From Clostridia bacterium (GTDB taxonomy: Bacteria; Bacillota; Clostridia; Oscillospirales; Acutalibacteraceae): a DNA stretch of 64,000 nt. The position numbers were made by a program, and so were the translations under genes. The stretch lies in assembly GCA_017397845.1 (NCBI GenBank), contig JAFQHU010000003.1, positions 310,001 through 374,000 on the forward strand, read 5' to 3'. Position 1 is the stretch's first letter. Each line of letters starts with the position of its first letter. Positions 1 through 64,000 of the stretch are shown here, one piece after another. The notes under the pieces were generated by a model. It saw only the letters and a program-made list of their open reading frames with translations. It ran no database searches and had not been told where the DNA came from.

Positions 1-28
1 CCCTTTTTGATGAAGAAAGGAAATTCAA

Positions 29-1561
29 ATGAAAAAACCTGTTTTACTTTGCATTATGGACGGTTTCGGCAAAAATCCTTCCGACTACGGCAACGCAATC
101 GTAGCCGCCGAAACTCCGAACTTGGATAAAATAATGAAGGAGAACCCCATGACCTTTATCGGTGCATCAGGTATGGATGTAGGTCTTCCCGACGGTCAGA
201 TGGGTAACAGTGAGGTCGGACATACAAACATCGGTGCTGGCCGCGTAGTTTATCAGGAGCTTACAAGAATAACCAAGTCTATCGCTGACGGTGACTTTTT
301 CGAAAACGAAGCTCTTTGCGGTGCTATGGAAAACTGCCTCAAAAATGACAGCGCACTTCACCTTATGGGTCTTATGAGTGACGGCGGCGTACATTCACAC
401 AATACTCATCTTTATGCTATCGTTGAACTCGCAAAGAAGATGGGCGTTAAGGAAGTATTCGTACACTGCTTCCTCGACGGCCGTGATGTTCCTCCCGCAT
501 CAGGTGCTGACTATGTTAAAGAAACCTACGAAAAGCTCACTGAAATCGGCCTCGGTAAAATCGCTACTGTAATGGGCAGATATTATGCCATGGACAGAGA
601 TAACCGTTGGGACAGAGTAGGCAAGGCTTATGCCGCTATGGTTTACGGCGAAGGCATCAAGGCTGATTGCCCCGTTGCTGCAATCAAGAAAAGCTACGAA
701 ACAATCGATGCTGAAGGCAAAAACCTCACCGATGAGTTCGTTCTTCCCACAGTATGTGCAGAAGACGGTAAAATCAAAGCAAACGACAGCGTTGTATTCT
801 TTAATTTCCGCCCCGACAGAGCAAGAGAAATTACAAGAACCTTCGTTGACGAAGCTTTTGACGGTTTCGAAAGAAAGAACGGCTTTTTCCCACTCTACTA
901 TGTATGTATGACACAGTACGATGCTACAATGCCCAATGTTCATGTAGCATTCAAGCCTCAGACACTTGAAAACACCTTTGGTGAATATATGGCGAAAATG
1001 GGTAAAACTCAGCTCAGAATCGCTGAAACAGAAAAATATGCTCATGTAACCTTCTTCTTTAACGGTGGCGTAGAAAAGCAATATGAAGGTGAAGACAGAA
1101 TTCTCGTAGCTTCCCCCAAAGTTCCCACCTACGATATGCAGCCCGAAATGAGTGCCTATGAAGTAACCGAAAAGGTTGTCGAAGCTATCGGAAGCGGCAA
1201 GTACGATGCAATTATTCTCAACTTTGCAAACTGCGATATGGTTGGTCATACGGGTATTTTCGATGCCGCTAAAGCCGCAGTTGAAGCAGTTGACACCTGC
1301 GTTGGCAAGGTTTACGATGCAGTAATGGAAATGGACGGCGTAATGCTCATTACTGCTGACCACGGTAACGCTGATAAGATGTATGAGGAGGACGGCTCAC
1401 CCTTTACAGCACACACCACCTTCCCCGTTCCCTTCGTTGTATGCGGTTATGACTGTAAACTCCGCGAAGGCGGTAAGCTTTGCGATATCGCACCCACAAT
1501 GCTTAAGATTATGGATATTGAGCAGCCCAAAGAAATGACAGGTGTTTCAATCGTAGAATAA
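29..1561 (+). CDS. gpmI: 2,3-bisphosphoglycerate-independent phosphoglycerate mutase
   Basis: Interconverts 3- and 2-phosphoglycerate in cytosolic glycolysis/gluconeogenesis through a metal-bound phosphoserine. The 510-residue length is usual for the family. It begins with the alkaline-phosphatase-superfamily metal motif CIMDGFG (Asp11), has the nucleophile in GQMGNSEVGHTNIG (Ser61), and carries late metal ligands in VGHTG (about 408) and ADHGNAD (about 443-448). An AAAGGAAA ribosome binding site precedes the ATG. The gene lies near the window edge, so upstream operon partners are not visible; a hairpin terminator follows directly. The assignment is firm. Confidence 0.97.
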   Translation: MKKPVLLCIMDGFGKNPSDYGNAIVAAETPNLDKIMKENPMTFIGASGMDVGLPDGQMGNSEVGHTNIGAGRVVYQELTRITKSIADGDFFENEALCGAMENCLKNDSALHLMGLMSDGGVHSHNTHLYAIVELAKKMGVKEVFVHCFLDGRDVPPASGADYVKETYEKLTEIGLGKIATVMGRYYAMDRDNRWDRVGKAYAAMVYGEGIKADCPVAAIKKSYETIDAEGKNLTDEFVLPTVCAEDGKIKANDSVVFFNFRPDRAREITRTFVDEAFDGFERKNGFFPLYYVCMTQYDATMPNVHVAFKPQTLENTFGEYMAKMGKTQLRIAETEKYAHVTFFFNGGVEKQYEGEDRILVASPKVPTYDMQPEMSAYEVTEKVVEAIGSGKYDAIILNFANCDMVGHTGIFDAAKAAVEAVDTCVGKVYDAVMEMDGVMLITADHGNADKMYEEDGSPFTAHTTFPVPFVVCGYDCKLREGGKLCDIAPTMLKIMDIEQPKEMTGVSIVE

Positions 1562-1578
1562 AATATTAGCATATAAAA

Positions 1579-1603
1579 ATGAGGCTGATTAGTTCAGCCT
1601 CAT
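1579..1603. terminator. Bidirectional terminator after gpmI
   Basis: A 10-bp perfect stem (ATGAGGCTGA / TCAGCCTCAT) with a short loop is followed by a T-rich tract on the plus strand and preceded by an A-rich tract. It sits between convergent gpmI and the minus-strand 115-residue gene, so it can serve both. Confidence 0.85.
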
Positions 1604-1947
1604 AATTTTTTTAAGTTAGGTTTTTCTGTTTTTTCATACCATTCAGACGTCATATATTCGTCCGGTACACAATCACCACTTAAAGGATTAATTCCCATAG
1701 CATGCAGTCTATCAAACCATTCATCGCGTCTGCTTTCTGGAAGTTTTGCTCCGCACCAAGGACAATGGGTTATAGTAAAATATCCCGAAATAAATCCACC
1801 TACCAAATCCGGATGTGGGATGCCGTACTCGTCAAACTTCGAATAATACCATATAGGTTTATCCTCTTTATCACCATCATCAAGCACGATATTTTCGCAC
1901 TTTAAAAATATATGGCATTCCATTTTTTTACAGCAAAACTTTTTCAT
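1600..1947 (-). CDS. Small cytosolic CxxC protein (DUF6980-like)
   Basis: A 115-residue protein of unknown function. It has an N-terminal Cys pair and a His (FCCKKMECH) and a central HCPWCGAKLP zinc-ribbon knuckle (about residue 60), a layout I associate with small CPWCG proteins annotated as DUF6980. No signal peptide or membrane segment is visible. It is the last gene of the minus-strand run, 14 bp after thiN. Its aromatic, acidic character (WYYSKFDEYG, DEWFD) also resembles immunity-type proteins, but no toxin gene is nearby, so that is only a possibility. The start has upstream AGGAGATAC as ribosome binding site. Confidence 0.6.
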   Translation of the reverse strand: MKKFCCKKMECHIFLKCENIVLDDGDKEDKPIWYYSKFDEYGIPHPDLVGGFISGYFTITHCPWCGAKLPESRRDEWFDRLHAMGINPLSGDCVPDEYMTSEWYEKTEKPNLKKL

Positions 1948-1961
1948 ACCGTAGTATCTCC

Positions 1962-2579
1962 TTACTTTTTATAAACAACAAGCAAAGCACCGTCTTTAAC
2001 GCTTATTTCCGCATTTTCACCGATAAACTCATTACTTACACCTACGGGATTAAACGAATGTAAAACATCATTTTCGAGGGTGTATTTAAGATTTTTCAGT
2101 GTTACTCCCCTGCTTTCGTCAGAAAGAGAAAAGACAGATATATAACCCTTAAGGTTTTTTTCAAGATACAAGGTATCATTTTTAAAAGCGGTAAAAACTT
2201 CATCACCGTGAACAATAGTTCCTTTTGCACCCTTAGACACGATATAATGGAGAAGCTGGATATTAGCCACAGAATGGTCGGAACGCTCACCGCCCAAGGC
2301 ACCGAAAAGAACAAAATCACGGAAACCTTTGGCATAGCCTGTATCCACAGCGAGCATCATATCCGTTTCATCCTTTTCACAGGGTGCCACTATTTTATTC
2401 TCTGTTTCGGGTACTGTGCCGAAGGAATCGAAATCCCCTACCACACAGTCACATTCTCTTCCGAGAAGGTCTTTATATCTGTAACCGCCGTCTGCACAGA
2501 TAATAAAGTCATCCTTTGTTGCTTTAATATCTGTCGATAATACATCACCCGCACCGATAATATAACAAGTCCTGCTCAT
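1962..2579 (-). CDS. thiN: Thiamine pyrophosphokinase
   Basis: Transfers pyrophosphate from ATP to thiamine, giving the cofactor thiamine diphosphate. The 205-residue length and motifs fit the family: ICADGGYRY near residue 28, VVGDFDSFG near 46, a KDETDMMLAV segment near 70 and FGALGGERSDHSVANI near 92, which together form the nucleotide/thiamine site. The start codon overlaps the stop of the upstream DUF896 gene by one base (TAATG), with AAAGGT as ribosome binding site. No thiamine riboswitch is visible, so it is probably expressed constitutively with the run. Confidence 0.93.
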   Translation of the reverse strand: MSRTCYIIGAGDVLSTDIKATKDDFIICADGGYRYKDLLGRECDCVVGDFDSFGTVPETENKIVAPCEKDETDMMLAVDTGYAKGFRDFVLFGALGGERSDHSVANIQLLHYIVSKGAKGTIVHGDEVFTAFKNDTLYLEKNLKGYISVFSLSDESRGVTLKNLKYTLENDVLHSFNPVGVSNEFIGENAEISVKDGALLVVYKK

Positions 2580-2794
2580 TATTTTTTACCTTTTCTCGTT
2601 ACCTTTGTCTTATTGCCTTTTTCGTCAACAATGTAAGTATTTTCGAGCTGGCCGACAAGGCTCTCCTTAAAGGAATCGATGTATGCACGTCTTAAAACTG
2701 TTCTTTCTGCCTGTTCCTCTTCGGTAAGACCTTCGGGGGTTTTAGCCTTTCGTGCGAGCTCGTTAATTCTGTCTATCTGTGCCTGTGTTACCAT
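2579..2794 (-). CDS. DUF896 family small protein (YnzC-like)
   Basis: A 71-residue basic protein of the DUF896/UPF0291 family, known from Bacillus YnzC as a short helical hairpin. The family signature is clear: an N-terminal helix IDRINELARKAK, a turn with GLTEEE, and a second helix ERTVLRRAYIDSFK. The C-terminus is lysine-rich (TRKGKK). Function in this family is not settled. It sits 2 bp after the Spx/ArsC-like gene and overlaps thiN by 1 bp, so it is co-transcribed with both. Confidence 0.9.
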   Translation of the reverse strand: MVTQAQIDRINELARKAKTPEGLTEEEQAERTVLRRAYIDSFKESLVGQLENTYIVDEKGNKTKVTRKGKK

Positions 2795-2796
2795 AA

Positions 2797-3147
2797 TTAT
2801 TCACTCTCCCACTTCTTCCATTCATCAGGACAAAAGCCTAATGTTGCCTTTTTGCCGTTTCTCACTATCGGAGTTTTAAAAAGCTCCTGATTTTCTAAAA
2901 GCTTTTCTTCCTTCGCTTCCTCCGAAGCAAGATATTTTATATATGATGAATCATATTTTTTACTTTTTTCATTGACTAAATCCTCAAGCTTGCAGGCCAA
3001 TGCTCTTTTTATCGACTGATATTCACCCTTGCTCATACCGTATTTCGCAAGGTCTACAAACTGAAATTTAATATTTCTTTCTTTAAAATATCTCTGTGCT
3101 TTTTTAGTATCGAAGCATTTACTTGTACCGTAAATCTGTATATTCAT
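2797..3147 (-). CDS. ArsC/Spx-family thioredoxin-fold protein
   Basis: A 116-residue arsenate-reductase/Spx-like protein: it opens with MNIQIYGTSKCFDTKKAQRY, a thioredoxin-fold start with a single Cys where ArsC/Spx have CxxC/CxxS, then a helix-rich middle and TPIVRNGKKATLGF, the cis-Pro loop. The start at 3147 is chosen because GAAAGGAAACT lies just upstream; a longer frame to 3177 would overlap ispF. Spx-type proteins bind RNA polymerase and ArsC-type reduce arsenate; with one N-terminal Cys and no resistance genes near, the role is open. Confidence 0.85.
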   Translation of the reverse strand: MNIQIYGTSKCFDTKKAQRYFKERNIKFQFVDLAKYGMSKGEYQSIKRALACKLEDLVNEKSKKYDSSYIKYLASEEAKEEKLLENQELFKTPIVRNGKKATLGFCPDEWKKWESE

Positions 3148-3148
3148 T

Positions 3149-3625
3149 TTAGTTTCCTTTCTTGAGAAGACACACACTATGAACTGCTATTCCTTCGCCT
3201 GCCCCTGTAAATCCGAGACCTTCTTCGGTTGTGGCTTTTACGCTTACGCAATCAATACTGATGCCGAGAGCTGCAGCTATATTCTCTCTCATAGAGTCAA
3301 TATAAGGACGGAGCTTAGGCTTTTGGCAAAGGATAGTAGCATCAATATTTTCCGCCACATAACCTTTAGCTTTTACCGCATCATAAGCTGTTTTCATAAG
3401 AACAATACTGTCTGCACCTTTATACTGCATATCCGTGTCAGGAAAAAGCTTCCCTATATCACCGAGTGCTGCCGCACCTAAAAGAGCGTCGGAAACAGCA
3501 TGAAGAAGCACATCGGCATCAGAGTGACCTAAGAGGCCTTTTTCATAAGGTATCCTGACACCGCCCAAGATCAAATCTCTGCCATCAACCAATTTATGAA
3601 CATCGTATCCGTGACCTATTCGCAT
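3149..3625 (-). CDS. ispF: 2-C-methyl-D-erythritol 2,4-cyclodiphosphate synthase
   Basis: Catalyses ring closure of CDP-methylerythritol 2-phosphate in the non-mevalonate isoprenoid pathway. The 158-residue length is exact for the family. Metal ligands are seen in GYDVHK (Asp/His near residues 8-10) and the [19 protein letters not shown] block (33-52); [10 protein letters not shown] and the C-terminal [18 protein letters not shown] are standard. It overlaps the end of rnmV by 10 bp and is followed at once by the Spx/ArsC-like gene. No ispD is nearby. Confidence 0.97.
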
Positions 3626-4212
3626 ATTCCTATCTCCTTTAAGGTTTCAATAAATTCATCGTAAGTTACAAATGTATTGAGTATCTTTACAAGTGATGAA
3701 GTGGACAATCTTTCGGGTAAAGCAAGCTTTCTTAAAAGAAGCTTTCTTTTTTCACTGCTGTTTTCTCTGCCCATGAGTCCGTATTCGTATAAATCTATGT
3801 TTGTTATAGTACGCCGTTCTGTGTTTTCGCTTTCCTTTGCAAGAACACCCGCCTTAGCAAAAGCTTCGAGCAGTATCTTTTCACTTATACCCTCCACTCC
3901 GAGCTTGCCTTCCTTTGATTTTTCGGCTTTTCTTTTTTCTTTACCGAAAATATCAGGAATATAAACATGAGTAATTTTATCCTCAGGTACGGTGGATTTA
4001 ATGAAATTACGGATAATAAAACCGGCGGAATCACTGTCAGTTAGAACTATTATCCCCTTTTCATTTGCAAGTCTGCGTAACAGCAGCTGTTTTTCTTTAT
4101 CCTTAAAAATACCGAAGCCGTCAGTTTTAATTATAAGCGAATCAATAATTCCGCTGAGTTTGATTATATCATATTTTCCCTCGACTATAACGGGTCTGTC
4201 AAGCTTAATCAT
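3616..4212 (-). CDS. rnmV: Ribonuclease M5 (TOPRIM) for 5S rRNA maturation
   Basis: Cuts both ends of precursor 5S rRNA in low-GC Gram-positives. The protein (198 residues) opens with the TOPRIM glutamate motif VIVEGKYD (about 8-15), followed by TDGFGIF and the acidic metal motif [10 protein letters not shown] (about 55-64), then a C-terminal region specific to M5. It overlaps holA by 4 bp (ATGA) and ispF by 10 bp, so it is translationally coupled. Other TOPRIM primases are longer; the size fits M5. Confidence 0.9.
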
Positions 4213-5249
4213 ACTTTTTCACCATTTGTTATAAGAAACAGCTTTACCATAAGCTGTTCCAGAACAAGAGCAGGCATCGAAGCACCGGACTTAAGCTGTT
4301 TATCAGCCTTTGAAAGCTCATGAAGACAGCTTCTTATAACCGACATATCAATTTTTGACGAATCTCTTCCCGCATTACCGAGAGCAAAAGCACGATTTTT
4401 ATAGCCGAAATCCCCGGCCAGCACATCAGCCTTTTGTCCGCAGGAAAGAGAAACCTTTGCTCTGTAAATATCCACATAAGAGCTGATTATAACGCCGAGA
4501 ATATATTCAGGTTCAACCTTTTGCCGGAAAAGAGAATGTAAGTTTTTGTATGCCTCATCGAAATTTTTATTCATAAGAGCCTTTGTAAGCGCAAATATTT
4601 TCGCGTCGTCCGTCTTTGTAGCAATTGCATCAATGTGAGCTTTCGTAATTTCACCTTCACCCACATAATTGCAAATCTTATTTACTTCATTAATAAGCAT
4701 ATGGTTATCGTCTCCGCAAAGAGAAACGAGATAATTCGCCAACTGAGGCGTCAGTATGCATTTCTGTTTTGATGCAGAGGTGATGAGTGGCTTTATTAGC
4801 TCGTTTCCGCTTCTTTTATTAAGAACACATACTGCACCGAACTTTTTAAAAAGCGTAATGGCATTTTTTGCCTTGGCAACAGAAAATTCAGGCTTTTTTT
4901 GATAAAATATTATTATCGATGTTTCGGGTGGATCAGCAAAAAAATTTTCCATAAGACGGAAATTTTCTTCACTTATACCCTCAAGCTTGAAATCCTCAAT
5001 TACCAAACATCGCTTTTCACTCATCATCGGCATAATGGCTGCCGCCTGAAATACCGTGTCAAGCTCAAGACCTTTACCGTCATATTTTTCATAATTAAAG
5101 GATTCAAATGAAGGTTCCACATTTTTAGAAACGATAGTATCAACATAGTTTTTCTTGAGATAATCTTCATCACCGTAAACAAGATATAGGGGCAAAAAAT
5201 CACCCGATTTTATGTGTGCCTTAAGACTTTTCTCATCAAATTCAGCCAT
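4209..5249 (-). CDS. holA: DNA polymerase III delta subunit
   Basis: Clamp-loader subunit that opens the beta sliding clamp. The 346 residues show the delta pattern: LYLVYGDEDYLKKNYVDTI near the start, an AAIMPMMSEKRCLVIEDF strand, NLxS-type central helices (LTPQLANYLVSLCGDDNHMLINEVNKI) and a C-terminal collar domain. The ATG at 5249 is preferred because GGAGG lies 8 bases upstream; a GTG three codons earlier is possible. It overlaps the end of comEC by 8 bp, the usual comEC-holA arrangement in Firmicutes. Confidence 0.93.
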   Translation of the reverse strand: MAEFDEKSLKAHIKSGDFLPLYLVYGDEDYLKKNYVDTIVSKNVEPSFESFNYEKYDGKGLELDTVFQAAAIMPMMSEKRCLVIEDFKLEGISEENFRLMENFFADPPETSIIIFYQKKPEFSVAKAKNAITLFKKFGAVCVLNKRSGNELIKPLITSASKQKCILTPQLANYLVSLCGDDNHMLINEVNKICNYVGEGEITKAHIDAIATKTDDAKIFALTKALMNKNFDEAYKNLHSLFRQKVEPEYILGVIISSYVDIYRAKVSLSCGQKADVLAGDFGYKNRAFALGNAGRDSSKIDMSVIRSCLHELSKADKQLKSGASMPALVLEQLMVKLFLITNGEKV

Positions 5250-7278
5250 ATATTTCACCTCCGGAAACGGTTACGGTAACCGTGTACGGATTCCTTTCTC
5301 TGAAAGAGAAAACGAATTTTCCGTCATTAAGAGACATTGTATCATATTTCTGTTCATCTTGCAAATATTCTTGTAAAAAAATCTCTGTGTTTATTTCCGA
5401 AGAGTCAACGTTAATATTTTTACCGTCTTTTAATATACGAACTTTGTCAAATAGAACTACGTTTTCACCGTCATGGGTAAGAATGTTTTTTATTTCTAAA
5501 AGACTGCAAACAGACTGCATATCTTTTGAAACAAATTCTTCCGTAAATATTGCAGCTTCAATTTTTATTTTTTCTCTTTCAATGTCTTTTACAATCTCTT
5601 TTTCGTCATATCTGTCACCCTCAAAACCGATAAGCACTCCCTTACCGTTAAGACTGACCACAGCACAGCTGCCTTTGCTTTCACCGTAAAGCATAATTTT
5701 ACATTTATCGAGTGAAGTATAAAAATTCACACTGAAGGAAAGCAAAAATATGCCCGCAGAAATTATGGCAGTTACACGCATAAGAATACGGCTGTAATTA
5801 TACAACAGCATAGCAGTTAAAAGAAATATAAAAGCAACCAAAAACCACAGCCAAAGCTTTTCAAAATAAGTATTTATATAAGAAAAAGGTAATTTTGACG
5901 TAAGCTCTTCCACACGAATGATATATTCAGACAAATATTTGATTATCACCGCCATAACCGGTGAAATCAAGGGTACAAAACGCAAGAACGAGTAAAACCC
6001 TGTCAGAAGTAAAAGCGGTGAAACAGCAAAAAAGCACAGCAAATTTGACAAGGGTGACACAAGAGAAACTCCTCCGAGAACTATTACAGATACAGGAAAA
6101 ACAAAAAATGCAACAGAGACACTGAAAGAAAACGTGACGATTAACGGTGAAAGCAATCTTTTTCCTTTTTCGCCTGCAGAAGTGATTTTGCTGATAATTT
6201 TTTCGCTCAAAGGTACACCCATTAGAATAATCCCCATGGTGGAAAGAAATGACAGCAGAAAGCTTATATCAAGCACACCGAAGGGATTAAAGGCAAGTCC
6301 GCATACAGCAGCAAAACCGAGGCTGTTAAGTGCATCGGTTTTCTTTCCGAAAATTTTACCGATAAAATACAGAATAGTCATGGCACTTGCTCTTTTTACC
6401 GAGCCCGTAAAACAGGCGAAATTCATCATAAACACCGTAAAGAATATCATAAGTACTGCCAATATTTTACCTTTTTTACCTTTAAACTCAATAAAGAACG
6501 AAAAAAATGAAACCCATATCGAAAGATGAAGACCGGATACAGCCATTATGTGAACTATACCCGCCTCAATAAAGTCACTGTAAAGCTCATCATCCATATA
6601 AGATTTATCTCCCGTAAGAATCGCAACAAGGAGAGACGCATTTTTATTATCAAAGTCGTGTGTAAGATTCGAAGCTACTTTGTGTCTCATTAAATCAATA
6701 TAGTAACCCACCGGTCTGTGCGACGGCTTGCTGATTTTAAAATCTTCAACAGCATATGCACCGAGATATACACCGTGTGATTTATAATTATTGCGTGATG
6801 TTTCAGAAACCCTGCCTGCTTTATACACAGTGCCTATAAAATCAACTTTGTCCCCTATCTGCATTTCGTACGGATCAATTTCATCATATGTCTCAGAAAA
6901 AGAAAATCGAAGCTTACATTTCACATTGTTTTTACCGACTTTATCCGCCTTAATAACACAATAATAGCGACAGTTTTCCGAGGAAAACTCAGGTCTTTCC
7001 GCTATAACACCGCTGACTGAGAGATTTTCACCTGTTAAAGATACCGTCTTATCATAATCATACTGAAAAACAGAAAATAAAAGACAGCCGATGATTATAC
7101 CCAACAAAACAGTAGGGATAATCAAAGACTGTCTTATCTTTTTTATTACAATACAAACAAGAAATATAACCGCAAAAAATGCAAAAAGGCTCACCGAAAC
7201 AGCCGTGCTTTCAACGAGGTTAAGGCACAGCAAAATTATAAATAACGTGAAACCAAAACACGCAAGCGGCCTTTTCAT
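5242..7278 (-). CDS. comEC: ComEC/Rec2-type DNA-uptake channel, degenerate nuclease domain
   Basis: Polytopic membrane protein (678 residues) of the competence ComEC family, which passes single-stranded DNA through the membrane. An N-terminal DUF4131-like region with three membrane spans (1-75) is followed by an OB-like exterior domain and the competence domain (about 200-500), including DKSYMDDELYSDFIEAGIVHIMAVSGLHLSI. The C-terminal part (about 520-678) matches the metallo-beta-lactamase position but lacks the HxHxDH metal motif; AAIFTEEF stands in its place. It starts 7 bp after the phosphoribosyltransferase gene and overlaps holA. Confidence 0.9.
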   Translation of the reverse strand: MKRPLACFGFTLFIILLCLNLVESTAVSVSLFAFFAVIFLVCIVIKKIRQSLIIPTVLLGIIIGCLLFSVFQYDYDKTVSLTGENLSVSGVIAERPEFSSENCRYYCVIKADKVGKNNVKCKLRFSFSETYDEIDPYEMQIGDKVDFIGTVYKAGRVSETSRNNYKSHGVYLGAYAVEDFKISKPSHRPVGYYIDLMRHKVASNLTHDFDNKNASLLVAILTGDKSYMDDELYSDFIEAGIVHIMAVSGLHLSIWVSFFSFFIEFKGKKGKILAVLMIFFTVFMMNFACFTGSVKRASAMTILYFIGKIFGKKTDALNSLGFAAVCGLAFNPFGVLDISFLLSFLSTMGIILMGVPLSEKIISKITSAGEKGKRLLSPLIVTFSFSVSVAFFVFPVSVIVLGGVSLVSPLSNLLCFFAVSPLLLLTGFYSFLRFVPLISPVMAVIIKYLSEYIIRVEELTSKLPFSYINTYFEKLWLWFLVAFIFLLTAMLLYNYSRILMRVTAIISAGIFLLSFSVNFYTSLDKCKIMLYGESKGSCAVVSLNGKGVLIGFEGDRYDEKEIVKDIEREKIKIEAAIFTEEFVSKDMQSVCSLLEIKNILTHDGENVVLFDKVRILKDGKNINVDSSEINTEIFLQEYLQDEQKYDTMSLNDGKFVFSFRERNPYTVTVTVSGGEIYG

Positions 7279-7284
7279 ACCTGA

Positions 7285-7824
7285 TCAGTCATGGAAAAAT
7301 AAGGGCAGCTTTTCGAGAAAGATAATATCATCTCTGTCAGCAGCATCACCCTCTGCGAGGATGGCGGCTTTTCCAACCACATTAACATCAAATTCTTCGA
7401 GAAGCTTTTCTACAGCAAGAAGAGATTCGCCGGTGCTGATAACATCATCGAGAATGAGAACTCTCTTGCCTCTCATTTTTTCACCCTCAAGACCGTCGAG
7501 GAAAAGTGTCTGAACCTTATCGGTAGTAATCGAACGGACATTTACCGAAACAGGGCTTTGCATATAAAGCTTAGCACCCTTACGGCATATAAAATAAGGT
7601 TTACCGCTCTGTCTTGCCATTTCATGTGCAAGAGGAATTGCTTTTGCTTCAGGAGCGACGATAAAGTCAAACTCAGGACATTTCTTTAAAAGCTCACAAG
7701 CGGAGGCGACAGTGATTTCAACATCACCGAAAATTACAAAACCTGCGATATCAAGCTTATCGTTTACCTTGCATACAGGAAGCTCTCTCTCGAGTCCAGC
7801 AATAGTCATTTTATAAGTAGCCAT
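7285..7824 (-). CDS. Adenine phosphoribosyltransferase-like purine PRTase
   Basis: A type I phosphoribosyltransferase of 179 residues. The PRPP-binding loop VLILDDVISTGES spans about 122-134, and DFIVAPEAKAIPLAHEMA (about 53-70) is the flexible-loop and substrate-side segment of the Apt/Xpt group. It probably salvages a purine base to the nucleotide in the cytosol; adenine versus xanthine cannot be separated from sequence alone. It lies between the hinT-like gene and comEC on one minus-strand transcript, with AAAGGAGATATT as ribosome binding site. Confidence 0.85.
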   Translation of the reverse strand: MATYKMTIAGLERELPVCKVNDKLDIAGFVIFGDVEITVASACELLKKCPEFDFIVAPEAKAIPLAHEMARQSGKPYFICRKGAKLYMQSPVSVNVRSITTDKVQTLFLDGLEGEKMRGKRVLILDDVISTGESLLAVEKLLEEFDVNVVGKAAILAEGDAADRDDIIFLEKLPLFFHD

Positions 7825-7854
7825 AGTTTAATATCTCCTTTAAAAATCAATTAA

Positions 7855-8193
7855 TCAGCCTGCCGGCCAAGTAAACTGTCTGCCGCCCATAAGATGGAAA
7901 TGAAGATGCTTTACTGTCTGTCCGCCGTCTTCACCGCAGTTGTTAACTATTCTGTAGCCATTATCGAGGCCTAATTCTTTGCCGAGTTTCGCCGCTACCT
8001 CAAAGATATGAGATATAACCGCACTGTTTTCTTCGGTTATGTCAGCACAGGATGAAATATGATCCTTAGGAATAATAAGAATGTGCACAGGAGCTTGAGG
8101 TTCAAGATCATAAAAAGCAAGCACACTGTCATCCTCATAGGCTTTTTTTGAAGGAATTTCACCTTTGACTATTTTACAAAAAATACAATCCAT
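7855..8193 (-). CDS. HIT-family nucleotide hydrolase (HinT-like)
   Basis: A 112-residue histidine-triad protein. The N-terminal CIFCKIVKGEIPSKKAYED is typical of HinT/PKCI proteins, and the catalytic triad HLHFH is at residues 96-100 followed by LMGGRQFTWP. Such enzymes hydrolyse purine nucleoside phosphoramidates and aminoacyl-adenylates, which fits its place directly downstream of alaS. The start has GGAGAAT upstream. No unusual features. Confidence 0.93.
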   Translation of the reverse strand: MDCIFCKIVKGEIPSKKAYEDDSVLAFYDLEPQAPVHILIIPKDHISSCADITEENSAVISHIFEVAAKLGKELGLDNGYRIVNNCGEDGGQTVKHLHFHLMGGRQFTWPAG

Positions 8194-8256
8194 AATAGAA
8201 TTCTCCTTTATTTTTTACATTCCCGCCCCGTTAAAAAGGACGGGAATTATTTTTAC

Positions 8257-10893
8257 TTATTTAAGCATTGAAGCAAGAACTTCAGAGGCCGTTTTTACCG
8301 CTCCGGGAAGAAGAGTAATATCCTTTGCACCCGCCATAGCACTGTCAGGCTTACCGCCACCGTTACCGCCGGCTTTCTTTGCAATTTCACGGGCAAGATT
8401 TCCTGCATGAGCACCTTTTGAAACAGCATCCTTGCCGCAGCAGGTACAGATATTACCCGTGCCCTTCGCCTTTTGTACACCTGCGATTACACCGACGTAA
8501 TTATCACCCTTGCTTTTGACAAGGTCACACATATTACGAAGCTCATCGGGAGTTGTGTCGTCAAGGAAAGCCGTTACGAGCATCACACCGCCGATTTCCT
8601 GTGCATCGGAAAGCATGGATTCAGTTTTTATGTTTGCGAGAACACCCGAAAGTTTTTCGATTTCCTTTTCTTTAGCTTTGAGATCAGCCATAACAGACGC
8701 CGCTTTAACTGCAATATCATTGGCATTGGGAGCTTTGATAGCAGCAGCAGTATCACGTATAAGCGTATTTTTATTATCGATATAAGTCATAACATTCATA
8801 CCTGTTACAGCTTCGATTCTGCGTACGCCTGATGCTACAGAAGACTCGGAAACTATTTTGAAAAGACCGATATTTCCGGTATTTTCAACGTGTGTACCGC
8901 CGCAAAGCTCAGTAGAAAACTCGCCGGCCTTTACCACTCTTACCACATCACCGTATTTTTCACCGAAAAGAGCCATAGCACCCATAGCCTTTGCTTCATC
9001 GATAGGCATTTCTTTAACGAGAAGTGAAACTGATTTGAGAATTTCTTCATTAACCATCGTTTCAACAGACTTGAGCTCTTCAGCGGTAACAGCAGAAAAA
9101 TGAGTAAAATCGAAACGGAGAATATCACTGTTTACGAGCTGGCCTGCCTGCTCAACGTGAGTGCCGAGAACCTTTCTTAATGCTGCCTGAAGAAGATGTG
9201 CGGCTGTATGGTTTCTCATTGTGGCTCTTCTCTTATTGTCATCGTAAACAGTAACAGCACCGTCACCGACTTTTATGCCGTCACCTGAGGCTACACCGTG
9301 ATGAAGAATCACACCGTCTGCATCTTTGGTTGTATTGGTGACTTCAAAGGAATTTTCACCTAATAAGATTATACCGCTGTCACCTGCCTGACCGCCGCTT
9401 TCAGCATAGAAGGAAGTTTTGTCGAGAATGATAGTAGCTTCAGCTCCGTCTTCGATAAAATCTTTTCTTTCGCCGTCGGCAACAATAGCAACTACTTCGG
9501 CAACGGTATTGTTTTCGGTGTAACCGAAGAATCCGGTAGCATTTATATCTTTAAGGGATACCCCTGTATTTCGCCAGTCGGATTCAGCAGTTGCACCCTT
9601 ACCGCTTTTGGCTTTCTGTCTCGCCTGTTCAACAAGCTTTCTGAATGACTCTTCGTCAACGGTCATATTTTTTTCTTCTGCAATTTCCTTGGTAAGGTCA
9701 ATTGGGAAACCGTAGGTGTCCTGAAGCTTGAAAGCGTCCTCACCGGAAATTACTCCGCCTTCGGATTTTGCAATCATCTCATTAAGAAGTCCGAGACCGG
9801 AATCGATCGTCTTATAGAAGCTTTCTTCTTCCATAGAGATAACTTTTTTGATATAATCCTTCTTTTCTGCCAACTCAGGGTACGCACTGATATTTTCAGC
9901 GATAACTGTATCGCAAACCTCAGCAAGGAAAGGTCTGTTTATACCGATGAGTCTGCCATGTCTTGCGGCTCTGCGGAGAAGACGGCGAAGAACATATCCT
10001 CTGCCGCTGTTTGACGGAAGAACACCGTCACCGACCATAAAGGTTGTACTGCGGATGTGATCGGTGATAACACGGAGAGATACATCCTTTTTTTCATCGT
10101 CATGGTAATTGATACCGGCTATATCAATGATATGCTTCATGATATTGCGTACGGTGTCAACCTCAAATAGATTATCCACATCCTGCATCACGCAAGCAAG
10201 TCTTTCAAGACCCATACCCGTATCAATGTTAGGATTTGCAAGACGGGTATAGTTATTGTTTCCGTCGTTTTCAAACTGAGTGAAAACAAGGTTCCATACT
10301 TCGATATATCTGTCGCAGTCACATCCGACCTTACAGTCAGGTTTACCGCAGCCTTTACCGGGGCCTCTGTCAAAATAAATTTCTGAACAAGGGCCGCAGG
10401 GACCTGCACCGTGCTCCCAGAAATTATCTTCCTTACCGAAACGTACCATGTGAGAGGGATCAACACCAACCTCTTTTGTCCAGATGTCAAAAGCCTCGTC
10501 ATCATCAAGATACACACTTACATAAAGAAGCTCTTCGGGAATCTCCATAACCTTGGTAAAGAATTCCCAAGCCCAGGCAGTGGCCTCTCTTTTAAAATAG
10601 TCACCGAATGAGAAATTACCGAGCATTTCGAAATATGTGCCGTGACGTGCAGTTTTACCCACATTTTCGATATCAGGTGTACGGATGCATTTCTGACAGG
10701 TAGTAACTCTTTTGCTGGGAGGTGTAACCTCACCGGTAAAATATTTTTTCATCGGTGTCATACCGGCATTGATAAGCAAAATACTTTTATCTCCCTGAGG
10801 AACGAGAGAGAAGCTGGGAAGTCTCAAATGCTCCTTACTTTCAAAAAAGGCGAGATATTTCTCTCGTATTTCATTAAGTCCCATCCATTTCAT
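8257..10893 (-). CDS. alaS: Alanyl-tRNA synthetase
   Basis: Charges tRNA-Ala and edits mischarged Ser/Gly. The 878 residues comprise the class II catalytic core (1-240; INAGMTPMKKYFTGE, VTTCQKCIRTPDIENVGKTARHGTYFEMLGNFSFGDYF split over motif regions), the tRNA recognition domain, the editing domain with HTAAH (about 559) and CGGTH (about 667), and the C-terminal DHHA1/oligomerization domain ending near VLASMLK. It heads the long minus-strand run and is controlled by the T-box leader upstream. Ribosome binding site GAAAGGAAA lies before the ATG. Confidence 0.98.
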   Translation of the reverse strand: MKWMGLNEIREKYLAFFESKEHLRLPSFSLVPQGDKSILLINAGMTPMKKYFTGEVTPPSKRVTTCQKCIRTPDIENVGKTARHGTYFEMLGNFSFGDYFKREATAWAWEFFTKVMEIPEELLYVSVYLDDDEAFDIWTKEVGVDPSHMVRFGKEDNFWEHGAGPCGPCSEIYFDRGPGKGCGKPDCKVGCDCDRYIEVWNLVFTQFENDGNNNYTRLANPNIDTGMGLERLACVMQDVDNLFEVDTVRNIMKHIIDIAGINYHDDEKKDVSLRVITDHIRSTTFMVGDGVLPSNSGRGYVLRRLLRRAARHGRLIGINRPFLAEVCDTVIAENISAYPELAEKKDYIKKVISMEEESFYKTIDSGLGLLNEMIAKSEGGVISGEDAFKLQDTYGFPIDLTKEIAEEKNMTVDEESFRKLVEQARQKAKSGKGATAESDWRNTGVSLKDINATGFFGYTENNTVAEVVAIVADGERKDFIEDGAEATIILDKTSFYAESGGQAGDSGIILLGENSFEVTNTTKDADGVILHHGVASGDGIKVGDGAVTVYDDNKRRATMRNHTAAHLLQAALRKVLGTHVEQAGQLVNSDILRFDFTHFSAVTAEELKSVETMVNEEILKSVSLLVKEMPIDEAKAMGAMALFGEKYGDVVRVVKAGEFSTELCGGTHVENTGNIGLFKIVSESSVASGVRRIEAVTGMNVMTYIDNKNTLIRDTAAAIKAPNANDIAVKAASVMADLKAKEKEIEKLSGVLANIKTESMLSDAQEIGGVMLVTAFLDDTTPDELRNMCDLVKSKGDNYVGVIAGVQKAKGTGNICTCCGKDAVSKGAHAGNLAREIAKKAGGNGGGKPDSAMAGAKDITLLPGAVKTASEVLASMLK

Positions 10894-10924
10894 ATTTCTG
10901 ATTTCCTTTCGATATATAAATTAT

Positions 10925-11165
10925 TTTTTTAAAAAAATATAGTGCCACACACACTATCGGGGTGAACAAAGCCACGGTACCACCCGATTTGTGCATAAAG
11001 CACCACTCTTTTATCTTTAACGCAGATTATACGGCTGCCCTTTCGGGCGCAACTGGTGAAAGCAGCAATATTCTTTTTTACCTTAAATGAGCTCTCAGCC
11101 AAGGCTCATACTCTCTGGAAAAGGCAACAAAAAGATATATCTTTCGTCATAGTCATTAAAATATC
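10925..11165 (-). promoter_or_regulatory. T-box riboswitch leader of alaS
   Basis: The leader holds the T-box core GGGTGGTACCGTGG (plus-strand 10972-10985), which pairs with the free acceptor end of uncharged tRNA. An upstream Stem I-like region with AGAGAGTATGAGCC is followed by two adjacent GCT triplets (11061-11066) that can serve as the alanine specifier. Downstream, a hairpin ATAGTG/CACTAT (10939-10957) followed by a T-run is the terminator. Uncharged tRNA-Ala should favour the antiterminator and raise alaS expression. Confidence 0.9.
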
Positions 11166-11269
11166 CGTAACAAAGTAATTTTACTATAAATTCTCTTATT
11201 TTGTCAAGCATAAAAGGTATTTTTTATCATTGCAAAATAACTAAGCATAAAATTAATATGCTTCGAGCA

Positions 11270-11839
11270 TCAGTTCTTTTCCGGTAAAAAGTCCATTCCT
11301 CTGCCAAGTCCGTGCCTTATGAGGCTGGACATAATAGAGGCAACCTCTGCTGCGGGACGCCGTGGTTCTTTGTTAAGCCAGGTCCACAAAAAGCTCGTCA
11401 TACCTGCAGAAATGAAATTTATAATATAACTTGTAGTTTCTCCGACAGCCTCTTCATCGAGGAATTTTCCGGTCATTCTGATATAAGCCTCACCTACACT
11501 TATATTTCCCTTATCACTGAGAACAATAAGGAATAAATCTCTTTTTCCCTCAATATATTCGAGAAGACGAGTAAGAAAAACAGTAGTATTATAGCCTTCC
11601 TGATTAACAGTATAAAACACCTCAAGCATATCGTTCATAATATCTTGGATAATATCGTCATAAAGCTCGTATTGAGTATTATAATGGCGATAAAAGGTAC
11701 TTCTGTTTATATCTGCCCCGTCACAGACATCCTTTATACTTATGTTATGAATTGATTTATCACTCATAAGGTCAATAAGGCTTTCCTTAAGAAGCATTTT
11801 AGTCATTTTAACCCTGCGGCTTTCCTTTATTTCAGACAT
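11270..11839 (-). CDS. TetR/AcrR-family transcriptional regulator
   Basis: A 189-residue regulator. The N-terminal helix-turn-helix (about 10-58) reads with the TetR hallmarks ISIKDVCDGADINRSTFYRHYNT split across the motif, followed by YELYDDI. The C-terminal ligand domain is of the TetR_C type found in Clostridia regulators (FISAGMTSFLWTWL near 160). It is divergent from the broken yitT and the ABC exporter genes, which are its plausible targets through the 200-bp intergenic region. The ligand is unknown. Confidence 0.88.
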   Translation of the reverse strand: MSEIKESRRVKMTKMLLKESLIDLMSDKSIHNISIKDVCDGADINRSTFYRHYNTQYELYDDIIQDIMNDMLEVFYTVNQEGYNTTVFLTRLLEYIEGKRDLFLIVLSDKGNISVGEAYIRMTGKFLDEEAVGETTSYIINFISAGMTSFLWTWLNKEPRRPAAEVASIMSSLIRHGLGRGMDFLPEKN

Positions 11840-12046
11840 GACAGAAACCTCACTTTAATTTTATTATAAGTCATTATAGCAGATAAATATTTAAAATGCA
11901 ACACTGTGTGGAAAAATATTCACAACGCTATTATTTTACCGCAGAAACGTATAAGCAACAAAAAATAACATATAATTATTTTTTTATGTATCTTTTTTCA
12001 GTGCAGTATGGTATAATATAAAAAAGTAAAATAAAGGAGTTCCGTT
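11840..12046. promoter_or_regulatory. Divergent intergenic region tetR / yitT remnant
   Basis: The 207-bp AT-rich gap holds a plus-strand TATAAT-type box at GGTATAATAT near 12010 and an AAAGGAG ribosome binding site before 12047. No clear TetR operator dyad could be picked by eye. Confidence 0.4.
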
Positions 12047-12399
12047 TTGAAAGAAAAAATTATCAGTGAAATAAAAAGCTTGAGATGGCAAAACTTTATC
12101 TTTTTGCTGTTAGCGGGCATCATAAACGCTTTCGGTGTTACTGTTTTTTTGACACCCGTGAAGCTTTACGACAGCGGTATATCGGGAACCTCAATGCTTT
12201 TGTCACAAATCTCGATGCCTTCGAACAAGGTACAACAAAAATCGCAGCTACAGGCGGATATTCAAACGCAGAAAAAACAGTAATCTATTTTGTAGTAAAC
12301 AGATTTCAGATTTCAAAGCTGAGAAACATTGTGCGCAGCATCGATCCGAAAGCTTATCTTACAATCCACGATGTGGCTGATATATTTAAAGGTGATTGA
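12047..12399 (+). pseudogene. YitT-family membrane protein broken by internal deletion
   Basis: The first frame from 12047 encodes a typical YitT N-terminus (first transmembrane helix, then PVKLYDSGISGTSMLL). Near 12205-12230 homology jumps to another frame carrying the C-terminal DUF2179 domain (GTTKIAATGGYSNAEKTVIY, then DPKAYLTIHDVADIF), ending at 12399. About 150-180 residues holding the remaining membrane helices are missing and the two pieces are out of frame. A good ribosome binding site (AAAGGAG) remains. Intact YitT proteins run near 280 residues. The family function is unsettled. Confidence 0.85.
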
Positions 12400-12422
12400 G
12401 AATTAACAGAAGGTGAAAAAAT

Positions 12423-13115
12423 ATGCTTGAAATTAAAAATATAACAAAAAAATACGGTAAATTGAAAGCAAATGACAATATATCTTTTTCTGTCAGCAGC
12501 GGTGAAATAGCTATACTGCTCGGTCCCAACGGAGCAGGTAAATCTACGCTCATCAAAAGTATAGCCGGTCTTTTAAGGTTTGACGGAGAAATAATTACCG
12601 ACGGAGAAGGAAATAAAACTCTTCATTCCAAAAGCATTATCGGATATATTCCCGAAATGCCCACGGTATACGATATGCTTACCGTCGGTGAGCATATTGA
12701 ATTCATTTTGAGAGCATATAAAAAAGAAAATGACGGCTATGGTGATGAGCTTTTGGAGCTTTTTGAGCTCAGTGAAAAAAAAGATAAGTTATGCAAAGAG
12801 CTGTCGAAAGGTATGCAGCAAAAGCTTTCTATCTGCTGCGGACTTGTCCACAGACCTAAGATAGTGATTTTTGATGAGCCAATGGTTGGTCTTGACCCCC
12901 ACGCAATTAAAAATTTAAAGGAAATTTTCTTAAAATTGAAAAATGAGGGTTGTGCTGTTCTCATAAGCACACATATGATAGACAGCGTGGAAAATTATTG
13001 GGATACTGCCTATATTATGATGAACGGTCAGCTTAAGCAAACCGTTTTTAACGGTCAGGAAGGTGCATCTCTAAGTGAAACGTTCTTTGCTGTTACTGAG
13101 GGTGGAGCAAAATGA
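12423..13115 (+). CDS. ABC transporter ATP-binding protein
   Basis: A 230-residue nucleotide-binding subunit: Walker A GPNGAGKST (about 34-42), signature ELSKGMQQKLSI (about 128), Walker B IVIFDEPMVGLDP (about 150) and the switch His in STHMID. It overlaps the permease gene by 4 bp (ATGA), so the two form an exporter. The exporter family resembles multidrug/bacteriocin or lantibiotic ABC types without a known substrate. It follows the yitT remnant by 23 bp and may be regulated by the divergent TetR protein. Confidence 0.93.
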   Translation: MLEIKNITKKYGKLKANDNISFSVSSGEIAILLGPNGAGKSTLIKSIAGLLRFDGEIITDGEGNKTLHSKSIIGYIPEMPTVYDMLTVGEHIEFILRAYKKENDGYGDELLELFELSEKKDKLCKELSKGMQQKLSICCGLVHRPKIVIFDEPMVGLDPHAIKNLKEIFLKLKNEGCAVLISTHMIDSVENYWDTAYIMMNGQLKQTVFNGQEGASLSETFFAVTEGGAK

Positions 13116-14668
13116 ATCCTTTTATATATCTTGTCACCAGAAAAGCAAAAAACGGAATTAAAGAATTTTTGAGAAAGCCTTCAAAAATTATTTTTGTTTT
13201 ATTCTTTCTGCTAATTTTAATATTCAGCTTCCGAACAAGCACAGCATCTGCACCCGAAGCCTTTTACAGAGACAAAAGTGAATTTTTTGCAATTGTTTTT
13301 GCACTTTACACCTATGCTTTCTTTATGACGGCAAAAAACGGCTTTATCAACGGTGCATCTATGTTTTCTATGGCAGATGTCAACATTCTTTTTACCTCGC
13401 CGCTCAAAGAAAAAAGCATTCTGACCTACGGTCTTATTCAGCAGTTAAGCAAATCTCTAACATTAGGTGTTTTTATTCTTTATCAGTCTTCTCTCGTAAA
13501 CAGTGTATACGGTCTGTCCTCCTCCTCACTGTTTGCTGTATTAGTCGGCTACGGTGCAGTTATTTTTTTGGGTCAGATGTTTGCCACGGTAATATATGCA
13601 CTCACCTGCTCTGACGATAAAACAGTATTAAAAGGAAAAACTGTATTTTACGGAATTTTCCTGCTTTTTGCCTGCATTCTTCTTTTTAATACTTATTTAT
13701 CCGGTATTTCGGTTGAAGGTCTCGTCAGTGCCGCCGAAAATAAAATAATGTACCTTTGCCCTGTCAGCGGATTCATATCCTTTGCTGTCCGTGGTGTAAT
13801 CGAAGGTGAATCAACACCTTTGTTATCAGGGCTTTGCATTTATTTCACGCTGTGTTTTGTCTGTTATATAATACTTTCAAAAATCAAAGGTGATTTTTAC
13901 GAAGATGTGCTGAAAGCAACCCAGATAAGCTATTCGGCAATAACAGCACGAAAAGAAGGTAAGGTCGCCGAAACAGCACCGCGAAACGTTAAAACAGGAA
14001 AAACCGGGCTCGGTAAAGGCTTCGGTGCTTCGGCAGTGACATATAAGCATAAAAAAGAAAACAAAAGAAGCAATCCTCTTTTAATCAGCCCTGTATCCTT
14101 AACGATGGCAGCATTTTCCTTAATTTACTGTCTTATGTTTTCCGGGGAAAATATTGCACTTTTTGTTATAAATGTATATACTATGTCTATGACAGTATGT
14201 ATCGGAAGATGGGCAAAGGAGTTTACATATCCGTATATTTATCTCATTCCGGAAACAAATTTCCGAAAGCTGCTTTATCTTCTCAAAGCTGATATCCCTC
14301 TTATTGCATTAGAAAGCGGACTTTGTTTTGCTCCGCTCGTTATTCTCGGTTCCTGTGGTATAATCGAAGGGATATCTATGGCTGTGTCAAGATTTACATT
14401 CGGCTTGCTGTTCATTGGAGTTAACCTTGTTTTACAAAGATTTACGGGTGATTCCGAAAAGAAGGTTTTCACGGTATTAATTTATTTCTTTCTCAGCGTA
14501 TTTTTCTCTTTACCCGCAGCAGCTGTGGGAACTATCACGGGAGCGGCATTTCCTTTTAACCCTGAAATAATTTATATCGTTATGGCAATAATCAACAGCA
14601 TAATCTCACTTGTGCTTATTTACATATGCAGAAATGTATTGGAATACTCTGAACACAACAACAGATAA
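13112..14668 (+). CDS. ABC exporter permease (putative ABC_export family)
   Basis: A 518-residue integral membrane protein with about ten to twelve hydrophobic segments: an N-terminal one at 25-43, several to residue 255, a cytosolic basic loop around 270-320 ([20 protein letters not shown]), then a second membrane half. The pattern [20 protein letters not shown] is typical of the putative ABC exporter domain. It is translationally coupled with the ATP-binding subunit. Substrate unknown. Confidence 0.85.
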
Positions 14669-14682
14669 GAAAGGACACAAAT

Positions 14683-15567
14683 ATGAAAGGTATTATTTTA
14701 GCCGGTGGCTCAGGTACAAGACTTTATCCGCTTACTATGGTTATGTCAAAACAACTCCTCCCCGTTTATGACAAGCCTATGATCTATTATCCCCTCTCTG
14801 TTCTTATGTTAGCGGGAATAAAGGACATTCTCATTATCTCGACACCTACGGATCTTCCGAACTTTGAAAGACTTTTAGGTGACGGAAGCGATTTCGGTGT
14901 AAATCTTTCCTACGCCGAGCAGCCATCTCCCGACGGTTTGGCCCAAGCTTTTATCATCGGCGAGGAATTTATCGGTGATGACTGCTGTGCGATGGTGCTT
15001 GGTGATAACATCTTTTACGGCAACGGGTTTACAAAAATTTTAACCGAAGCCAAAGAAAATGCCCAAAAAGGCATCGCTACCGTTTTCGGCTATTATGTGG
15101 ACGATCCTGAACGCTTCGGTGTGGTAGAATTTGATAAAAATAAAAATGTGATTTCTATCGAAGAAAAGCCTGAAAATCCGAAGTCGAACTACTGCGTAAC
15201 AGGACTTTACTTTTACGATAACCGTGTCAGTGAATATGCAAAATCTATAAAAAAATCCGACAGAGGAGAATATGAGATAACCGATCTTAATGTCCGTTAT
15301 CTGAAAGAAAACGCTTTGGCTGTAAAGCTTTTAGGCAGAGGCTTTGCGTGGCTCGATACGGGTACTGTGGAAAGCCTCCACGAGGCAGCAGAGTTCGTAA
15401 GAATAACAGAAACAAGGCAATCGGTTATGATTTCCGCACCGGAAGAAATCGCATACATCAAGGGCTGGATAAGTGAGGAACAGCTTATGAAGGCCGCCGA
15501 AAAATACGGCAAATCCCTTTACGGTCAGCATCTCAAAAAGGTAGCTGAGGGCAAATACAGATATTAA
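14683..15567 (+). CDS. rfbA: Glucose-1-phosphate thymidylyltransferase
   Basis: Makes dTDP-glucose from dTTP and glucose 1-phosphate, the first step of dTDP-rhamnose synthesis. The 294-residue protein has the nucleotidyltransferase signature [11 protein letters not shown] (8-18), the catalytic-site segment [11 protein letters not shown] (about 161) and [11 protein letters not shown] (about 219), all typical of RfbA/RmlA. No rfbB, rfbC or rfbD lies in the window, so the gene is apart from its pathway. AAGGACA ribosome binding site; 14 bp after the permease gene. Confidence 0.96.
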
Positions 15568-15573
15568 AAGTAA

Positions 15574-15608
15574 ACAGCACCTTTGGAAATAAAATCCATC
15601 GGTGCTGT
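15574..15608. terminator. Bidirectional terminator rfbA / GNAT gene
   Basis: Inverted repeat ACAGCACC / GGTGCTGT with a 19-nt internal part that itself pairs (TGGA / TCCA), followed by a T-rich stretch, between convergent genes. Confidence 0.75.
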
Positions 15609-15611
15609 ATT

Positions 15612-16097
15612 TTATATAGTTTTTTCAAAAGCCAATCTTTCATCTCCGTCTTCGAGGTGAATTATTCCGCAATAGGTATAGCCGAGCTTAGAAAGCATAT
15701 TCTGCATTACCTTATTATCTCTGTGAGTGTCGATTCGTATATGAGGAAACTGACTTTCAGCCCACCTCATCATAAAGGTACCCGTACCCTTCACCTCACC
15801 CGAAGAAGCGATACGGTGTACTACCGCATATGGCTCATCATTGTGCCATTGTCCGTCATATATAACCTTATATGTAGGGTCGTCACCGCAAATAAAAGCA
15901 AGAACCCCTATTATCTTTTCACCCTCTGTACAGACAAAGCTTTGACCGATTTCTATATCCTTTTCGATGAGCGCTCTCTGAGGTTTATGAGTTTTCCATT
16001 GGTTGGGATTACCCGTTTTAACCATAAAGTCACGGGCAAGAGCATAAATCTCCATAACTCTGTCAAGGTCATCAGGCATAGTTTTTCTTATTTCCAT
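15612..16097 (-). CDS. GNAT-family N-acetyltransferase
   Basis: A 161-residue acetyltransferase with the start at 16097, where GAGGTAAAA precedes the ATG; longer frames would run into nadE. MEIRKTMPDDLDRVMEIY is the usual GNAT beginning, SFVCTEGEKIIGVLAFI the central strand, and VKGTGTFMMRWAESQ holds the degenerate acetyl-CoA loop (expected RxxGxG). RIDTHRDNKVMQNMLSKLGY is the C-terminal segment. Substrate unknown. It is coupled to nadE, 10 bp downstream of its stop. Confidence 0.88.
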   Translation of the reverse strand: MEIRKTMPDDLDRVMEIYALARDFMVKTGNPNQWKTHKPQRALIEKDIEIGQSFVCTEGEKIIGVLAFICGDDPTYKVIYDGQWHNDEPYAVVHRIASSGEVKGTGTFMMRWAESQFPHIRIDTHRDNKVMQNMLSKLGYTYCGIIHLEDGDERLAFEKTI

Positions 16098-16107
16098 TTT
16101 TACCTCA

Positions 16108-16851
16108 TCAGATATATTTTTCATCGGGAACATAACCGGGAATAGTTTTTAATTTAAAGGCATTGATACGGTTTAGAAAATCTATTCTTTCTTTGGTTTT
16201 TACATCTTCACATACACCTGTTCTGATGTATTTGTCCAAAACAGCATAAGTAAAGCCTAATTTATCCTCATCGGTATAACCGCAAAGTCCGTCTGAGGGC
16301 ACCTTCTCGATAAGATTTTCGGGAAGGCCGAGACATCTGCCCACTTCCTTTACCTCCTGTACAGTGAGATGTGCCAAAGGGCTGAAATCACCGGCACTGT
16401 CACCGTAACGTGTGGAATAGCCTACCCAATCCTCGGAAAGATTGCAAGTGTTTGCAACTCTGCCGTTTAAGGACTGGGAAAAGGCATAAACAGTGGTCAT
16501 TCTCACTCTGGGAGCAAGATTGATTCTTGTTTGCTCCCCTATTTCCAAACCGCAGTCATTCATACCCTTGATTACTCCGTCGTAAGCATCTTTAATGTTG
16601 CATATATAGTATTTGATACCGAGAAAATTCACAAGCTGTAAAGCATCGTCAATATCCTTTTGCTCACCGTTAGGCATAAGAATACCGTAAACTCTTTCCT
16701 TGCCTAAAGCTTCAACACACAAAGCGGCTACAACAGTTGAATCTTTACCGCCTGAAATACCGATAACCGCATTACAGCCTTTGCCGTTTTCCTCAAACCA
16801 ATCTCTAATCCACTGAATTGCACCGTCGGTTACCTTCTTAACATCAAACAT
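16108..16851 (-). CDS. nadE: NAD synthetase, ammonia-dependent type
   Basis: Converts nicotinic acid adenine dinucleotide to NAD with ATP and ammonia. The 247 residues include the PP-loop SGGKDS (33-38), GKERVYGILMPNGEQ (about 50-64), TCNLSEDWVGYSTRYGDSAGDF (split around 134-155) and VPSDGLCGYTDEDKLGF near 185. There is no glutaminase (nitrilase) domain, so ammonia is the expected nitrogen donor. It precedes the GNAT gene on the minus strand. Confidence 0.96.
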   Translation of the reverse strand: MFDVKKVTDGAIQWIRDWFEENGKGCNAVIGISGGKDSTVVAALCVEALGKERVYGILMPNGEQKDIDDALQLVNFLGIKYYICNIKDAYDGVIKGMNDCGLEIGEQTRINLAPRVRMTTVYAFSQSLNGRVANTCNLSEDWVGYSTRYGDSAGDFSPLAHLTVQEVKEVGRCLGLPENLIEKVPSDGLCGYTDEDKLGFTYAVLDKYIRTGVCEDVKTKERIDFLNRINAFKLKTIPGYVPDEKYI

Positions 16852-16930
16852 ACATTACACCTCTGTTTTTTATTTCAGTAAAGATTATACACTATTTTTC
16901 ACCAAAGTAAATAATTATTTACGATAATTA

Positions 16931-16959
16931 TTGAATTTCAATTAAAACTGTTATATAAT
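16931..16959 (+). promoter_or_regulatory. Sigma-A promoter of the M20 peptidase gene
   Basis: TTGAAT (16931-16936), 17-bp spacer, TATAAT (16954-16959), about 40 bp before the gene start. Confidence 0.75.
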
Positions 16960-17000
16960 TATACGGTAAATTTTTAATATTAAGAAATGAGGCAGATTTT

Positions 17001-18476
17001 ATGAAGAAATCAACCAAAGTTGTTCTTGGTGCTCTCGGTGTTGCAGCTGTGGGTAATGCTGTTCATGCAGCAGTTTACCGTCCGAAAAAGGAAGAAATAA
17101 TTCCTCTTCCGCAGGAAAAGGTCGATGTTGACTCTTACCGTCAGCATCTTTCAAAGGCTGTGCAATTTAAAACAATTTCTTACAGAGACTCTGAAAAGGT
17201 TAATTGGAATGAATTTGAAAAATTCCACCAATTTTTAGACGAGGCTTATCCTCTTATCAAAGAAAATCTCGAAAAAGAAATTGTCCCTCCTGCAAATCTT
17301 CTTTACCGTTGGAAGGGAACGAGAGATGACCTTGACCCGATTGCGCTTTTGGCTCATCAGGACGTTGTTCCCGTTTCAGAGGGCACAGAACAGGATTGGG
17401 AGCACGAAGCTTTCAGCGGATATGATGACGGTGAGTTTATTTGGGGACGCGGTACTGTTGACATGAAAAATCACCTTATTGCAGTCATGGAATCAGTTGA
17501 ATCACTTCTCAAGGACGGATTCCGGCCCGAAAGAGATGTCTATCTCCTCTTTGGTGACAACGAGGAAGTTGTGGCTAACGATAAAAACGGAGCTCACGAT
17601 CTTATGGTAACTCTCCAGAAAAGAGGAATTCGTCTCGACAGTGTTATCGACGAAGGCGGTGCTATTATCCCTATCAATGTACCCGGTGTACTTAACGACA
17701 AATATCTTGTCGGTGTCGGTGTTGCAGAAAAAGGATATGCAGATATAGAAATAGTAGTAAATGCCAAGGGCGGTCATTCCTCGCAACCACCTGTACACAG
17801 TGCATTAGGCAGACTCGCCACTGCGATTTCCGATCTTGAGAAAAATCAATTCAAAGCATATTTCAATGAAAATATGAAAATGCTTATCGATTCTATCGGC
17901 AGAGAATGCACATACCCCATACGTCTTATCACCTGCAATATGCCTCTGCTTATGCCTGCCATTCTCGAAGTATTCAAAGCTATTCCCTTCGGTGCCTGTC
18001 TCGTTAGAACTACCACAGCAGTAACGATGGCACAGGGCAGCCCGGCAGCTAATGTTCTTCCTCAAAGAGCCTCTGCTACCGTTAATTTCCGAGCTATGCC
18101 CGGAACAACTAAACAGGATCTCGTTGATCACATCAGGAAATGTGTAAGATACAAAGATATCGAAATCAATGTTCTTAACTCAAAGGAAGCATCAAAATTC
18201 TCACCCACCGATTCCAGAGCATATAAGATAATCTCTGACATAAACAAAGCTATCGAACCGAACGGAATTGTTGCTCCATACCTCGTTATGGGCGGAACAG
18301 ATGCTTATAACTACGAGCCGATATGTGACAACATTTACCGCTATGCCCCCTTCAAGGTTGATGTACCTCTCCTTCGCTGTACACACGGAACTAACGAAAG
18401 ATTGCCTGTATCCTGCATGGAAAACGCACTTATCTTCTTCAAAAACTACATCAGAAGAGCCAGTGCAGAAAAATAA
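17001..18476 (+). CDS. M20-family metallopeptidase (PM20D1/CPS1-like)
   Basis: A 491-residue zinc amidohydrolase/carboxypeptidase. ALLAHQDVVPV (about 115-125) and WGRGTVDMKNHL (about 150) carry zinc ligands, DNEEVV near 187 the catalytic glutamates, a dimerization domain begins around KGGHSSQPP (about 258), and the last His sits in CTHGTNERLP near 460. An N-terminal hydrophobic segment (VVLGALGVAAVGNAVHAAV) may anchor it to the membrane. Length and layout resemble the large PM20D1/yeast carboxypeptidase S group rather than PepT/PepV. Monocistronic with its own promoter. Confidence 0.9.
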   Translation: MKKSTKVVLGALGVAAVGNAVHAAVYRPKKEEIIPLPQEKVDVDSYRQHLSKAVQFKTISYRDSEKVNWNEFEKFHQFLDEAYPLIKENLEKEIVPPANLLYRWKGTRDDLDPIALLAHQDVVPVSEGTEQDWEHEAFSGYDDGEFIWGRGTVDMKNHLIAVMESVESLLKDGFRPERDVYLLFGDNEEVVANDKNGAHDLMVTLQKRGIRLDSVIDEGGAIIPINVPGVLNDKYLVGVGVAEKGYADIEIVVNAKGGHSSQPPVHSALGRLATAISDLEKNQFKAYFNENMKMLIDSIGRECTYPIRLITCNMPLLMPAILEVFKAIPFGACLVRTTTAVTMAQGSPAANVLPQRASATVNFRAMPGTTKQDLVDHIRKCVRYKDIEINVLNSKEASKFSPTDSRAYKIISDINKAIEPNGIVAPYLVMGGTDAYNYEPICDNIYRYAPFKVDVPLLRCTHGTNERLPVSCMENALIFFKNYIRRASAEK

Positions 18477-18493
18477 TAAAAGAGAGCTTAACT

Positions 18494-18529
18494 TTAAAAC
18501 CCATTGTTCCTACGAACAATGGGTTTTAA
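18494..18529. terminator. Bidirectional terminator, perfect 16-bp stem
   Basis: TTAAAACCCATTGTTC and its exact complement around a 4-nt loop lie between the convergent M20 peptidase and malic enzyme genes. Confidence 0.85.
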
Positions 18530-18572
18530 CATATCACATATTTTTGACATCAGGATTTGTATCCTAAGCCTT

Positions 18573-19751
18573 TTATATTCTTGCCACACCGCTGTCTCTT
18601 GCTGCTTTGGCAACTGCCTCAGCAACCGTGGGACCTACTCTTTCATCAAAGGCAGCAGGGAGAATGTAATCACTCGAAAGCTCATCATCGCTGACAAGCG
18701 AAGCAATAGCCTTTGCGGCTGCCATTTTCATTTCTTCGTTGATATCACTTGCTCTTACGTCAAGTGTACCTCTGAAAATACCGGGAAAAGCAAGAACATT
18801 GTTAATCTGATTAGGGAAGTCACTTCTGCCTGTACCGACAACACAGGCACCGGCAGCGAGAGCCTCATCAGGCATAATTTCGGGAACAGGATTTGCCATC
18901 GGGAATACAATAGGTTTGTCTGCCATAGAACGAACCATATCCTGCGTTACGCAGCCGGGAGCGGAGACACCGATAAAGATATCCGCACCCTTAAGTGCGT
19001 CGGCAAGAGTACCTTTGACACCTGATTTGTTTGAGAAAGATGCAAGCTCAACCTTTGCAGGTTCGTTTTCTATACCCTCTCTGTCTTTATGAACAACACC
19101 CTTACGGTCACACATAATGACATCCTTGATGCCCATAGCAAGAAAAAGTTTGGCAATAGCAACACCCGCAGCACCTGCACCGTTGAAAACTGCTACACAG
19201 TCTTCAATTTTTTTACCTGAAAGCCTGAGAGCATTGATAAGTGCGGCAGAGCATACAACTGCTGTGCCGTGCTGGTCATCGTGGAAGATGGGAATATCTG
19301 TTTTTTCTTTGAGCTTTCTTTCAATTTCAAAGCATCTCGGTGCACCGATATCTTCGAGGTTAATGCCTCCGAAGGAGCCCGAAATAAGAGCAACGGTGTC
19401 AACGATGGTATCAACATCCTTTGATCTGATACAAAGAGGAATGGCATCAACATCGCCGAATTCTTTGAAAAGAACACACTTACCTTCCATAACCGGCATA
19501 CCTGCCTCAGGTCCGATATCGCCGAGACCCAAAACAGCAGTACCGTCAGTTACAACAGCGATTGTATTCCAGCGACGGGTAAGCTCATAAGATTTATTGA
19601 TATCCTTTTGAATTTCGAGGCAAGGCTGCGCAACACCGGGAGTGTAAGCAAGAGAAAGAGCTTCTTTGTCCTTTACCTTAGCTCTTGCAACAACCTCTAT
19701 TTTACCTTTCCATTCACCGTGAAGTCTTAATGACTCTTTTGCATAATCCAT
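18573..19751 (-). CDS. NAD(P)-dependent malic enzyme
   Basis: Oxidatively decarboxylates malate to pyruvate and CO2. The 392-residue short bacterial form starts at 19751, supported by AGGAGAG 8 bases upstream; a frame to 19826 has no such site. LAYTPGVAQPCLEI (about 40) carries the catalytic Tyr, the Lys lies in MEGKCVLFKEFGDVDAIP split near 80, metal ligands in FHDDQHGTA (about 135), and the NAD fold has FNGAGAAGVAIAKL. It follows the LDH2-type dehydrogenase gene by 78 bp; the pair and glpK suggest malate/glycerol metabolism. Confidence 0.93.
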   Translation of the reverse strand: MDYAKESLRLHGEWKGKIEVVARAKVKDKEALSLAYTPGVAQPCLEIQKDINKSYELTRRWNTIAVVTDGTAVLGLGDIGPEAGMPVMEGKCVLFKEFGDVDAIPLCIRSKDVDTIVDTVALISGSFGGINLEDIGAPRCFEIERKLKEKTDIPIFHDDQHGTAVVCSAALINALRLSGKKIEDCVAVFNGAGAAGVAIAKLFLAMGIKDVIMCDRKGVVHKDREGIENEPAKVELASFSNKSGVKGTLADALKGADIFIGVSAPGCVTQDMVRSMADKPIVFPMANPVPEIMPDEALAAGACVVGTGRSDFPNQINNVLAFPGIFRGTLDVRASDINEEMKMAAAKAIASLVSDDELSSDYILPAAFDERVGPTVAEAVAKAARDSGVARI

Positions 19752-19829
19752 ATTATTCTCTCCTAATCCGCTAAAATTTAAAAGTACTGTTGCCGACGAA
19801 ACGAATCCCGTCGGCAAAGCTGTCAAAAA

Positions 19830-20942
19830 TTATTTTTCCCAGGGGAAAATGTACTGTGTGAGACCAAGGTCGTCACGAACCTTATTCATTTCAGCCTGAA
19901 CTGACTCATTGATAGGTACGCCGCTGTCTTTTCTCTGCATCCAGATGTCATATTCCTTTTCACCGGCTGTGTAAATTCTGTCTTCACCGGGAGCCTTCTT
20001 TGATGCTCTCATTGAACGGAGAATGTCACCGGCCTTCTTTCTTGCGATTTCTTCACCCATAAAGTGTTCGGTATCGATAGCAACAAAGAAGTGACCGAGC
20101 TGATAAGGACGGATGTTTCCGTTTTCATCCTTACCGTCAAGATCCTTACCGTATGCACCGTCCTGAAGAATGGAGGAAAGGAATTCAACGAAAAGAGCAA
20201 AGCCATAGCCCTTGTAACCGCCGAGAGCCTCACCGATACCGCCGAGAGTGGTAAGAGCAGCAGTACCCTGACGGATTTTTTTAAGAGCAACACCTGCATC
20301 ACCTTCTACAGGGTTACCGTCGAGGTCGATAACAGTACCGGGGTGAATTTCTTCACCGATTCTTTCATAATATTCAACCTTACCGTTCTGTGTAATTGAT
20401 GTTGCACAGTCAAAATTGAAGTCAAATTCTTCATCAGTAGGAACACCGAGAGTAAAGGGGTTGGTACCGAACATTCCTTCAACACCGAGTGTAGGAGCAA
20501 CAGAAGGACGTGCGTTTGTACCTGTCATACCGATGCATCCGGCCTTGGTTGCCATGGTGGTATAATAGCCGGCGATACCGTAATGGCAGGAGTTACGTAC
20601 AACAACCATACCCATACCGTATTCTTTTGCCTTATTGATAGCCATGGTCATAGCCTTGTAGCCGATAACCTGTCCCATACCGTGATGACCGTCAACTACT
20701 GCAGTGGTAGGTGTTTCTTTGATAATTTCAAAATTTGTTACAGGCTGCTGAATACCTGCATTGATACGATCAATATAAACAGGCTTAAAACGGTTACAGC
20801 CGTGTGATTCGATACCTCTTCTGTCGGATTCAAGAAGTACGTCAGTTACGATTTCTGCATCATCAGCAGGAACACCTACACCGATAAAGGCATCCTTGAT
20901 AAAATCATGTGTGGTTTTCCAGTCGAGAATTACTTTTGGCAT
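19830..20942 (-). CDS. Malate/L-lactate dehydrogenase (LDH2 superfamily)
   Basis: A 370-residue NAD(P)-dependent oxidoreductase of the Ldh2/MDH type (YlbC/AllD/ComC fold), not related to classical LDH. Marks are ESDRRGIESHGCNRF (about 51), the segment VVVRNSCHYGIAGYYTTMA with the catalytic His (about 115) and GGYKGYGFALFVEFL (about 235-250). It probably interconverts malate and oxaloacetate or a related 2-hydroxyacid; the substrate cannot be fixed from sequence. It is between glpK and the malic enzyme on the minus strand, with AGGAGTGG upstream. Confidence 0.9.
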   Translation of the reverse strand: MPKVILDWKTTHDFIKDAFIGVGVPADDAEIVTDVLLESDRRGIESHGCNRFKPVYIDRINAGIQQPVTNFEIIKETPTTAVVDGHHGMGQVIGYKAMTMAINKAKEYGMGMVVVRNSCHYGIAGYYTTMATKAGCIGMTGTNARPSVAPTLGVEGMFGTNPFTLGVPTDEEFDFNFDCATSITQNGKVEYYERIGEEIHPGTVIDLDGNPVEGDAGVALKKIRQGTAALTTLGGIGEALGGYKGYGFALFVEFLSSILQDGAYGKDLDGKDENGNIRPYQLGHFFVAIDTEHFMGEEIARKKAGDILRSMRASKKAPGEDRIYTAGEKEYDIWMQRKDSGVPINESVQAEMNKVRDDLGLTQYIFPWEK

Positions 20943-21010
20943 TTTAATCCACTCCTATTATTTAAAATTATTTCTTTTATATATTCAAGCATTAACGCTT
21001 AAATTGCTTA

Positions 21011-22525
21011 TTATTCTTTTTCTTCCCAAGCCATAGCTCTGGTTACAGCTTTTTTCCATCCTGCATAAAGCTTGTTTCTTTCATCCATACCCATTTCAGG
21101 AACGAAGATACGGTCAACCTCACGGTTAGCTTCGATGTCCTCAAGGCTGTCCCATACTCCTACAGCGAGACCGGCAAGATATGCGGCTCCGAGAGCTGTG
21201 GTTTCAACTGTCTTTGGACGGTCAACCTTTGTCTGTGCCATATTTGCCTGAATTTGCATCATAATATTGCTTACACTTGCGCCGCCGTCAACACGAAGAT
21301 CAGAAATATCGATCCCTGAATCATCCTTCATGGCCTCAAGAAGGTCAGTCATCTGATAAGTGATGGACTCCAGAACAGCACGTGCAATATGCTTTCTGTT
21401 TACACCTCTGGTAAGACCGACAATACATCCTCTGGCATACATATCCCAATAAGGTGCGCCAAGCCCCGTAAAAGCGGGAACAAGATAACAACCGTTAGCA
21501 TCCTCAACACTTTCTGCAAGCTCGTCACATCTTTTCGGGCTGTCAATAAGCTGAAGCTCGTCACGAAGCCATTTTATAACAGAACCCGCATTGAAAGCAC
21601 TGCCCTCAATAGAATAAGTGGTTTCACCGTTATAGCTCCAAGCAACACCTGTAAGAAGATTGTTTTTTGAGACAACACGCTTATTACCTGTATTCATAAG
21701 AAGGAAACATCCTGTACCGTAGGTATTCTTTGACATACCGGGTTTAAAGCAAGCTTGACCGAAAAGTGCGGAGGGTTGGTCACCGATGGCACCGCAGATG
21801 GGAACACCTGCAAGCTCTTCGATACCGATAATGTTGCTCGCAACCTGACCGTAAATTTCGCTTGAAGGAACAGGCTTAGGAAGGATATTCATAGGAACAC
21901 CCAACTTTTCACAAAGGTATTCGTCCCAGCAGAGCTTGTCTACATCAAAGAGCATGGTTCTTGATGCGTTGGAATAATCCGTTACGTGGGTCTTTCCGCC
22001 GGAAAGATTCCATATAAGCCAGGTTTCGACTGTACCGAAAAGAAGCTGTCCTGTCTCAGCCAAAGCCTTTACACCGGGAACATTATCAATAATCCACTTG
22101 ATTTTTGTGGCAGAGAAGTAAGCATCAACAATAAGACCTGTATGCTCCGTTATATAATCGCAAAGCTCTTTGTCCTCTTTGATTTTTTCACACATATCAG
22201 CGGTTCTTCTGCACTGCCATACTATCGCATTATAAACAGGCTTTCCCGTACTTCTGTCCCAAAGAATGGTGGTTTCACGCTGATTTGTTATACCGATACC
22301 TGCGATATCAGAAGCAGAGAATTTACCGGAACGCAGAACAGTTGTAATGGAATTGAACTGGCTGTAAAGGATGTTAAGAGGGTCATGCTCAACCCAACCT
22401 GCTTTCGGATAAATTTGCTCGAATTCATTCTGTGCTTTAGCGATAATATTTCCTTTTTTATCAAAAACAATCGCTCTTGAGCTTGTGGTACCTTGGTCAA
22501 GGGACAGGATCAATTTTTCACTCAT
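21011..22525 (-). CDS. glpK: Glycerol kinase
   Basis: Phosphorylates glycerol to glycerol 3-phosphate with ATP. The start at 22525 is set by AAAGGAGG 9-10 bases upstream. The 504-residue FGGY-family kinase shows ILSLDQGTTSSRAIVFD (phosphate 1 motif), the glycerol-contacting NQRETT/WQCRRT region, YSNASRTMLFD, and the adenosine motif DGGASVSNIMMQIQANMA. No glpF or glpD is in the window. Expression is probably set by the promoter at 22710-22738, giving a leader near 180 nt. Confidence 0.97.
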   Translation of the reverse strand: MSEKLILSLDQGTTSSRAIVFDKKGNIIAKAQNEFEQIYPKAGWVEHDPLNILYSQFNSITTVLRSGKFSASDIAGIGITNQRETTILWDRSTGKPVYNAIVWQCRRTADMCEKIKEDKELCDYITEHTGLIVDAYFSATKIKWIIDNVPGVKALAETGQLLFGTVETWLIWNLSGGKTHVTDYSNASRTMLFDVDKLCWDEYLCEKLGVPMNILPKPVPSSEIYGQVASNIIGIEELAGVPICGAIGDQPSALFGQACFKPGMSKNTYGTGCFLLMNTGNKRVVSKNNLLTGVAWSYNGETTYSIEGSAFNAGSVIKWLRDELQLIDSPKRCDELAESVEDANGCYLVPAFTGLGAPYWDMYARGCIVGLTRGVNRKHIARAVLESITYQMTDLLEAMKDDSGIDISDLRVDGGASVSNIMMQIQANMAQTKVDRPKTVETTALGAAYLAGLAVGVWDSLEDIEANREVDRIFVPEMGMDERNKLYAGWKKAVTRAMAWEEKE

Positions 22526-22709
22526 ATTTTCTTTTCCTCCTTTGTTACGTGACATAAAAGAAAAAACGAAAAAACAGATACAGTAACCCCACGGATGGGA
22601 TATTTTATCTATTCTCTCATCTCCATAGAATTATATCTCATAACAATTAATATTCCGAAAACACAAATACTATTCTCCGAAGATTTATGTCTTCAATTTT
22701 TACAATCTA

Positions 22710-22738
22710 ATTGTACTTGAAAAGTGTTATTTTGTCAA
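22710..22738 (-). promoter_or_regulatory. Sigma-A promoter of glpK with long leader
   Basis: On the minus strand TTGACA (22733-22738), 17-bp spacer and TACAAT (22710-22715). The predicted transcript begins near 22704, leaving about 180 nt before glpK, including a small CCCA/TGGG hairpin near 22590. Confidence 0.6.
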
Positions 22739-22922
22739 CATTAAACAAGAGTTTTTTACACTGATATATAAATATTTTACTTTAACCAAAAGTTTATTCC
22801 GACTGATACCATTTATTGTTATTTTTCGCTCTTGACCAAAACAGAATTATAATGTATTATATAGTGTAGATTATTGTGGCTTATGATGTTTTATCAAAGC
22901 AAAGAAAGGATAAACAAATACA

Positions 22923-23597
22923 ATGGAAATAGTATTTTCGGGTGAAATTTTAAATATTACTCCCTTTAAAAACGGTTTTGTTTTCGCCACCAAAAGCTTA
23001 ACCGATGACGGTAAGCTCAAAGCTAATTTTTACGGCTACGATGCAATTAACGATAAATTCACACACATTAAAAAATCCGTCTTTCTCAAAGTTAAATTCG
23101 GATACGAATACGAAGAAATCGCACAGCAATTGGGTGATTACGTTTCATGTGATGTGGGTGTTTTGGGCGACGGCAGAATTATGGCTATATTTCCCAACGG
23201 TGAATATAACATCTTTAACACGGACGGCTCGCTCAATGTTTCCTCTCTGCTCACCTACCACGGCTCTCCCGTATGCGATATAGCCGTCGACGGTGCTTAT
23301 GTATGGTGCGCTGTCCCGTCAGAAAACGCTATAATAAAATACTCTCCCCGTGAAGGCAGAATTTTGCTCAGAGTTGGCGGCGGAGATGCTACAGCCTTTG
23401 AAAACCCCTGTGCAGTGTCCCTTCAGGGAAATACACTTTATATATGCAATCAGTCTTCAAAAAAAATCCGTACTTTGAACATACAGACAAACTCAGTCAG
23501 AGATTACAGAGTTTTCAATGAAAAGGTATACAAATACATCAACGTAATGGGAAGAGAATTTGTGTGGCTGAAGTCCGGTCTTTACATTCTCGATTGA
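22923..23597 (+). CDS. Beta-propeller-like repeat protein of unknown function
   Basis: A 224-residue cytosolic protein with no signal peptide. Repeating strands in the style of NHL/WD blades are seen: SCDVGVLGDGRIMAIFPNGEY, CDIAVDGAYVWCAVPSENAI and AVSLQGNTLYICNQSSKKI (split), each followed by a turn. The family is not one I can name. It is a lone gene with TTGACC-N17-TATTAT upstream (near 22832-22860) and a bidirectional terminator downstream. AAAGGATAAA ribosome binding site. Confidence 0.65.
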   Translation: MEIVFSGEILNITPFKNGFVFATKSLTDDGKLKANFYGYDAINDKFTHIKKSVFLKVKFGYEYEEIAQQLGDYVSCDVGVLGDGRIMAIFPNGEYNIFNTDGSLNVSSLLTYHGSPVCDIAVDGAYVWCAVPSENAIIKYSPREGRILLRVGGGDATAFENPCAVSLQGNTLYICNQSSKKIRTLNIQTNSVRDYRVFNEKVYKYINVMGREFVWLKSGLYILD

Positions 23598-23607
23598 TTC
23601 TAAATTG

Positions 23608-23643
23608 AAAAAGCAGTTAAGCTCGAAAGCTTAACTGCTTTTT
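23608..23643. terminator. Bidirectional terminator, perfect 16-bp stem
   Basis: AAAAAGCAGTTAAGCT and its complement around a CGAA loop, with A and T runs on either side, between the convergent propeller and MFS genes. Confidence 0.9.
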
Positions 23644-23646
23644 ATT

Positions 23647-25155
23647 TTATTGCATCAAGGCAGCTGTCGTCTCTGCAACATCGGACGGTAAAATATCTGT
23701 GGGAGCTGCAGCACCGTTGCCGATAAGATTAACGACAACTGCTGCCACAATGATTGTTATTACCGCAACGATGATTGCAGGTATGAACTTATTTTTATTG
23801 TTTCCTGAGCCCTTTTCATCCTTACGCATAAGCAGATAAAGAGGAACGAAAATAAGCAAAGCAACAATCGCAGCATAGAAGAACATGCTGGTTGAAGGCA
23901 CAAGCTTTTCTTCGCCGTATTCAATAATGGTAAAGTTCGAGGTACGGCAGGCAATATCACCGAGCCAAGGACCGACAACCATGGGAATAAGGACAAAGAA
24001 AATCATTCTGATGCCCTGGAAAAGACCAACCTTGTCTTCGGGAATGTAATCGCGGACAGAAGCATTGAGCTGAATCTGAAGTACAACATAGCCGATGAGT
24101 GTAGGTGCAATACCTATAAGAACAACCGCTATATTTGTTGATGTCGAAAGAACAGCGAGACCGGCTATAAAGAGCACGATCGTAATAATATAAGCATTTA
24201 CCTTGTTTTTGCCTGATGCTTTGAGAAGAAGGATTACACCTGCTGCAAGACCTGAAACAGCAAGAACTGCAATAACGATGGTTTTCACATCAAACACCGC
24301 ACCGGGAAGAATAACACTTCCGAGATAAACGAAAAGATACGGGAAGAAAACCTGGATAGCGATATTGTAGATACAGATTGCGGCCAAAGCAAGATAAAGC
24401 ATCGAGTTTTCCTTCACAACCGAAGGTCTGAAGCCGTAAAAAAGATCACTCCAATAATTTGAGTTTGTTTTTTCGCCTTTAATTTCAGGATCCTTAAGTG
24501 CAAACAAACCGAAAACACCGCTTAAGCTTACGATTATACCCAAACCAAGGAAGAACACCTGATATGATACGACATCAGCCTGACAAAGACTGCCCACGCC
24601 CATAACAGCGAGCATAGCAAAAAGACCGACAAAGAGAAGAACCGTCTCTACAGTAGGTCTGACCACAGGATTAGTTACATCAGTTGTCCATGCATTGAAG
24701 GCGGAGTCATTACTCGTAGAGCCCATAAATGTCATTACCATATCCATAATGATAACTGCCCATACAGTGAAAAGAAGAATTTTTGCATCATCTGAGAGTC
24801 CGAAAAGAGCAGCGATATTTTCTTTGGATATAAAACCGAATGAAGCGGTAATTACACCCCATACGATATAACCGACGGAGATAAACACCTTACGTTTTTT
24901 CATTTTTTCACTGAGTGTACCCATAATAAATGTAGTAACAACAGCAGTGATTGCCGAAAGTGCAACCATACGGCTGATTGCAGTGGTGGGAGCCATTATA
25001 CCCCATTCTTCAAGCTTCGCCTTTGACACACCGTCATAGACTGAATCGAACAGGAAGGTATTGAAGTACATATTTTCAAGGTTCCATGCAATACCGCCCA
25101 TAAAGCTGAAAACGATAATATTCAGCCATGTTCTTTTGGTGAGTTTGTTTTCCAT
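23647..25155 (-). CDS. MFS transporter, sugar/cation-symporter type
   Basis: A 502-residue twelve-helix permease. The first loop-helix region (WLNIIVFSFMGGIAWNLENM) and the cytosolic motif GTLSEKMKKRKVFIS after helix two (basic motif A equivalent) are typical of the MelB/SLC45-like branch of MFS. The C-terminus carries KDEKGSGNNKNKF then one more hydrophobic helix and an acidic tail. It follows queT by 42 bp on the minus strand and is probably co-transcribed. Substrate unknown. AAGGAGGAAAC ribosome binding site. Confidence 0.85.
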   Translation of the reverse strand: MENKLTKRTWLNIIVFSFMGGIAWNLENMYFNTFLFDSVYDGVSKAKLEEWGIMAPTTAISRMVALSAITAVVTTFIMGTLSEKMKKRKVFISVGYIVWGVITASFGFISKENIAALFGLSDDAKILLFTVWAVIIMDMVMTFMGSTSNDSAFNAWTTDVTNPVVRPTVETVLLFVGLFAMLAVMGVGSLCQADVVSYQVFFLGLGIIVSLSGVFGLFALKDPEIKGEKTNSNYWSDLFYGFRPSVVKENSMLYLALAAICIYNIAIQVFFPYLFVYLGSVILPGAVFDVKTIVIAVLAVSGLAAGVILLLKASGKNKVNAYIITIVLFIAGLAVLSTSTNIAVVLIGIAPTLIGYVVLQIQLNASVRDYIPEDKVGLFQGIRMIFFVLIPMVVGPWLGDIACRTSNFTIIEYGEEKLVPSTSMFFYAAIVALLIFVPLYLLMRKDEKGSGNNKNKFIPAIIVAVITIIVAAVVVNLIGNGAAAPTDILPSDVAETTAALMQ

Positions 25156-25197
25156 TGGTTTGTTTCCTCCTTGGATTTTTATATTTAATTAAAATAA

Positions 25198-25731
25198 TTA
25201 AACGCCGTAAAGATATCTGCCGATTTTCACACCTTTTATCGATTTGACAAGTGCGGCGCCGAGAGTATAAAGAACTCCCAATTCACCCAAAGCTACGAGT
25301 CCTGCCTGAGTAAGGAAGCTCAAAAAATTAAAGGGTCCCTCTATGAAAAAGATCTCGATTTCGGCACCGATAATTACTCCGTTGAATACCGCCGGCATCA
25401 GCAATGATAAAAAAGGAAAGCCTTTAACGGTCACGTTTCGTAATTTGTACATAAACAGACAGGCAAAAAAAGACGCCAACGAGCCGAGAATAATGTCTGT
25501 GGGTAACGCACCCATCACCGAAAAATTGGCAATAAAGCATCCTACAGTAAGACCCGGTATAGCAGCAGGGGTAAACAAAGAAAGAACCGTAAGTGCCTCT
25601 GAAATTCGGAACTGCACAGCCATTGTGGCGCTTGTGGGAAAGATCATCTCCTGAACGAAAGTAAGACCCACATATAAAGCAGCGATAACTCCCGACAAAA
25701 CAAGTCGGTGTATTTTTTTTGACATATTCAT
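25198..25731 (-). CDS. queT: QueT-family queuosine-precursor transporter
   Basis: A 177-residue membrane protein with five or six helices, matching the QueT energy-coupling-factor-independent family (RLVLSGVIAALYVGLTF, then QFRISEALTVLSLF and LGSLASFFACL). QueT imports preQ1 or a related 7-deazaguanine for tRNA modification. The leader contains two stable hairpins directly before the ribosome binding site AAAGGAG, as expected for a preQ1-responsive riboswitch. It precedes the MFS permease gene on the same strand. Confidence 0.87.
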   Translation of the reverse strand: MNMSKKIHRLVLSGVIAALYVGLTFVQEMIFPTSATMAVQFRISEALTVLSLFTPAAIPGLTVGCFIANFSVMGALPTDIILGSLASFFACLFMYKLRNVTVKGFPFLSLLMPAVFNGVIIGAEIEIFFIEGPFNFLSFLTQAGLVALGELGVLYTLGAALVKSIKGVKIGRYLYGV

Positions 25732-25734
25732 TTT

Positions 25735-25815
25735 TAACTCCTTTAGTTTTGATTTTAAACCGATGACCTTGGTCGGTTTAGGTCAGGAAGGTTTCGAACT
25801 GACCGCGCGAACGCA
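25735..25815 (-). promoter_or_regulatory. Candidate preQ1 riboswitch leader of queT
   Basis: The leader folds as GGTCAG/CTGACC (25781-25804) followed by AAACCGA/TCGGTTT (25757-25779), then an A-rich stretch ending CAAAACTAAAGGAG that includes the ribosome binding site. Small paired elements with an A-rich tail at the Shine-Dalgarno site are typical of preQ1 sensors; which class (I, II or III) is uncertain, with class III the best guess from the two-hairpin layout. Location before queT is the main support. Confidence 0.55.
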
Positions 25816-25821
25816 ATATGT

Positions 25822-25850
25822 ATTATATATCAACACATTAGATATTTCAA
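25822..25850 (-). promoter_or_regulatory. Sigma-A promoter of queT operon
   Basis: On the minus strand TTGAAA (25845-25850), 17-bp spacer, TATAAT (25822-25827); transcription would start just before the riboswitch candidate. Confidence 0.8.
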
Positions 25851-25886
25851 GTAGCAGATTATAAATTTATTCTAAATCATATAAAA

Positions 25887-25917
25887 AGCAGTGCAAAGAT
25901 AAAACCTTTGCACTGCT
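25887..25917 (-). terminator. Terminator of the nucleoside operon
   Basis: A 12-bp stem AGCAGTGCAAAG / CTTTGCACTGCT lies 9 bp beyond the phosphorylase stop codon and is followed by a T-rich run on the minus strand, separating this operon from queT. Confidence 0.85.
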
Positions 25918-25925
25918 CATTCAAT

Positions 25926-27227
25926 TCATCTGATTACCTTATATATTAATTCAGTTTTTTCGGGTAATTTTTCGGAGAAAGTAATCGCCTCGAAAAATAC
26001 ATTTTCTGCATCAGTGATTCTTTTTTCATCGTTTGTATGGAATTCGGCAATAACATCCCCGGCTGTTATTTTATCGCCTTTCTTTTTACGAAGAATTATT
26101 CCGGCAGTGTAATCTATGCTATCTTCCTTGTTAACTCTGCCGGCACCTAAAATGACACTTGCAGAACCGATTTTTTCTGCGTCCGTATTCGAAAGATAAC
26201 CGCTTTTCGGAGCAATAACCCGATGGATAATTTTTGCAACAGGAAGTTTGCGTATATCTGCCACCATTTCCGCATTACCGCCCTGTGCAGAGATAAATTC
26301 CATAAATTTTTTATATGCTGATCCGTCATCAAGAACATTTTCACAAAGCTGTCTTGCTTCAGAATATTCGATATCTCTCGCAAGAGAAATAAGATTAGCG
26401 GCTAAGGTCAGACTTACCTCACGAAGATCTGCACTGCCCTGTCCTCTGAGAGTTTCTACAGCTTCGGTTATTTCGAGAGTATTTCCGATATTTTTACCTA
26501 AAGGTGTATCCATATCGGAGATTACGGCAGCCATTTTTCTGCCTGCCATTTTGCCGATTTCCACCATTTTTGCGGAAAGCTCTTCGGCATCAGCTTTGGT
26601 TTTCATAAAAGCGCCGCTTCCGTATTTGACGTCGAGAACGATACATTGAGAACCTGCGGCAAGCTTTTTACTCATAATGCTCGAAGCAATCAAAGGCATA
26701 CATCCTACAGTTGCCGTAGCATCTCGCAAGGCATACAGCTTTTTGTCTGCAGGAGCAAGATTTCCTGTCTGCCCCACGACACAAATTCCCGTCCTCTTTA
26801 CTGTAGATATAAATTCATCGGGACTAAGCTCGACATTAAAGCCATCTATTGATTCAAGCTTATCAACAGTACCGCCGGTATGCCCCAAACCCCTTCCGCT
26901 CATTTTGGCAACCTTGGCACCTAAAGAAGCCACAACAGGAGTAACAATAAGTGTAGTTTTGTCTCCGACACCGCCCGTGGAATGTTTATCGACAGTAATA
27001 CCGTCAATCATGCTCAGGTCAAGCATGTCCCCGGATTTTGCCATTTCGAGAGTAAGAGTTACCATTTCTCTGTCACTCATTCCGTTAAGATACACAGCCA
27101 TAAGCAAAGCAGAGGCATGATAATCCTTTATTTCACCTTTAACGTATCCGTCAATAAAAAAGCGTATTTCTTCATCGGTCAATTCATGCCCGTCTCTTTT
27201 ATGAGATATGATGTCGTAAATTCTCAT
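25926..27227 (-). CDS. pdp: Pyrimidine-nucleoside phosphorylase
   Basis: Cleaves thymidine/uridine with phosphate to base and (deoxy)ribose 1-phosphate. The 433-residue length is exact for the family, and the thymidine phosphorylase signature runs through KSTGGVGDKTTLIV (about 80-93) and KMSGRGLGHTGGTVDKLES (about 105-123). MRIYDIISHKRDGHELTDEEI is the canonical N-terminus. It is last in the nupO-P-Q-pdp operon, 20 bp after the permease gene, so imported nucleosides feed directly into salvage. Confidence 0.95.
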   Translation of the reverse strand: MRIYDIISHKRDGHELTDEEIRFFIDGYVKGEIKDYHASALLMAVYLNGMSDREMVTLTLEMAKSGDMLDLSMIDGITVDKHSTGGVGDKTTLIVTPVVASLGAKVAKMSGRGLGHTGGTVDKLESIDGFNVELSPDEFISTVKRTGICVVGQTGNLAPADKKLYALRDATATVGCMPLIASSIMSKKLAAGSQCIVLDVKYGSGAFMKTKADAEELSAKMVEIGKMAGRKMAAVISDMDTPLGKNIGNTLEITEAVETLRGQGSADLREVSLTLAANLISLARDIEYSEARQLCENVLDDGSAYKKFMEFISAQGGNAEMVADIRKLPVAKIIHRVIAPKSGYLSNTDAEKIGSASVILGAGRVNKEDSIDYTAGIILRKKKGDKITAGDVIAEFHTNDEKRITDAENVFFEAITFSEKLPEKTELIYKVIR

Positions 27228-27247
27228 AATGTTTATTTTCCTTTCTT

Positions 27248-28258
27248 TTATCTTAATGATTTATCATATGGTACGCCGGATGCCTTCGGTGCTCTTGAGC
27301 TTTTCGAGGTAAAAGCCAGAACAATAAGCGTGATTACATATGGTAGCATACGGTAAAAATTTGTACTCAGACCAATTTCAGCTAAAGCATATACACCGTC
27401 ACCGTTTATATCGATGGTTGAATAGGCAGCGGCAACGCATTTGAAAAGTCCGAAAATAAAAGCTGTAACCGCAATACTCCAAGGGTTCCAATTCCCGAAA
27501 ATCATTACAGCAAGAGCAAGAAAGCCGAAGCCAGCCACATCACCCGTTGAAGAGCAGTTTGCTGTGGTAAGTGCGAAAACGAAACCGCCTATCCCTGCAA
27601 GTGCGCCCGAAATTGTGGTCCCCGCATATCGCATTTTCAGAACGTTTATACCTACTGAATCTGCCGCCTGAGGATTTTCACCGCAGGCACGAAGGCGTAA
27701 TCCGAATCTTGTTTTATACATTATAACAGAAAGCACTATAAAAAGTCCAATACAAATATAAGTTGTTAAATAATTTTTTACTAAAAATGTATTTTCAAAA
27801 AAATTCAGTTCTTCTGTTTTAGAAAAGCCAAAAGTGCTTCTTTTGAGCATAAACCAGCTTGCCGCATCACCCTCAGACATGGTAAGAACATTCTGATTAA
27901 CCAAAACATTGGTAGCAAAAAGAACAAAACCCGGAGCAAGCATATTAAGAGCTGTGCCGCCTATCGTCTGATTTGCACGAAGATTTATTGCTGCGTAAGA
28001 CAGAAGAAGAGAAAACACAGCTCCCGCCGCAGCACAAACAAGCATGGTGAGCAGCATCAGACCCTGTGCCTGTTCTCTCTCAAAAGTATCCGTATCCTGC
28101 ATTATTTTGATAAAAAGAACACCCACAAAGGCACCGAATATCATTATACCTTCAAGTGCCAGATTTACTATACCGCTTCTTTCGGCACACACACCGGCAA
28201 GTGCCACAATCAGCAGCGGAACAGCATAAGTCAGAGTTTGCTGAATAAGAAATTCCAT
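27248..28258 (-). CDS. Nucleoside ABC transporter permease (NupQ/BmpC type)
   Basis: A 336-residue permease of the branched-chain/ribose permease superfamily with about nine helices. GVCAERSGIVNLALEGIMIFGAF near the N-terminus and LRACGENPQAADSVGINVLKMRY near 195 are the conserved hallmarks of the simple-sugar/nucleoside permease family. It overlaps the upstream permease gene by one base. It should form the inner membrane channel with the next permease. Confidence 0.92.
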   Translation of the reverse strand: MEFLIQQTLTYAVPLLIVALAGVCAERSGIVNLALEGIMIFGAFVGVLFIKIMQDTDTFEREQAQGLMLLTMLVCAAAGAVFSLLLSYAAINLRANQTIGGTALNMLAPGFVLFATNVLVNQNVLTMSEGDAASWFMLKRSTFGFSKTEELNFFENTFLVKNYLTTYICIGLFIVLSVIMYKTRFGLRLRACGENPQAADSVGINVLKMRYAGTTISGALAGIGGFVFALTTANCSSTGDVAGFGFLALAVMIFGNWNPWSIAVTAFIFGLFKCVAAAYSTIDINGDGVYALAEIGLSTNFYRMLPYVITLIVLAFTSKSSRAPKASGVPYDKSLR

Positions 28259-29535
28259 TATGCACCGTCTCCTTCCTCTGACTGAATATGAGCCTGGGTA
28301 ATTATTTCTTCATCTGAATGTGTGTTTTCATCGGCAGACGAAGCTTTTCTCCTGAGTATTTTTTTATCCGATGAGATAAAATTTTTTATTACAAGTGAAA
28401 ATGCACTGAGATATACGATAATACCGATAATGATATCAGTTATATATTCATTATATGAAGTCAGGTTTTTAAGCTGTTGTCCTGCAACGGAAAGAACGGA
28501 CATAAACGAACCGGTAAATATTACCGCTATCGGATTATTGCTCGCAAGAAGCGCAATCGGTATGCCGTTAAAGCCTTCTGTAGGTAACGACTGATAAGTT
28601 GACCAAAAAAACTCCGTGTTGCCCGAAAGATAGTAAAGAGCAGCACCGCCGCCTGACAAAGCACCGGCAAACGCCATCGAAAAAACTATCATCCTTTTAC
28701 TTTTAATTCCCGCATACTCTGCCGCATCCTTATTATATCCGCACGCTTTCATTTCATATCCCAAAACTGTTTTAGTTATAATTATATAAACAAGAATCGC
28801 AAAAATTACAGCTATAAAAAAACCGCCGTTAACTTGCGAACCCGGAAATATCCTATCAAGACCGAATTTAGCCGTTGCCACTCCGTTGGCTGTCGTTTTC
28901 ATAATGAAACCAACCTTACCCGACTCACCGCCGTTACGCAAGGTACTGTTTTCAAAAATCCATGTTACTCCGTTTGCTGCAATCCAGTTAGTCATGATAC
29001 ATGCTAAAACCTCATTTATTCGAAGATATGCTTTTAATATACCCGGTATGGCACCCCACAAAGCACCCGCTGCCATACCACCGACAAAAGCGATAATCCA
29101 AATTGCAAAAGGAGGAATTATATACCCCGGAATTTTAAGTGCCAAAATTAATGTTGCTGCCGTACCGGCCAGATACTGACCGGGAGCTCCAATATTGAAC
29201 AGTCCTGTTTTGAAAGCTACCGCAACCGAAAGACCGGTCATTATTACAGGTGTCGCTCTAAAAAGGAGGTTACCTATATTTACAGGATTAAATCCGAAAA
29301 CAAGCTCTCCAAAAGCATCTCTTCCTTTATTGAATACACCGAAGAATATAAGCTTAAGTCCTTCAATGCCGCCCTTAAGTCCGATGTCAGAATTAAAAAC
29401 CGACACAAGCATTATAATAATCCCTCCAACTGCAAGACCTGTTGCAATTGAAAGCAAAGATGCAAGAGCAGTTTTTGTTCCGTCCTTTGAATATACATGC
29501 TTTATCTTTGATCTGATTTCATGATTTTTGCTCAT
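28258..29535 (-). CDS. Nucleoside ABC transporter permease (NupP/BmpB type)
   Basis: A 425-residue permease with about ten helices. LFNIGAPGQYLAGTAATLIL (about 108-127) and YEMKACGYNKDAAEYAGIKSKR (split around 245) are family marks. An unusual hydrophilic tail of some 45 residues (KKILRRKASSADENTHSDEE...) is cytosolic by prediction. It overlaps the ATP-binding gene by 17 bp and the second permease gene by 1 bp, so the three are translationally coupled. Confidence 0.92.
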   Translation of the reverse strand: MSKNHEIRSKIKHVYSKDGTKTALASLLSIATGLAVGGIIIMLVSVFNSDIGLKGGIEGLKLIFFGVFNKGRDAFGELVFGFNPVNIGNLLFRATPVIMTGLSVAVAFKTGLFNIGAPGQYLAGTAATLILALKIPGYIIPPFAIWIIAFVGGMAAGALWGAIPGILKAYLRINEVLACIMTNWIAANGVTWIFENSTLRNGGESGKVGFIMKTTANGVATAKFGLDRIFPGSQVNGGFFIAVIFAILVYIIITKTVLGYEMKACGYNKDAAEYAGIKSKRMIVFSMAFAGALSGGGAALYYLSGNTEFFWSTYQSLPTEGFNGIPIALLASNNPIAVIFTGSFMSVLSVAGQQLKNLTSYNEYITDIIIGIIVYLSAFSLVIKNFISSDKKILRRKASSADENTHSDEEIITQAHIQSEEGDGA

Positions 29536-31072
29536 CGGAATCGCTCTCCTCTTTTCTTTTGGTGCCCGCCATATAAAGTCCCAATTCAGAAACTGTGGTT
29601 TTATCCGGATAAAACTCCCCTGCTATTTCGCCCTCATAAATTACGAGTATTCTGTCGGAAACATTCATTACTTCTTCAAGTTCAAAGGATACAAGAAGTA
29701 TCGCCTTTCCCTCATCTCTTTTTTTTACGAGCTCACGATGTATATTTTCTATAGCACCGACATCAAGACCTCTCGTCGGCTGAACAGCAATTATCAAAGG
29801 CTGATTTCTGTCAAGTTCTCTGGCGATAACCGCTTTTTGCTGATTACCGCCGGACATGCTCCTTGTAAGAGTTACCGGACCCTGATTTGAACGTATGTCA
29901 AACAAATCAATAAGATCAGTTGCGTATTTTCTGACTGCCGAATTTTTTATAAAGCCTTTTTGTTGAAACTCTTCTTCAAAATAACGCTGAAGCACGCAGT
30001 TATTCTCCAAAGAAAAATCAAGAACCAATCCGTGTTTATGTCTGTCCTCAGGTATATGACTTATACCCGATTGAAGTTTTTTTCGTACTGAGAAATCTGT
30101 AATATCTTCATCACATAAAAATATTCTGCCACCGCTTATTTTTTCGAGACCTGTAATACCTTTGATTAACTCTGACTGACCGTTACCGTCGATGCCGGCA
30201 ATCGCCAATATTTCACCGCTTTTTACCTCAAATGAAACTCCGTTGACAGCACCTTTGCCCGAATTTTTCCCTCCGACAGACAGGTTTTCAACCCTCAAAA
30301 CAGAATGCTTCGGTTTTGCTTTTTCTTTTTTTACCGAAAGTTCAACGGGTCTGCCTACCATCATTTCTGAAAGTTCTTCTTTTGTCGTTTCCTTGGTTTC
30401 AACTGTTCCTATATACTTTCCTTTTCTTATAACACTCACTCTGTCTGAAACTGACATAATTTCATTAAGCTTATGAGTTATAAAGAGGATGGATTTTCCT
30501 TCTTGGGCAAATTTACGCATAATATTCATCAGTTCGGCGGTTTCCTGAGGAGTAAGTACAGCAGTCGGTTCGTCAAAAATCAATATTTCGTTATCTCTGT
30601 AGAGCATTTTAAGTATTTCCACTCTTTGCTGCATACCGACACTGATATCTTCTATTTTTTTATGAAGGTCAATTTTGAGCGAGTACCTTTCGCTTAATTC
30701 CGTCACTTTACTTTCTACAGCTTTCCTTTCAATAAAACCGACTTTCGTTGTCTCTGCACCGAGAATAATATTATCTAACACCGTAAATACATCTATCAGC
30801 TTAAAATGCTGATGGACCATTCCTATTCCAAGTGCCGTCGCATCATTCGGTCCATATATTTTAACAGGCTTACCGTTCTTTTTTATTACACCCTTTTCAG
30901 GCTGATACATTCCGAAAAGAACAGACATAAGTGTACTTTTACCCGCGCCGTTTTCACCTAAAAGTGCATGAATTTCTCCTTTTTTAAGCTGAAGAGTTAT
31001 ATTATCATTGGCAATTATACCGGGAAATTCCTTTGTAATTCCCACCATTTCAATTATGTATTCCCCGCTCAT
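29519..31072 (-). CDS. Nucleoside ABC transporter ATP-binding protein (NupO/BmpA-system)
   Basis: A 517-residue duplicated ATPase of the simple-sugar/nucleoside uptake type. The first domain has Walker A GENGAGKST (39-47), ISVGMQQRVEILKML and LIFDEPTAVL; the second has a degenerate Walker A GIDGNGQSE near 295, TRSMSGGNQQKAVIARELDR and IIAVQPTRGLDVGA. It drives the two permeases. The substrate-binding BMP lipoprotein that completes such systems is not in the window. Confidence 0.93.
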   Translation of the reverse strand: MSGEYIIEMVGITKEFPGIIANDNITLQLKKGEIHALLGENGAGKSTLMSVLFGMYQPEKGVIKKNGKPVKIYGPNDATALGIGMVHQHFKLIDVFTVLDNIILGAETTKVGFIERKAVESKVTELSERYSLKIDLHKKIEDISVGMQQRVEILKMLYRDNEILIFDEPTAVLTPQETAELMNIMRKFAQEGKSILFITHKLNEIMSVSDRVSVIRKGKYIGTVETKETTKEELSEMMVGRPVELSVKKEKAKPKHSVLRVENLSVGGKNSGKGAVNGVSFEVKSGEILAIAGIDGNGQSELIKGITGLEKISGGRIFLCDEDITDFSVRKKLQSGISHIPEDRHKHGLVLDFSLENNCVLQRYFEEEFQQKGFIKNSAVRKYATDLIDLFDIRSNQGPVTLTRSMSGGNQQKAVIARELDRNQPLIIAVQPTRGLDVGAIENIHRELVKKRDEGKAILLVSFELEEVMNVSDRILVIYEGEIAGEFYPDKTTVSELGLYMAGTKRKEESDSDEQKS

Positions 31073-31149
31073 AATAATTCCCGCTTTCTGTAAAACTGTA
31101 TTTTCAAAAGTTATTTTGTCCCTGTCAGTTGTTTTTATGTATAAAAAAA

Positions 31150-31169
31150 GAGTGTTCCGAAGAACACCC
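31150..31169 (-). terminator. Terminator after the condensation-domain gene
   Basis: GTGTTC / GAACAC stem extended by GGGTG/CACTC-type pairs with a TTCG loop and a seven-T run on the minus strand, 8 bp past the gene end. Confidence 0.8.
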
Positions 31170-31176
31170 GTAAAAA

Positions 31177-32460
31177 TTATGAATTTTTAAGTTTGCAAAC
31201 ACTTTCCTCATACAAGTCAAAGAAACGCTCAACTATTCGTTTATCATCATCATTACCTCTGACACACATGGAAAGAGTAATAACATTTTTCATCGAGGTA
31301 GCCGAAAGCAGGACATACGGCTTATACTTTACCGCACCCGTCATAAAGCCGTCAGTAGGCTCATGACCCTCCAAAGCAAGCGCTTTATGGTCAAGAATTC
31401 CGATATTACTCATTGCGAGAAGCGGATTAGAATATCCGATTTTGATAATTTCTTCACTTACAGCATGAGGCAAAATTTTATAACCGAAGCGCAGAAGCGG
31501 CAATCCGTAAAGCCCCATAAATTTATCTTTTTTGAAAAGATTTGCAGAATTTACGACATATTTCAGCGTTTCAATTATATCATCTCCCAAACGTGGGATT
31601 CTGCATTGCATAAAAGCTGTATGGTTTGTGATACCCTGTTCTGAGCTGTCTTTGATATGACGGCGCAGATCAATGGCGCAGGAAATGGTAACACTGTCGT
31701 CGGGATCATAAGAGGCAAGCTTATAAAGTGCGTCAAAGTAAGCCGCAACAAGTACATCGTTTAATGTTGCACCGTATTTTTTACCGATTTGCTTAAGTGC
31801 AAAAAAATCATCTTCAGAAATCTTTCTGCGTGCAATAAAGCTTTTATCCTCTGCTCTGTCCTCAGTGAGAGGAAATTTGTGATCATCCTTTGCACAGACA
31901 TTTTTATAAAGATTCCTTGCCATTTTTTTCTGAGCGGGAGTAAAATCACCGTAAACCGATTCGTAAGAACGTGAACCTTCCTTGAAATTAAGAGGCAATA
32001 TTCCGTGCTCTACATAATCGTTATAGTTTTTGCAAAAAGCAGAGATAAAATATTTGAAATCACCGCCATCCATGCACATATGATTTTCCACAAAACAAAG
32101 TGTGGTTTTTCCGCCGTGATAAAACACGCCAACCTTCATTTGTAAATCGCTTTCGGGAGGTATGTACTGTGTAAGGAAAGAGTCAACCTCTCTTTCAACT
32201 TCACTGTCATCAATATTTTTAAGAGTGATGGCATCATCAATATCATAGGGCTTTACTTCCCAATAAGGTCTTACCTTATTGTCAACAAAGCTCGAATGAA
32301 AAACAGGAGCCTTTTCAAAAAAACATATAAGCACGGTTCTGAAAGCTTCAAAGTTTATTTCATAATCATAATGAAGCTCAAGATGTACCATTCTGTCATT
32401 GAAGTCACGGAAAAGATAATGCATCTTGTCCCATAGTTCGGCATTTAATCTTCGCTCCAT
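31177..32460 (-). CDS. Condensation/acyltransferase-fold protein
   Basis: A 427-residue protein with the CoA-dependent-acyltransferase fold shared by NRPS condensation domains, PapA and alcohol acetyltransferases. The catalytic HxxxDG is present as HMCMDGG near residue 125, and DLRRHIKD (about 275) resembles the DFGWG/ RR region in its second half. No adenylation or carrier domain is near, so it is stand-alone and probably acylates a small alcohol, amine or lipid. It overlaps the upstream membrane-protein gene by 16 bp. Substrate unknown. Confidence 0.7.
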   Translation of the reverse strand: MERRLNAELWDKMHYLFRDFNDRMVHLELHYDYEINFEAFRTVLICFFEKAPVFHSSFVDNKVRPYWEVKPYDIDDAITLKNIDDSEVEREVDSFLTQYIPPESDLQMKVGVFYHGGKTTLCFVENHMCMDGGDFKYFISAFCKNYNDYVEHGILPLNFKEGSRSYESVYGDFTPAQKKMARNLYKNVCAKDDHKFPLTEDRAEDKSFIARRKISEDDFFALKQIGKKYGATLNDVLVAAYFDALYKLASYDPDDSVTISCAIDLRRHIKDSSEQGITNHTAFMQCRIPRLGDDIIETLKYVVNSANLFKKDKFMGLYGLPLLRFGYKILPHAVSEEIIKIGYSNPLLAMSNIGILDHKALALEGHEPTDGFMTGAVKYKPYVLLSATSMKNVITLSMCVRGNDDDKRIVERFFDLYEESVCKLKNS

Positions 32461-33248
32461 GCATCTTCCTCCTCTTTAACTTTCGTGCCGGAAACAAGTC
32501 TGACGGCAACAACGACAAAATCAACCAAAATACCAAAAAGAATAAGTAACCATCCGGGATGCCACGGCAACACCTTTGCTACACCCAAAACAACATAAAA
32601 CAAAGTAAAAATTACGGGAATATAAAGGAGAATACTGAAAATTCCTGTCTTTTTATTAAATTTATAGGAAAGAAGCATATCAAATATCATAGCAAAAGGA
32701 ACGGAAAGTATAAATATAATCCAATTACCCGAAACGGGAACAATCACAGTAGTAAAAAGGAACATGTATACGGCAATCAGAAAAACGGCAAACATACAAA
32801 GAATACGTGATATTAAACCGAATTTCCCGGATTTTTTTGTCAGTTTTCCGGAAACAGTTACGAAAATTAAAACAAGCACCGCAAAAATTCCGCCGAGAAG
32901 AAGCATCCAGCTTTTATTCCATGCACCCGTAAGGAAACTCACTGCAAGATAAAGGCAAACCGCTCCGAAAATGCCGCCTAAAGCTCCGACAGTCATAAGC
33001 GAGCCTGTTTTCGTTTTCTTGCTGACTGTAGCTTTTTCCTTCATCGATGCTTTATAATTTTTTACAAGATCAGGGTATTCATCCATAATAATGGCACAGA
33101 TGATTTTATCATCCTTTAGACCGGCAGCGACAAGCTCGTTTGCCCTTTCTGTCATCTTTGCGATAAGCTTTTGTTTATACAGATAAAGAGATTCTGTCTC
33201 CTTCATATTTTCAAAGGATTTTTCAATATATTCGAGAAAATTGTTCAT
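32445..33248 (-). CDS. Membrane protein with N-terminal cytosolic helical domain
   Basis: A 267-residue protein of unknown function. Residues 1-75 form a charged, helical domain (FLEYIEKSFENMKETESLYLYKQKLI... split) resembling permease-prefix domains, followed by six hydrophobic segments from about 83 to 255 and a short acidic tail. It is translationally coupled to the condensation-fold gene (16-bp overlap), suggesting a joint role at the membrane, perhaps in making or placing an acylated product; that link is inferred from coupling only. Confidence 0.65.
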   Translation of the reverse strand: MNNFLEYIEKSFENMKETESLYLYKQKLIAKMTERANELVAAGLKDDKIICAIIMDEYPDLVKNYKASMKEKATVSKKTKTGSLMTVGALGGIFGAVCLYLAVSFLTGAWNKSWMLLLGGIFAVLVLIFVTVSGKLTKKSGKFGLISRILCMFAVFLIAVYMFLFTTVIVPVSGNWIIFILSVPFAMIFDMLLSYKFNKKTGIFSILLYIPVIFTLFYVVLGVAKVLPWHPGWLLILFGILVDFVVVAVRLVSGTKVKEEEDAWSED

Positions 33249-33345
33249 AATAATCCCCCTCTTTTTTTATTTTATTTTACAGCATCATTTATTCTATGTA
33301 AAGCTATTTAAATAAAGTTTAATTAATTGTTTTAAAAAAAGAAAA

Positions 33346-33367
33346 TCCCACGGCAAAAACCGCGGGA
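33346..33367 (-). terminator. Terminator of the 48-residue peptide gene
   Basis: Stem TCCCACGG / CCGCGGGA (one mismatch) lies 18 bp past the peptide stop codon and is followed on the minus strand by an A/T run ending in seven T. Confidence 0.75.
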
Positions 33368-33384
33368 CTGAGAAAAGTTGCAAA

Positions 33385-33531
33385 TCAAACTGTTTCTGCT
33401 TCTTTATCTTCGAGAGCTGCATTATAATCGTCAATAAGACCCTGAACAACTGCGGTGTCAGCACCGAAAGCTGTAAGAAGATCAAGGATTAAGTTTAAAA
33501 TCTGAAGATAAAGTTTGCCGATAAATTCCAT
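33385..33531 (-). CDS. Small amphipathic peptide, 48 residues
   Basis: An open frame too short for ordinary calling but well supported: AAGGAGG lies 8-9 bases before the ATG, a consensus promoter is upstream and a terminator downstream. It begins MEFIGKLYLQILNLI, continues as a hydrophobic helix ending LLTAFG, then an acidic tail (LEDKEAETV). There is no signal peptide or Cys. It lies directly downstream of the secreted 133-residue gene on the same strand. It resembles the peptides at 42961-43639 in size, helix and closing FG. Function unknown. Confidence 0.8.
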   Translation of the reverse strand: MEFIGKLYLQILNLILDLLTAFGADTAVVQGLIDDYNAALEDKEAETV

Positions 33532-33561
33532 TTTATAGTCCTCCTTAAATTTAGTATCTCA

Positions 33562-33590
33562 ATTTTAACCCATTGTTATCTTTTTGTCAA
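33562..33590 (-). promoter_or_regulatory. Sigma-A promoter of the 48-residue peptide
   Basis: Minus strand TTGACA (33585-33590), 17-bp spacer, TAAAAT (33562-33567), about 31 bp before the ATG. Confidence 0.85.
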
Positions 33591-33669
33591 TAGAAAAAAT
33601 TTATTAAATCAGATATTAAATTTTTCTTAATCAAATACGTAAATTTATTTCATTTTTATTAAAAGATAA

Positions 33670-33692
33670 ACAGCATCCCGAAAGGATGCTGT
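33670..33692 (-). terminator. Terminator of the secreted 133-residue gene
   Basis: Nine-bp stem ACAGCATCC / GGATGCTGT with CGAAA loop, then TTTATC on the minus strand, 20 bp past the stop codon. Confidence 0.85.
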
Positions 33693-33711
33693 AATCATTA
33701 TGTAATAAATT

Positions 33712-34113
33712 TTATGCCACTATAGGTGCTGTAGTTTCTGCCTCAGGTGCTTCAGTAACATCCTCTGTCTGTTCACCGTTCTGAGCATCCATAATCATAT
33801 CCACGATAGCATCGATAATGTAATCACCCATATCTTTGTCAACGAGACCGAAGATTTTGGCAACCTTAAGGAAAACATTAACGAGCTTAAGAGCGATCTT
33901 TGCAAATTTGAATGCAGGACCTACAGTCCAGAAAGGAAGGTCAAGAAGCCAATCGTATTCACCCAAATCAGGTACAACAGTTTCAGGTGTGTTTTCTGTT
34001 TCGGGTGCTGTGGTTTCTGTTCCTGCCTCAGGAGCTGCTTCTGTGGCGAAAGCAACAGTAACGAATGAGAACATCATTAAAATTGCAAGGAAAATTGAAA
34101 TAAGTTTTTTCAT
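33712..34113 (-). CDS. Small secreted protein with amphipathic helix
   Basis: A 133-residue exported protein. A signal peptide (1-24, MKKLISIFLAILMMFSF...AFA) is followed by a Thr/Pro/Glu-rich linker (ETTAPETENTPET), a central hydrophobic/amphipathic region whose helix ends KVAKIFGLVDKDMGD, and a second acidic Thr-rich tail. No domain is recognised. AGGAGG precedes the start and a sigma-A promoter with 17-bp spacing lies upstream, so high expression is predicted. The next gene downstream is the free 48-residue peptide. It may be a surface peptide or regulator; its role is not known. Confidence 0.8.
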   Translation of the reverse strand: MKKLISIFLAILMMFSFVTVAFATEAAPEAGTETTAPETENTPETVVPDLGEYDWLLDLPFWTVGPAFKFAKIALKLVNVFLKVAKIFGLVDKDMGDYIIDAIVDMIMDAQNGEQTEDVTEAPEAETTAPIVA

Positions 34114-34143
34114 TTTAAAAACCTCCTAATATTTGGTACTTTC

Positions 34144-34172
34144 AGTATATAATCAATTGAAGGTTTTGTCAA
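34144..34172 (-). promoter_or_regulatory. Sigma-A promoter of the secreted 133-residue gene
   Basis: Minus strand TTGACA (34167-34172), 17-bp spacer, TATACT (34144-34149). Confidence 0.85.
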
Positions 34173-34195
34173 TATTTTTAATGAAAATAATATGA

Positions 34196-34567
34196 TTATT
34201 TAAGCTCTTTAAGTATATCCTTAACCGCATCAACAAACTGTTCCTTTTTTTCCCCGTCGAGACTTCTGTATGCCATAAGAATAAACTTTTCATTTCTCGA
34301 TATTTCATTCAGGCCGTCGAGGCTTTCTCTGACTTTATCAGAGCGACTTGCGACCTTGAGTTCGGGGCAGTTTTTTTCCACACCGAAAAGATATCCTACC
34401 GTGACATTAAAAATATCGCAGAGCTTTACAATATTTTCTTTGGACGGGGTGCTTTTACCCGCCTCATAAAAAGTGTAGGTGCTTCTGTCCACACCGAGAA
34501 TGTCAGCTACTTCCTGCTGTGTAAGCTTAAAACTTTTTCTTAATATCCTGAGATTATCTGCAAGCAT
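34196..34567 (-). CDS. XRE-family transcriptional regulator
   Basis: A 123-residue regulator with a standard Cro/CI helix-turn-helix at 4-60 (LRKSFKLTQQEVADILGVDR, then YEAGKSTPSKENIVKLCDIF split) and a short C-terminal dimerization helix. No ligand domain. It lies just upstream, on the same strand, of the secreted-protein gene, whose promoter is 24 bp past its stop, so it could act on that locus, but no operator is evident. AAAGGAGAATTAAC ribosome binding site. Confidence 0.88.
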   Translation of the reverse strand: MLADNLRILRKSFKLTQQEVADILGVDRSTYTFYEAGKSTPSKENIVKLCDIFNVTVGYLFGVEKNCPELKVASRSDKVRESLDGLNEISRNEKFILMAYRSLDGEKKEQFVDAVKDILKELK

Positions 34568-34648
34568 GTTAATTCTCCTTTGATTGATTTTTTGACATTA
34601 TAGCATATGAAGTGAAAAAAATCAACACAAATCGACAAAAAACTTCAC

Positions 34649-36487
34649 TTAATCAGACTCATTGAAATACAAATAAATATTCTCAGCATCCCTGATACTT
34701 ATGCCTTTGACGGATTTCAGAGTTTCACGGTCAGCAGTTCTTATTGCTGAAAGAGTTTTAAAATGCTTTAAAAGAATTGTTGCCTTTTTTTCACCAATCC
34801 CTTGTATTTTTGTGAGTGAAAGGACGAGACTGTTTTTACTGTGTTTTGTTTTATGGTAAGTTATCGCAAAACGGTGCACCTCTTCCTGTATAGAAGAAAT
34901 GAGAGTGAACACTCGTCTCCCGGAGTTTATAGATATTTCCTGACCCTCGTCGGTTATTGCTCTGGTGCGATGTTTTGAATCTTTTACCATGCCGAAAACA
35001 GGAATATCCAATCCGAACGCATCTATTATCGGTTTGACGGCACTTACCTGTCCCTGACCGCCGTCAAGAAGAATAAGGTCAGGCAATTTTCCGAAACCTT
35101 CTTCACTGCCTTCATTTTCAATATAACGGTTAAGCCGACGACTTATCACCTCACGCATGGAGCCGTAATCATCCTGTCCCAAAAAGGATTTTATGGAAAA
35201 ACGCTTATACGCACTTCGCATTGGTCTTGCATCCTTGAAAACAACCATGCCGGCGACATTGTCACTGCCTGCAGTATGAGAAATATCATAAGCTTCTATA
35301 TATTCGGGAGTCTTTTTGAGACCCAACATCTTTTTCAGTTCATCAAGAACAGCCGTATCAGCACCGAAAAAGCCCAAATGTTCACTTAGCTTCTGCGCTG
35401 CATTTGTAAGACACATCTGCACGAGCCTCACTTTATCTCCCCTCTGAGGAATAATAATACTTACCTTTTTGCCTCTTTTCTCTGTGAGCCACTGTGCCAC
35501 CAACTCGATGTCATTTACTTCACCGTCAACAATGATAAGCGGCGGAATCTTTCTGTCAAGAGAATAATATGAGGTAATAAGAGACATTCTTTCATCCGAA
35601 AGCTCCTCACTGGTTTCAAAAATGAAATGTTCGCTGTTTTTCAGCGCACCCTGTTCAAAAGAAAGCACCGACAGACACGCTTTATTACCTCTTTGTGCGA
35701 CAGCAAATACATCCTCATCACCTTCAGAATTAACTACAACCTTTTGTTTTTGTGAAATTCTTTCGATTGCCTTAATACGATCACGAAGCTTTGCAGCTTT
35801 TTCAAAGTCAAGATTTTCCGATGCTTTTTCCATTTCATCACGAAGTTCTTTTACTGCCGAAGCATCCGGATTTTTAAGAAATTCCACAGCACTCTTAAGA
35901 TTTTCTTCATATTCAGCCTGACTTATTTTGCCGGCACAGGGTGCACTGCATCGGGATATGAAGTAGTTAAGGCACGGTCGGGAGCTTTTTATATCTCGCG
36001 GAAACATCTTGTTACAGGTGGGGAGACGGAAAATTTCCGCCGCACGGGAACATGCATTGGTTACGGAATAATTACCGGTATAGGGACCAAGATAATCCGC
36101 ATCGGGATCGTCCTTCCGAAAGCAAGGTGATATCTTTCCCCAAGGACCTTTGGTTATTTTTATATAACTGTAGCCCTTATCGTCTTTGAGCAGAATATTA
36201 TACTTTGGCATATTTTGTTTGATGAGACTGCATTCGAGGACCAACGCTTCAAATTCACTGTCAGTAAGAATATAGTCAAAATCATCCACATGTTCAACCA
36301 TTTTTCTGACTTTGGTGCTGTGACCTCTCTGAGAACCGAAATACTGACTGACACGGTTTTTCAGTTTTTTTGCTTTGCCGATGTAAATAATTTCATTGTC
36401 TTTATTTTTCATTATATATACACCGGGTGTAAGAGGCAGCTTCATAGCCTTACTGCGTAAAATCGGAAGCTTTTTATTTTCAGGCAC
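34649..36487 (-). CDS. uvrC: Excinuclease ABC subunit C
   Basis: Makes the dual incisions of nucleotide excision repair. A GTG start at 36487 is preferred because GGGGGGA sits just upstream; an ATG seven codons earlier is weaker. The 612-residue protein has the GIY-YIG nuclease (about 15-95; PGVYIMKNKDNEIIYIGKAK), a Cys cluster, the UVR helical hairpin near 205-240 (KEASENLDFEKAAKLRDRIKA-like), the RNase H-like C-terminal nuclease (EAYDISHTAG) and tandem HhH at the end (IQGIGEKKATILLKHF). Confidence 0.96.
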   Translation of the reverse strand: MPENKKLPILRSKAMKLPLTPGVYIMKNKDNEIIYIGKAKKLKNRVSQYFGSQRGHSTKVRKMVEHVDDFDYILTDSEFEALVLECSLIKQNMPKYNILLKDDKGYSYIKITKGPWGKISPCFRKDDPDADYLGPYTGNYSVTNACSRAAEIFRLPTCNKMFPRDIKSSRPCLNYFISRCSAPCAGKISQAEYEENLKSAVEFLKNPDASAVKELRDEMEKASENLDFEKAAKLRDRIKAIERISQKQKVVVNSEGDEDVFAVAQRGNKACLSVLSFEQGALKNSEHFIFETSEELSDERMSLITSYYSLDRKIPPLIIVDGEVNDIELVAQWLTEKRGKKVSIIIPQRGDKVRLVQMCLTNAAQKLSEHLGFFGADTAVLDELKKMLGLKKTPEYIEAYDISHTAGSDNVAGMVVFKDARPMRSAYKRFSIKSFLGQDDYGSMREVISRRLNRYIENEGSEEGFGKLPDLILLDGGQGQVSAVKPIIDAFGLDIPVFGMVKDSKHRTRAITDEGQEISINSGRRVFTLISSIQEEVHRFAITYHKTKHSKNSLVLSLTKIQGIGEKKATILLKHFKTLSAIRTADRETLKSVKGISIRDAENIYLYFNESD

Positions 36488-36602
36488 AGAAATCCCCCCT
36501 TTTTTCATATTTATTATACAACCATTTTATCATATAAAAAAATCAAAAACAATAATAAGAATATTTATTTGTTGATTTTCAGATGATAATAATATATAAT
36601 AA

Positions 36603-36628
36603 AAAGCAGTTACATACGCAGCTGCTTT
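36603..36628 (-). terminator. Terminator after the SLOG-like gene
   Basis: AAAGCAG / CTGCTTT stem with a loop containing GCAGC, followed by a T-rich run on the minus strand. Confidence 0.55.
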
Positions 36629-36631
36629 CTT

Positions 36632-36997
36632 TTAATATTTGTCCGTAGCTGAAAAATCTTTTCCGGTCCACAAAAAAACCTCAAAGGGTTTATTTTTATC
36701 CCTGCACAAGCTAATTACATTGTCCGTACCGTGGCTTTTTCCGTCCCAAAAAATATATACCGTATCACTCAAACGGACAATCAATTCATTTCTTACAAGC
36801 GGTGCATATTTTCCGTAAAGATCATATTCGGGAAGGATTTCAGTCACCTGTATTCCTTTTTTTACGGCGAAATCACGAACGCGCCTGTCTATTCCTGCGG
36901 CTCCGCCCGTATATATCATAGATACGTTATCCGTCTTTATCAAATTTTCGGGAATCGGCACATCGAGAGAGCGTGAGCCTGCAATTCCGATTTTCAT
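36632..36997 (-). CDS. SLOG/DUF2493-like nucleotide-binding protein
   Basis: A 121-residue protein with the Rossmann-like SLOG fold: MKIGIAGSRSL at the N-terminus, MIYTGGAAGIDRRVRDFAV (the glycine-rich binding loop) in the middle and DTVYIFWDGKSHGTDNVISLC near the end. The start at 36997 is fixed by AAGGTG upstream. SLOG proteins bind nucleotide-derived ligands, and some act in stress or cytokinin-type pathways. It is divergently placed against the MBL-fold gene with a 79-bp gap. Ligand unknown. Confidence 0.85.
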   Translation of the reverse strand: MKIGIAGSRSLDVPIPENLIKTDNVSMIYTGGAAGIDRRVRDFAVKKGIQVTEILPEYDLYGKYAPLVRNELIVRLSDTVYIFWDGKSHGTDNVISLCRDKNKPFEVFLWTGKDFSATDKY

Positions 36998-37076
36998 ATT
37001 ACACCTTCTCAAGTTATATATTCTGTATGAATTGTAGCACAAATAAATTAGATTTTCAATAAAAAGGAGCATATCA

Positions 37077-37952
37077 ATGTTTGAAGTTAAGCATATAAAA
37101 GGAAACACCTATTATTTCGAAGCTTTTACAAACATCGGAATTTACCGCCTCAAGGATAATAAGATTGTCCTGATTGACGGCACTGACCACAAAAGGATGG
37201 CAAAAGCGGTCAATAATTATCTTGAATCGGAAAACCTGACGGTCGATACAATAATTTGCACTCATTGCCATGTTGATCACATCTGCGGAAACAAATTTTT
37301 TCGTGAAAAATACGGCTGTAAAATATTATCAACCGAAAAAGAAAAGCCATTTATAGCACAACCTGACCTTGAGGGCTCATTTTATTTCGCAGGTATAGAT
37401 ACAGATAAAACGAGAAACCCGTTTTTCACTGTGGAGCCTACAGTTATAGAAACACTGAACGAAGAAAATTTACCGAAGGGATTGGAAATAATCAATCTTC
37501 CCGGCCACGCCTTTGATATGATAGGTGTTAAAACTGAAGACGGTGTCGTATTTGTTGCTGACAGCGTGCTTTCGGAAAAGACATGGACGGAATTCAAGGT
37601 ACCGTTTTTTCATGATGTTAATAAAAGCATCGAAACGCTGAAACAGATAAAAGATATAAAAGCAGATGTTTTTATTCCTTCTCACAATGAGCCCCTTGCG
37701 GATATTACTCCGCTTGCCGACTATAATATCAGTAAGTTGGAAGAATTAAAGGAAACTGTTTACAAACTTTGCAGCGGTATCGGTTTCGACGATATGTTTA
37801 CAGCTCTTCTCGACTCACTTTCTCTCGATATACGAACAGAAAAATATGTAAGCTATTCTATTATGCTGAGAAATGTTCTTCAGTCTCTAGTTGAAGATGG
37901 GAAGATAAAAGCAATTATGCAGGACAGAAAATTCATTTATTGTAAAAAATAA
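37077..37952 (+). CDS. MBL-fold metallo-hydrolase
   Basis: A 291-residue metallo-beta-lactamase-fold hydrolase. The zinc motif HCHVDH (CTHCHVDHICG, about 62-67) has the Cys/His variant of HxHxDH, LPGHAFDMIG (about 141) and VADSV near 162 follow, and PSHNEPL around 202 supplies the last His. A C-terminal helical extension of about 60 residues (YSIMLRNVLQSL) resembles winged-helix tails of the glyoxalase II/RNase J-like group. Substrate unknown. AAAGGAGCAT ribosome binding site; hairpin terminator downstream. Confidence 0.87.
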   Translation: MFEVKHIKGNTYYFEAFTNIGIYRLKDNKIVLIDGTDHKRMAKAVNNYLESENLTVDTIICTHCHVDHICGNKFFREKYGCKILSTEKEKPFIAQPDLEGSFYFAGIDTDKTRNPFFTVEPTVIETLNEENLPKGLEIINLPGHAFDMIGVKTEDGVVFVADSVLSEKTWTEFKVPFFHDVNKSIETLKQIKDIKADVFIPSHNEPLADITPLADYNISKLEELKETVYKLCSGIGFDDMFTALLDSLSLDIRTEKYVSYSIMLRNVLQSLVEDGKIKAIMQDRKFIYCKK

Positions 37953-37980
37953 AGTAAAAACAACTTAAACGGAAGTTAAA

Positions 37981-38018
37981 AAGCAGCTTTTTTTAAAGTT
38001 TTTTGAAAAAAGTTGCTT
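37981..38018 (+). terminator. Terminator after the MBL-fold gene
   Basis: Thirteen-bp stem AAGCAGCTTTTTT / AAAAAAGTTGCTT with one wobble, ending in a six-T run, just upstream of the heat-shock promoter. Confidence 0.8.
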
Positions 38019-38025
38019 TTTTCTC

Positions 38026-38054
38026 TTGACATTTTTTAGCAAAGATAGTATATT
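38026..38054 (+). promoter_or_regulatory. Sigma-A promoter of the hrcA-dnaJ operon
   Basis: TTGACA (38026-38031), 17-bp spacer, TATATT (38049-38054), directly followed by CIRCE at the expected transcription start. Confidence 0.92.
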
Positions 38055-38065
38055 GATGACAGTGA

Positions 38066-38092
38066 TTAGCACTCGAACACAAAGAGTGCTAA
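38066..38092 (+). promoter_or_regulatory. CIRCE operator (HrcA binding site)
   Basis: Perfect TTAGCACTC-N9-GAGTGCTAA inverted repeat, the HrcA operator of Gram-positive chaperone operons, located between promoter and hrcA. HrcA bound here should repress the operon until heat or unfolded protein titrates GroEL away. Confidence 0.97.
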
Positions 38093-38141
38093 AACATAAG
38101 AAAAGCAAATCAAGATCTTTAGTCAGAAGGAGTGTGAAGAA

Positions 38142-39167
38142 ATGGAATTGGCAAAGCGTAAAGAAATGATACTTGCCGCAGTCGTCGAGCAATATATCAA
38201 AACAGGCGAACCAATAGGCTCGAAGCTTATAATGCAATGTTTGCCCATATCCGTTTCTTCAGCAACCATCAGAAATGAAATGAGCGAATTAGCTGAAATG
38301 GGCTATCTCGACCAACCTCACACATCAGCCGGACGTGTTCCGTCACAGAAGGGATATCGATACTATATCGATCATCTGATGAACACCAATCAGCTTTCCG
38401 ATGAAGAAAGATCCGGCATAAAACGAGAGCTTGAACGGTTTACGGGAAGTCCTGACAAGCTTTTGGAAAAAGCAGGCGAAATGTTGGCAAAAATTACAGG
38501 ATGTGCCGCCTTGGCCACAACGCCCACTGACGAAGGAGCGACAATAAAGCATATTGAGCTTATGCCCGTCGGAACGAGAATTGCTATGATAGTTATGATG
38601 ACTTCCTCAGGAATCATTAAAAACGGAATATGCAAAACAGACACTGAAATAACACGGGATATGGTAAACACCTTTTATGATATCGTGAATGAATGCTTCA
38701 TCGGCAGACCTGTTTCCGACGTAGGAACAGTTATGATACAGACCTTGGTAGCTTCTTTGGGTGCAAATGCTCTTTCGATGAGTCCCCTGTTTGTGGTTTT
38801 GGCCGACATAGCCGCCCAGGCAATGCAAGCCGAAATCAGACTTGAGGGTGAACAAAATCTTTTACACCACAGAGAATTCGGAAACAGCATTTATGAAATG
38901 ATGCAATTTTTCGATGAAAAGGATAAGCTCGAAAGAGCCATCTCCACCGACAAACCCGGACTTAACGTCATCATCGGTAAGGAGAATATGTACCGACAGT
39001 TAGAAAACTCAAGTATGATTATCGCACGGTACTCCATCGGCGGTCATGACGGCGGTACCATCGGAATTATCGGACCTACCAGACTCGACTATGCAAAAGT
39101 CATTCCCAGCATTGAATATCTCACTTCTCTTGTAGGTGAAATGTTAACAGATACATTGGAGGAATAA
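38142..39167 (+). CDS. hrcA: Heat-inducible transcription repressor HrcA
   Basis: Repressor of the chaperone regulon that binds CIRCE. The 341 residues contain the winged-helix DNA-binding domain (1-75, with SSATIRNEMSELAEMGYLDQPHTSAGRVPS across the recognition helix and wing) and the GAF-like dimerization domain. It begins the autoregulated operon immediately downstream of CIRCE, with AAGGAGTGTGAAG upstream of the start. groESL is not in the window. Confidence 0.97.
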   Translation: MELAKRKEMILAAVVEQYIKTGEPIGSKLIMQCLPISVSSATIRNEMSELAEMGYLDQPHTSAGRVPSQKGYRYYIDHLMNTNQLSDEERSGIKRELERFTGSPDKLLEKAGEMLAKITGCAALATTPTDEGATIKHIELMPVGTRIAMIVMMTSSGIIKNGICKTDTEITRDMVNTFYDIVNECFIGRPVSDVGTVMIQTLVASLGANALSMSPLFVVLADIAAQAMQAEIRLEGEQNLLHHREFGNSIYEMMQFFDEKDKLERAISTDKPGLNVIIGKENMYRQLENSSMIIARYSIGGHDGGTIGIIGPTRLDYAKVIPSIEYLTSLVGEMLTDTLEE

Positions 39168-39170
39168 GCA

Positions 39171-39692
39171 ATGGCAAAAGAATCAATCGAAAAAAACGAA
39201 GATATCATCGAAGAAACACAAACTGATGAAACTCCCGTAGATGAATCGGAAACAAAAATCGCAGAGCTTGAAAAAGAGCTTGCTGCCGCCAAAGAGGCAC
39301 ACATCAGAACTTTGGCAGAATATGACAATTACAGAAAGCGTTCAGTAAAGGAAAAGGAAAACATTTACGCTGATGCGAAGGTTTCCTGTTTAAGCGAGCT
39401 TTTACCTGTTTTGGATAATTTTGACAGAGCACTGAATGTTCAGCAAGCAGACGCCGAAACATATAGAAAAGGCATGGAGATGATAAACAGCAGTTTCATC
39501 GAGATACTTAAAAAATTGGGTGTCGAGGCTTTCGGCGAAAAAGGTGAAGAATTTGACCCTAATTTCCACAATGCGGTAATGTCCGTGGAAGATGATACTT
39601 TGGGCGAAAATGTTATCGCTGAGGTATTCAATAAAGGCTATAAGCTTGGTGATAAGGTTTTAAGACACGCTGTGGTTAAGGTTGCAAACTGA
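39171..39692 (+). CDS. grpE: Nucleotide exchange factor GrpE
   Basis: Exchanges ADP for ATP on DnaK. The 173-residue protein has an acidic N-terminus, a long coiled coil (about 20-75), and the C-terminal beta domain with the canonical HNAVMSVEDDT and VIAEVFNKGYKLGDKVLRHA (split) segments. It starts 3 bp after hrcA with ATTGGAGGAATAAGC upstream. Confidence 0.97.
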   Translation: MAKESIEKNEDIIEETQTDETPVDESETKIAELEKELAAAKEAHIRTLAEYDNYRKRSVKEKENIYADAKVSCLSELLPVLDNFDRALNVQQADAETYRKGMEMINSSFIEILKKLGVEAFGEKGEEFDPNFHNAVMSVEDDTLGENVIAEVFNKGYKLGDKVLRHAVVKVAN

Positions 39693-39746
39693 TTTATCAG
39701 TTAAACATAAAAATTAAAATAAAAATTTATTCGGAGGTATTATATT

Positions 39747-41630
39747 ATGGCAAAGATTATTGGTATTGACTTAGGTACAACAAACTCATGTGTAGCAGTT
39801 ATCGAAGGTGGTGAACCTGTAGTTATCGCTAACGCTGAGGGCGCAAGAACAACTCCGTCAGTTGTTGCATTTTCAAAGACAGGTGAAAGAATGATCGGTC
39901 AGGTCGCCAAAAGACAGGCAGTTAAAAACCCCGACAGAACAATTTCTTCCATCAAACGTCAGATGGGCTCAAATTATCAGGTTTCCATTGACGGCAAAAA
40001 TTACACTCCCCAGGAAATTTCCGCTATGATTCTTCAGAAGCTTAAATCTGATGCTGAAGCATATTTGGGTGACACAGTAACAGAGGCAGTTATCACTGTT
40101 CCCGCTTACTTCACAGATGCTCAGAGACAGGCAACAAAGGATGCAGGTAAAATCGCAGGTCTCGAAGTAAAGAGAATTATCAATGAACCCACAGCTGCTG
40201 CTCTTGCCTACGGTATCGACAAAGAAGCAGATCAGAAGGTTATGGTTTATGACCTTGGCGGCGGTACATTCGACGTTTCCATCATCGAAATGGGTGACGG
40301 TGTTCAGGAGGTTCTTGCCACAGCAGGTAATAACCGTCTCGGCGGCGACGATTTCGACCAAAGAATTATCGACTGGATGGTTGCCACATACAAAGCTGAA
40401 GAAGGCGTGGATCTCCGCGGAGATAAGATGGCTATGCAGAGACTCAAGGAAGCCGCAGAAAAAGCAAAGATTGAGCTTTCCGGTATCACTTCCACATCCA
40501 TCTCTCTCCCCTATATTACTGTAGACGGTGCTGGCAACACACTTCATCTCGAAATGACTCTCTCGAGAGCAAAATTCAACGAGCTCACAGCTGACCTTGT
40601 CGAAGCAACAATGGGTCCCGTTCGTCAGGCAATTTCAGACTCAGGTCTCACCGTAAATCAGATTGACAAGGTTCTTATGGTAGGCGGTTCCTCCAGAATC
40701 CCCGCAGTAGGCGATGCAATCAAAAAATATATCGGTAAAGAACCCTTCAAGGGTATCAATCCCGACGAGTGTGTCGCCATCGGTGCTTCACTTCAGGCAG
40801 GCGTTTTAGGCGGCGATGTTAAGGGTCTCCTTCTTCTTGACGTTACTCCCCTTTCACTCGGTATCGAAACTATGGGCGGTATCAACACAAAGGTTATCGA
40901 AAGAAACACCACAATTCCCACAAAGAAGAGTCAGATTTTCTCCACAGCAGTGGACAATCAGCCCTCTGTTGAAGTGCACGTGCTTCAGGGCGAACGTGAG
41001 TTTGCAAGAGACAACAAAACATTGGGCGTATTCAGTCTCGACGGTATTATGCCTGCACGTCGCGGCGTTCCTCAGATCGAGGTTACCTTCGACATCGATG
41101 CAAACGGTATCGTACACGTTTCTGCAAAGGATCTCGGCACAGGTAAGGAACAGTCAATTTCCATCACATCCAGCACAAATATGTCCAAAGAAGATATCGA
41201 AAAGGCTGTAAGAGAAGCAGAGCAGTTCGCTCAGGAGGACAAAAAGCGCCGCGAAGAAATCGACACCAGAAACGAAGCAGACCAGATGGTTTATCAGTGT
41301 GAAAAAATTCTTTCAGAAGATGCTGCAAAAGCTCTCGACGAAAATGACAAGGCTGACATTCAGGCTAAGATCGATTCTCTCAAAAACGCTCTTAAGGGCG
41401 AAGACATCAATCTTATCAAAAACGAAAAGGAAGCTCTTACACAGGCCTTCTATAAACTCAGCGAAAAAATGTATCAGCAGGCAAATCCCCAGGGTGCTCA
41501 AGGCTTCAACCCCAATGATTTCGCAGGTGCTCAGGGCGGTTTTAATCAGGGCGATTTCGGCGGAGCAGCCGATAACGGCGGCTATACCGATGCAGGCTAT
41601 ACAGATGCAAACTTCACAGACGCTAACTGA
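39747..41630 (+). CDS. dnaK: Hsp70 chaperone DnaK
   Basis: The 627-residue Hsp70 has the ATPase domain (1-360: [47 protein letters not shown]), the substrate domain ([16 protein letters not shown] from about 365) and a helical lid. The tail is rich in Gly/Gln/Asn/Tyr ([20 protein letters not shown]). TTCGGAGG ribosome binding site, with a 54-bp gap to grpE. Confidence 0.98.
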
Positions 41631-41631
41631 T

Positions 41632-41658
41632 TATAATAATAATAATAATAATACGAAA
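41632..41658. repeat. (TAA)n microsatellite after dnaK
   Basis: About seven TAA/ATA triplets lie directly after the dnaK stop codon, before the intergenic hairpin. Confidence 0.85.
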
Positions 41659-41682
41659 GGGCTGTTCCTTAGCGGACAGCCC
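41659..41682 (+). other. Intergenic hairpin between dnaK and dnaJ
   Basis: GGGCTGT / ACAGCCC stem with an inner CC/GG pair; it lacks a T-run, so it is likelier a processing or stability element than a strong terminator. Confidence 0.6.
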
Positions 41683-41720
41683 GTGTTATGATTTCACTCT
41701 CTGAGAGGAAGATAAATTAA

Positions 41721-42905
41721 ATGGCAGAAAATAAACGTGACTACTACGAAGTGCTCGGCGTAAGCAAAGGAGCTTCGGAGGATGAAATAAAAAAAGCATA
41801 CCGCAAGCTTGCCAAACAGTATCATCCCGACCTTAATCCCGGTGATGCCACAGCTGAAGCAAAGTTCAAAGAAGCAAACGAAGCCTATGAGGTGCTTTCT
41901 GACAGCGAAAAGAAGGCAAGATACGACCAATACGGCCATGCAGGTGTTGATCCCAACTTCGGTGCCGGTGGCTTCGGAGGCGGTTTCGGCGGCTTTGGCG
42001 GAGATTTTGATCTTGGCGATATTTTAGGCAGTATGTTTGGCGGCGGTTTTGGCGGTTTCGGCGGCTTCGGAGGCGGCAGACAGCAAAACCCAAATGCTCC
42101 GCGCAAAGGCTCAACCATTCAGACAAACGTAACAATTTCCTTCGAAGAAGCAGCTAAGGGCTGCAAAAAAAAGGTAAACATTACCAGAGTTGACAAATGT
42201 AAGGAATGCTCAGGAACAGGAGCCGCAAAGGGCACAACTCCCGAAACCTGTCCTACCTGCGGAGGCAGAGGTCAGGTTAACATACAGCAAAGAACCGCTT
42301 TCGGTATGATGAGTACTACCAGACAGTGTAATGAATGCGGCGGTAAGGGCAAAATCGTTAAAAATCCATGTCAGAAGTGCCGAGGCACAGGTCTCGAATC
42401 AAAAGCACAAACCGTCGAAATAAACATACCCGCAGGTATAGACGACAGACAGGCACTCAACGTCAGCGGCGGAGGCAACCCCGGAATTAACGGCGGTCCT
42501 GCAGGCGACCTCAGAGTCAACGTCAATGTGCGTCCCCACCCCTTCTTTGAACGTGATGGCTTCAACGTATGGTGTGAAGTGCCGGTAACATATGCACAGG
42601 CAGCTTTGGGTGATACATTATACATCCCCACTTTAGACGGAAAAGTCAAATATGAATTACCTGCCGGTACACAGCCGGGCGAGGTGTTCCGTTTCAGAGG
42701 CAGAGGTATTCAGCAGCTTTCTTCACGAAATAAGGGCGACCAATTTGTTAAGATAGTAGTTGAAGTTCCTAAAAATCTTACAAGTGAACAAAAAGATATG
42801 CTGAAAAAATTTAACGACTCCCTTCCGAATAAGCCGAAAAACAATATCGATGACGGTACAACCATCGGTGAAGAAAAAAGAAGATTTTTTGACAAATTCA
42901 GATAA
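41721..42905 (+). CDS. dnaJ: Hsp40 co-chaperone DnaJ
   Basis: Stimulates DnaK ATPase and delivers substrate. The 394-residue type I DnaJ has the J domain with HPD ([10 protein letters not shown], about 33-36), a Gly/Phe-rich linker with repeated [12 protein letters not shown] (about 75-117), four zinc CxxCxGxG repeats ([32 protein letters not shown], about 148-222) and the C-terminal substrate domains. The start is preceded by GAGGAAG. It ends the operon at a bidirectional terminator. Confidence 0.98.
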
Positions 42906-42911
42906 AAACAA

Positions 42912-42943
42912 AGAGACTGCTCATCAACGAATGAACAGTCTCT
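42912..42943. terminator. Bidirectional terminator dnaJ / 34-residue peptide
   Basis: AGAGACTG / CAGTCTCT stem with inner TCAT/ATGA pairing, flanked by A- and T-rich tracts, between convergent genes. Confidence 0.85.
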
Positions 42944-42960
42944 TAAATTTTACATGGACT

Positions 42961-43065
42961 TTATACATCTACACCGATATCTTCGAGAAATTCAGCAATA
43001 ATCGTGAAAAGCTTTTTAAACCATTCAACGATACCGTTTACGTAAGTTTCAACATTTTCTAACAT
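42961..43065 (-). CDS. Small amphipathic peptide, 34 residues
   Basis: A short gene with its own consensus promoter and CAGGAGG 8 bases before ATG. It reads MLENVETYVNGIVEW, then an aromatic/hydrophobic helix FKKLFTIIAEFLEDIG, ending DV. It has no signal peptide and no Cys. It lies third in a tandem series of small peptide genes on the minus strand, convergent with dnaJ. It resembles the closing helices of the secreted proteins at 43813 and 60820. Function unknown; membrane binding is plausible from its amphipathic pattern. Confidence 0.78.
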   Translation of the reverse strand: MLENVETYVNGIVEWFKKLFTIIAEFLEDIGVDV

Positions 43066-43099
43066 AAAATAGTCCTCCTGTTTTTTGTTTTGCATTATA

Positions 43100-43128
43100 A
43101 TTATATAACTTTAAGCGGTAAAAGTCAA
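43100..43128 (-). promoter_or_regulatory. Sigma-A promoter of the 34-residue peptide
   Basis: Minus strand TTGACT (43123-43128), 17-bp spacer, TATAAT (43100-43105). Confidence 0.85.
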
Positions 43129-43145
43129 TATTTACAGATAAAAAA

Positions 43146-43175
43146 ACAAAACCCACCTTTGCCGGTGGGTTTTGT
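43146..43175 (-). terminator. Terminator of the 39-residue peptide gene
   Basis: Perfect 12-bp stem ACAAAACCCACC / GGTGGGTTTTGT, with a seven-T run on the minus strand. Confidence 0.9.
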
Positions 43176-43177
43176 CC

Positions 43178-43193
43178 TTAAACAATTGTTTAA
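43178..43193. repeat. CAATTG-centred palindrome in 3-prime UTR
   Basis: TTAAACAATTGTTTAA, a perfect palindrome between the peptide stop and its terminator; a near copy is at 43472-43487. Confidence 0.85.
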
Positions 43194-43204
43194 TTCAGAA
43201 TGAA

Positions 43205-43324
43205 TTATTTCTCGATTTCAACGAACTTCTTTTCTTCTTCATCATATTCATAACCGAAGATTTCGATGATCTTAGCGATGAGTTCGAAAAGGTATGTGTA
43301 CATATCTTTGATTGTTTCAAACAT
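43205..43324 (-). CDS. Small amphipathic peptide, 39 residues
   Basis: Begins at 43324 with AAGGAGG nine bases upstream. The sequence opens MFETIKDMYTYLFEL, continues as an Ile-rich helix ending IIEIFGYEYDEEEK and an acidic/basic tail. Its promoter, leader and 3-prime palindrome are shared with the neighbouring 42-residue peptide gene, showing the two arose by duplication, although the coding parts have diverged. No signal peptide. Function unknown. Confidence 0.8.
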   Translation of the reverse strand: MFETIKDMYTYLFELIAKIIEIFGYEYDEEEKKFVEIEK

Positions 43325-43375
43325 TGTATTTTTCCTCCTTTTTAAATTTATCAAGGTATCCCTTAATATGGTTAG

Positions 43376-43404
43376 ATTATATATCATAACATTATAAATG
43401 TCAA
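43376..43404 (-). promoter_or_regulatory. Consensus sigma-A promoter of the 39-residue peptide
   Basis: Minus strand TTGACA (43399-43404), 17-bp spacer, TATAAT (43376-43381); upstream TTTTGAATAAACTA is shared with the promoter at 43691-43719. Confidence 0.92.
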
Positions 43405-43441
43405 TAGTTTATTCAAAATTATTTCATAAAAAAGATAAAAA

Positions 43442-43469
43442 GAAAGAACACCCCTATGGGTGCTCTTTC
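43442..43469 (-). terminator. Terminator of the 42-residue peptide gene
   Basis: GAAAGAACACCC / GGGTGCTCTTTC stem (one mismatch) with a 4-nt loop, followed by a T-rich run on the minus strand. Confidence 0.85.
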
Positions 43470-43471
43470 CC

Positions 43472-43487
43472 TAAAACAATTGTTTTA
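43472..43487. repeat. CAATTG-centred palindrome, second copy
   Basis: TAAAACAATTGTTTTA, matching the palindrome at 43178-43193 in position between stop codon and terminator. Confidence 0.85.
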
Positions 43488-43510
43488 ACTAGTTTAAATT
43501 ATTCAGCAGC

Positions 43511-43639
43511 TTATTCGCCCTTTACATAAGCTTCGAAACCAGCAACATCTTCTTCAGTTGCGTAGCCAAAGTATGCAAATACTTTGAGGAAGTAGAGAAG
43601 GATGTTTTCAATGATTGCTTTGAAATCGATGTTTTCCAT
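43511..43639 (-). CDS. Small amphipathic peptide, 42 residues
   Basis: Starts at 43639 with AAAAGGAGG about 9 bases upstream. It reads MENIDFKAIIENILLYFLKV, then FAYFGYATEEDVAG and an acidic tail. Hydrophobic and aromatic residues recur every 3-4 positions over residues 6-26, giving an amphipathic helix. It is the first of three tandem small-peptide genes downstream of the Cys-rich secreted protein gene, each with its own promoter and terminator. Function unknown. Confidence 0.8.
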   Translation of the reverse strand: MENIDFKAIIENILLYFLKVFAYFGYATEEDVAGFEAYVKGE

Positions 43640-43690
43640 TACTGTGCGCCTCCTTTTAAGATTTGCCAAGGTTACCCTTAACATAGCTTG

Positions 43691-43719
43691 ATTATATATC
43701 AGAAAAACTAAAATGTCAA
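43691..43719 (-). promoter_or_regulatory. Consensus sigma-A promoter of the 42-residue peptide
   Basis: Minus strand TTGACA (43714-43719), 17-bp spacer, TATAAT (43691-43696), nearly the same flanks as the promoter at 43376-43404. Confidence 0.92.
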
Positions 43720-43769
43720 TAGTTTATTCAAAATTACTTAATATTTTTACAAATTTGTGAAAATATTAA

Positions 43770-43794
43770 AGAGACCGCCTGATGACGGTCTCAA
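43770..43794 (-). terminator. Terminator of the Cys-rich secreted gene
   Basis: GAGACCG / CGGTCTC stem with an 8-nt loop followed by TTTAAT on the minus strand. Confidence 0.75.
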
Positions 43795-43812
43795 TTATGT
43801 TTATATTAACTA

Positions 43813-44259
43813 TCAGTTGTTACCCATAATCTCATCGAATCTTAAGAATTCGAAGATAGCATTAAAGAGCTTGTCAAAGAATTCACGGATACGGCTGAGA
43901 ACATTTTGGAAACCATCGATAACCTCTTCCTGCTGGTCAGGAGTAAGGATGGGACCGTTACCTGTATTGTTGCCGCCGTTTGCGTCGGGAGCACAGCAAT
44001 CACAGCCACAGTTACAGGGAATAAGACCGGTACATTCATTACAGCATCTTTTGTTGTAATCGTATTCACCGTCTACAGCTGCATCCTTAATACAGGAAGT
44101 AATGTAATGGACATCAAGATTATTACAATCAAAGCAGCAATGACATCCTTCCGCAGAGTTTGTGTGAGTTTTACAGTCACATCCCGCAGCACCGGCAAGG
44201 AAAGTGAATGAAAGAGCAAGAATTAAAATTGACATCAAGATTGAAAGAGTTTTTTTCAT
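43813..44259 (-). CDS. Secreted Cys-rich protein with amphipathic C-terminal helix
   Basis: A 148-residue exported protein; the start at 44259 follows AGGAGG. After a signal peptide (1-26, MKKTLSILMSILILALSF...GAAG) comes a domain with about 15 Cys in CxC and CC pairs (GCDCKTH, GCHCCFDC, RCCNEC, CNCGCDCC), then a Gly/Asn linker, LTPDQQEEVIDGF and a C-terminal amphipathic helix (REFFDKLFNAIFEFLRF). The Cys may bind metal or form disulfides. It heads the cluster of small peptide genes and has a perfect promoter. No family named. Confidence 0.8.
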   Translation of the reverse strand: MKKTLSILMSILILALSFTFLAGAAGCDCKTHTNSAEGCHCCFDCNNLDVHYITSCIKDAAVDGEYDYNKRCCNECTGLIPCNCGCDCCAPDANGGNNTGNGPILTPDQQEEVIDGFQNVLSRIREFFDKLFNAIFEFLRFDEIMGNN

Positions 44260-44314
44260 ATTAAATTCCTCCTGAAATTTCGGTGAAAATATAAAACACC
44301 TTTTTAACATCTAT

Positions 44315-44343
44315 ATTATAATGAATAACTTTCCAATTGTCAA
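44315..44343 (-). promoter_or_regulatory. Consensus sigma-A promoter of the Cys-rich gene
   Basis: Minus strand TTGACA (44338-44343), 17-bp spacer, TATAAT (44315-44320). Confidence 0.92.
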
Positions 44344-44398
44344 CCTTTTTATCAAATTAAATAATAAATAACCTCCGGTCAGATATGTGCAGCACTTA

Positions 44399-44470
44399 TG
44401 CGTGCCGAAGCCCCGTTTACGGGGTGTCGGTTCCGACGGGAAAGCCCGCAAGGCTTTCCTTCGGCACGCA
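44399..44470. repeat. Four-way-junction inverted-repeat element
   Basis: A perfect 12-bp outer stem, TGCGTGCCGAAG (44399-44410) with CTTCGGCACGCA (44459-44470), encloses three smaller hairpins: CCCCG/CGGGG (44411-44424), GTCGG/CCGAC (44426-44437) and GGAAAGCC/GGCTTTCC (44439-44459). It is markedly GC-rich against its AT-rich flanks and bounded by imperfect direct repeats (AACCTCCGGTCAGA at 44370, AACCTCCGTCTGA at 44481). It may be a small mobile repeat or a structured RNA; it is not a tRNA because the loops are only 2-5 nt. Confidence 0.75.
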
Positions 44471-44514
44471 GGCCCGCCGCAACCTCCGTCTGAAAATAAA
44501 CCAACTCACATTGT

Positions 44515-44676
44515 TTAAAGGTCATCCGCATCCTGAACAGGCTTCTCGTTTTTATCAGTCGGAACACCTGTATAAGAACCGTTTACATCACTTTTGATCC
44601 GTCCGTCATCGGTTCTTACCTTAATTACCGAACGTGCTTTTTTCATTATTCTGTCTCTTTTTGCTTTATCTGCCAT
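44515..44676 (-). CDS. Small basic/acidic protein, 53 residues
   Basis: A short gene with GAAAGGAAT ahead of its ATG. It begins MADKAKRDRIMKKARSV and ends PVQDADDL, with a polar middle segment VRTDDGRIKSDVNGSYTG. No hydrophobic helix and no Cys. The composition (basic start, then acidic end) and good translation signals support a real protein, possibly nucleic-acid-associated; I do not recognise a family. It is divergent from the ECF sigma gene. Confidence 0.7.
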   Translation of the reverse strand: MADKAKRDRIMKKARSVIKVRTDDGRIKSDVNGSYTGVPTDKNEKPVQDADDL

Positions 44677-44812
44677 AAAATATTCCTTTCGAAGTCAGAG
44701 CTATATATAGTATATGAAATAAATATCTTGTAAAACATTAATTTTTTTTGTAAAATAAATGCAACAAAACAAAAGTCTTATTCATCTAATAGTATGAACG
44801 GATGTGATAAAT

Positions 44813-45349
44813 ATGAGCTCAGAAATTATTAACAATCTGGTTGTCAAAGCAAAAGAAGGAAATATTGAGGCCTTCGGTATTCTTTACGAAACCTACAGTA
44901 AGGACATGTATAAGTTTGCCTTTTATTATTTAGGCTCACCTACCCTTGCCGAAGACTGTGTAAGTGAATGTGTTCTTACGGCTTTTCAAAAAATCAACAC
45001 ACTAAAAAAAACCGGTTCCTTTAAAAGCTGGCTTTTCAAAATCCTTTATAACTGCTGTAACAAAGCTCTCAAGGAAAAAATACGCGCAAGAGATACAGTT
45101 GAAATCTCTTCACTTATTGACCTATGCAAGGAAGATTCGGATCAAAGTGAAATTATCAGCCTTAAAAACTCCATGGAAAAGCTGACGGAAGAAGAGAAAA
45201 CCATTATTCTCCTTTCCTACACAGCCGGATATACGAGCAAAGAAATAGGCAAAATACTTGGACTTAAGGATTCAACGGTTCGTTCTAAATTGATGAGGAG
45301 CACGGAAAAATTAAGACAGATGCTACATACTGATGAGGTGATAAGATGA
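44813..45349 (+). CDS. ECF-type RNA polymerase sigma factor
   Basis: A 178-residue sigma-70 factor. Region 2 spans about 10-75 (FGILYETYSKDMYKFAFYYLG, TAEDCVSE-like and FKSWLFKILYNCC) and region 4 about 115-170 (LTEEEKTIILLSYTAGYTSKEIGKILGLKDSTVRSKL across its HTH). The ATG at 44813 is used because GGAT sits 9 bases upstream; a GTG at 44804 has no spacing. It overlaps the next gene by 4 bp (ATGA), so it is coupled to the membrane propeller protein, which may act as its anti-sigma. Confidence 0.9.
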   Translation: MSSEIINNLVVKAKEGNIEAFGILYETYSKDMYKFAFYYLGSPTLAEDCVSECVLTAFQKINTLKKTGSFKSWLFKILYNCCNKALKEKIRARDTVEISSLIDLCKEDSDQSEIISLKNSMEKLTEEEKTIILLSYTAGYTSKEIGKILGLKDSTVRSKLMRSTEKLRQMLHTDEVIR

Positions 45350-47625
45350 AAAAAGATATTTTAAAAGAAGAGTTTGAAAAAGAAATCGAAATCCCGGAAA
45401 GCCTTTCAAAAAATAATATCATAAAAATGCTGCAAGAGAAAGACATAAAACCCGATAAGAAAGTGGAAATAAATATTTTACCTAAAATTCTTTCGGCAGC
45501 AGCCATGCTCTTAATTGTTATTATTGCAGCAATTTCGCTGAATCTCAGAAGCGAATTTGTTGATGTGGAGATGCAGAACACACCTACTACTACCACAGCA
45601 TCCGCCCTGACAACGTCAGCAGACGTCCCGGAAAATAAAGAAGAAAAAGCCACCGCTGCAGCACAGATCACAGAAGCAGGAATAAAAGAAAATGCTCCTC
45701 AGCCTACCAATCTTAAGGTAGCCAAAAGCGAAAAGGACCTCAAAAATCATTTTGTTAAAATGTATACCGAAGGTAAAATCAATAATTATATTGATACGGT
45801 TTTCAATTATGCAAGCGACATTTTACTTTACGGATTAAGCGATGACAAATCGGCTGATGCCTTAGTAGGTGAAAGTATCAATATGGCTCCTTCCATGGCT
45901 ATAACAGCAGCTCCGCAGGCTGAAGCAAGCCGCGGTGATTCAGCCACAAGCACTGTACCGCACGGCACAACAAATGTTCAGGTAGCCGACGTAGACGAGG
46001 GTGACATAATCAAAAATGACGGCAAATACCTTTACATCGTAAATCATCCGGGAAATAAAATCTCTGACACAAACGGAATTACCATAGTTGACACAGAAAC
46101 TATGAAAAGAGTTTACAGAGGAAAAATAGAGCTTAAGGACTCGGAGGTTTTAGAGAAGATAAAGGAAAACAGCCGACTCGAAAAATACCACGGCGATCTT
46201 ACTACAGATATGTTCATTCAGGATATTTACCTCGACGGAGACATTCTCACGGCAATATGCACCTACAACGAAAAAACCTATGCAGTAATTTACGACATCA
46301 GCAAAAGACATGCTCCTGCAGAGGTAAGACGCTTTGACCAGGATGGTTCCTATGTTTCCTCCAGAATGGTAAACGGAATAATCTACACAGTAACAAGCTA
46401 TACCGTAAGAGGCTCCTCCGTAGAAGAGGTAGAGAAAAACTCCATTCCTCAGGTGAATTGCGACTGTATCCCGTATTCAAAATGCTACATGCTCGACGAA
46501 GACAGCACAAGATACATTGTAGTTTCAGCCTTTGATACAAGTAAACCTCACAGTACCCCCGACGCTATTTCAGTTTTAGGCGACGGATTTGAGATTTACT
46601 CCACTGCGGAAAATTTATATGTTTACTCTACCGACTATGATAATATATACGGTGATAACAATGCCATAGTGAAAACTATAGTTAATTCCTTCTCACTTAA
46701 CGGCACAGAAATCACGCACAAGGCCACGGGCACTTTCAACGGTACCTGCCTCAATCAATACTCTTTTGATGAATACAAGGGCAATCTCAGAGTAGCGGCT
46801 TGCTATTATAATCCCAGAACCAATGAAGATGTAAGCTGCGTATATGTACTGAATGAGGAATTAGAGATTATCGGTGAGCTTACAGATATTGCAAAGGATG
46901 AACAGGTAAAAGCGGTTCGCTTTATGGGCGATACAGGATATGTAGTAACCTTCCGCAACACTGACCCTCTGTTTATAATTGACTTTTCTGACCCCGAAAA
47001 GCCCAAAATCACAGGCGAGCTGAAAATTCCCGGATACTCAACTTATATACATCCCATCGCAGACGGTTATCTTGTCGGCATCGGCTACGACGGAACAGCA
47101 GAAGATGTCAAAACAAACACTGTCAAGGTTTCAGTTTTCGACGTGAGAGACAAAACAGCTCCGAAGGAAACAGACACGTTTGTTATCAAAGATGCTTTTT
47201 CATTGGTAAATGAAAACCCGAAAGCCTTCTTCTTTTACAGTGAAAAAAATATGATAGGTATCCCCGTAAGCCACTACCGTGACGGAAACACCGTAAAGAG
47301 CATCCAAACCCTCACCATAGAAGACGGAAAGATAAAAGACCACCTCGGCTATATTCATCATACGACCGACAGTAAAGGCTACAATATTACCTTCTACGGC
47401 TATCATTTCAGCGAGCTTTTCAGAGGCACATATATCGGTAATATGCTCTACACCATCGGGAATTATGAAATCATTGAGCATAATCTCGACACAGGTGATA
47501 AGGAAAGAAGCTGTATCATCGTTTCTGAGGAAGATATGGAAAACACATCTACCGGTGTATCCGTCGAAACTACTGACGGTATCAAAGGAGTAATAACAGC
47601 CACTACCACTCCTCCGACGAAATAA
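45346..47625 (+). CDS. Membrane-anchored beta-propeller protein (putative anti-sigma partner)
   Basis: A 759-residue protein with a short charged cytosolic N-terminus (1-44), one membrane helix (45-67), a Thr/Ala-rich linker and a long exterior beta-propeller domain (about 150-735) of the secreted Beta_propel type (DVDEGDIIKNDGKYLYIVNH, then ADVDEGD-style blades). Its N-terminus overlaps the ECF sigma gene by 4 bp, so it likely senses the outside and restrains the sigma factor; that role is inferred from coupling and topology, not from an anti-sigma motif. Confidence 0.75.
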   Translation: MKKDILKEEFEKEIEIPESLSKNNIIKMLQEKDIKPDKKVEINILPKILSAAAMLLIVIIAAISLNLRSEFVDVEMQNTPTTTTASALTTSADVPENKEEKATAAAQITEAGIKENAPQPTNLKVAKSEKDLKNHFVKMYTEGKINNYIDTVFNYASDILLYGLSDDKSADALVGESINMAPSMAITAAPQAEASRGDSATSTVPHGTTNVQVADVDEGDIIKNDGKYLYIVNHPGNKISDTNGITIVDTETMKRVYRGKIELKDSEVLEKIKENSRLEKYHGDLTTDMFIQDIYLDGDILTAICTYNEKTYAVIYDISKRHAPAEVRRFDQDGSYVSSRMVNGIIYTVTSYTVRGSSVEEVEKNSIPQVNCDCIPYSKCYMLDEDSTRYIVVSAFDTSKPHSTPDAISVLGDGFEIYSTAENLYVYSTDYDNIYGDNNAIVKTIVNSFSLNGTEITHKATGTFNGTCLNQYSFDEYKGNLRVAACYYNPRTNEDVSCVYVLNEELEIIGELTDIAKDEQVKAVRFMGDTGYVVTFRNTDPLFIIDFSDPEKPKITGELKIPGYSTYIHPIADGYLVGIGYDGTAEDVKTNTVKVSVFDVRDKTAPKETDTFVIKDAFSLVNENPKAFFFYSEKNMIGIPVSHYRDGNTVKSIQTLTIEDGKIKDHLGYIHHTTDSKGYNITFYGYHFSELFRGTYIGNMLYTIGNYEIIEHNLDTGDKERSCIIVSEEDMENTSTGVSVETTDGIKGVITATTTPPTK

Positions 47626-47635
47626 CTCATCATAA

Positions 47636-47665
47636 ACAAGGGTACAGTTACGGCTGTGCCCTTGT
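47636..47665 (+). terminator. Hairpin after the propeller gene
   Basis: ACAAGGG / CCCTTGT stem extended by TACAG/CTGTG, but without a clear T-run; a partial terminator. Confidence 0.5.
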
Positions 47666-47697
47666 AACGCTTACATAAAAAAGGAGGTTTATGCACT

Positions 47698-48081
47698 ATG
47701 AAGAAAAAGTTGTTAGTTTTAGCTGTAATTACAGCTGTAATTTTCGTTTTGGTTTCGGGAACTATTAACGTAATGATTGATAAAGGCTACGGGTTTTCGC
47801 AGGGCAGGTACTTAGAATCAAAAAACGGTCAGCCCATGCTCATTCTTGATAGCTCCCCTATTCAGCTGTCTGACAGGAAAGGTAAAATATCCTTTGAAAA
47901 ATTCGATATAGGTGACGAAATTTTGGTTATGCATGACGGTATCGAAGAAAGTTATCCGGGAAAAACAGGAGTTTATGCAGCTTTTAAGCTCAGCGACGGA
48001 ACGGCTGATGATATTCCGCAGGAAGTAATAAAATCATTGGTTGAGCTCGGATGGCTTGAGACTGAGTTAAGACTGACTTAA
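47698..48081 (+). CDS. Membrane-anchored hypothetical protein
   Basis: A 127-residue protein with an N-terminal helix (3-24) acting as anchor or signal, then a small beta-rich domain (PIQLSDRKGKISFEKFDIGDEI, split) reminiscent of OB-like DUF3221-type exterior domains, ending with an acidic helix (EVIKSLVELGWLETEL). AAGGAGG lies 10 bases upstream. It follows the propeller gene and precedes another membrane protein gene. Function unknown. Confidence 0.65.
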   Translation: MKKKLLVLAVITAVIFVLVSGTINVMIDKGYGFSQGRYLESKNGQPMLILDSSPIQLSDRKGKISFEKFDIGDEILVMHDGIEESYPGKTGVYAAFKLSDGTADDIPQEVIKSLVELGWLETELRLT

Positions 48082-48095
48082 AAAGGAGAAAAGCT

Positions 48096-49031
48096 ATGAA
48101 ACCTTTCAATAAAGTTTTTTCAATTATATTATGCCTCGTAGCGGTTATTATGATTATTCCTCTAAATGCCGATGCCGATATGGGTCCGAAGCCTTCTGTA
48201 CAAATTACATTTGAAAACCTCAGCGATGAGCTGTGTTACGGCACTCTGCTTTCAGCTAAAGAAAGTACAGGCCCCTCATCAGCATGGAACGGCAAAGATG
48301 AAGATGCACAGCACAATGAAAATCCTAACGGTTATTATTCATATCTTACCTTCGGTTATGATATTTGGAAAGCCTTCGTGGATTATGAGGATAAAGACGG
48401 ATTTTATTTCCTGCAGGAAGCGTGGCAGATAAATGAAACCAAAAAATTGGCATGGACATATTATCCGCCTGACGAATTTAAGATTCTGCTGTATTTCCCT
48501 GAAACCGGTAAATTTTCAATCAGCGGTGTATATGAAAGATATGCCTTTGACAGTTATTTCACCGTAAATATGGACAGTATGGGATTGACTGTTAATTACA
48601 ATGAAGAACAAAGCACCGATGAACGGATAGAAGCATACCACTCTTACAATTACCGTGCAGAAATATTTTCACTTATTATCCGCATCCTTATAACCATAGC
48701 AATCGAAATGGGTATTGCTTTAATGTTCGGCTTCAGTAAAAAGAAGCAGCTTTTACTGCTCATCGGTGTGAATACTGCAACACAGATTTTACTCAATGTA
48801 TTCCTTAATATTGTCAACTATAAGTCAGGCGAAACGGCATTTATCGTATTCTATGTGCTTACGGAAATCGCAGTATTCATTATTGAATCAGTAATTTATT
48901 GCAAGATTATGAAAAAATACAGCGAGAAACAAAAAGCAAATTGGTTCTACGTTCTTTATTCACTTACAGCAAATTCTGTTTCCTTCGGTGCAGGTCTTAT
49001 AATAGCTCAGAGCCTTCCAGGTATATTCTGA
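48096..49031 (+). CDS. Secreted-domain membrane protein of unknown function
   Basis: A 311-residue protein: signal peptide (1-28, ending ADAD), an exterior domain to about 190 rich in aromatic residues (GYYSYLTFGYDIWKAFVDY), then four membrane helices in the C-terminal 120 residues (IIRILITIAIEMGIALMF onward). The first part binds something outside and the helices anchor it. It is 14 bp after the anchored hypothetical gene and shares its transcript. No family recognised. Confidence 0.65.
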   Translation: MKPFNKVFSIILCLVAVIMIIPLNADADMGPKPSVQITFENLSDELCYGTLLSAKESTGPSSAWNGKDEDAQHNENPNGYYSYLTFGYDIWKAFVDYEDKDGFYFLQEAWQINETKKLAWTYYPPDEFKILLYFPETGKFSISGVYERYAFDSYFTVNMDSMGLTVNYNEEQSTDERIEAYHSYNYRAEIFSLIIRILITIAIEMGIALMFGFSKKKQLLLLIGVNTATQILLNVFLNIVNYKSGETAFIVFYVLTEIAVFIIESVIYCKIMKKYSEKQKANWFYVLYSLTANSVSFGAGLIIAQSLPGIF

Positions 49032-49071
49032 TAAATTATAAATCAGCCTTATTTCTTTAATAAATATTAAA

Positions 49072-49100
49072 TTGACATACTAATGCTCTGCTGTTATAAT
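49072..49100 (+). promoter_or_regulatory. Consensus sigma-A promoter of the nitroreductase gene
   Basis: TTGACA (49072-49077), 17-bp spacer, TATAAT (49095-49100), 30 bp before the start. Confidence 0.92.
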
Positions 49101-49129
49101 TTTCATATAACTAATCAAGGAGGCAATCT

Positions 49130-49900
49130 ATGAAGCCTGTTATTATCGACAAAGAAAAATGTATCGGTTGCGGAAAATGTGTAGCTGACTGTGTTTCGGA
49201 AAAGCTGAAAATCATCGACGGTAAGGCAGAATTTATGTATGATCGCTGTATTCAGTGCGGTCATTGTTATGCAATTTGTCCTGTCGGAGCCGTTACAATG
49301 GCAAATTACAAAGATTTCGAGGAAGAAAAAGCCTTTGATGTTACGAAAATAAACAGTGACGATTTACTCTCTGCCATGAAAAGCAGAAGAACTATCCGAA
49401 AATTCAGAGACGAGGAAATCCCGGTTGAGGACATAAAAAAAATCATCGAAGCAGGACGCTACTGTCCCACAGGCACAAATGCACAGGATTTCGCATTTAC
49501 CGTACTTCGAAAATCAGTTCCCGAAATAGAAACGGAATGTGTAAAATTTTTCCGTGTGGCTATGAAAGCAGCTTCACCCATAAAAAAATATATCGGTAAT
49601 GTTACCATAGACGATAATTTTTTCTTTAAAGGATCTACTGCCGTAATCATTGTCAGCAGTAAGGGCAATACAAGTGCCTGTCTTGCCTCGTCATATATGG
49701 AGCTTATGGCGGCTACAATGGGAATTGGTGTTCTTTACAGCGGTTTCTTCGTAGGTGCATCTAAAATGATTCCTAAGGTAAAGAAAATGCTTCATCTTCC
49801 CGAAGGTCACTCCCCTGTTACATGTCTTGTATTAGGCTATCCTGATGTGGAATACAAAAGAATTCCGCCAAGAAATAAAGCAGAAGTTAGATTTGATTAA
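49130..49900 (+). CDS. Ferredoxin-nitroreductase fusion oxidoreductase
   Basis: A 256-residue protein with an N-terminal 2[4Fe-4S] ferredoxin (Cys 11, 14, 17, 21 and 40, 43, 46, 50) fused to an FMN nitroreductase domain (about 80-256; MKSRRTIRKFRDEEIPVEDI, GRYCPTGTNAQDF). Such fusions are common in anaerobic Clostridia and reduce nitro or flavin-linked substrates with ferredoxin electrons. Standalone gene with its own promoter and a terminator after it. Substrate unknown. Confidence 0.9.
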   Translation: MKPVIIDKEKCIGCGKCVADCVSEKLKIIDGKAEFMYDRCIQCGHCYAICPVGAVTMANYKDFEEEKAFDVTKINSDDLLSAMKSRRTIRKFRDEEIPVEDIKKIIEAGRYCPTGTNAQDFAFTVLRKSVPEIETECVKFFRVAMKAASPIKKYIGNVTIDDNFFFKGSTAVIIVSSKGNTSACLASSYMELMAATMGIGVLYSGFFVGASKMIPKVKKMLHLPEGHSPVTCLVLGYPDVEYKRIPPRNKAEVRFD

Positions 49901-49906
49901 AACTTT

Positions 49907-49935
49907 AAAGGCAATCGAAAAATTCGGTTGCCTTT
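49907..49935 (+). terminator. Terminator after the nitroreductase gene
   Basis: AAAGGCAA / TTGCCTTT with an inner CGAA/TTCG pair and a T-run following. Confidence 0.88.
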
Positions 49936-49948
49936 TTCTTTTTACCTA

Positions 49949-50000
49949 TTGACAAAACAATTCTAATGCATTAGAATATAATTGTTCTAATACATTAGAA
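49949..50000 (+). promoter_or_regulatory. Promoter with two BlaI-type operators
   Basis: TTGACA (49949-49954), 17-bp spacer, TAGAAT (49972-49977). Two perfect or near-perfect 16-bp palindromes overlay it: TTCTAATGCATTAGAA (49961-49976) spans the -10 region and TTCTAATACATTAGAA (49985-50000) lies just after. They are 24 bp apart centre to centre and resemble BlaI/MecI operators, so the downstream repressor very likely binds here and represses its own operon. Confidence 0.88.
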
Positions 50001-50016
50001 TGAGGAGTGATATAAT

Positions 50017-50367
50017 ATGAATGTACCGAAAATTTTTGAAAGTGAATACCGTTTCTGCCTGATTTTATGGGAAAATGAGCCTGTTTCGAGCAGAGTGCTT
50101 TCTGAGCTTTGCAAAGACAAATTGGGTTGGTCAAAAACCACCACCTACACGGTTATCAAGCGGCTTTCCGACAGAGGCGTGGTAAAAAACGAAAACGCTG
50201 TGGTAACCTCTCTCATTTCTAAAGAGCAGGCACAGAAGGCCGAAGTAAATGAAATGCTTGAAAGCAAATTTGAAGGCTCACTTCCCGCATTTATCGCCGC
50301 CTTCTCTAAAAAGAAAAAATTAACAGAAAAGGAAATAGAACAAATAATCAACATCATCGAAAAATAA
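50017..50367 (+). CDS. BlaI/MecI/CopY-family repressor
   Basis: A 116-residue winged-helix repressor. The family pattern is clear: LILWENEPVSSRVLSEL, WSKTTTYTVIKRLSDRGVVKNE (split) as recognition helix and wing, then a short dimerization helix. It is translated after tandem operators and 12 bp ahead of the M56 protease gene, which presumably cleaves it on signal. GAGGAG ribosome binding site. No beta-lactamase gene is present, so the regulated target is unclear. Confidence 0.92.
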   Translation: MNVPKIFESEYRFCLILWENEPVSSRVLSELCKDKLGWSKTTTYTVIKRLSDRGVVKNENAVVTSLISKEQAQKAEVNEMLESKFEGSLPAFIAAFSKKKKLTEKEIEQIINIIEK

Positions 50368-50379
50368 GGAGGTGCTTTT

Positions 50380-53253
50380 ATGGAAAATTTTTTTCTCACG
50401 TTTTTCAATCTCAGCATAAATGCAAGCTGGCTCGTTTTAGCGGTAGTCTTGCTTCGTTTCTTACTGAAGAAAGCTCCTAAATGGGTACACTGCATTCTTT
50501 GGTCATTAGTGGGAATCAGACTTGTTATGCCCTTCTCTTTAGAGAGTGTTTTCAGCCTTCTGCCCTCGAAGCAGTTCATAGTACCCTCAGCACTCTACGA
50601 AATATCGCCCACCGTAGACAGCGGATTTGTCAGTGTCAATGAAGTAATAAACCCCGTCATTTCTGAGGCTTTGGCATCATCGCCCGAAAACAGCGTAAAT
50701 CCCTTACAGGTCATTACTGCAATTGCCTCTTATATGTGGGTGACGGGAATGATCATTATGTGCCTTTATACTCTTTTCACCTTCTTTAGCCTAAAAAGAA
50801 AGGTGGGCACAGCCACTAAGCTATCGGAAAATATTTATCAGAGTGAAAATGTTCCTTCACCTTTTATTTTGGGCATCATCAGGCCGAAAATCTATCTTCC
50901 CTACGACATAAACGAAAAGGATACGGAATATGTAATCGCACACGAAAAAGCACACCTAAAAAGAAAGGATCACCTCATTAAACCTTTTGCTTTTTTACTG
51001 CTGTCTCTTTATTGGTTTAATCCTCTTCTCTGGCTTGCTTATATTATCCTTTGCAGAGATATCGAGCTTGCCTGTGATGAAAAAGTGGTAAAGGAATATG
51101 CTAAAGAAGAGTGCAAGGAATATTCCTACGCTCTTTTGAACTGCAGTATAAACAGAAAAAGGATAGCCGCTTGCCCTTTAGCTTTCGGTGAGGTGGGAGT
51201 AAAAGACAGAATAAAAAATGTACTCAACTACAAAAAGCCCGCCTTTTGGATTATAATTGTGGGAATTTTAGTCTGTATTGTTACGGCGGTGTGCTTCCTT
51301 ACAGTGCCCAAGGGTGTTACATTAGAGGCAGGTTATCAATATGAGCCTATGTCTGTTAAAACAGACAAAATAGAAATCACTACACCCGAAAACACATATA
51401 TTTTCACTGATAAGAAGCAGATTGAAACTCTTCGTAAGCTTATTAACGGCATAACCGTAGACAAAAATAAAACGGAAGAAATCGAGCATCCGTCAAAATC
51501 TTTGCCCGAAGCTTCTTATGTGATCAAGGCCCTTTTAGGTGATGTTCAGACATTTGAGCTTTGCGTAAGCCGTGATTTTAAGAATATATGGAAAAGTGAA
51601 AAGGGAGAATGTCAGTATCTGTTCACCTCCCGTGATGCAGAGAAGCTAAGAGTTATTTTTACAACAAAGCTGAATATGGCATATATAAGACAGCAGGCCG
51701 AAGACCTTGTTTCAGAGCTTTTGATAGAATATTTCGGCTATCCTCAGGTGCGAAACTACGTTTTCGTGACGGAAAGTCATTATGTCATAAAGGAAAGCTT
51801 TAATTATACCGATGACGCCGAATATGCTACGCCCGTAAATTTGAAGCTTTATATGATTTATAACTGCTCAGCTTTCAGATACATAAGCGAACAAAATATT
51901 GAAAATATGTGGTGCGCTCAGGGTGTATGTGAATTTGAATTTGACATCAAGAACAGCAGAGTTATTTATAAAGATATAACAGAGCATGTAAGAGGTGCCG
52001 GTGCTCATTTGGCTGATTTCGGAAGCACGGAAGAAATCGACGGACAATTAGAAAAAGAAGTGTTTGAAAAAGCCAAAAGACATTTCGGTATCGATATAAC
52101 AGTAAATGAAGAATCAACCGCCTCTCTCCAACACGGAGACACGCAGACAAGTGAGCCTGTCACTTACGCACAGAATGCTGTTGATTTCACATATGACATT
52201 GTTCCGGTTTATCCCCTTTCTGAGCATCTGCTTGATTCATCGGGCTTCGAAAGGCTTGTCAGAGAAAAATCACTCAACAGCGCTCACCTCATAAGAAATT
52301 CAAACAAGCAGGCTTATGACGGTCAGTACTGCCTGATTTACAGAGAGACAGACCCGGAAAACCTTATCACCGATTATGCAGGATATATAGACATAAATGA
52401 AAAAGGCGAAGGTCTCACAAGTATTTCCGAAGTGTACGACAAATACGAAAAGGTAAAAGTTGAAAAGGATTTATATATAATTTATATCCCCGACAATTCA
52501 GGAGCAAACCGATATAATGTCACAGATTTTATTTATTACGACGGCTTTTTGACTGCTAATATTTATTCATTCCCGTCAAATATAACTGACAATCACAGAA
52601 GTCAGGATTACCTGGGCTTTTTCGCAGTAATATACGCACCGAAAAATATCAATATTTATGAAAACTTTACCGCTTTTTTAGTAGAAGAACCTACAATTTT
52701 AGTCGGTGGGGGCGAAATAAACCTTTCAGATATTGACAGTATGAATATCGGCGCCGAAATGCCGAAAATGCTCTACTGTGAAAACGGTACACTTATTATG
52801 TCGGGCACCTTTGGCCTTATGGTTTATGATATTTATGACAAAAAGGTTACCGAAAGACTTGATTACCGGCTACTCAACAAGCTCGGTATAGAGTATCTTT
52901 ACTGTACCGTTTCCTCCGACGGCAGCACAGTATACTTAGGAAACAGAGATTTTAACTTTACTAACAGCAGCTCCTTCGTTCCGCTTTTTACATACCGTGT
53001 TAATTCCAAATCACTTTATGCCTACAAAAATGAATTAAATTCTGACATAAGTCTTTACGGCGGAATCTCTGAATGGAACCCTGACGGCGATGCAGACATT
53101 CTTCAGAAAGGATACATTTACGGTGCTGAAAGAAGACACAGCGAAAACGGAGGATGTTATTTACGTGCCAAAGATGACTGGAGCATGAAAAGCTTACAAG
53201 CTGTAATTTATGACCACACGGGAAAAGCTGAAATAATTGATATTTTTAAATGA
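50380..53253 (+). CDS. M56 (BlaR1-like) membrane sensor protease
   Basis: A 957-residue integral membrane protein. Helices at 4-26, about 32-50, 113-133, 203-222 and 283-305 surround the zinc motif HEKAH (188-192), as in BlaR1/MecR1 signal proteases. The 650-residue exterior part has no recognisable penicillin-binding SxxK/KTG set; it contains repeated beta-rich segments and ends with GGCYLRAKDDWSM. It probably senses an envelope or ligand signal and triggers cleavage of the upstream BlaI-type repressor. AAGGAGGTGC ribosome binding site. Confidence 0.85.
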   Translation: MENFFLTFFNLSINASWLVLAVVLLRFLLKKAPKWVHCILWSLVGIRLVMPFSLESVFSLLPSKQFIVPSALYEISPTVDSGFVSVNEVINPVISEALASSPENSVNPLQVITAIASYMWVTGMIIMCLYTLFTFFSLKRKVGTATKLSENIYQSENVPSPFILGIIRPKIYLPYDINEKDTEYVIAHEKAHLKRKDHLIKPFAFLLLSLYWFNPLLWLAYIILCRDIELACDEKVVKEYAKEECKEYSYALLNCSINRKRIAACPLAFGEVGVKDRIKNVLNYKKPAFWIIIVGILVCIVTAVCFLTVPKGVTLEAGYQYEPMSVKTDKIEITTPENTYIFTDKKQIETLRKLINGITVDKNKTEEIEHPSKSLPEASYVIKALLGDVQTFELCVSRDFKNIWKSEKGECQYLFTSRDAEKLRVIFTTKLNMAYIRQQAEDLVSELLIEYFGYPQVRNYVFVTESHYVIKESFNYTDDAEYATPVNLKLYMIYNCSAFRYISEQNIENMWCAQGVCEFEFDIKNSRVIYKDITEHVRGAGAHLADFGSTEEIDGQLEKEVFEKAKRHFGIDITVNEESTASLQHGDTQTSEPVTYAQNAVDFTYDIVPVYPLSEHLLDSSGFERLVREKSLNSAHLIRNSNKQAYDGQYCLIYRETDPENLITDYAGYIDINEKGEGLTSISEVYDKYEKVKVEKDLYIIYIPDNSGANRYNVTDFIYYDGFLTANIYSFPSNITDNHRSQDYLGFFAVIYAPKNINIYENFTAFLVEEPTILVGGGEINLSDIDSMNIGAEMPKMLYCENGTLIMSGTFGLMVYDIYDKKVTERLDYRLLNKLGIEYLYCTVSSDGSTVYLGNRDFNFTNSSSFVPLFTYRVNSKSLYAYKNELNSDISLYGGISEWNPDGDADILQKGYIYGAERRHSENGGCYLRAKDDWSMKSLQAVIYDHTGKAEIIDIFK

Positions 53254-53262
53254 AAAAAATGC

Positions 53263-53284
53263 GGCGGGATGAAATCATCCCGCC
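53263..53284. terminator. Bidirectional terminator, GGCGGGATGA stem
   Basis: GGCGGGATGA / TCATCCCGCC with a 2-nt loop, between convergent M56 and methyltransferase genes; an almost identical stem is at 58587-58608. Confidence 0.88.
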
Positions 53285-53291
53285 CTGCTGT

Positions 53292-54428
53292 TTATTTAAC
53301 CAGCTCATATAATTTCTGTGTAAAGGAATATCTTTTCATCAGCTCCTCTATACCCGAAAGCTCAGGTGTGAGGGGCTTTTTTAATTTACAGCGAAGCATA
53401 AGATTTTTAGGTGAATGAGCGAAATCAACAAATTCGATTATATCAGTATCATAACCGCAAAGCCGCAAAATCTCCGCTCGGATGCTGTCGGTAAGAAGTG
53501 CGGAAAATCTTTCTTTGATAAGTCCGTGAGAAAGCAGAATATCGTAATCTCCGCCCCTCTTTATGGAGGAGCAAATTTCGTGTTGACAGCAAGGAACAGA
53601 AAAGATATGCTTTACTCTGTGACTTATAGCGTGATAAAGAGCAAAATCTGTGGCAATATCGCAGGCGTGAAGTGTAATTACCATATCAACCTCACCCTCA
53701 AAAAGCTCTCCCTTGGTTACATCATTGACATAAAATTTCAAACCGTCATAGCCGTAAGCTTCTGCAATTTTATTACAGCTTTCAACCACATCCTCTTTCA
53801 GGTCATAGCCTAAAACAGTAGCCTTGACCTTTTTAATGTGAGTAAAATAATAATAGACGATAAAGGTCAGATATGATTTGCCGCAACCGAAATCAAGAAT
53901 AGTAATTTCATCCTTATTCATTTTATTGAAGCTGTCATCTATTATTTCAATGAAGCGGTTAATTTGCTTATACTTATCATATTTGCTGTTAACTACCTTA
54001 AAATCCTTTGTAAAAACACCAAGGTCAACGAGAGCCGGTATATTTTCACCTTGTTTAAGAATATAGGATTTTTCATTATTATGATTTTTCGGCTCGACTT
54101 TTTTCACGGAGTTTACCGTTTCTTTTCTCTTTATCTTGTCAGGGAAAACCGTATAATGGATATTTACGCCCTCTGCCGTAACAGAAATCTGGCGAAAAAC
54201 TTTTTCTCCTGTTTCAGTCAGCCATATAAGAAAGTCTTCTTTGGTAAGATTTTCGTGAAAAACCTTGTTATCTTTGAATTTTTCGAGTTGCCAGAATGTA
54301 CCCCTTTTACTTTTGAAGGATCTTGCTGTTATTTTAGAAAACTCATAGCTTTCATTTTTTCTTTCACTGAGAGCTATCTTTTTTATTTTTTCTTCCAAAG
54401 AAATAATATCTTCCGTAATAATACTCAT
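53292..54428 (-). CDS. SAM-dependent methyltransferase (METTL25/RRNAD1-like fold)
   Basis: A 378-residue class I methyltransferase. The SAM motif is DFGCGKSYLTFIVYY near residue 186, and LHACDIATDFALYHAI near 263 and VPCCQHEI near 285 match the methyltransferase-32 group. The N-terminal 120 residues form a separate helical/beta domain. Target could be RNA or protein; no partner gene is near. It is a lone minus-strand gene that ends at a bidirectional terminator. AGAGGTGTAAAA ribosome binding site. Confidence 0.8.
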   Translation of the reverse strand: MSIITEDIISLEEKIKKIALSERKNESYEFSKITARSFKSKRGTFWQLEKFKDNKVFHENLTKEDFLIWLTETGEKVFRQISVTAEGVNIHYTVFPDKIKRKETVNSVKKVEPKNHNNEKSYILKQGENIPALVDLGVFTKDFKVVNSKYDKYKQINRFIEIIDDSFNKMNKDEITILDFGCGKSYLTFIVYYYFTHIKKVKATVLGYDLKEDVVESCNKIAEAYGYDGLKFYVNDVTKGELFEGEVDMVITLHACDIATDFALYHAISHRVKHIFSVPCCQHEICSSIKRGGDYDILLSHGLIKERFSALLTDSIRAEILRLCGYDTDIIEFVDFAHSPKNLMLRCKLKKPLTPELSGIEELMKRYSFTQKLYELVK

Positions 54429-54507
54429 TTTTACACCTCTGTTTTTTTCTGACAGTATAATAACACAAATAAAATTAAAAGTATAGCCGTAAATTTAATT
54501 TTTTCGG

Positions 54508-54536
54508 TTGACTACTGTCTTTAAATAATATATAAT
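54508..54536 (+). promoter_or_regulatory. Sigma-A promoter of the sulfatase operon
   Basis: TTGACT, 17-bp spacer, TATAAT upstream of a leader with a GCCGTT/AACGGC hairpin and AAGGTG ribosome binding site. Confidence 0.8.
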
Positions 54537-54593
54537 TTATCTAATACATAAAGGAAAGGATGCCGTTCCTGAAAACGGCAAAAAGGTGAACTT

Positions 54594-56624
54594 ATGAAAA
54601 AAAAGATTACCCTTGACACCTCTAAGAAGGTATTTCCCATTATCCTTATGATATTGGGTATCGGTGTTATGGCTGCGCAGCTTATTACAAGACTTAATCT
54701 CGTTAATTTGGTAAGTCTTCTTTACTGCTGCATCATGTCTGCAATTATTTTTCTCTCACTCATTATCAAAAAAAAGGTCTATGCTCCCATGATTTTCGGT
54801 TATGCCGCTTCGTCGGTCGGTATGATTATCTTTCACATTATATGGGGTGCCGATGCAGGCTTTGGCGCTTTCCTCGCTGACAAACAGGCAGGATGGTCAA
54901 GTGCAGCCAATGCTCTTTTTACAGGTGAAGGTTCTTTTATCACCCGTTTGGGCGGTAATATTCTTATGGCACTCCCTGCTGCTGTATGTTTGTGGGGACT
55001 TTTCTTCCTCGCAAAAAAGAAATGCGAAAAAACCACCGTTAAAAAGATTTCTTCTTTCGCTTTAAGCATTCTTCTTATGCTCGCATCTGTCCTTGCCGTG
55101 CTCATGGGCAACCACAGAAGCAAGCCTGTAACAGAAAGACTTTGGGACGGCCACGACGATTATCTCAAAAATGTGGACAAGACAAAAAGCGACAACCCAA
55201 ATGTTCTTTTCATCCTTATGGACGATATGGGCTACGGTGATACATCTCTCAACGGTGCTATCTATGACACACCCAATATGGACTCCATCGGCGAAAACGG
55301 ACTCAACTTCACAAACTTCTATTCAGGCTATTCAGTTTGCTCCCCTGCCCGATTTGCTACTCTCACAGGACGTTATCCCTACAGAGGCTATGCAGATAAT
55401 GTAATTTATCCCACAGTACAGACTACAGGAAACTTTGCTCAGACCAGAGTTTACAACTCCTTTGAAATGGGCAACAATGTCGACGGTATGCTCGGTGACG
55501 AAATTACCATCGCAGAAGTATTCCAGAATGCAGGTTATGCAACAGGTGCTTTCGGTAAATGGCACTTAGGTGACTACGGCGAATATCTTCCCACAAACCA
55601 GGGCTTCGATTATTTCTACGGCAGCCACCATGTAAACGATATGTATGCATTCTATCATGTCAGCGAAGAAAACGGTGAATACGAAATCGTTCACAGCAAT
55701 TCTGAGCTCCGTGATGAAAACGGCAAAAAAGACCAAAGTCCTCTCACTGAATGGATTCACGGTGAAATCACCGAATGGATCACAGACACAGTCAAAAATA
55801 CGGACAAACCATTCTTTGCTTACTACGCTACTCCCTGGCCTCACGGCCCCGTATTTGCCGGTGACGATTTTGACGGAGTCAGCGGTATGGGCACTTATGT
55901 AGACTGTCTGACAGAATTTGATACATATCTCGGCAAGCTCTTTAATACACTTGAAGAGCTCGGAGAGCTCGAAGATACCATTATTATTTTCACAAGTGAC
56001 AACGGTCCCGCTCTCGAAGGCTCTATCGGTGATCTTCGCGGCGGTAAGTATTTGGCCTACGAAGGCGGTCAAAAGGTTCCCTTTATGCTCAGATGGGATA
56101 ATAACGGAGGTCTTTTCGAAAAAGGCGAGGTAAGAACTGAAAGTGCCACCTCCACCGACTTCTTCCCCACTCTTATCGAGCTCTGCGGCATCACAGGCAA
56201 CGGCGGTACAAAGAATTATCTTCCTACCGACCGCGTTATTGACGGTGTTTCAATAATGCCCGTTATCAAAAATAACACTCCCGTTCACGGTGAAGAGAAT
56301 CCCATTCTCCATATGAAGAGAGAGGATATCAAAGCAATCCAGTACACCGTAAACTCAAAGAGCGTCAAGGAAGCTTATCCCGAATATAAATACGATATTC
56401 TAAACAGAGAGTATATCACCTTTAAATATTTCGATAAGATTCAGAACGATAACTCCGCATTCTGGGACAAAAACAGAAAGAATTGGCTCCACATTCTTTC
56501 CGATGACTATCAGGAAAACTACAACCGAACTCCTGTTTATCCTGAAATTTCCGCAAAAATGGGTGAAAAGCTTAAGGAAATTCAGAAGGGCTTCGCAGAA
56601 AACAGAAGAGGTATCGTAAAATAA
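54594..56624 (+). CDS. Membrane-anchored formylglycine sulfatase
   Basis: A 676-residue sulfatase with four to five N-terminal membrane helices (about 15-185) and a catalytic domain from about 200. The active-site Cys249 lies in CSPARFATLTGRYP, the Cys-type formylglycine signature; metal residues are in LMDDMGYGD and TSDNGPALEG, GKWHLG is the conserved strand. It hydrolyses sulfate esters, perhaps on host glycans or sulfolipids; the substrate is unknown. The stop overlaps the maturase start (TAATG), so both are made together. Confidence 0.94.
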   Translation: MKKKITLDTSKKVFPIILMILGIGVMAAQLITRLNLVNLVSLLYCCIMSAIIFLSLIIKKKVYAPMIFGYAASSVGMIIFHIIWGADAGFGAFLADKQAGWSSAANALFTGEGSFITRLGGNILMALPAAVCLWGLFFLAKKKCEKTTVKKISSFALSILLMLASVLAVLMGNHRSKPVTERLWDGHDDYLKNVDKTKSDNPNVLFILMDDMGYGDTSLNGAIYDTPNMDSIGENGLNFTNFYSGYSVCSPARFATLTGRYPYRGYADNVIYPTVQTTGNFAQTRVYNSFEMGNNVDGMLGDEITIAEVFQNAGYATGAFGKWHLGDYGEYLPTNQGFDYFYGSHHVNDMYAFYHVSEENGEYEIVHSNSELRDENGKKDQSPLTEWIHGEITEWITDTVKNTDKPFFAYYATPWPHGPVFAGDDFDGVSGMGTYVDCLTEFDTYLGKLFNTLEELGELEDTIIIFTSDNGPALEGSIGDLRGGKYLAYEGGQKVPFMLRWDNNGGLFEKGEVRTESATSTDFFPTLIELCGITGNGGTKNYLPTDRVIDGVSIMPVIKNNTPVHGEENPILHMKREDIKAIQYTVNSKSVKEAYPEYKYDILNREYITFKYFDKIQNDNSAFWDKNRKNWLHILSDDYQENYNRTPVYPEISAKMGEKLKEIQKGFAENRRGIVK

Positions 56625-57703
56625 TGCCGGCATTATCTATTATGATAAAGCCCGCCTCAAGTCTCTGCAATTTAAGATGCAAATACTGCTTTTACTGTGA
56701 TGTAGTTTCACAAAGAGAGGTATCCTCCTTCGGTGTTATGAATGAGGATACAGCAGAAAACCTTATAAAAAACGCCCTGGAATTCGCAGACGGCTGCTCT
56801 GTCGCCTTCGCCTTTCAGGGCGGTGAACCATTGATCGCAGGACTTGACTATTTCAGATTTTTTACAGAAAAGGTAAAGGAGTACAACAGTAAAAGGTCGG
56901 AGATTTTTTACTCCATCCAAACCAACGGTACTCTCGTTACCGATGAGTGGGCTGAATTTTTCCGTGAAAATAAATTTTTGGTAGGCCTCAGTCTCGACGG
57001 TGATTTCGAGGGAAACAGATTCCGTGTGGACGAAAAAAGGCAGAATTCCTACTATAAAATCATCAAGGCGGCAAACAAGTTCAAAAAGCATCAGGTTGAG
57101 TTTAATATTCTCACCGTTCTTACAGGCTACTGTGCCGAAAATGCCGAAAGGATATATAAATACTTCCGTGCCAACGGCTTTAAGTATATTCAGTTTATCC
57201 CCTGTCTGCGTCCTATGGGCGACGATACACAAAGCGAGCTTTATATGACAAACGACCAATATGCTGACTTTCTGATTAAGATTTTTAACCTTTATGTAAA
57301 GGATTTCGTCAGAGGTAATTATATCAGCATCCGTCAGTTCGATAATTGGGTGAGAATGTACTTAGGTGAAAGAGCCGAGCAGTGCGGTCTTATGGGACAC
57401 TGTACCCATCAGTTCGTGGCAGAGGGTAACGGAAACATTTACCCCTGTGACTTCTACTGTACGGACGAGTGGCTTTTAGGTAACATCAACGAGGACAGTC
57501 TCGAAGATATGGCGAACAGTCAGAAGGCAAAGGATTTCATTATGGAGAGTCTGCCCGTGAGGAAAGAGTGCAAGGAGTGCAGATTTTATCCCCTATGCCG
57601 TGCAGGAGGCTGTAAGAGAAACAAGGAAAGTGAAGATTACTGTGTGGCTTACAAGCGCTTTTTCGGAGCGTGTATGCCGCTGTTCAGGATGTTCAAAAAG
57701 TAA
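56624..57703 (+). CDS. Anaerobic sulfatase-maturating enzyme (radical SAM)
   Basis: A 359-residue radical SAM enzyme that converts the sulfatase Cys to formylglycine without oxygen. The SAM cluster Cys15, Cys19, Cys22 (LCNLRCKYC), FQGGEPLIAGLDYF near 67 and the C-terminal SPASM-type Cys set (CGLMGHC, CDFYC, CKECRFYPLC near 235-330) fit anSME. Overlap of one base with the sulfatase gene and shared promoter show that they are one unit. Confidence 0.94.
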   Translation: MPALSIMIKPASSLCNLRCKYCFYCDVVSQREVSSFGVMNEDTAENLIKNALEFADGCSVAFAFQGGEPLIAGLDYFRFFTEKVKEYNSKRSEIFYSIQTNGTLVTDEWAEFFRENKFLVGLSLDGDFEGNRFRVDEKRQNSYYKIIKAANKFKKHQVEFNILTVLTGYCAENAERIYKYFRANGFKYIQFIPCLRPMGDDTQSELYMTNDQYADFLIKIFNLYVKDFVRGNYISIRQFDNWVRMYLGERAEQCGLMGHCTHQFVAEGNGNIYPCDFYCTDEWLLGNINEDSLEDMANSQKAKDFIMESLPVRKECKECRFYPLCRAGGCKRNKESEDYCVAYKRFFGACMPLFRMFKK

Positions 57704-57715
57704 AACAATCTATTT

Positions 57716-57744
57716 CGGTGTAACCAAAAAACGAGGTTACACCG
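57716..57744 (+). terminator. Terminator after the maturase gene
   Basis: Perfect 10-bp stem CGGTGTAACC / GGTTACACCG followed by TTTTTC. Confidence 0.9.
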
Positions 57745-57833
57745 TTTTTCTGTTTATCAAGACAAACTCTACGATTCATAGGTTGATAATTTGAGCAGCT
57801 TTTGATATTCTTTTATTAAGGGTGGTGTTGGAT

Positions 57834-58553
57834 ATGACTTCAAAAGAATGCGGCATATTTATTGCCGAACTCCGTAAAGAAAACAAGCTTACACAAAAGG
57901 AGCTTGCAGAAAAAATAAATGTTTCTGATAAAGCCGTCTCAAGATGGGAAACAGGTAAGGGATATCCTGATGTTGCTTCGCTTGTATCTTTAAGTGAATA
58001 CTTTGGTGTCAGCGTAAATGAACTGTTGGCCGGTAAAAAATTAACTGATGAGAACATTAAAGAAACAGCTGATGAAAATTTGATTTCTGTTTTTGAACAA
58101 GTACAAAATAACAGAAAGCAACAAAATTTTAAGGTTGCTGTATATACATCAGTTATGCTTGTAGTTTTACTTCCTGTATTAGTAATAATAGGTAAAGAAT
58201 TGTTTGTTTCGACGGTAACGCAGATACAACCTGAAAATTTAATTTCTGCGATTATTTCAGCTGTTGTCGGCATAGTATTATTGATTGTCGGAATTTTAAT
58301 CCGAAAAGGTAATGTTTCTCTACTGCACTCATATCACTATAAAAATGTTACCGATATGGATGCTTATGCAAAAGAGTTAGGCAGTGCCGTGATGTTTATA
58401 TGTATTCCGGCATTTATAAACGGATTTATGACTTTGTTTGTACATATAAAAATCGTGTCTGTAATAAGTTCAGTATTGTTTTTTACAGGTATGATTATCT
58501 GTGTTATACATATTTTTAAGGTGCAGACAAAGCATAACGGCAGTCTGTTTTAA
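57834..58553 (+). CDS. XRE-type regulator with membrane domain
   Basis: A 239-residue protein: helix-turn-helix at about 8-62 (LRKENKLTQKELAEKINVSD, AVSRWETGKGYPDVASLV), a linker, then four membrane helices from about 105 to 230. HTH-membrane fusions of this kind are common in Clostridia; they may sense membrane stress. The ATG at 57834 is chosen because AAGGGTGG lies 8-9 bases upstream. Target unknown. Confidence 0.85.
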   Translation: MTSKECGIFIAELRKENKLTQKELAEKINVSDKAVSRWETGKGYPDVASLVSLSEYFGVSVNELLAGKKLTDENIKETADENLISVFEQVQNNRKQQNFKVAVYTSVMLVVLLPVLVIIGKELFVSTVTQIQPENLISAIISAVVGIVLLIVGILIRKGNVSLLHSYHYKNVTDMDAYAKELGSAVMFICIPAFINGFMTLFVHIKIVSVISSVLFFTGMIICVIHIFKVQTKHNGSLF

Positions 58554-58586
58554 GCAAGTGTTCAAAAACATCGAACAAAAAAATGC

Positions 58587-58608
58587 GGCGGGATGAGGTC
58601 ATCCCGCC
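58587..58608. terminator. Bidirectional terminator, second GGCGGGATGA stem
   Basis: GGCGGGATGA / TCATCCCGCC, the same stem as at 53263-53284 with a GG loop, between convergent genes. Confidence 0.88.
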
Positions 58609-58614
58609 ATACTT

Positions 58615-59967
58615 TTATTTTAAAAACAGCGTAGCATTATAATCATCTATATCATAATTACCTGCTGTGTTTTTAAGGACATCATAAAGGTCAAGCTTGT
58701 CACCCTTTTTATCCTTAAGCTCAATCTTTTTAAGAATGAAACGGATTCTCTTAAGGAAGGCAAGAAGCAAATCACCCTTTGGTGAGCCTTCCTTAAAGTG
58801 CTGATTGCCCTCAAAGATATTTCTAACAAGCTCTGCAGCATATTCCAAAAGAGTAATCTTTCTGATACTCTTGTCACAACTGATAAAAAGGATACGGGCA
58901 AGGGTACCGACTTTAATCTTACAGATTATCTTGCCTACAATACCGAGGAGCTTTTTAGTGACACCCTTATCCTCGATATGAAATTTTCCCATCATTCTCG
59001 GCGTGTCATAGGCCATATCCGTAAGGACATTGACTATCATATTATCGAACATATCGGAAAGATACTGCTTACAGTCCTTGCCCTTAGTGTCGAAATCGAA
59101 ATCGGGTGTGGCTATACTCTTTATATCCACGGTCTTTTCATCCTTAAAGGTAACAAGACGGATAAAAGCTGGGTCGGCAATTACGGCGCCTGTGCAGACA
59201 TCGAAGAATTTATTGCCCTTTTCGGTTATGTACTCGTTTATGCTCTGATTATGCATATGCCCCGTGAAAATGAGATGCACTCCCCTGTCGGCAAGAAATG
59301 CGGCAAAGTCAAAGGGTTTACGGATAGTGGCAGGCTTAATAACGGAGAAAATGGGCTGACCGGGTAAAACGGGATAGTGAAGCATAGCAAACATCGTCTG
59401 TCCGTCTTTACGAGCCTTTTCAGCCTGCTCGTCAATCCATTCGAGCTGGTCTTCGTCAAAGTTATACTGTCCGTCCTCTTTGAAATCAGCATTAAGAGCC
59501 AAAAGACGAACATTTTCGCTTATCTGCGCCACATAGGAAAGATGCTTTCTGTCGCTCGCTATGGCATTATGAAAACCGAAATCACCGTAAATGTCGAAAA
59601 GCTCATCACGATCGATTCCTTCGGGGTTGTATCTGCCGTTTTCACCGAAGGCAAACGGTTCACCGCAATCATGGTCGGCAGTAACGACAAAGATTTTCTT
59701 TCCGCTGTCCTTAAGCTCACGGAGAAGTGCAGTAAACTCTTCGTGACTTTTCTTTTCGCCGTTGAAAACAAGGTCACCGGCAATAAGGACCGTATCAGCC
59801 TCGTCAGCTTTTTTCAGGTATTCAATCACACTTTTATTGATGCTTTCAGTTTCAGCAAAGCATTTCTGCTCATAGTGCATAAAATCATCGTACTCATCAC
59901 CGGAACATCCCAAGCATGAGGCAAAATAATGAGGATCGGTAATAAGATAAAATTTCGTTTCTTTCAT
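58615..59967 (-). CDS. Calcineurin-like metallophosphoesterase
   Basis: A 450-residue cytosolic phosphoesterase. Metal motifs are all present: ITDPHYFA (about 9), LIAGDLVFNGEKKSHEEF near 61, VTADHDCGEPF (about 95; GNHD equivalent with ADHD), LHYPVL near 199, and FTGHMHNQS near 240. A C-terminal helical extension (300-450) is unusual. Probably a phosphodiesterase or protein phosphatase; substrate unknown. Lone gene with GGAAAAGGAAAA ribosome binding site. Confidence 0.87.
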   Translation of the reverse strand: MKETKFYLITDPHYFASCLGCSGDEYDDFMHYEQKCFAETESINKSVIEYLKKADEADTVLIAGDLVFNGEKKSHEEFTALLRELKDSGKKIFVVTADHDCGEPFAFGENGRYNPEGIDRDELFDIYGDFGFHNAIASDRKHLSYVAQISENVRLLALNADFKEDGQYNFDEDQLEWIDEQAEKARKDGQTMFAMLHYPVLPGQPIFSVIKPATIRKPFDFAAFLADRGVHLIFTGHMHNQSINEYITEKGNKFFDVCTGAVIADPAFIRLVTFKDEKTVDIKSIATPDFDFDTKGKDCKQYLSDMFDNMIVNVLTDMAYDTPRMMGKFHIEDKGVTKKLLGIVGKIICKIKVGTLARILFISCDKSIRKITLLEYAAELVRNIFEGNQHFKEGSPKGDLLLAFLKRIRFILKKIELKDKKGDKLDLYDVLKNTAGNYDIDDYNATLFLK

Positions 59968-60061
59968 ATTTTCCTTTTCCTTTCGGTTTTTACACTTCTA
60001 TCTTAACAGATTTTTTCTCATAAAGCAATAGCCAAAAAATCAAGAAATATTCTTTAATCAA

Positions 60062-60090
60062 TTGACAAGAGGAGCTCTCTGTGATATAAT
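60062..60090 (+). promoter_or_regulatory. Consensus promoter of tRNA-Val
   Basis: TTGACA (60062-60067), 17-bp spacer, TATAAT (60085-60090), about 30 bp before the tRNA. Confidence 0.93.
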
Positions 60091-60119
60091 CATCAAAGTT
60101 GAAAGACGAAACAGAATAT

Positions 60120-60196
60120 GAGGGTGTAGCTCAGTTGGTCAGAGTACTTGCTTGACATGCAAGGGGTCGGTGGTTCGAGCCCACTCATCCTCACCA
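60120..60196 (+). tRNA. tRNA-Val (GAC)
   Basis: A complete cloverleaf with encoded CCA: acceptor GAGGGTG / CATCCTC (one G-U), D arm GCTC...GAGT, anticodon arm TTGC-TTGACAT-GCAA with anticodon GAC, T arm GGTGG-TTCGAGC-CCACT. A strong promoter and terminator flank it. Confidence 0.96.
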
Positions 60197-60198
60197 AA

Positions 60199-60230
60199 AA
60201 AAGACAAGCTTCTTCGGAAGCTTGTCTTTT
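60199..60230 (+). terminator. Terminator of tRNA-Val
   Basis: Fourteen-bp stem AAAAGACAAGCTTC / GAAGCTTGTCTTTT with a TTCG loop and T-run. Confidence 0.95.
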
Positions 60231-60236
60231 TTTATT

Positions 60237-60418
60237 CAATCCGAAGGATTGATATGTAACCGCCGTCAGGCGTATGTAATCACGCGTAGCGTGTATGTCA
60301 TTATTTGGTGCATTTATCCTTCGGATTGATTACATACCTTTCTGCGAAAGGATTACATGCATCACTTTGTGATGATTACATTCCGTCTTTGACGGATTGC
60401 ATGCAAGGCTTCGCCTTG
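60237..60418. repeat. Array of eight mini-hairpins with TTACAT-type spacers
   Basis: Eight short stems with 3-4 nt loops follow one another: CAATCC/GGATTG (60237), CGCC/GGCG (60261), CACGC/GCGTG (60281), ATCC/GGAT (60316), CCTTTC/GAAAGG (60337), CATCAC/GTGATG (60360), TCCGTC/GACGGA (60382), CAAGGC/GCCTTG (60404). The stems differ but all pair perfectly. Spacers share a GATATGTAA / ATTACAT / ATTGCAT core, and the last four units repeat every 22-23 nt. It lies immediately after the tRNA-Val terminator. Confidence 0.85.
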
Positions 60419-60464
60419 ATTTTTTGTGGGGACACCCGCACCCGATTTATAAAAAGAAAAACTA

Positions 60465-60493
60465 TTGATTTTTTCGCATAAAAATGCTAAACT
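60465..60493 (+). promoter_or_regulatory. Promoter of the candidate structured RNA
   Basis: TTGATT (60465-60470), 17-bp spacer, TAAACT (60488-60493); start expected at about 60500, the first base of the long stem. Confidence 0.6.
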
Positions 60494-60499
60494 AATTAT

Positions 60500-60718
60500 G
60501 CCAAACAAACTGAATAAACAGAATTGACGGGGATATTTTATCTTTTTACGGGATAATTATATCTTTATTTTGTCATAATGAATTAGGACTTTGTTAAAAA
60601 TGCAGATTCCATTAATTCATTATGGCTTGGATTGTTATATCCCCATTCTGTTTAGTTTGTTTGGCGACAATCGGAGTTTGCGTTTTATGTGCGTCAGCTT
60701 CGGTTGGCGCACTTTTTT
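60500..60718 (+). ncRNA. Candidate structured non-coding RNA with long bulged stem
   Basis: From 60500 to 60665 the sequence folds on itself: GCCAAACAAAC with GTTTGTTTGGC (11 bp), then TAAACAGAAT with ATTCTGTTTA (10 bp), then GGGGATAT with ATATCCCC (8 bp), separated on the 5-prime arm only by TGAA and TGAC bulges. An asymmetric internal region follows, and an apical stem CATAATGAATTA / TAATTCATTATG. A promoter precedes it and a hairpin with six T ends it near 60718. The long rod with central bubble is 6S-like in outline, but I cannot assign a family. Confidence 0.65.
60689..60718 (+). terminator. Terminator of the candidate RNA
   Basis: GTGCG / CGCAC stem with inner CA/TG pairs and a six-T run. 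Confidence 0.85.
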
Positions 60719-60819
60719 ATTTGTGGGATAAAATTGTGTAGCTTTATGGAAGGAGAAAAGGAAGAAAAATATCCACAGAATTTATCACAACAAAAATAAA
60801 AAATATGAGGTGTAAAACA

Positions 60820-61674
60820 ATGAAAAAAATATTAGCACTTGTTCTTTCTGTTATTATGCTTTTATCCGTAATACCTGTGGCTTATGCGGAAAGAGTAATT
60901 TATTCACCTGAGGTCGAGCAGTATATTGAAATTATGTTGAGAATTATATCTTATCGTGAAAATTTGTACGAATCTGGACACGAGTATGACTCCGGCATAG
61001 ATGTAGATTTTAAAAAAGTTTCCGATATTCTAAATAATAAGTATCGAGAATTTGTAGTTCTTGGTTATCATGAATTGCCTGAACCAAGTTATGAAAATAT
61101 TAAAATGATAGATAAGAATGCTTTGGTAGATTTCAACAGAATCATGCAACCCGCCATAGATGAGGTGGAAGCAAAAATTACAAGTGGCGAAATTAAGGTT
61201 GTTATAAACACTTATGAGCTTGTTAAATATTATTATTCCGGCTTTATTTATTATGATGAAGATGAATTTAACAGAATTGTTGATTATATAGGAAATAATG
61301 AAAAATACGCTGAACTGGGCAACATAGCAATGGATAGTCTGAACGAAATGTTAAAATACCGTGATGATCCAAATGTAAAAATTACACAGGCTGAATTTGA
61401 TGCGATGTTTAAAGAAAAATACGCTCCTTTTTGGGATATGGTTATCAACTGTCTTGACGGCAACCACCCATACAGTGAATACATATCAAACAATGATGCC
61501 ACCGAAGAAGCCGACGGCACAAAGACCGCTACCTGTGAATTCTGCGGTGCAACCGATACAGTTGTTGACGAAGGCTCAAAGCTCGTTAAAGAAGAGGAAA
61601 ACTTATCATTTTTTGCAAGGCTTTTTGCTTTGATAAAAGCATTCTTTGAAAAAATCTTTTCAATCTTTGGTTGA
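60820..61674 (+). CDS. Secreted protein with Cys-pair repeat and amphipathic C-terminal helix
   Basis: A 284-residue exported protein; the ATG at 60820 follows GAGGTG. Signal peptide 1-23 (MKKILALVLSVIMLLSVIPV...YA), a helical acidic body (25-220), then one copy of a clostridial surface-protein motif around residues 222-258 (SEYISNNDATEEADG, TATCEFCGATDTVVDEGSK) and an aromatic C-terminal helix LSFFARLFALIKAFFEKIF with final SIFG. No sortase signal. Its terminal helix resembles the free peptides at 33-44 kb. Function unknown. It lies between tRNA-Val and a partial tRNA copy. Confidence 0.8.
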   Translation: MKKILALVLSVIMLLSVIPVAYAERVIYSPEVEQYIEIMLRIISYRENLYESGHEYDSGIDVDFKKVSDILNNKYREFVVLGYHELPEPSYENIKMIDKNALVDFNRIMQPAIDEVEAKITSGEIKVVINTYELVKYYYSGFIYYDEDEFNRIVDYIGNNEKYAELGNIAMDSLNEMLKYRDDPNVKITQAEFDAMFKEKYAPFWDMVINCLDGNHPYSEYISNNDATEEADGTKTATCEFCGATDTVVDEGSKLVKEEENLSFFARLFALIKAFFEKIFSIFG

Positions 61675-61699
61675 TTAAGAATATTTTATTAAGATAACG

Positions 61700-61721
61700 G
61701 CGCGGGGTACAAGCTCCGCGC
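61700..61721 (+). terminator. Terminator after the secreted-protein gene
   Basis: GCGCGG / CCGCGC stem with a T-rich tail, 25 bp past the stop codon. Confidence 0.8.
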
Positions 61722-61846
61722 TTTTCTTTTTTCACTCTTGGTGTTTCACTAAAAACAGGTCAACAACTTGCTCGAAAAACCGAAATAACGATTATTAAAA
61801 GCAAGAGAAATGCTATGAAAATCGTACCTTAACGCCGTCAGGCTGG

Positions 61847-61879
61847 CTTGACATGCAAGGGGTCGGTGGTTCGAGTCCA
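61847..61879 (+). repeat. Partial tRNA-Val copy (3-prime half)
   Basis: Thirty-three bases match the anticodon arm through T arm of tRNA-Val at 60151-60183 with one change (GAGC to GAGT). The 5-prime half is missing and the acceptor stem is replaced by TTAGAATTGAGC. Just upstream, TAACGCCGTCAGGC resembles part of the hairpin array at 60256. This is either a tRNA remnant or one end of an integrated element that used the tRNA as its target. Confidence 0.8.
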
Positions 61880-62001
61880 TTAGAATTGAGCAATATATTT
61901 CGCTCACTGCAGGCAACTTTTATCTTATATTTCTCTTTTGATATTGAAAAGTTTATGATTTCATATATAATTAATGTATAATTTTTAAAGGAGAGATATG
62001 T

Positions 62002-63330
62002 ATGAGCAAAAAGATTATAGTTGCCGGTGCCGGTCACGGCGGTATAGCTGCGGGTGCCATCTTAGCTAAAAACGGCTTTGATGTTACTGTTTATGAAAAA
62101 AACAAGAGAAAAGATGTCGGATATGACTGGACTGATATTTTTGACCGCAAGGCATTTACTGCCATCGGTATGGATATTCCCGATAAGAGTAAATGGAATC
62201 TCAAACAGGATATGACCTTCTTCGGTCCGGGGATGAGTATCGCTCTTCGTCAGAACACACCGGAGGATCAGCTCGAATTACAAATGGAAAGAAAGACCAT
62301 CTATGACTGTCTTATCAGCTATGCAGAGGAGTGCGGTGTTAAGTTCGAATTCGGCAAGGCTGTTGACGGTCCTATTATGCTCGGAAACCGCGTGGCAGGT
62401 GTCAAAATCGGCAAAAAAGACATTTTTGCTGACCTTGTAATCGATGCGTGCGGTATCAATTCTCCCCTTCGTATGAAGCTTCCGAAGCATCTCGGTATTC
62501 AGAAGGAAGCTCAGGAATTCGAGCGCTTCTATGTATGGAGAGGATTTTATGAAAAAATCGACTGCGGCGAAGTTGAAGACAAATTCAAAGTGCTTCTTTT
62601 CCACAAAGGCAAGCTCGGCATTTCCTGGGTAGCCGCAGAAGAGGAATACACCGACATCCTTATCGGCAGATTCGCTCCGCTTGACGAAGAAGAGGTAGAA
62701 AAAACACTTGCATGTCTGCGTGAAGAAAATCCTCACCTTGGTGAAAAGCTCGTCAGAGGCGGTGAATTCGTAGAAATCCCCGTAAGACAGCCCCTCGGTG
62801 TTCTCGTAGCTGACGGTTATGCCGCTATAGGAGACAGTGCATTCATGACTGTTCCCATCATCGGCTCAGGTATTGCTAACAGCATGAAAGCAGGCGCACT
62901 TTTGGCCAATGCGGTTATCGACGACAAAACAGAAAGCTACAGCGGTGCTACCCTTTGGAAATATCAGAGAGATTTCTACGACAAAATCGGTTCCGCTCTC
63001 GCTCCCCTCGCATGTGTCAAGCTTCTGCTTACCCGACTCGAATGTGATGAGCTTGATTACATATTCGAAAAAGGTATTCTCAATGCAGAGGATATGACAA
63101 TCGGTGCCGACTCCACAAGTCTCGGCGCAATGCTCGGCGGTATGAGTTTGAATGACATAAAAATCAAAGCAGGCGGTCTTTTGGGCAATACCGATGTACT
63201 CAAAAAGGTTATCAGGCTCGGAACGGATATCGTTGCCGCTACAGCAGTAACTGCCGCTATGCCCAAAGAGTATAATCTTAAAAAGGTGTGCTCATGGGTG
63301 GAAAAGTATAACGAGTGTTTTAAGAGATAA
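62002..63330 (+). CDS. FAD-dependent oxidoreductase (geranylgeranyl-reductase/halogenase-like)
   Basis: A 442-residue flavoprotein. The N-terminal FAD fold is IVAGAGHGGIAAGAILAKNG, followed by an acidic YEKN strand end; the mid motif LVIDACGINSPLRMKLP (about 150) and DGYAAIGDSAFMTVPIIGSGIANSMKAG (about 270-297) are the GD motif region. These are features of the digeranylgeranylglycerophospholipid reductase/monooxygenase group. The C-terminus is helical without a membrane anchor. Substrate unknown. AAAGGAGAGATATGT ribosome binding site and TTGAAA-N16-TATAAT upstream. Confidence 0.85.
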   Translation: MSKKIIVAGAGHGGIAAGAILAKNGFDVTVYEKNKRKDVGYDWTDIFDRKAFTAIGMDIPDKSKWNLKQDMTFFGPGMSIALRQNTPEDQLELQMERKTIYDCLISYAEECGVKFEFGKAVDGPIMLGNRVAGVKIGKKDIFADLVIDACGINSPLRMKLPKHLGIQKEAQEFERFYVWRGFYEKIDCGEVEDKFKVLLFHKGKLGISWVAAEEEYTDILIGRFAPLDEEEVEKTLACLREENPHLGEKLVRGGEFVEIPVRQPLGVLVADGYAAIGDSAFMTVPIIGSGIANSMKAGALLANAVIDDKTESYSGATLWKYQRDFYDKIGSALAPLACVKLLLTRLECDELDYIFEKGILNAEDMTIGADSTSLGAMLGGMSLNDIKIKAGGLLGNTDVLKKVIRLGTDIVAATAVTAAMPKEYNLKKVCSWVEKYNECFKR

Positions 63331-63420
63331 AATTCACAATTCGCAATGCTCAATTGCGGGGAATTTTTAGTATAAAAATATAAAATTTTCCGCCCGGCAA
63401 GATTTTTAATTAATAAATAG

Positions 63421-63733
63421 TAACCCCCCGGCTAAGCCGGGGGTTCTTCATATGCGGGCTAAGCCCTATATTACCAGCAACTCCTTAAGGAGTATCCTTT
63501 TTCTTCTTTTGCATAGTTTAATTATTAGTTGCCACTAAATTTATTTCAAATTAATTATTCAACTATTTGAATTTTGAAACATAATATGTTATATTTTTTT
63601 AGTTATCACTTTTGATAATCTCCTTTTGTTATTATTGCTGTTGGTAGCCGCTTTACTTTCAAAAGGAGCTTTTCTTTATTCCACTGAACGCTAAAGCTTT
63701 TTTTGAACTCCCCGGCACAGCCGGGGGTTTTCA
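63421..63733. mobile_element. IS200/IS605-like element remnant without transposase
   Basis: The left end has CCCCCGGC/GCCGGGGG (63425-63443), GGGCT/AAGCCC and the palindrome CTCCTTAAGGAG (63481-63492); the right end has CCCCGGC/GCCGGGG (63710-63726). Subterminal hairpins at both ends and no terminal inverted repeats are the style of IS200/IS605. About 310 bp lie between; there is no open frame for a transposase, so this is an internally deleted or non-autonomous copy. Confidence 0.55.
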
Positions 63734-63743
63734 ATTACAAGAA

Positions 63744-63771
63744 AATCCCACAGAGAAAAATCTGTGGGATT
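63744..63771. terminator. Hairpin terminator AATCCCACAGA
   Basis: Perfect 11-bp stem AATCCCACAGA / TCTGTGGGATT with a 6-nt loop; it may end the minus-strand gene entering from the right. Confidence 0.7.
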
Positions 63772-63900
63772 AATACTTTTTTAAACCGGTTTTGGTAACA
63801 ATAAATGCTTATCTCTGAAATGGCGGGTATCATTTTATAAATTCTGAAACCTCACCCGCGATTGAGCATTGAGAATTGAGCATAGAGAATTACGAATTAA

Positions 63901-64000
63901 TTACCCAAGTACAGGTGTATCCACAAACTCTACAACCGGCTCACCCTTAATTCCGTCAGATTCAAAAACAATTATTTCGTTTTCGCCCTCTTTAAGAAGT
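63901..64000 (-). CDS. C-terminal end of a probable beta-galactosidase (partial)
   Basis: The last 32 codons of a minus-strand gene that continues past the window. The encoded end reads LLKEGENEIIVFESDG, then GEPVVEFVDTPVLG and stop TAA. The LKxGxNEIIVFE pattern followed by VEFVD is typical of the jelly-roll end of GH35 beta-galactosidases and related glycosidases. Only the tail is visible, so the enzyme class is a reasoned guess. Confidence 0.5.
   Translation of the reverse strand, partial: LLKEGENEIIVFESDGIKGEPVVEFVDTPVLG

Follow-up and report, generated by a model that had tools for sequence, protein, structure and literature searches.

A cluster of very small genes behind the gene of a Cys-rich, secreted-type protein raises two questions: whether such short frames are genes at all, and what their products might do. 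The cluster lies in a stretch of 64,000 nucleotides of Clostridia DNA, the whole of which is called the window here, and occupies positions 42911-44343 of the minus strand as four units in the order CysT, pep3, pep2, pep1. The end of dnaJ adjoins it on the opposite strand. A preliminary description had reported three tandem genes of 34, 39 and 42 codons behind the Cys-rich gene, and their coordinates hold. The features are as follows.

44315..44343, minus strand: CysT promoter, TTGACA-N17-TATAAT
43813..44259, minus strand: CysT, Cys-rich protein of 148 residues with a signal-peptide-like start and a C-terminal amphipathic tail, VLSRIREFFDKLFNAIFEFLRF
43771..43792, minus strand: CysT terminator-like hairpin
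43691..43719, minus strand: pep3 promoter, TTGACA-N17-TATAAT
43664..43683, minus strand: pep3 5'-terminal leader hairpin, 8 pairs with a GTAA loop
43511..43639, minus strand: pep3, leaderless peptide of 42 residues
43439..43472, minus strand: pep3 terminator-like hairpin
43376..43404, minus strand: pep2 promoter, TTGACA-N17-TATAAT
43349..43368, minus strand: pep2 5'-terminal leader hairpin, 8 pairs with a GATA loop
43205..43324, minus strand: pep2, leaderless amphipathic peptide of 39 residues
43142..43179, minus strand: pep2 terminator-like hairpin
43100..43128, minus strand: pep1 promoter, TTGACT-N17-TATAAT
42961..43065, minus strand: pep1, leaderless amphipathic peptide of 34 residues, suggestively similar to the CysT tail
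42911..42944, minus strand: pep1 terminator-like hairpin

Each of the four genes has a promoter of the form TTGAC[A/T]-N17-TATAAT, an AGGAGG sequence and a terminator-like hairpin. The promoters match the consensus at 12/12 positions for CysT, pep3 and pep2 and at 11/12 for pep1, with a spacer of 17 throughout, in agreement with the signals described earlier for each tiny gene. Between positions 41500 and 45500 there are six terminator-like hairpin sites, four of them directly 3' of the cluster genes. Every gene thus has a hairpin of its own, as had been proposed, and the sharing of one hairpin between genes, also proposed, is not required. The frames of pep1, pep2 and pep3 lack a signal peptide, as had been noted; the statement that several of the peptides end in FG applies to the helices of pep2 and pep3 and not to the ends of the peptides. 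In a scan of the whole window against Rfam, a tRNA was the sole element above the gathering threshold.

The signals are too regular for chance. A strict pattern (TTGAC-N18-TATAAT-N18..48-AGGAGG-N4..10-ATG) occurs eight times in the genome of 2.31 Mb (26 contigs), while the reversed pattern does not occur. Four of the eight matches are the cluster genes, two are other tiny amphipathic peptides (49 and 37 residues), and the remaining ones are a large secreted-type repeat protein and a protein of 121 residues. In 721,380 bases of retrieved loci, overlaps included and each ORF counted once, there are 72 distinct tiny amphipathic ORFs, compared with two in the reversed and two in the shuffled sequence under identical filters; a part of these loci was chosen by means of a promoter pattern, which inflates the forward count, and 72 is not a density. 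When a promoter of at least 11/12 is required, 59 are retained, compared with none in either control. The preliminary description was right, on these counts, that such uniform signals go beyond random short frames. It had also named conservation of the frames as a point to be checked: pN was found to be smaller than pS in 18/18 pairwise comparisons of pep1, pep2 and pep3 among G000, G011, G014 and G032, indicating purifying selection, with the qualifications that the pairs share genomes and are not independent, that some dS values are saturated and that the G011 pep2 alignment is loose. Chance ORFs are ruled out by this result together with the near-zero controls. The same evidence makes the wider explanation, in which the strong promoters precede chance ORFs or transcribe non-coding RNAs, practically negligible, and no point in its support was found.

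The helical moment was compared with 1000 shuffles of the same peptide. It was equalled by 0 shuffles for pep1, 29 for pep2, 169 for pep3 and 1 for the CysT tail; the amphipathic helix claimed for all three peptides is therefore upheld for pep1 and pep2, and for pep3 it is not supported by the moment alone. Of 17 helices tested, all picked as amphipathic, 12 were at 50 shuffles or fewer. Judged from the sequence, pep1, pep2 and pep3 are real, conserved genes for leaderless peptides with predicted amphipathic helices.

Many of the leaders start with a hairpin of about eight pairs, situated about eight bases after the -10 box and hence near the likely start of the mRNA. Upon aligning 27 leaders, which were hand-picked for an apparent hairpin and so do not represent a frequency, 86% of the cells were found to pair, as compared with 37 to 47% in slid versions of the alignment. 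The percentage paired, the doubly changed cells and the covariation score were all above those of 500/500 shuffles; the number of pairs with a double change (7/8) was reached in 45/500 shuffles and the number of pair types in 74/500. In an unpicked sample, a fold of -4 kcal/mol or lower within bases 5 to 34 after the -10 box was found for 28/45 tiny amphipathic units and 27/101 others (Fisher p 8e-5, related units being counted separately). Among 23 long genes with a leader fold, 18 begin, by eye, with a signal-peptide-like MKK or similar. Hairpins at the 5' end can stabilize mRNA, and we infer that the leader hairpin may do so here. A promoter, a leader hairpin and a terminator for each gene fit abundant monocistronic products.

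Similar genes are found across the genus. At least 62 distinct tiny peptides, 26 to 56 residues long, are encoded in 21 of the 34 genomes, a lower bound because the genomes were read in part only; the 62 are what was left of 68 candidates after six had been dropped as unlikely, ahead of the charge, promoter and antisense counts. Their hydrophobic and aromatic positions are conserved. The promoter matches at 12/12 for 32 of the 62 genes, and 58 of the 62 peptides are net negative, with a median charge of -4. Some of the genes form arrays: 11 or 12 in G017, seven in G021, five in G015, and three each in G000, in G002 and at a second G015 locus. Some arrays adjoin no recognized tailed protein. 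A survey with a relaxed consensus covered matches outside the loci already collected in G000, G032, G002 and G015 and a few chosen from G008, G019 and G021; these promoters presumably drive genes for tiny amphipathic peptides, tailed secreted-type proteins, ribosomal protein S21, a SCIFF-like peptide and ordinary genes.

Pfam, NCBIfam, PHROGs, PADLOC and the PDB sequences gave weak matches only and no convincing family. Among the PDB sequences the best E value for a pep2/pep3 profile was 1.4 and CysT had no match up to E 1; PADLOC had no match for pep1-3, CysT or the protein K described below. When 295 genomes of the order were scanned with the pep2/pep3 profile, two had a match, namely the window's own and a weak second (E 0.002). 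That such peptides are easily missed is apparent from a search with pep3 of 5.8 billion predicted proteins, which requires shared words and returned the window's own peptide and one other. Three relatives, all of them Clostridia MAGs, come from the rectum of goats and sheep, which makes a gut origin of the genus likely.

At L207 (G008:C47) and L208 (G017:C13), single or arrayed tiny amphipathic genes adjoin what by eye resembles a phage module, with terminase-, portal- and capsid-like genes; at L182 (G021:C73) and L183 (G015:C24) they adjoin a terminase-like gene. A phage origin was not adopted, because the window cluster is without terminase-like genes and the PHROG matches of pep1-3 are no better than E 0.15. 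The best PHROG matches among nine scanned proteins, at E 0.0011 (unknown function) and 0.011 (head protein), both belong to array peptides.

The preliminary description had named four possible functions without preferring any, namely membrane-active peptides, signals, type I toxin-like peptides and regulators. Two of these suggestions can be weighed against the present counts. Type I toxins silenced by antisense RNAs would, like the present peptides, be tiny, hydrophobic and encoded in tandem copies. However, an antisense promoter of at least 10/12, sigma-70-type only, was found for 1 of the 62 genes, fewer than the 5.7 expected by shuffling, and the peptides are acidic. An antisense-regulated toxin is very improbable and was rejected on the antisense-promoter count. 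Membrane-active peptides in general are compatible with the data. In one form of this proposal, the genes encode a multi-peptide leaderless bacteriocin or lytic peptides resembling phenol-soluble modulins, which would be exported and act on the membranes of other cells. The absence of a leader, the length of 26 to 56 residues, the aromatic, amphipathic character and the tandem and array arrangement agree with it, but known leaderless bacteriocins are cationic, whereas 58 of the 62 peptides are acidic. Moreover, visual inspection of gene lists that carry no systematic annotation revealed no ABC exporter gene next to the clusters, and neither a bacteriocin nor a modulin model appeared among the Pfam or NCBIfam matches, inspected for modulins up to E 10 (further peptides against Pfam only). 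Attack on other cells by such peptides is distinctly unlikely.

The neighborhood of the tiny genes points in another direction. CysT is present in 33 of the 34 genomes of the genus, at varied places; among 150 genomes of the family, full-length matches were found in three, all of this genus, and eight more were confined to residues 1-64. At 13 of the 33 CysT loci, including that of the window, one to three tiny amphipathic genes with a promoter of at least 10/12 follow within 1 kb, as compared with 0/33 on the opposite strand. When the promoter is not required, the numbers are 14/33 and 4/33. The other 19 of the 33 loci have no tiny amphipathic gene within 1 kb after CysT; at three of these the contig stops less than 300 bases on, and one of the three (G025) has a tiny amphipathic frame that extends past the contig end.

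The tail of CysT is itself a predicted helix of a similar kind. An aromatic amphipathic C-terminal tail was found in 42 of 94 secreted-like proteins, 30 of the 42 being CysT orthologues, and in 7 of 351 soluble proteins without a signal peptide; within the window's own genome the corresponding counts are 3/14 and 3/60 (p 0.08). The window contains a further protein with such a tail.

60820..61674, plus strand: secreted-type protein of 284 residues with the amphipathic tail FFARLFALIKAFFEKIFSIFG at its end

The CysT homologue of G027 (L095) has 313 residues, with three tandem Cys-rich units followed by the same type of tail. A second secreted-type family of about 150 residues has the conserved tail FERIN[MK]IF[EQ]YFA and a consensus promoter (L145, L159, L174, L187). 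A profile of the 33 CysT tails reached 8 bits or more in 16 of 81 helices (78 tiny ORFs, the six candidates later dropped as unlikely still included, and 3 other tails), as compared with 31 of 1620 shuffles in which the hydrophobic pattern was preserved, showing that the likeness of the set to the CysT tail exceeds a bare amphipathic pattern. Four pep1 orthologues score 10.9 to 19.0 bits. The pep1 of the window has 10.9 bits, and one of its 20 pattern-keeping shuffles has 11.5; the G032 orthologue has 19.0 bits, and its best shuffle 14.0. The resemblance of the window's pep1 to the CysT tail is suggestive.

The explanation preferred here, quite possible if tentative and drawn from sequence, is that the leaderless peptides are exported and co-assemble with secreted proteins through the amphipathic tails of the latter, which would thereby stay on the cell. 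The steps that we infer are strong expression, helix formation, export and tail binding. The peptides would likely be made in large amounts and would likely leave the cell without a signal peptide. At the cell surface they would bind the amphipathic C-terminal tails of secreted proteins, and this binding would keep those proteins on the cell.

The preliminary description had treated the Cys-rich gene as a neighbor. The adjacency is real, but CysT in fact belongs to a conserved module, together with the protein K and a further tiny gene. The features of this second region are listed below.

34196..34567, minus strand: HTH_3 (XRE-type) gene between uvrC and K
34144..34172, minus strand: K promoter, TTGACA-N17-TATACT
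33712..34113, minus strand: K, protein of 133 residues with a signal-peptide-like start and a conserved cationic amphipathic helix, FKFAKIALKLVNVFLKVAKIFG, inside acidic arms
33562..33590, minus strand: promoter of the fourth tiny gene, TTGACA-N17-TAAAAT
33385..33531, minus strand: fourth tiny leaderless peptide, 48 residues, followed by a terminator-like hairpin seen by eye; G014 and G032 have counterparts after K

In the window, K is about 10 kb from CysT. Coordinates compared by hand place it within 1 kb before CysT on the same strand in 15 genomes and at about 10 kb or less in four (G000, G001, G010, G011); in 12 genomes the two are on different contigs. Among the 34 genomes, G027 and G030 have CysT but no K, and G013 has neither. 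An HTH-like gene precedes K at 24 of 30 loci and is itself preceded by a uvrC-like gene at 20 of the 24 (by eye). Pfam upheld both identities in the window, and the matches of the window's HTH protein in PADLOC are many generic HTH models. From its position, the HTH_3 gene is a possible regulator. The K leader contains TACCAAA between the -10 box and AGGAGG at 16 of 30 loci (window 34143-34114; L226-L254); its TACC could pair with the ribosome site. A relative of K, P0051, is labelled 'acid shock protein' in public records.

The charge distribution of K gives rise to a competing explanation. At 30 loci, the most cationic stretch of 26 residues has a charge of +3 to +7 and a moment of 0.42 to 0.64; beyond residue 22, the part of the chain outside this stretch has a charge of -9 to -27. 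An antimicrobial helix held by acidic pro-regions is a known plan, and K, conserved in 31 of the 34 genomes, is a candidate antimicrobial precursor. K might accordingly be secreted as a pro-bacteriocin and set its cationic helix free outside the cell, while the acidic leaderless peptides would neutralize this helix by pairing, inside the cell or on its membrane. The acidity of nearly all the tiny peptides (58/62) would suit this role. So would the gene order in G000, G014 and G032, where a tiny gene directly follows K, and in G003, G005, G006, G009 and G020, where K, CysT and tiny genes are neighbors. However, G007, G012, G016, G018, G019, G021 and G028 have K and CysT side by side and no tiny gene in the 1 kb that follows; the count covers this 1 kb only and leaves room for tiny genes elsewhere, G021 having an array. 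The long arrays away from K are likewise unexplained. Neutralization of K by the tiny peptides is the main alternative, serious but doubtful. The CysT neighborhood favors retention of secreted proteins at the surface and the charge contrast with K favors neutralization; the data do not separate the two.

The route out of the cell is addressed by a helix that occurs in two forms. In G001, G010, G012 and G016, a protein with a signal peptide is encoded between the HTH-like gene and K, with a helix that begins WLT and ends KLGIK. In G009 and G020 a leaderless peptide of the same frame occupies this position, and in G027, which is without K, two leaderless copies of the helix lie upstream of CysT. 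The frame upstream of the three leaderless copies examined encodes no signal peptide, and these copies have promoter-like sequences that match the consensus at 10/12 positions. One type of helix with a leader in some species and without one in others fits leaderless export. Leaderless helices may thus act outside the cell, the pairs with and without a leader being the best evidence for this. The alternative is that the peptides are never exported and bind the inner leaflet, adjusting a membrane enzyme or the membrane curvature. The amphipathic character, the lack of a signal peptide and the conserved hydrophobic and aromatic positions agree with this, but neither the secreted-type proteins in the neighborhood nor the signal peptide borne by the same helix in other species is explained, and we consider this location unlikely.

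Retention of secreted proteins by exported peptides could also be part of a larger arrangement, a genus-specific surface machine built of helices. In it, the cationic helix of K would be exported by the Sec route, acidic leaderless helices would cross the membrane and pair by face and charge, and Cys-rich and other secreted proteins would dock through their helix tails. The acidic arrays, which would be expanding, would pair with both K and the docked tails. As a whole, such a machine is improbable.

If the simpler arrangement, retention through tail binding, is correct, the trapping of proteins by leaderless amphipathic peptides exists far outside the staphylococci, and the helix tail can be tested as a sorting signal. 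Since one type of helix bears a signal peptide in some species and none in their sister species, the exit route of the leaderless peptides is directly testable.

Several known systems resemble parts of this one. Leaderless multi-peptide bacteriocins such as aureocin A70 and garvicin KS consist of several cationic peptides of about 30 to 40 residues, encoded in an operon with a transporter. The peptides of the genus are likewise leaderless and encoded side by side but, unlike those bacteriocins, are mostly acidic, have their own promoters and have no recognized transporter beside them. K can be likened, by description, to Sec-dependent bacteriocins and to rumen antimicrobial peptides such as the Lynronnes, with which it shares a cationic amphipathic helix and, likely, an origin in gut bacteria. 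It differs from them in that strongly acidic arms of the same chain enclose the helix.

The phenol-soluble modulins (PSMs) are leaderless, amphipathic peptides of about 20 to 45 residues encoded by tandem genes (PMC12607899). The peptides of 34, 39 and 42 residues described here are likewise leaderless, small and encoded in tandem, and are predicted to be amphipathic, the helical moment bearing this out for pep1 and pep2; they differ by their separate promoters and by their occurrence in a genus of Clostridia. The closest parallel to protein retention at the surface is LspU of Staphylococcus aureus. The gene of this leaderless amphipathic peptide adjoins that of a lipase, and the peptide is reported to leave the cell through the PSM transporters and to trap lipases at the cell surface (PMC12607899). 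In the open-access literature, a surface-holding role was found described for the staphylococcal peptide only, and no report of the present system was found. The peptides of the genus would, under the proposed model, work like LspU; common descent is not claimed. The likeness consists in a tiny leaderless amphipathic peptide gene beside the gene of a secreted protein, as at the 13 of 33 CysT loci. The differences are that LspU and LspD lie in former untranslated regions of lipase mRNA (PMC12607899), whereas each peptide gene of the genus has its own promoter and terminator, and that in the genus the secreted neighbor ends in an amphipathic tail and the peptides occur as families and in arrays.
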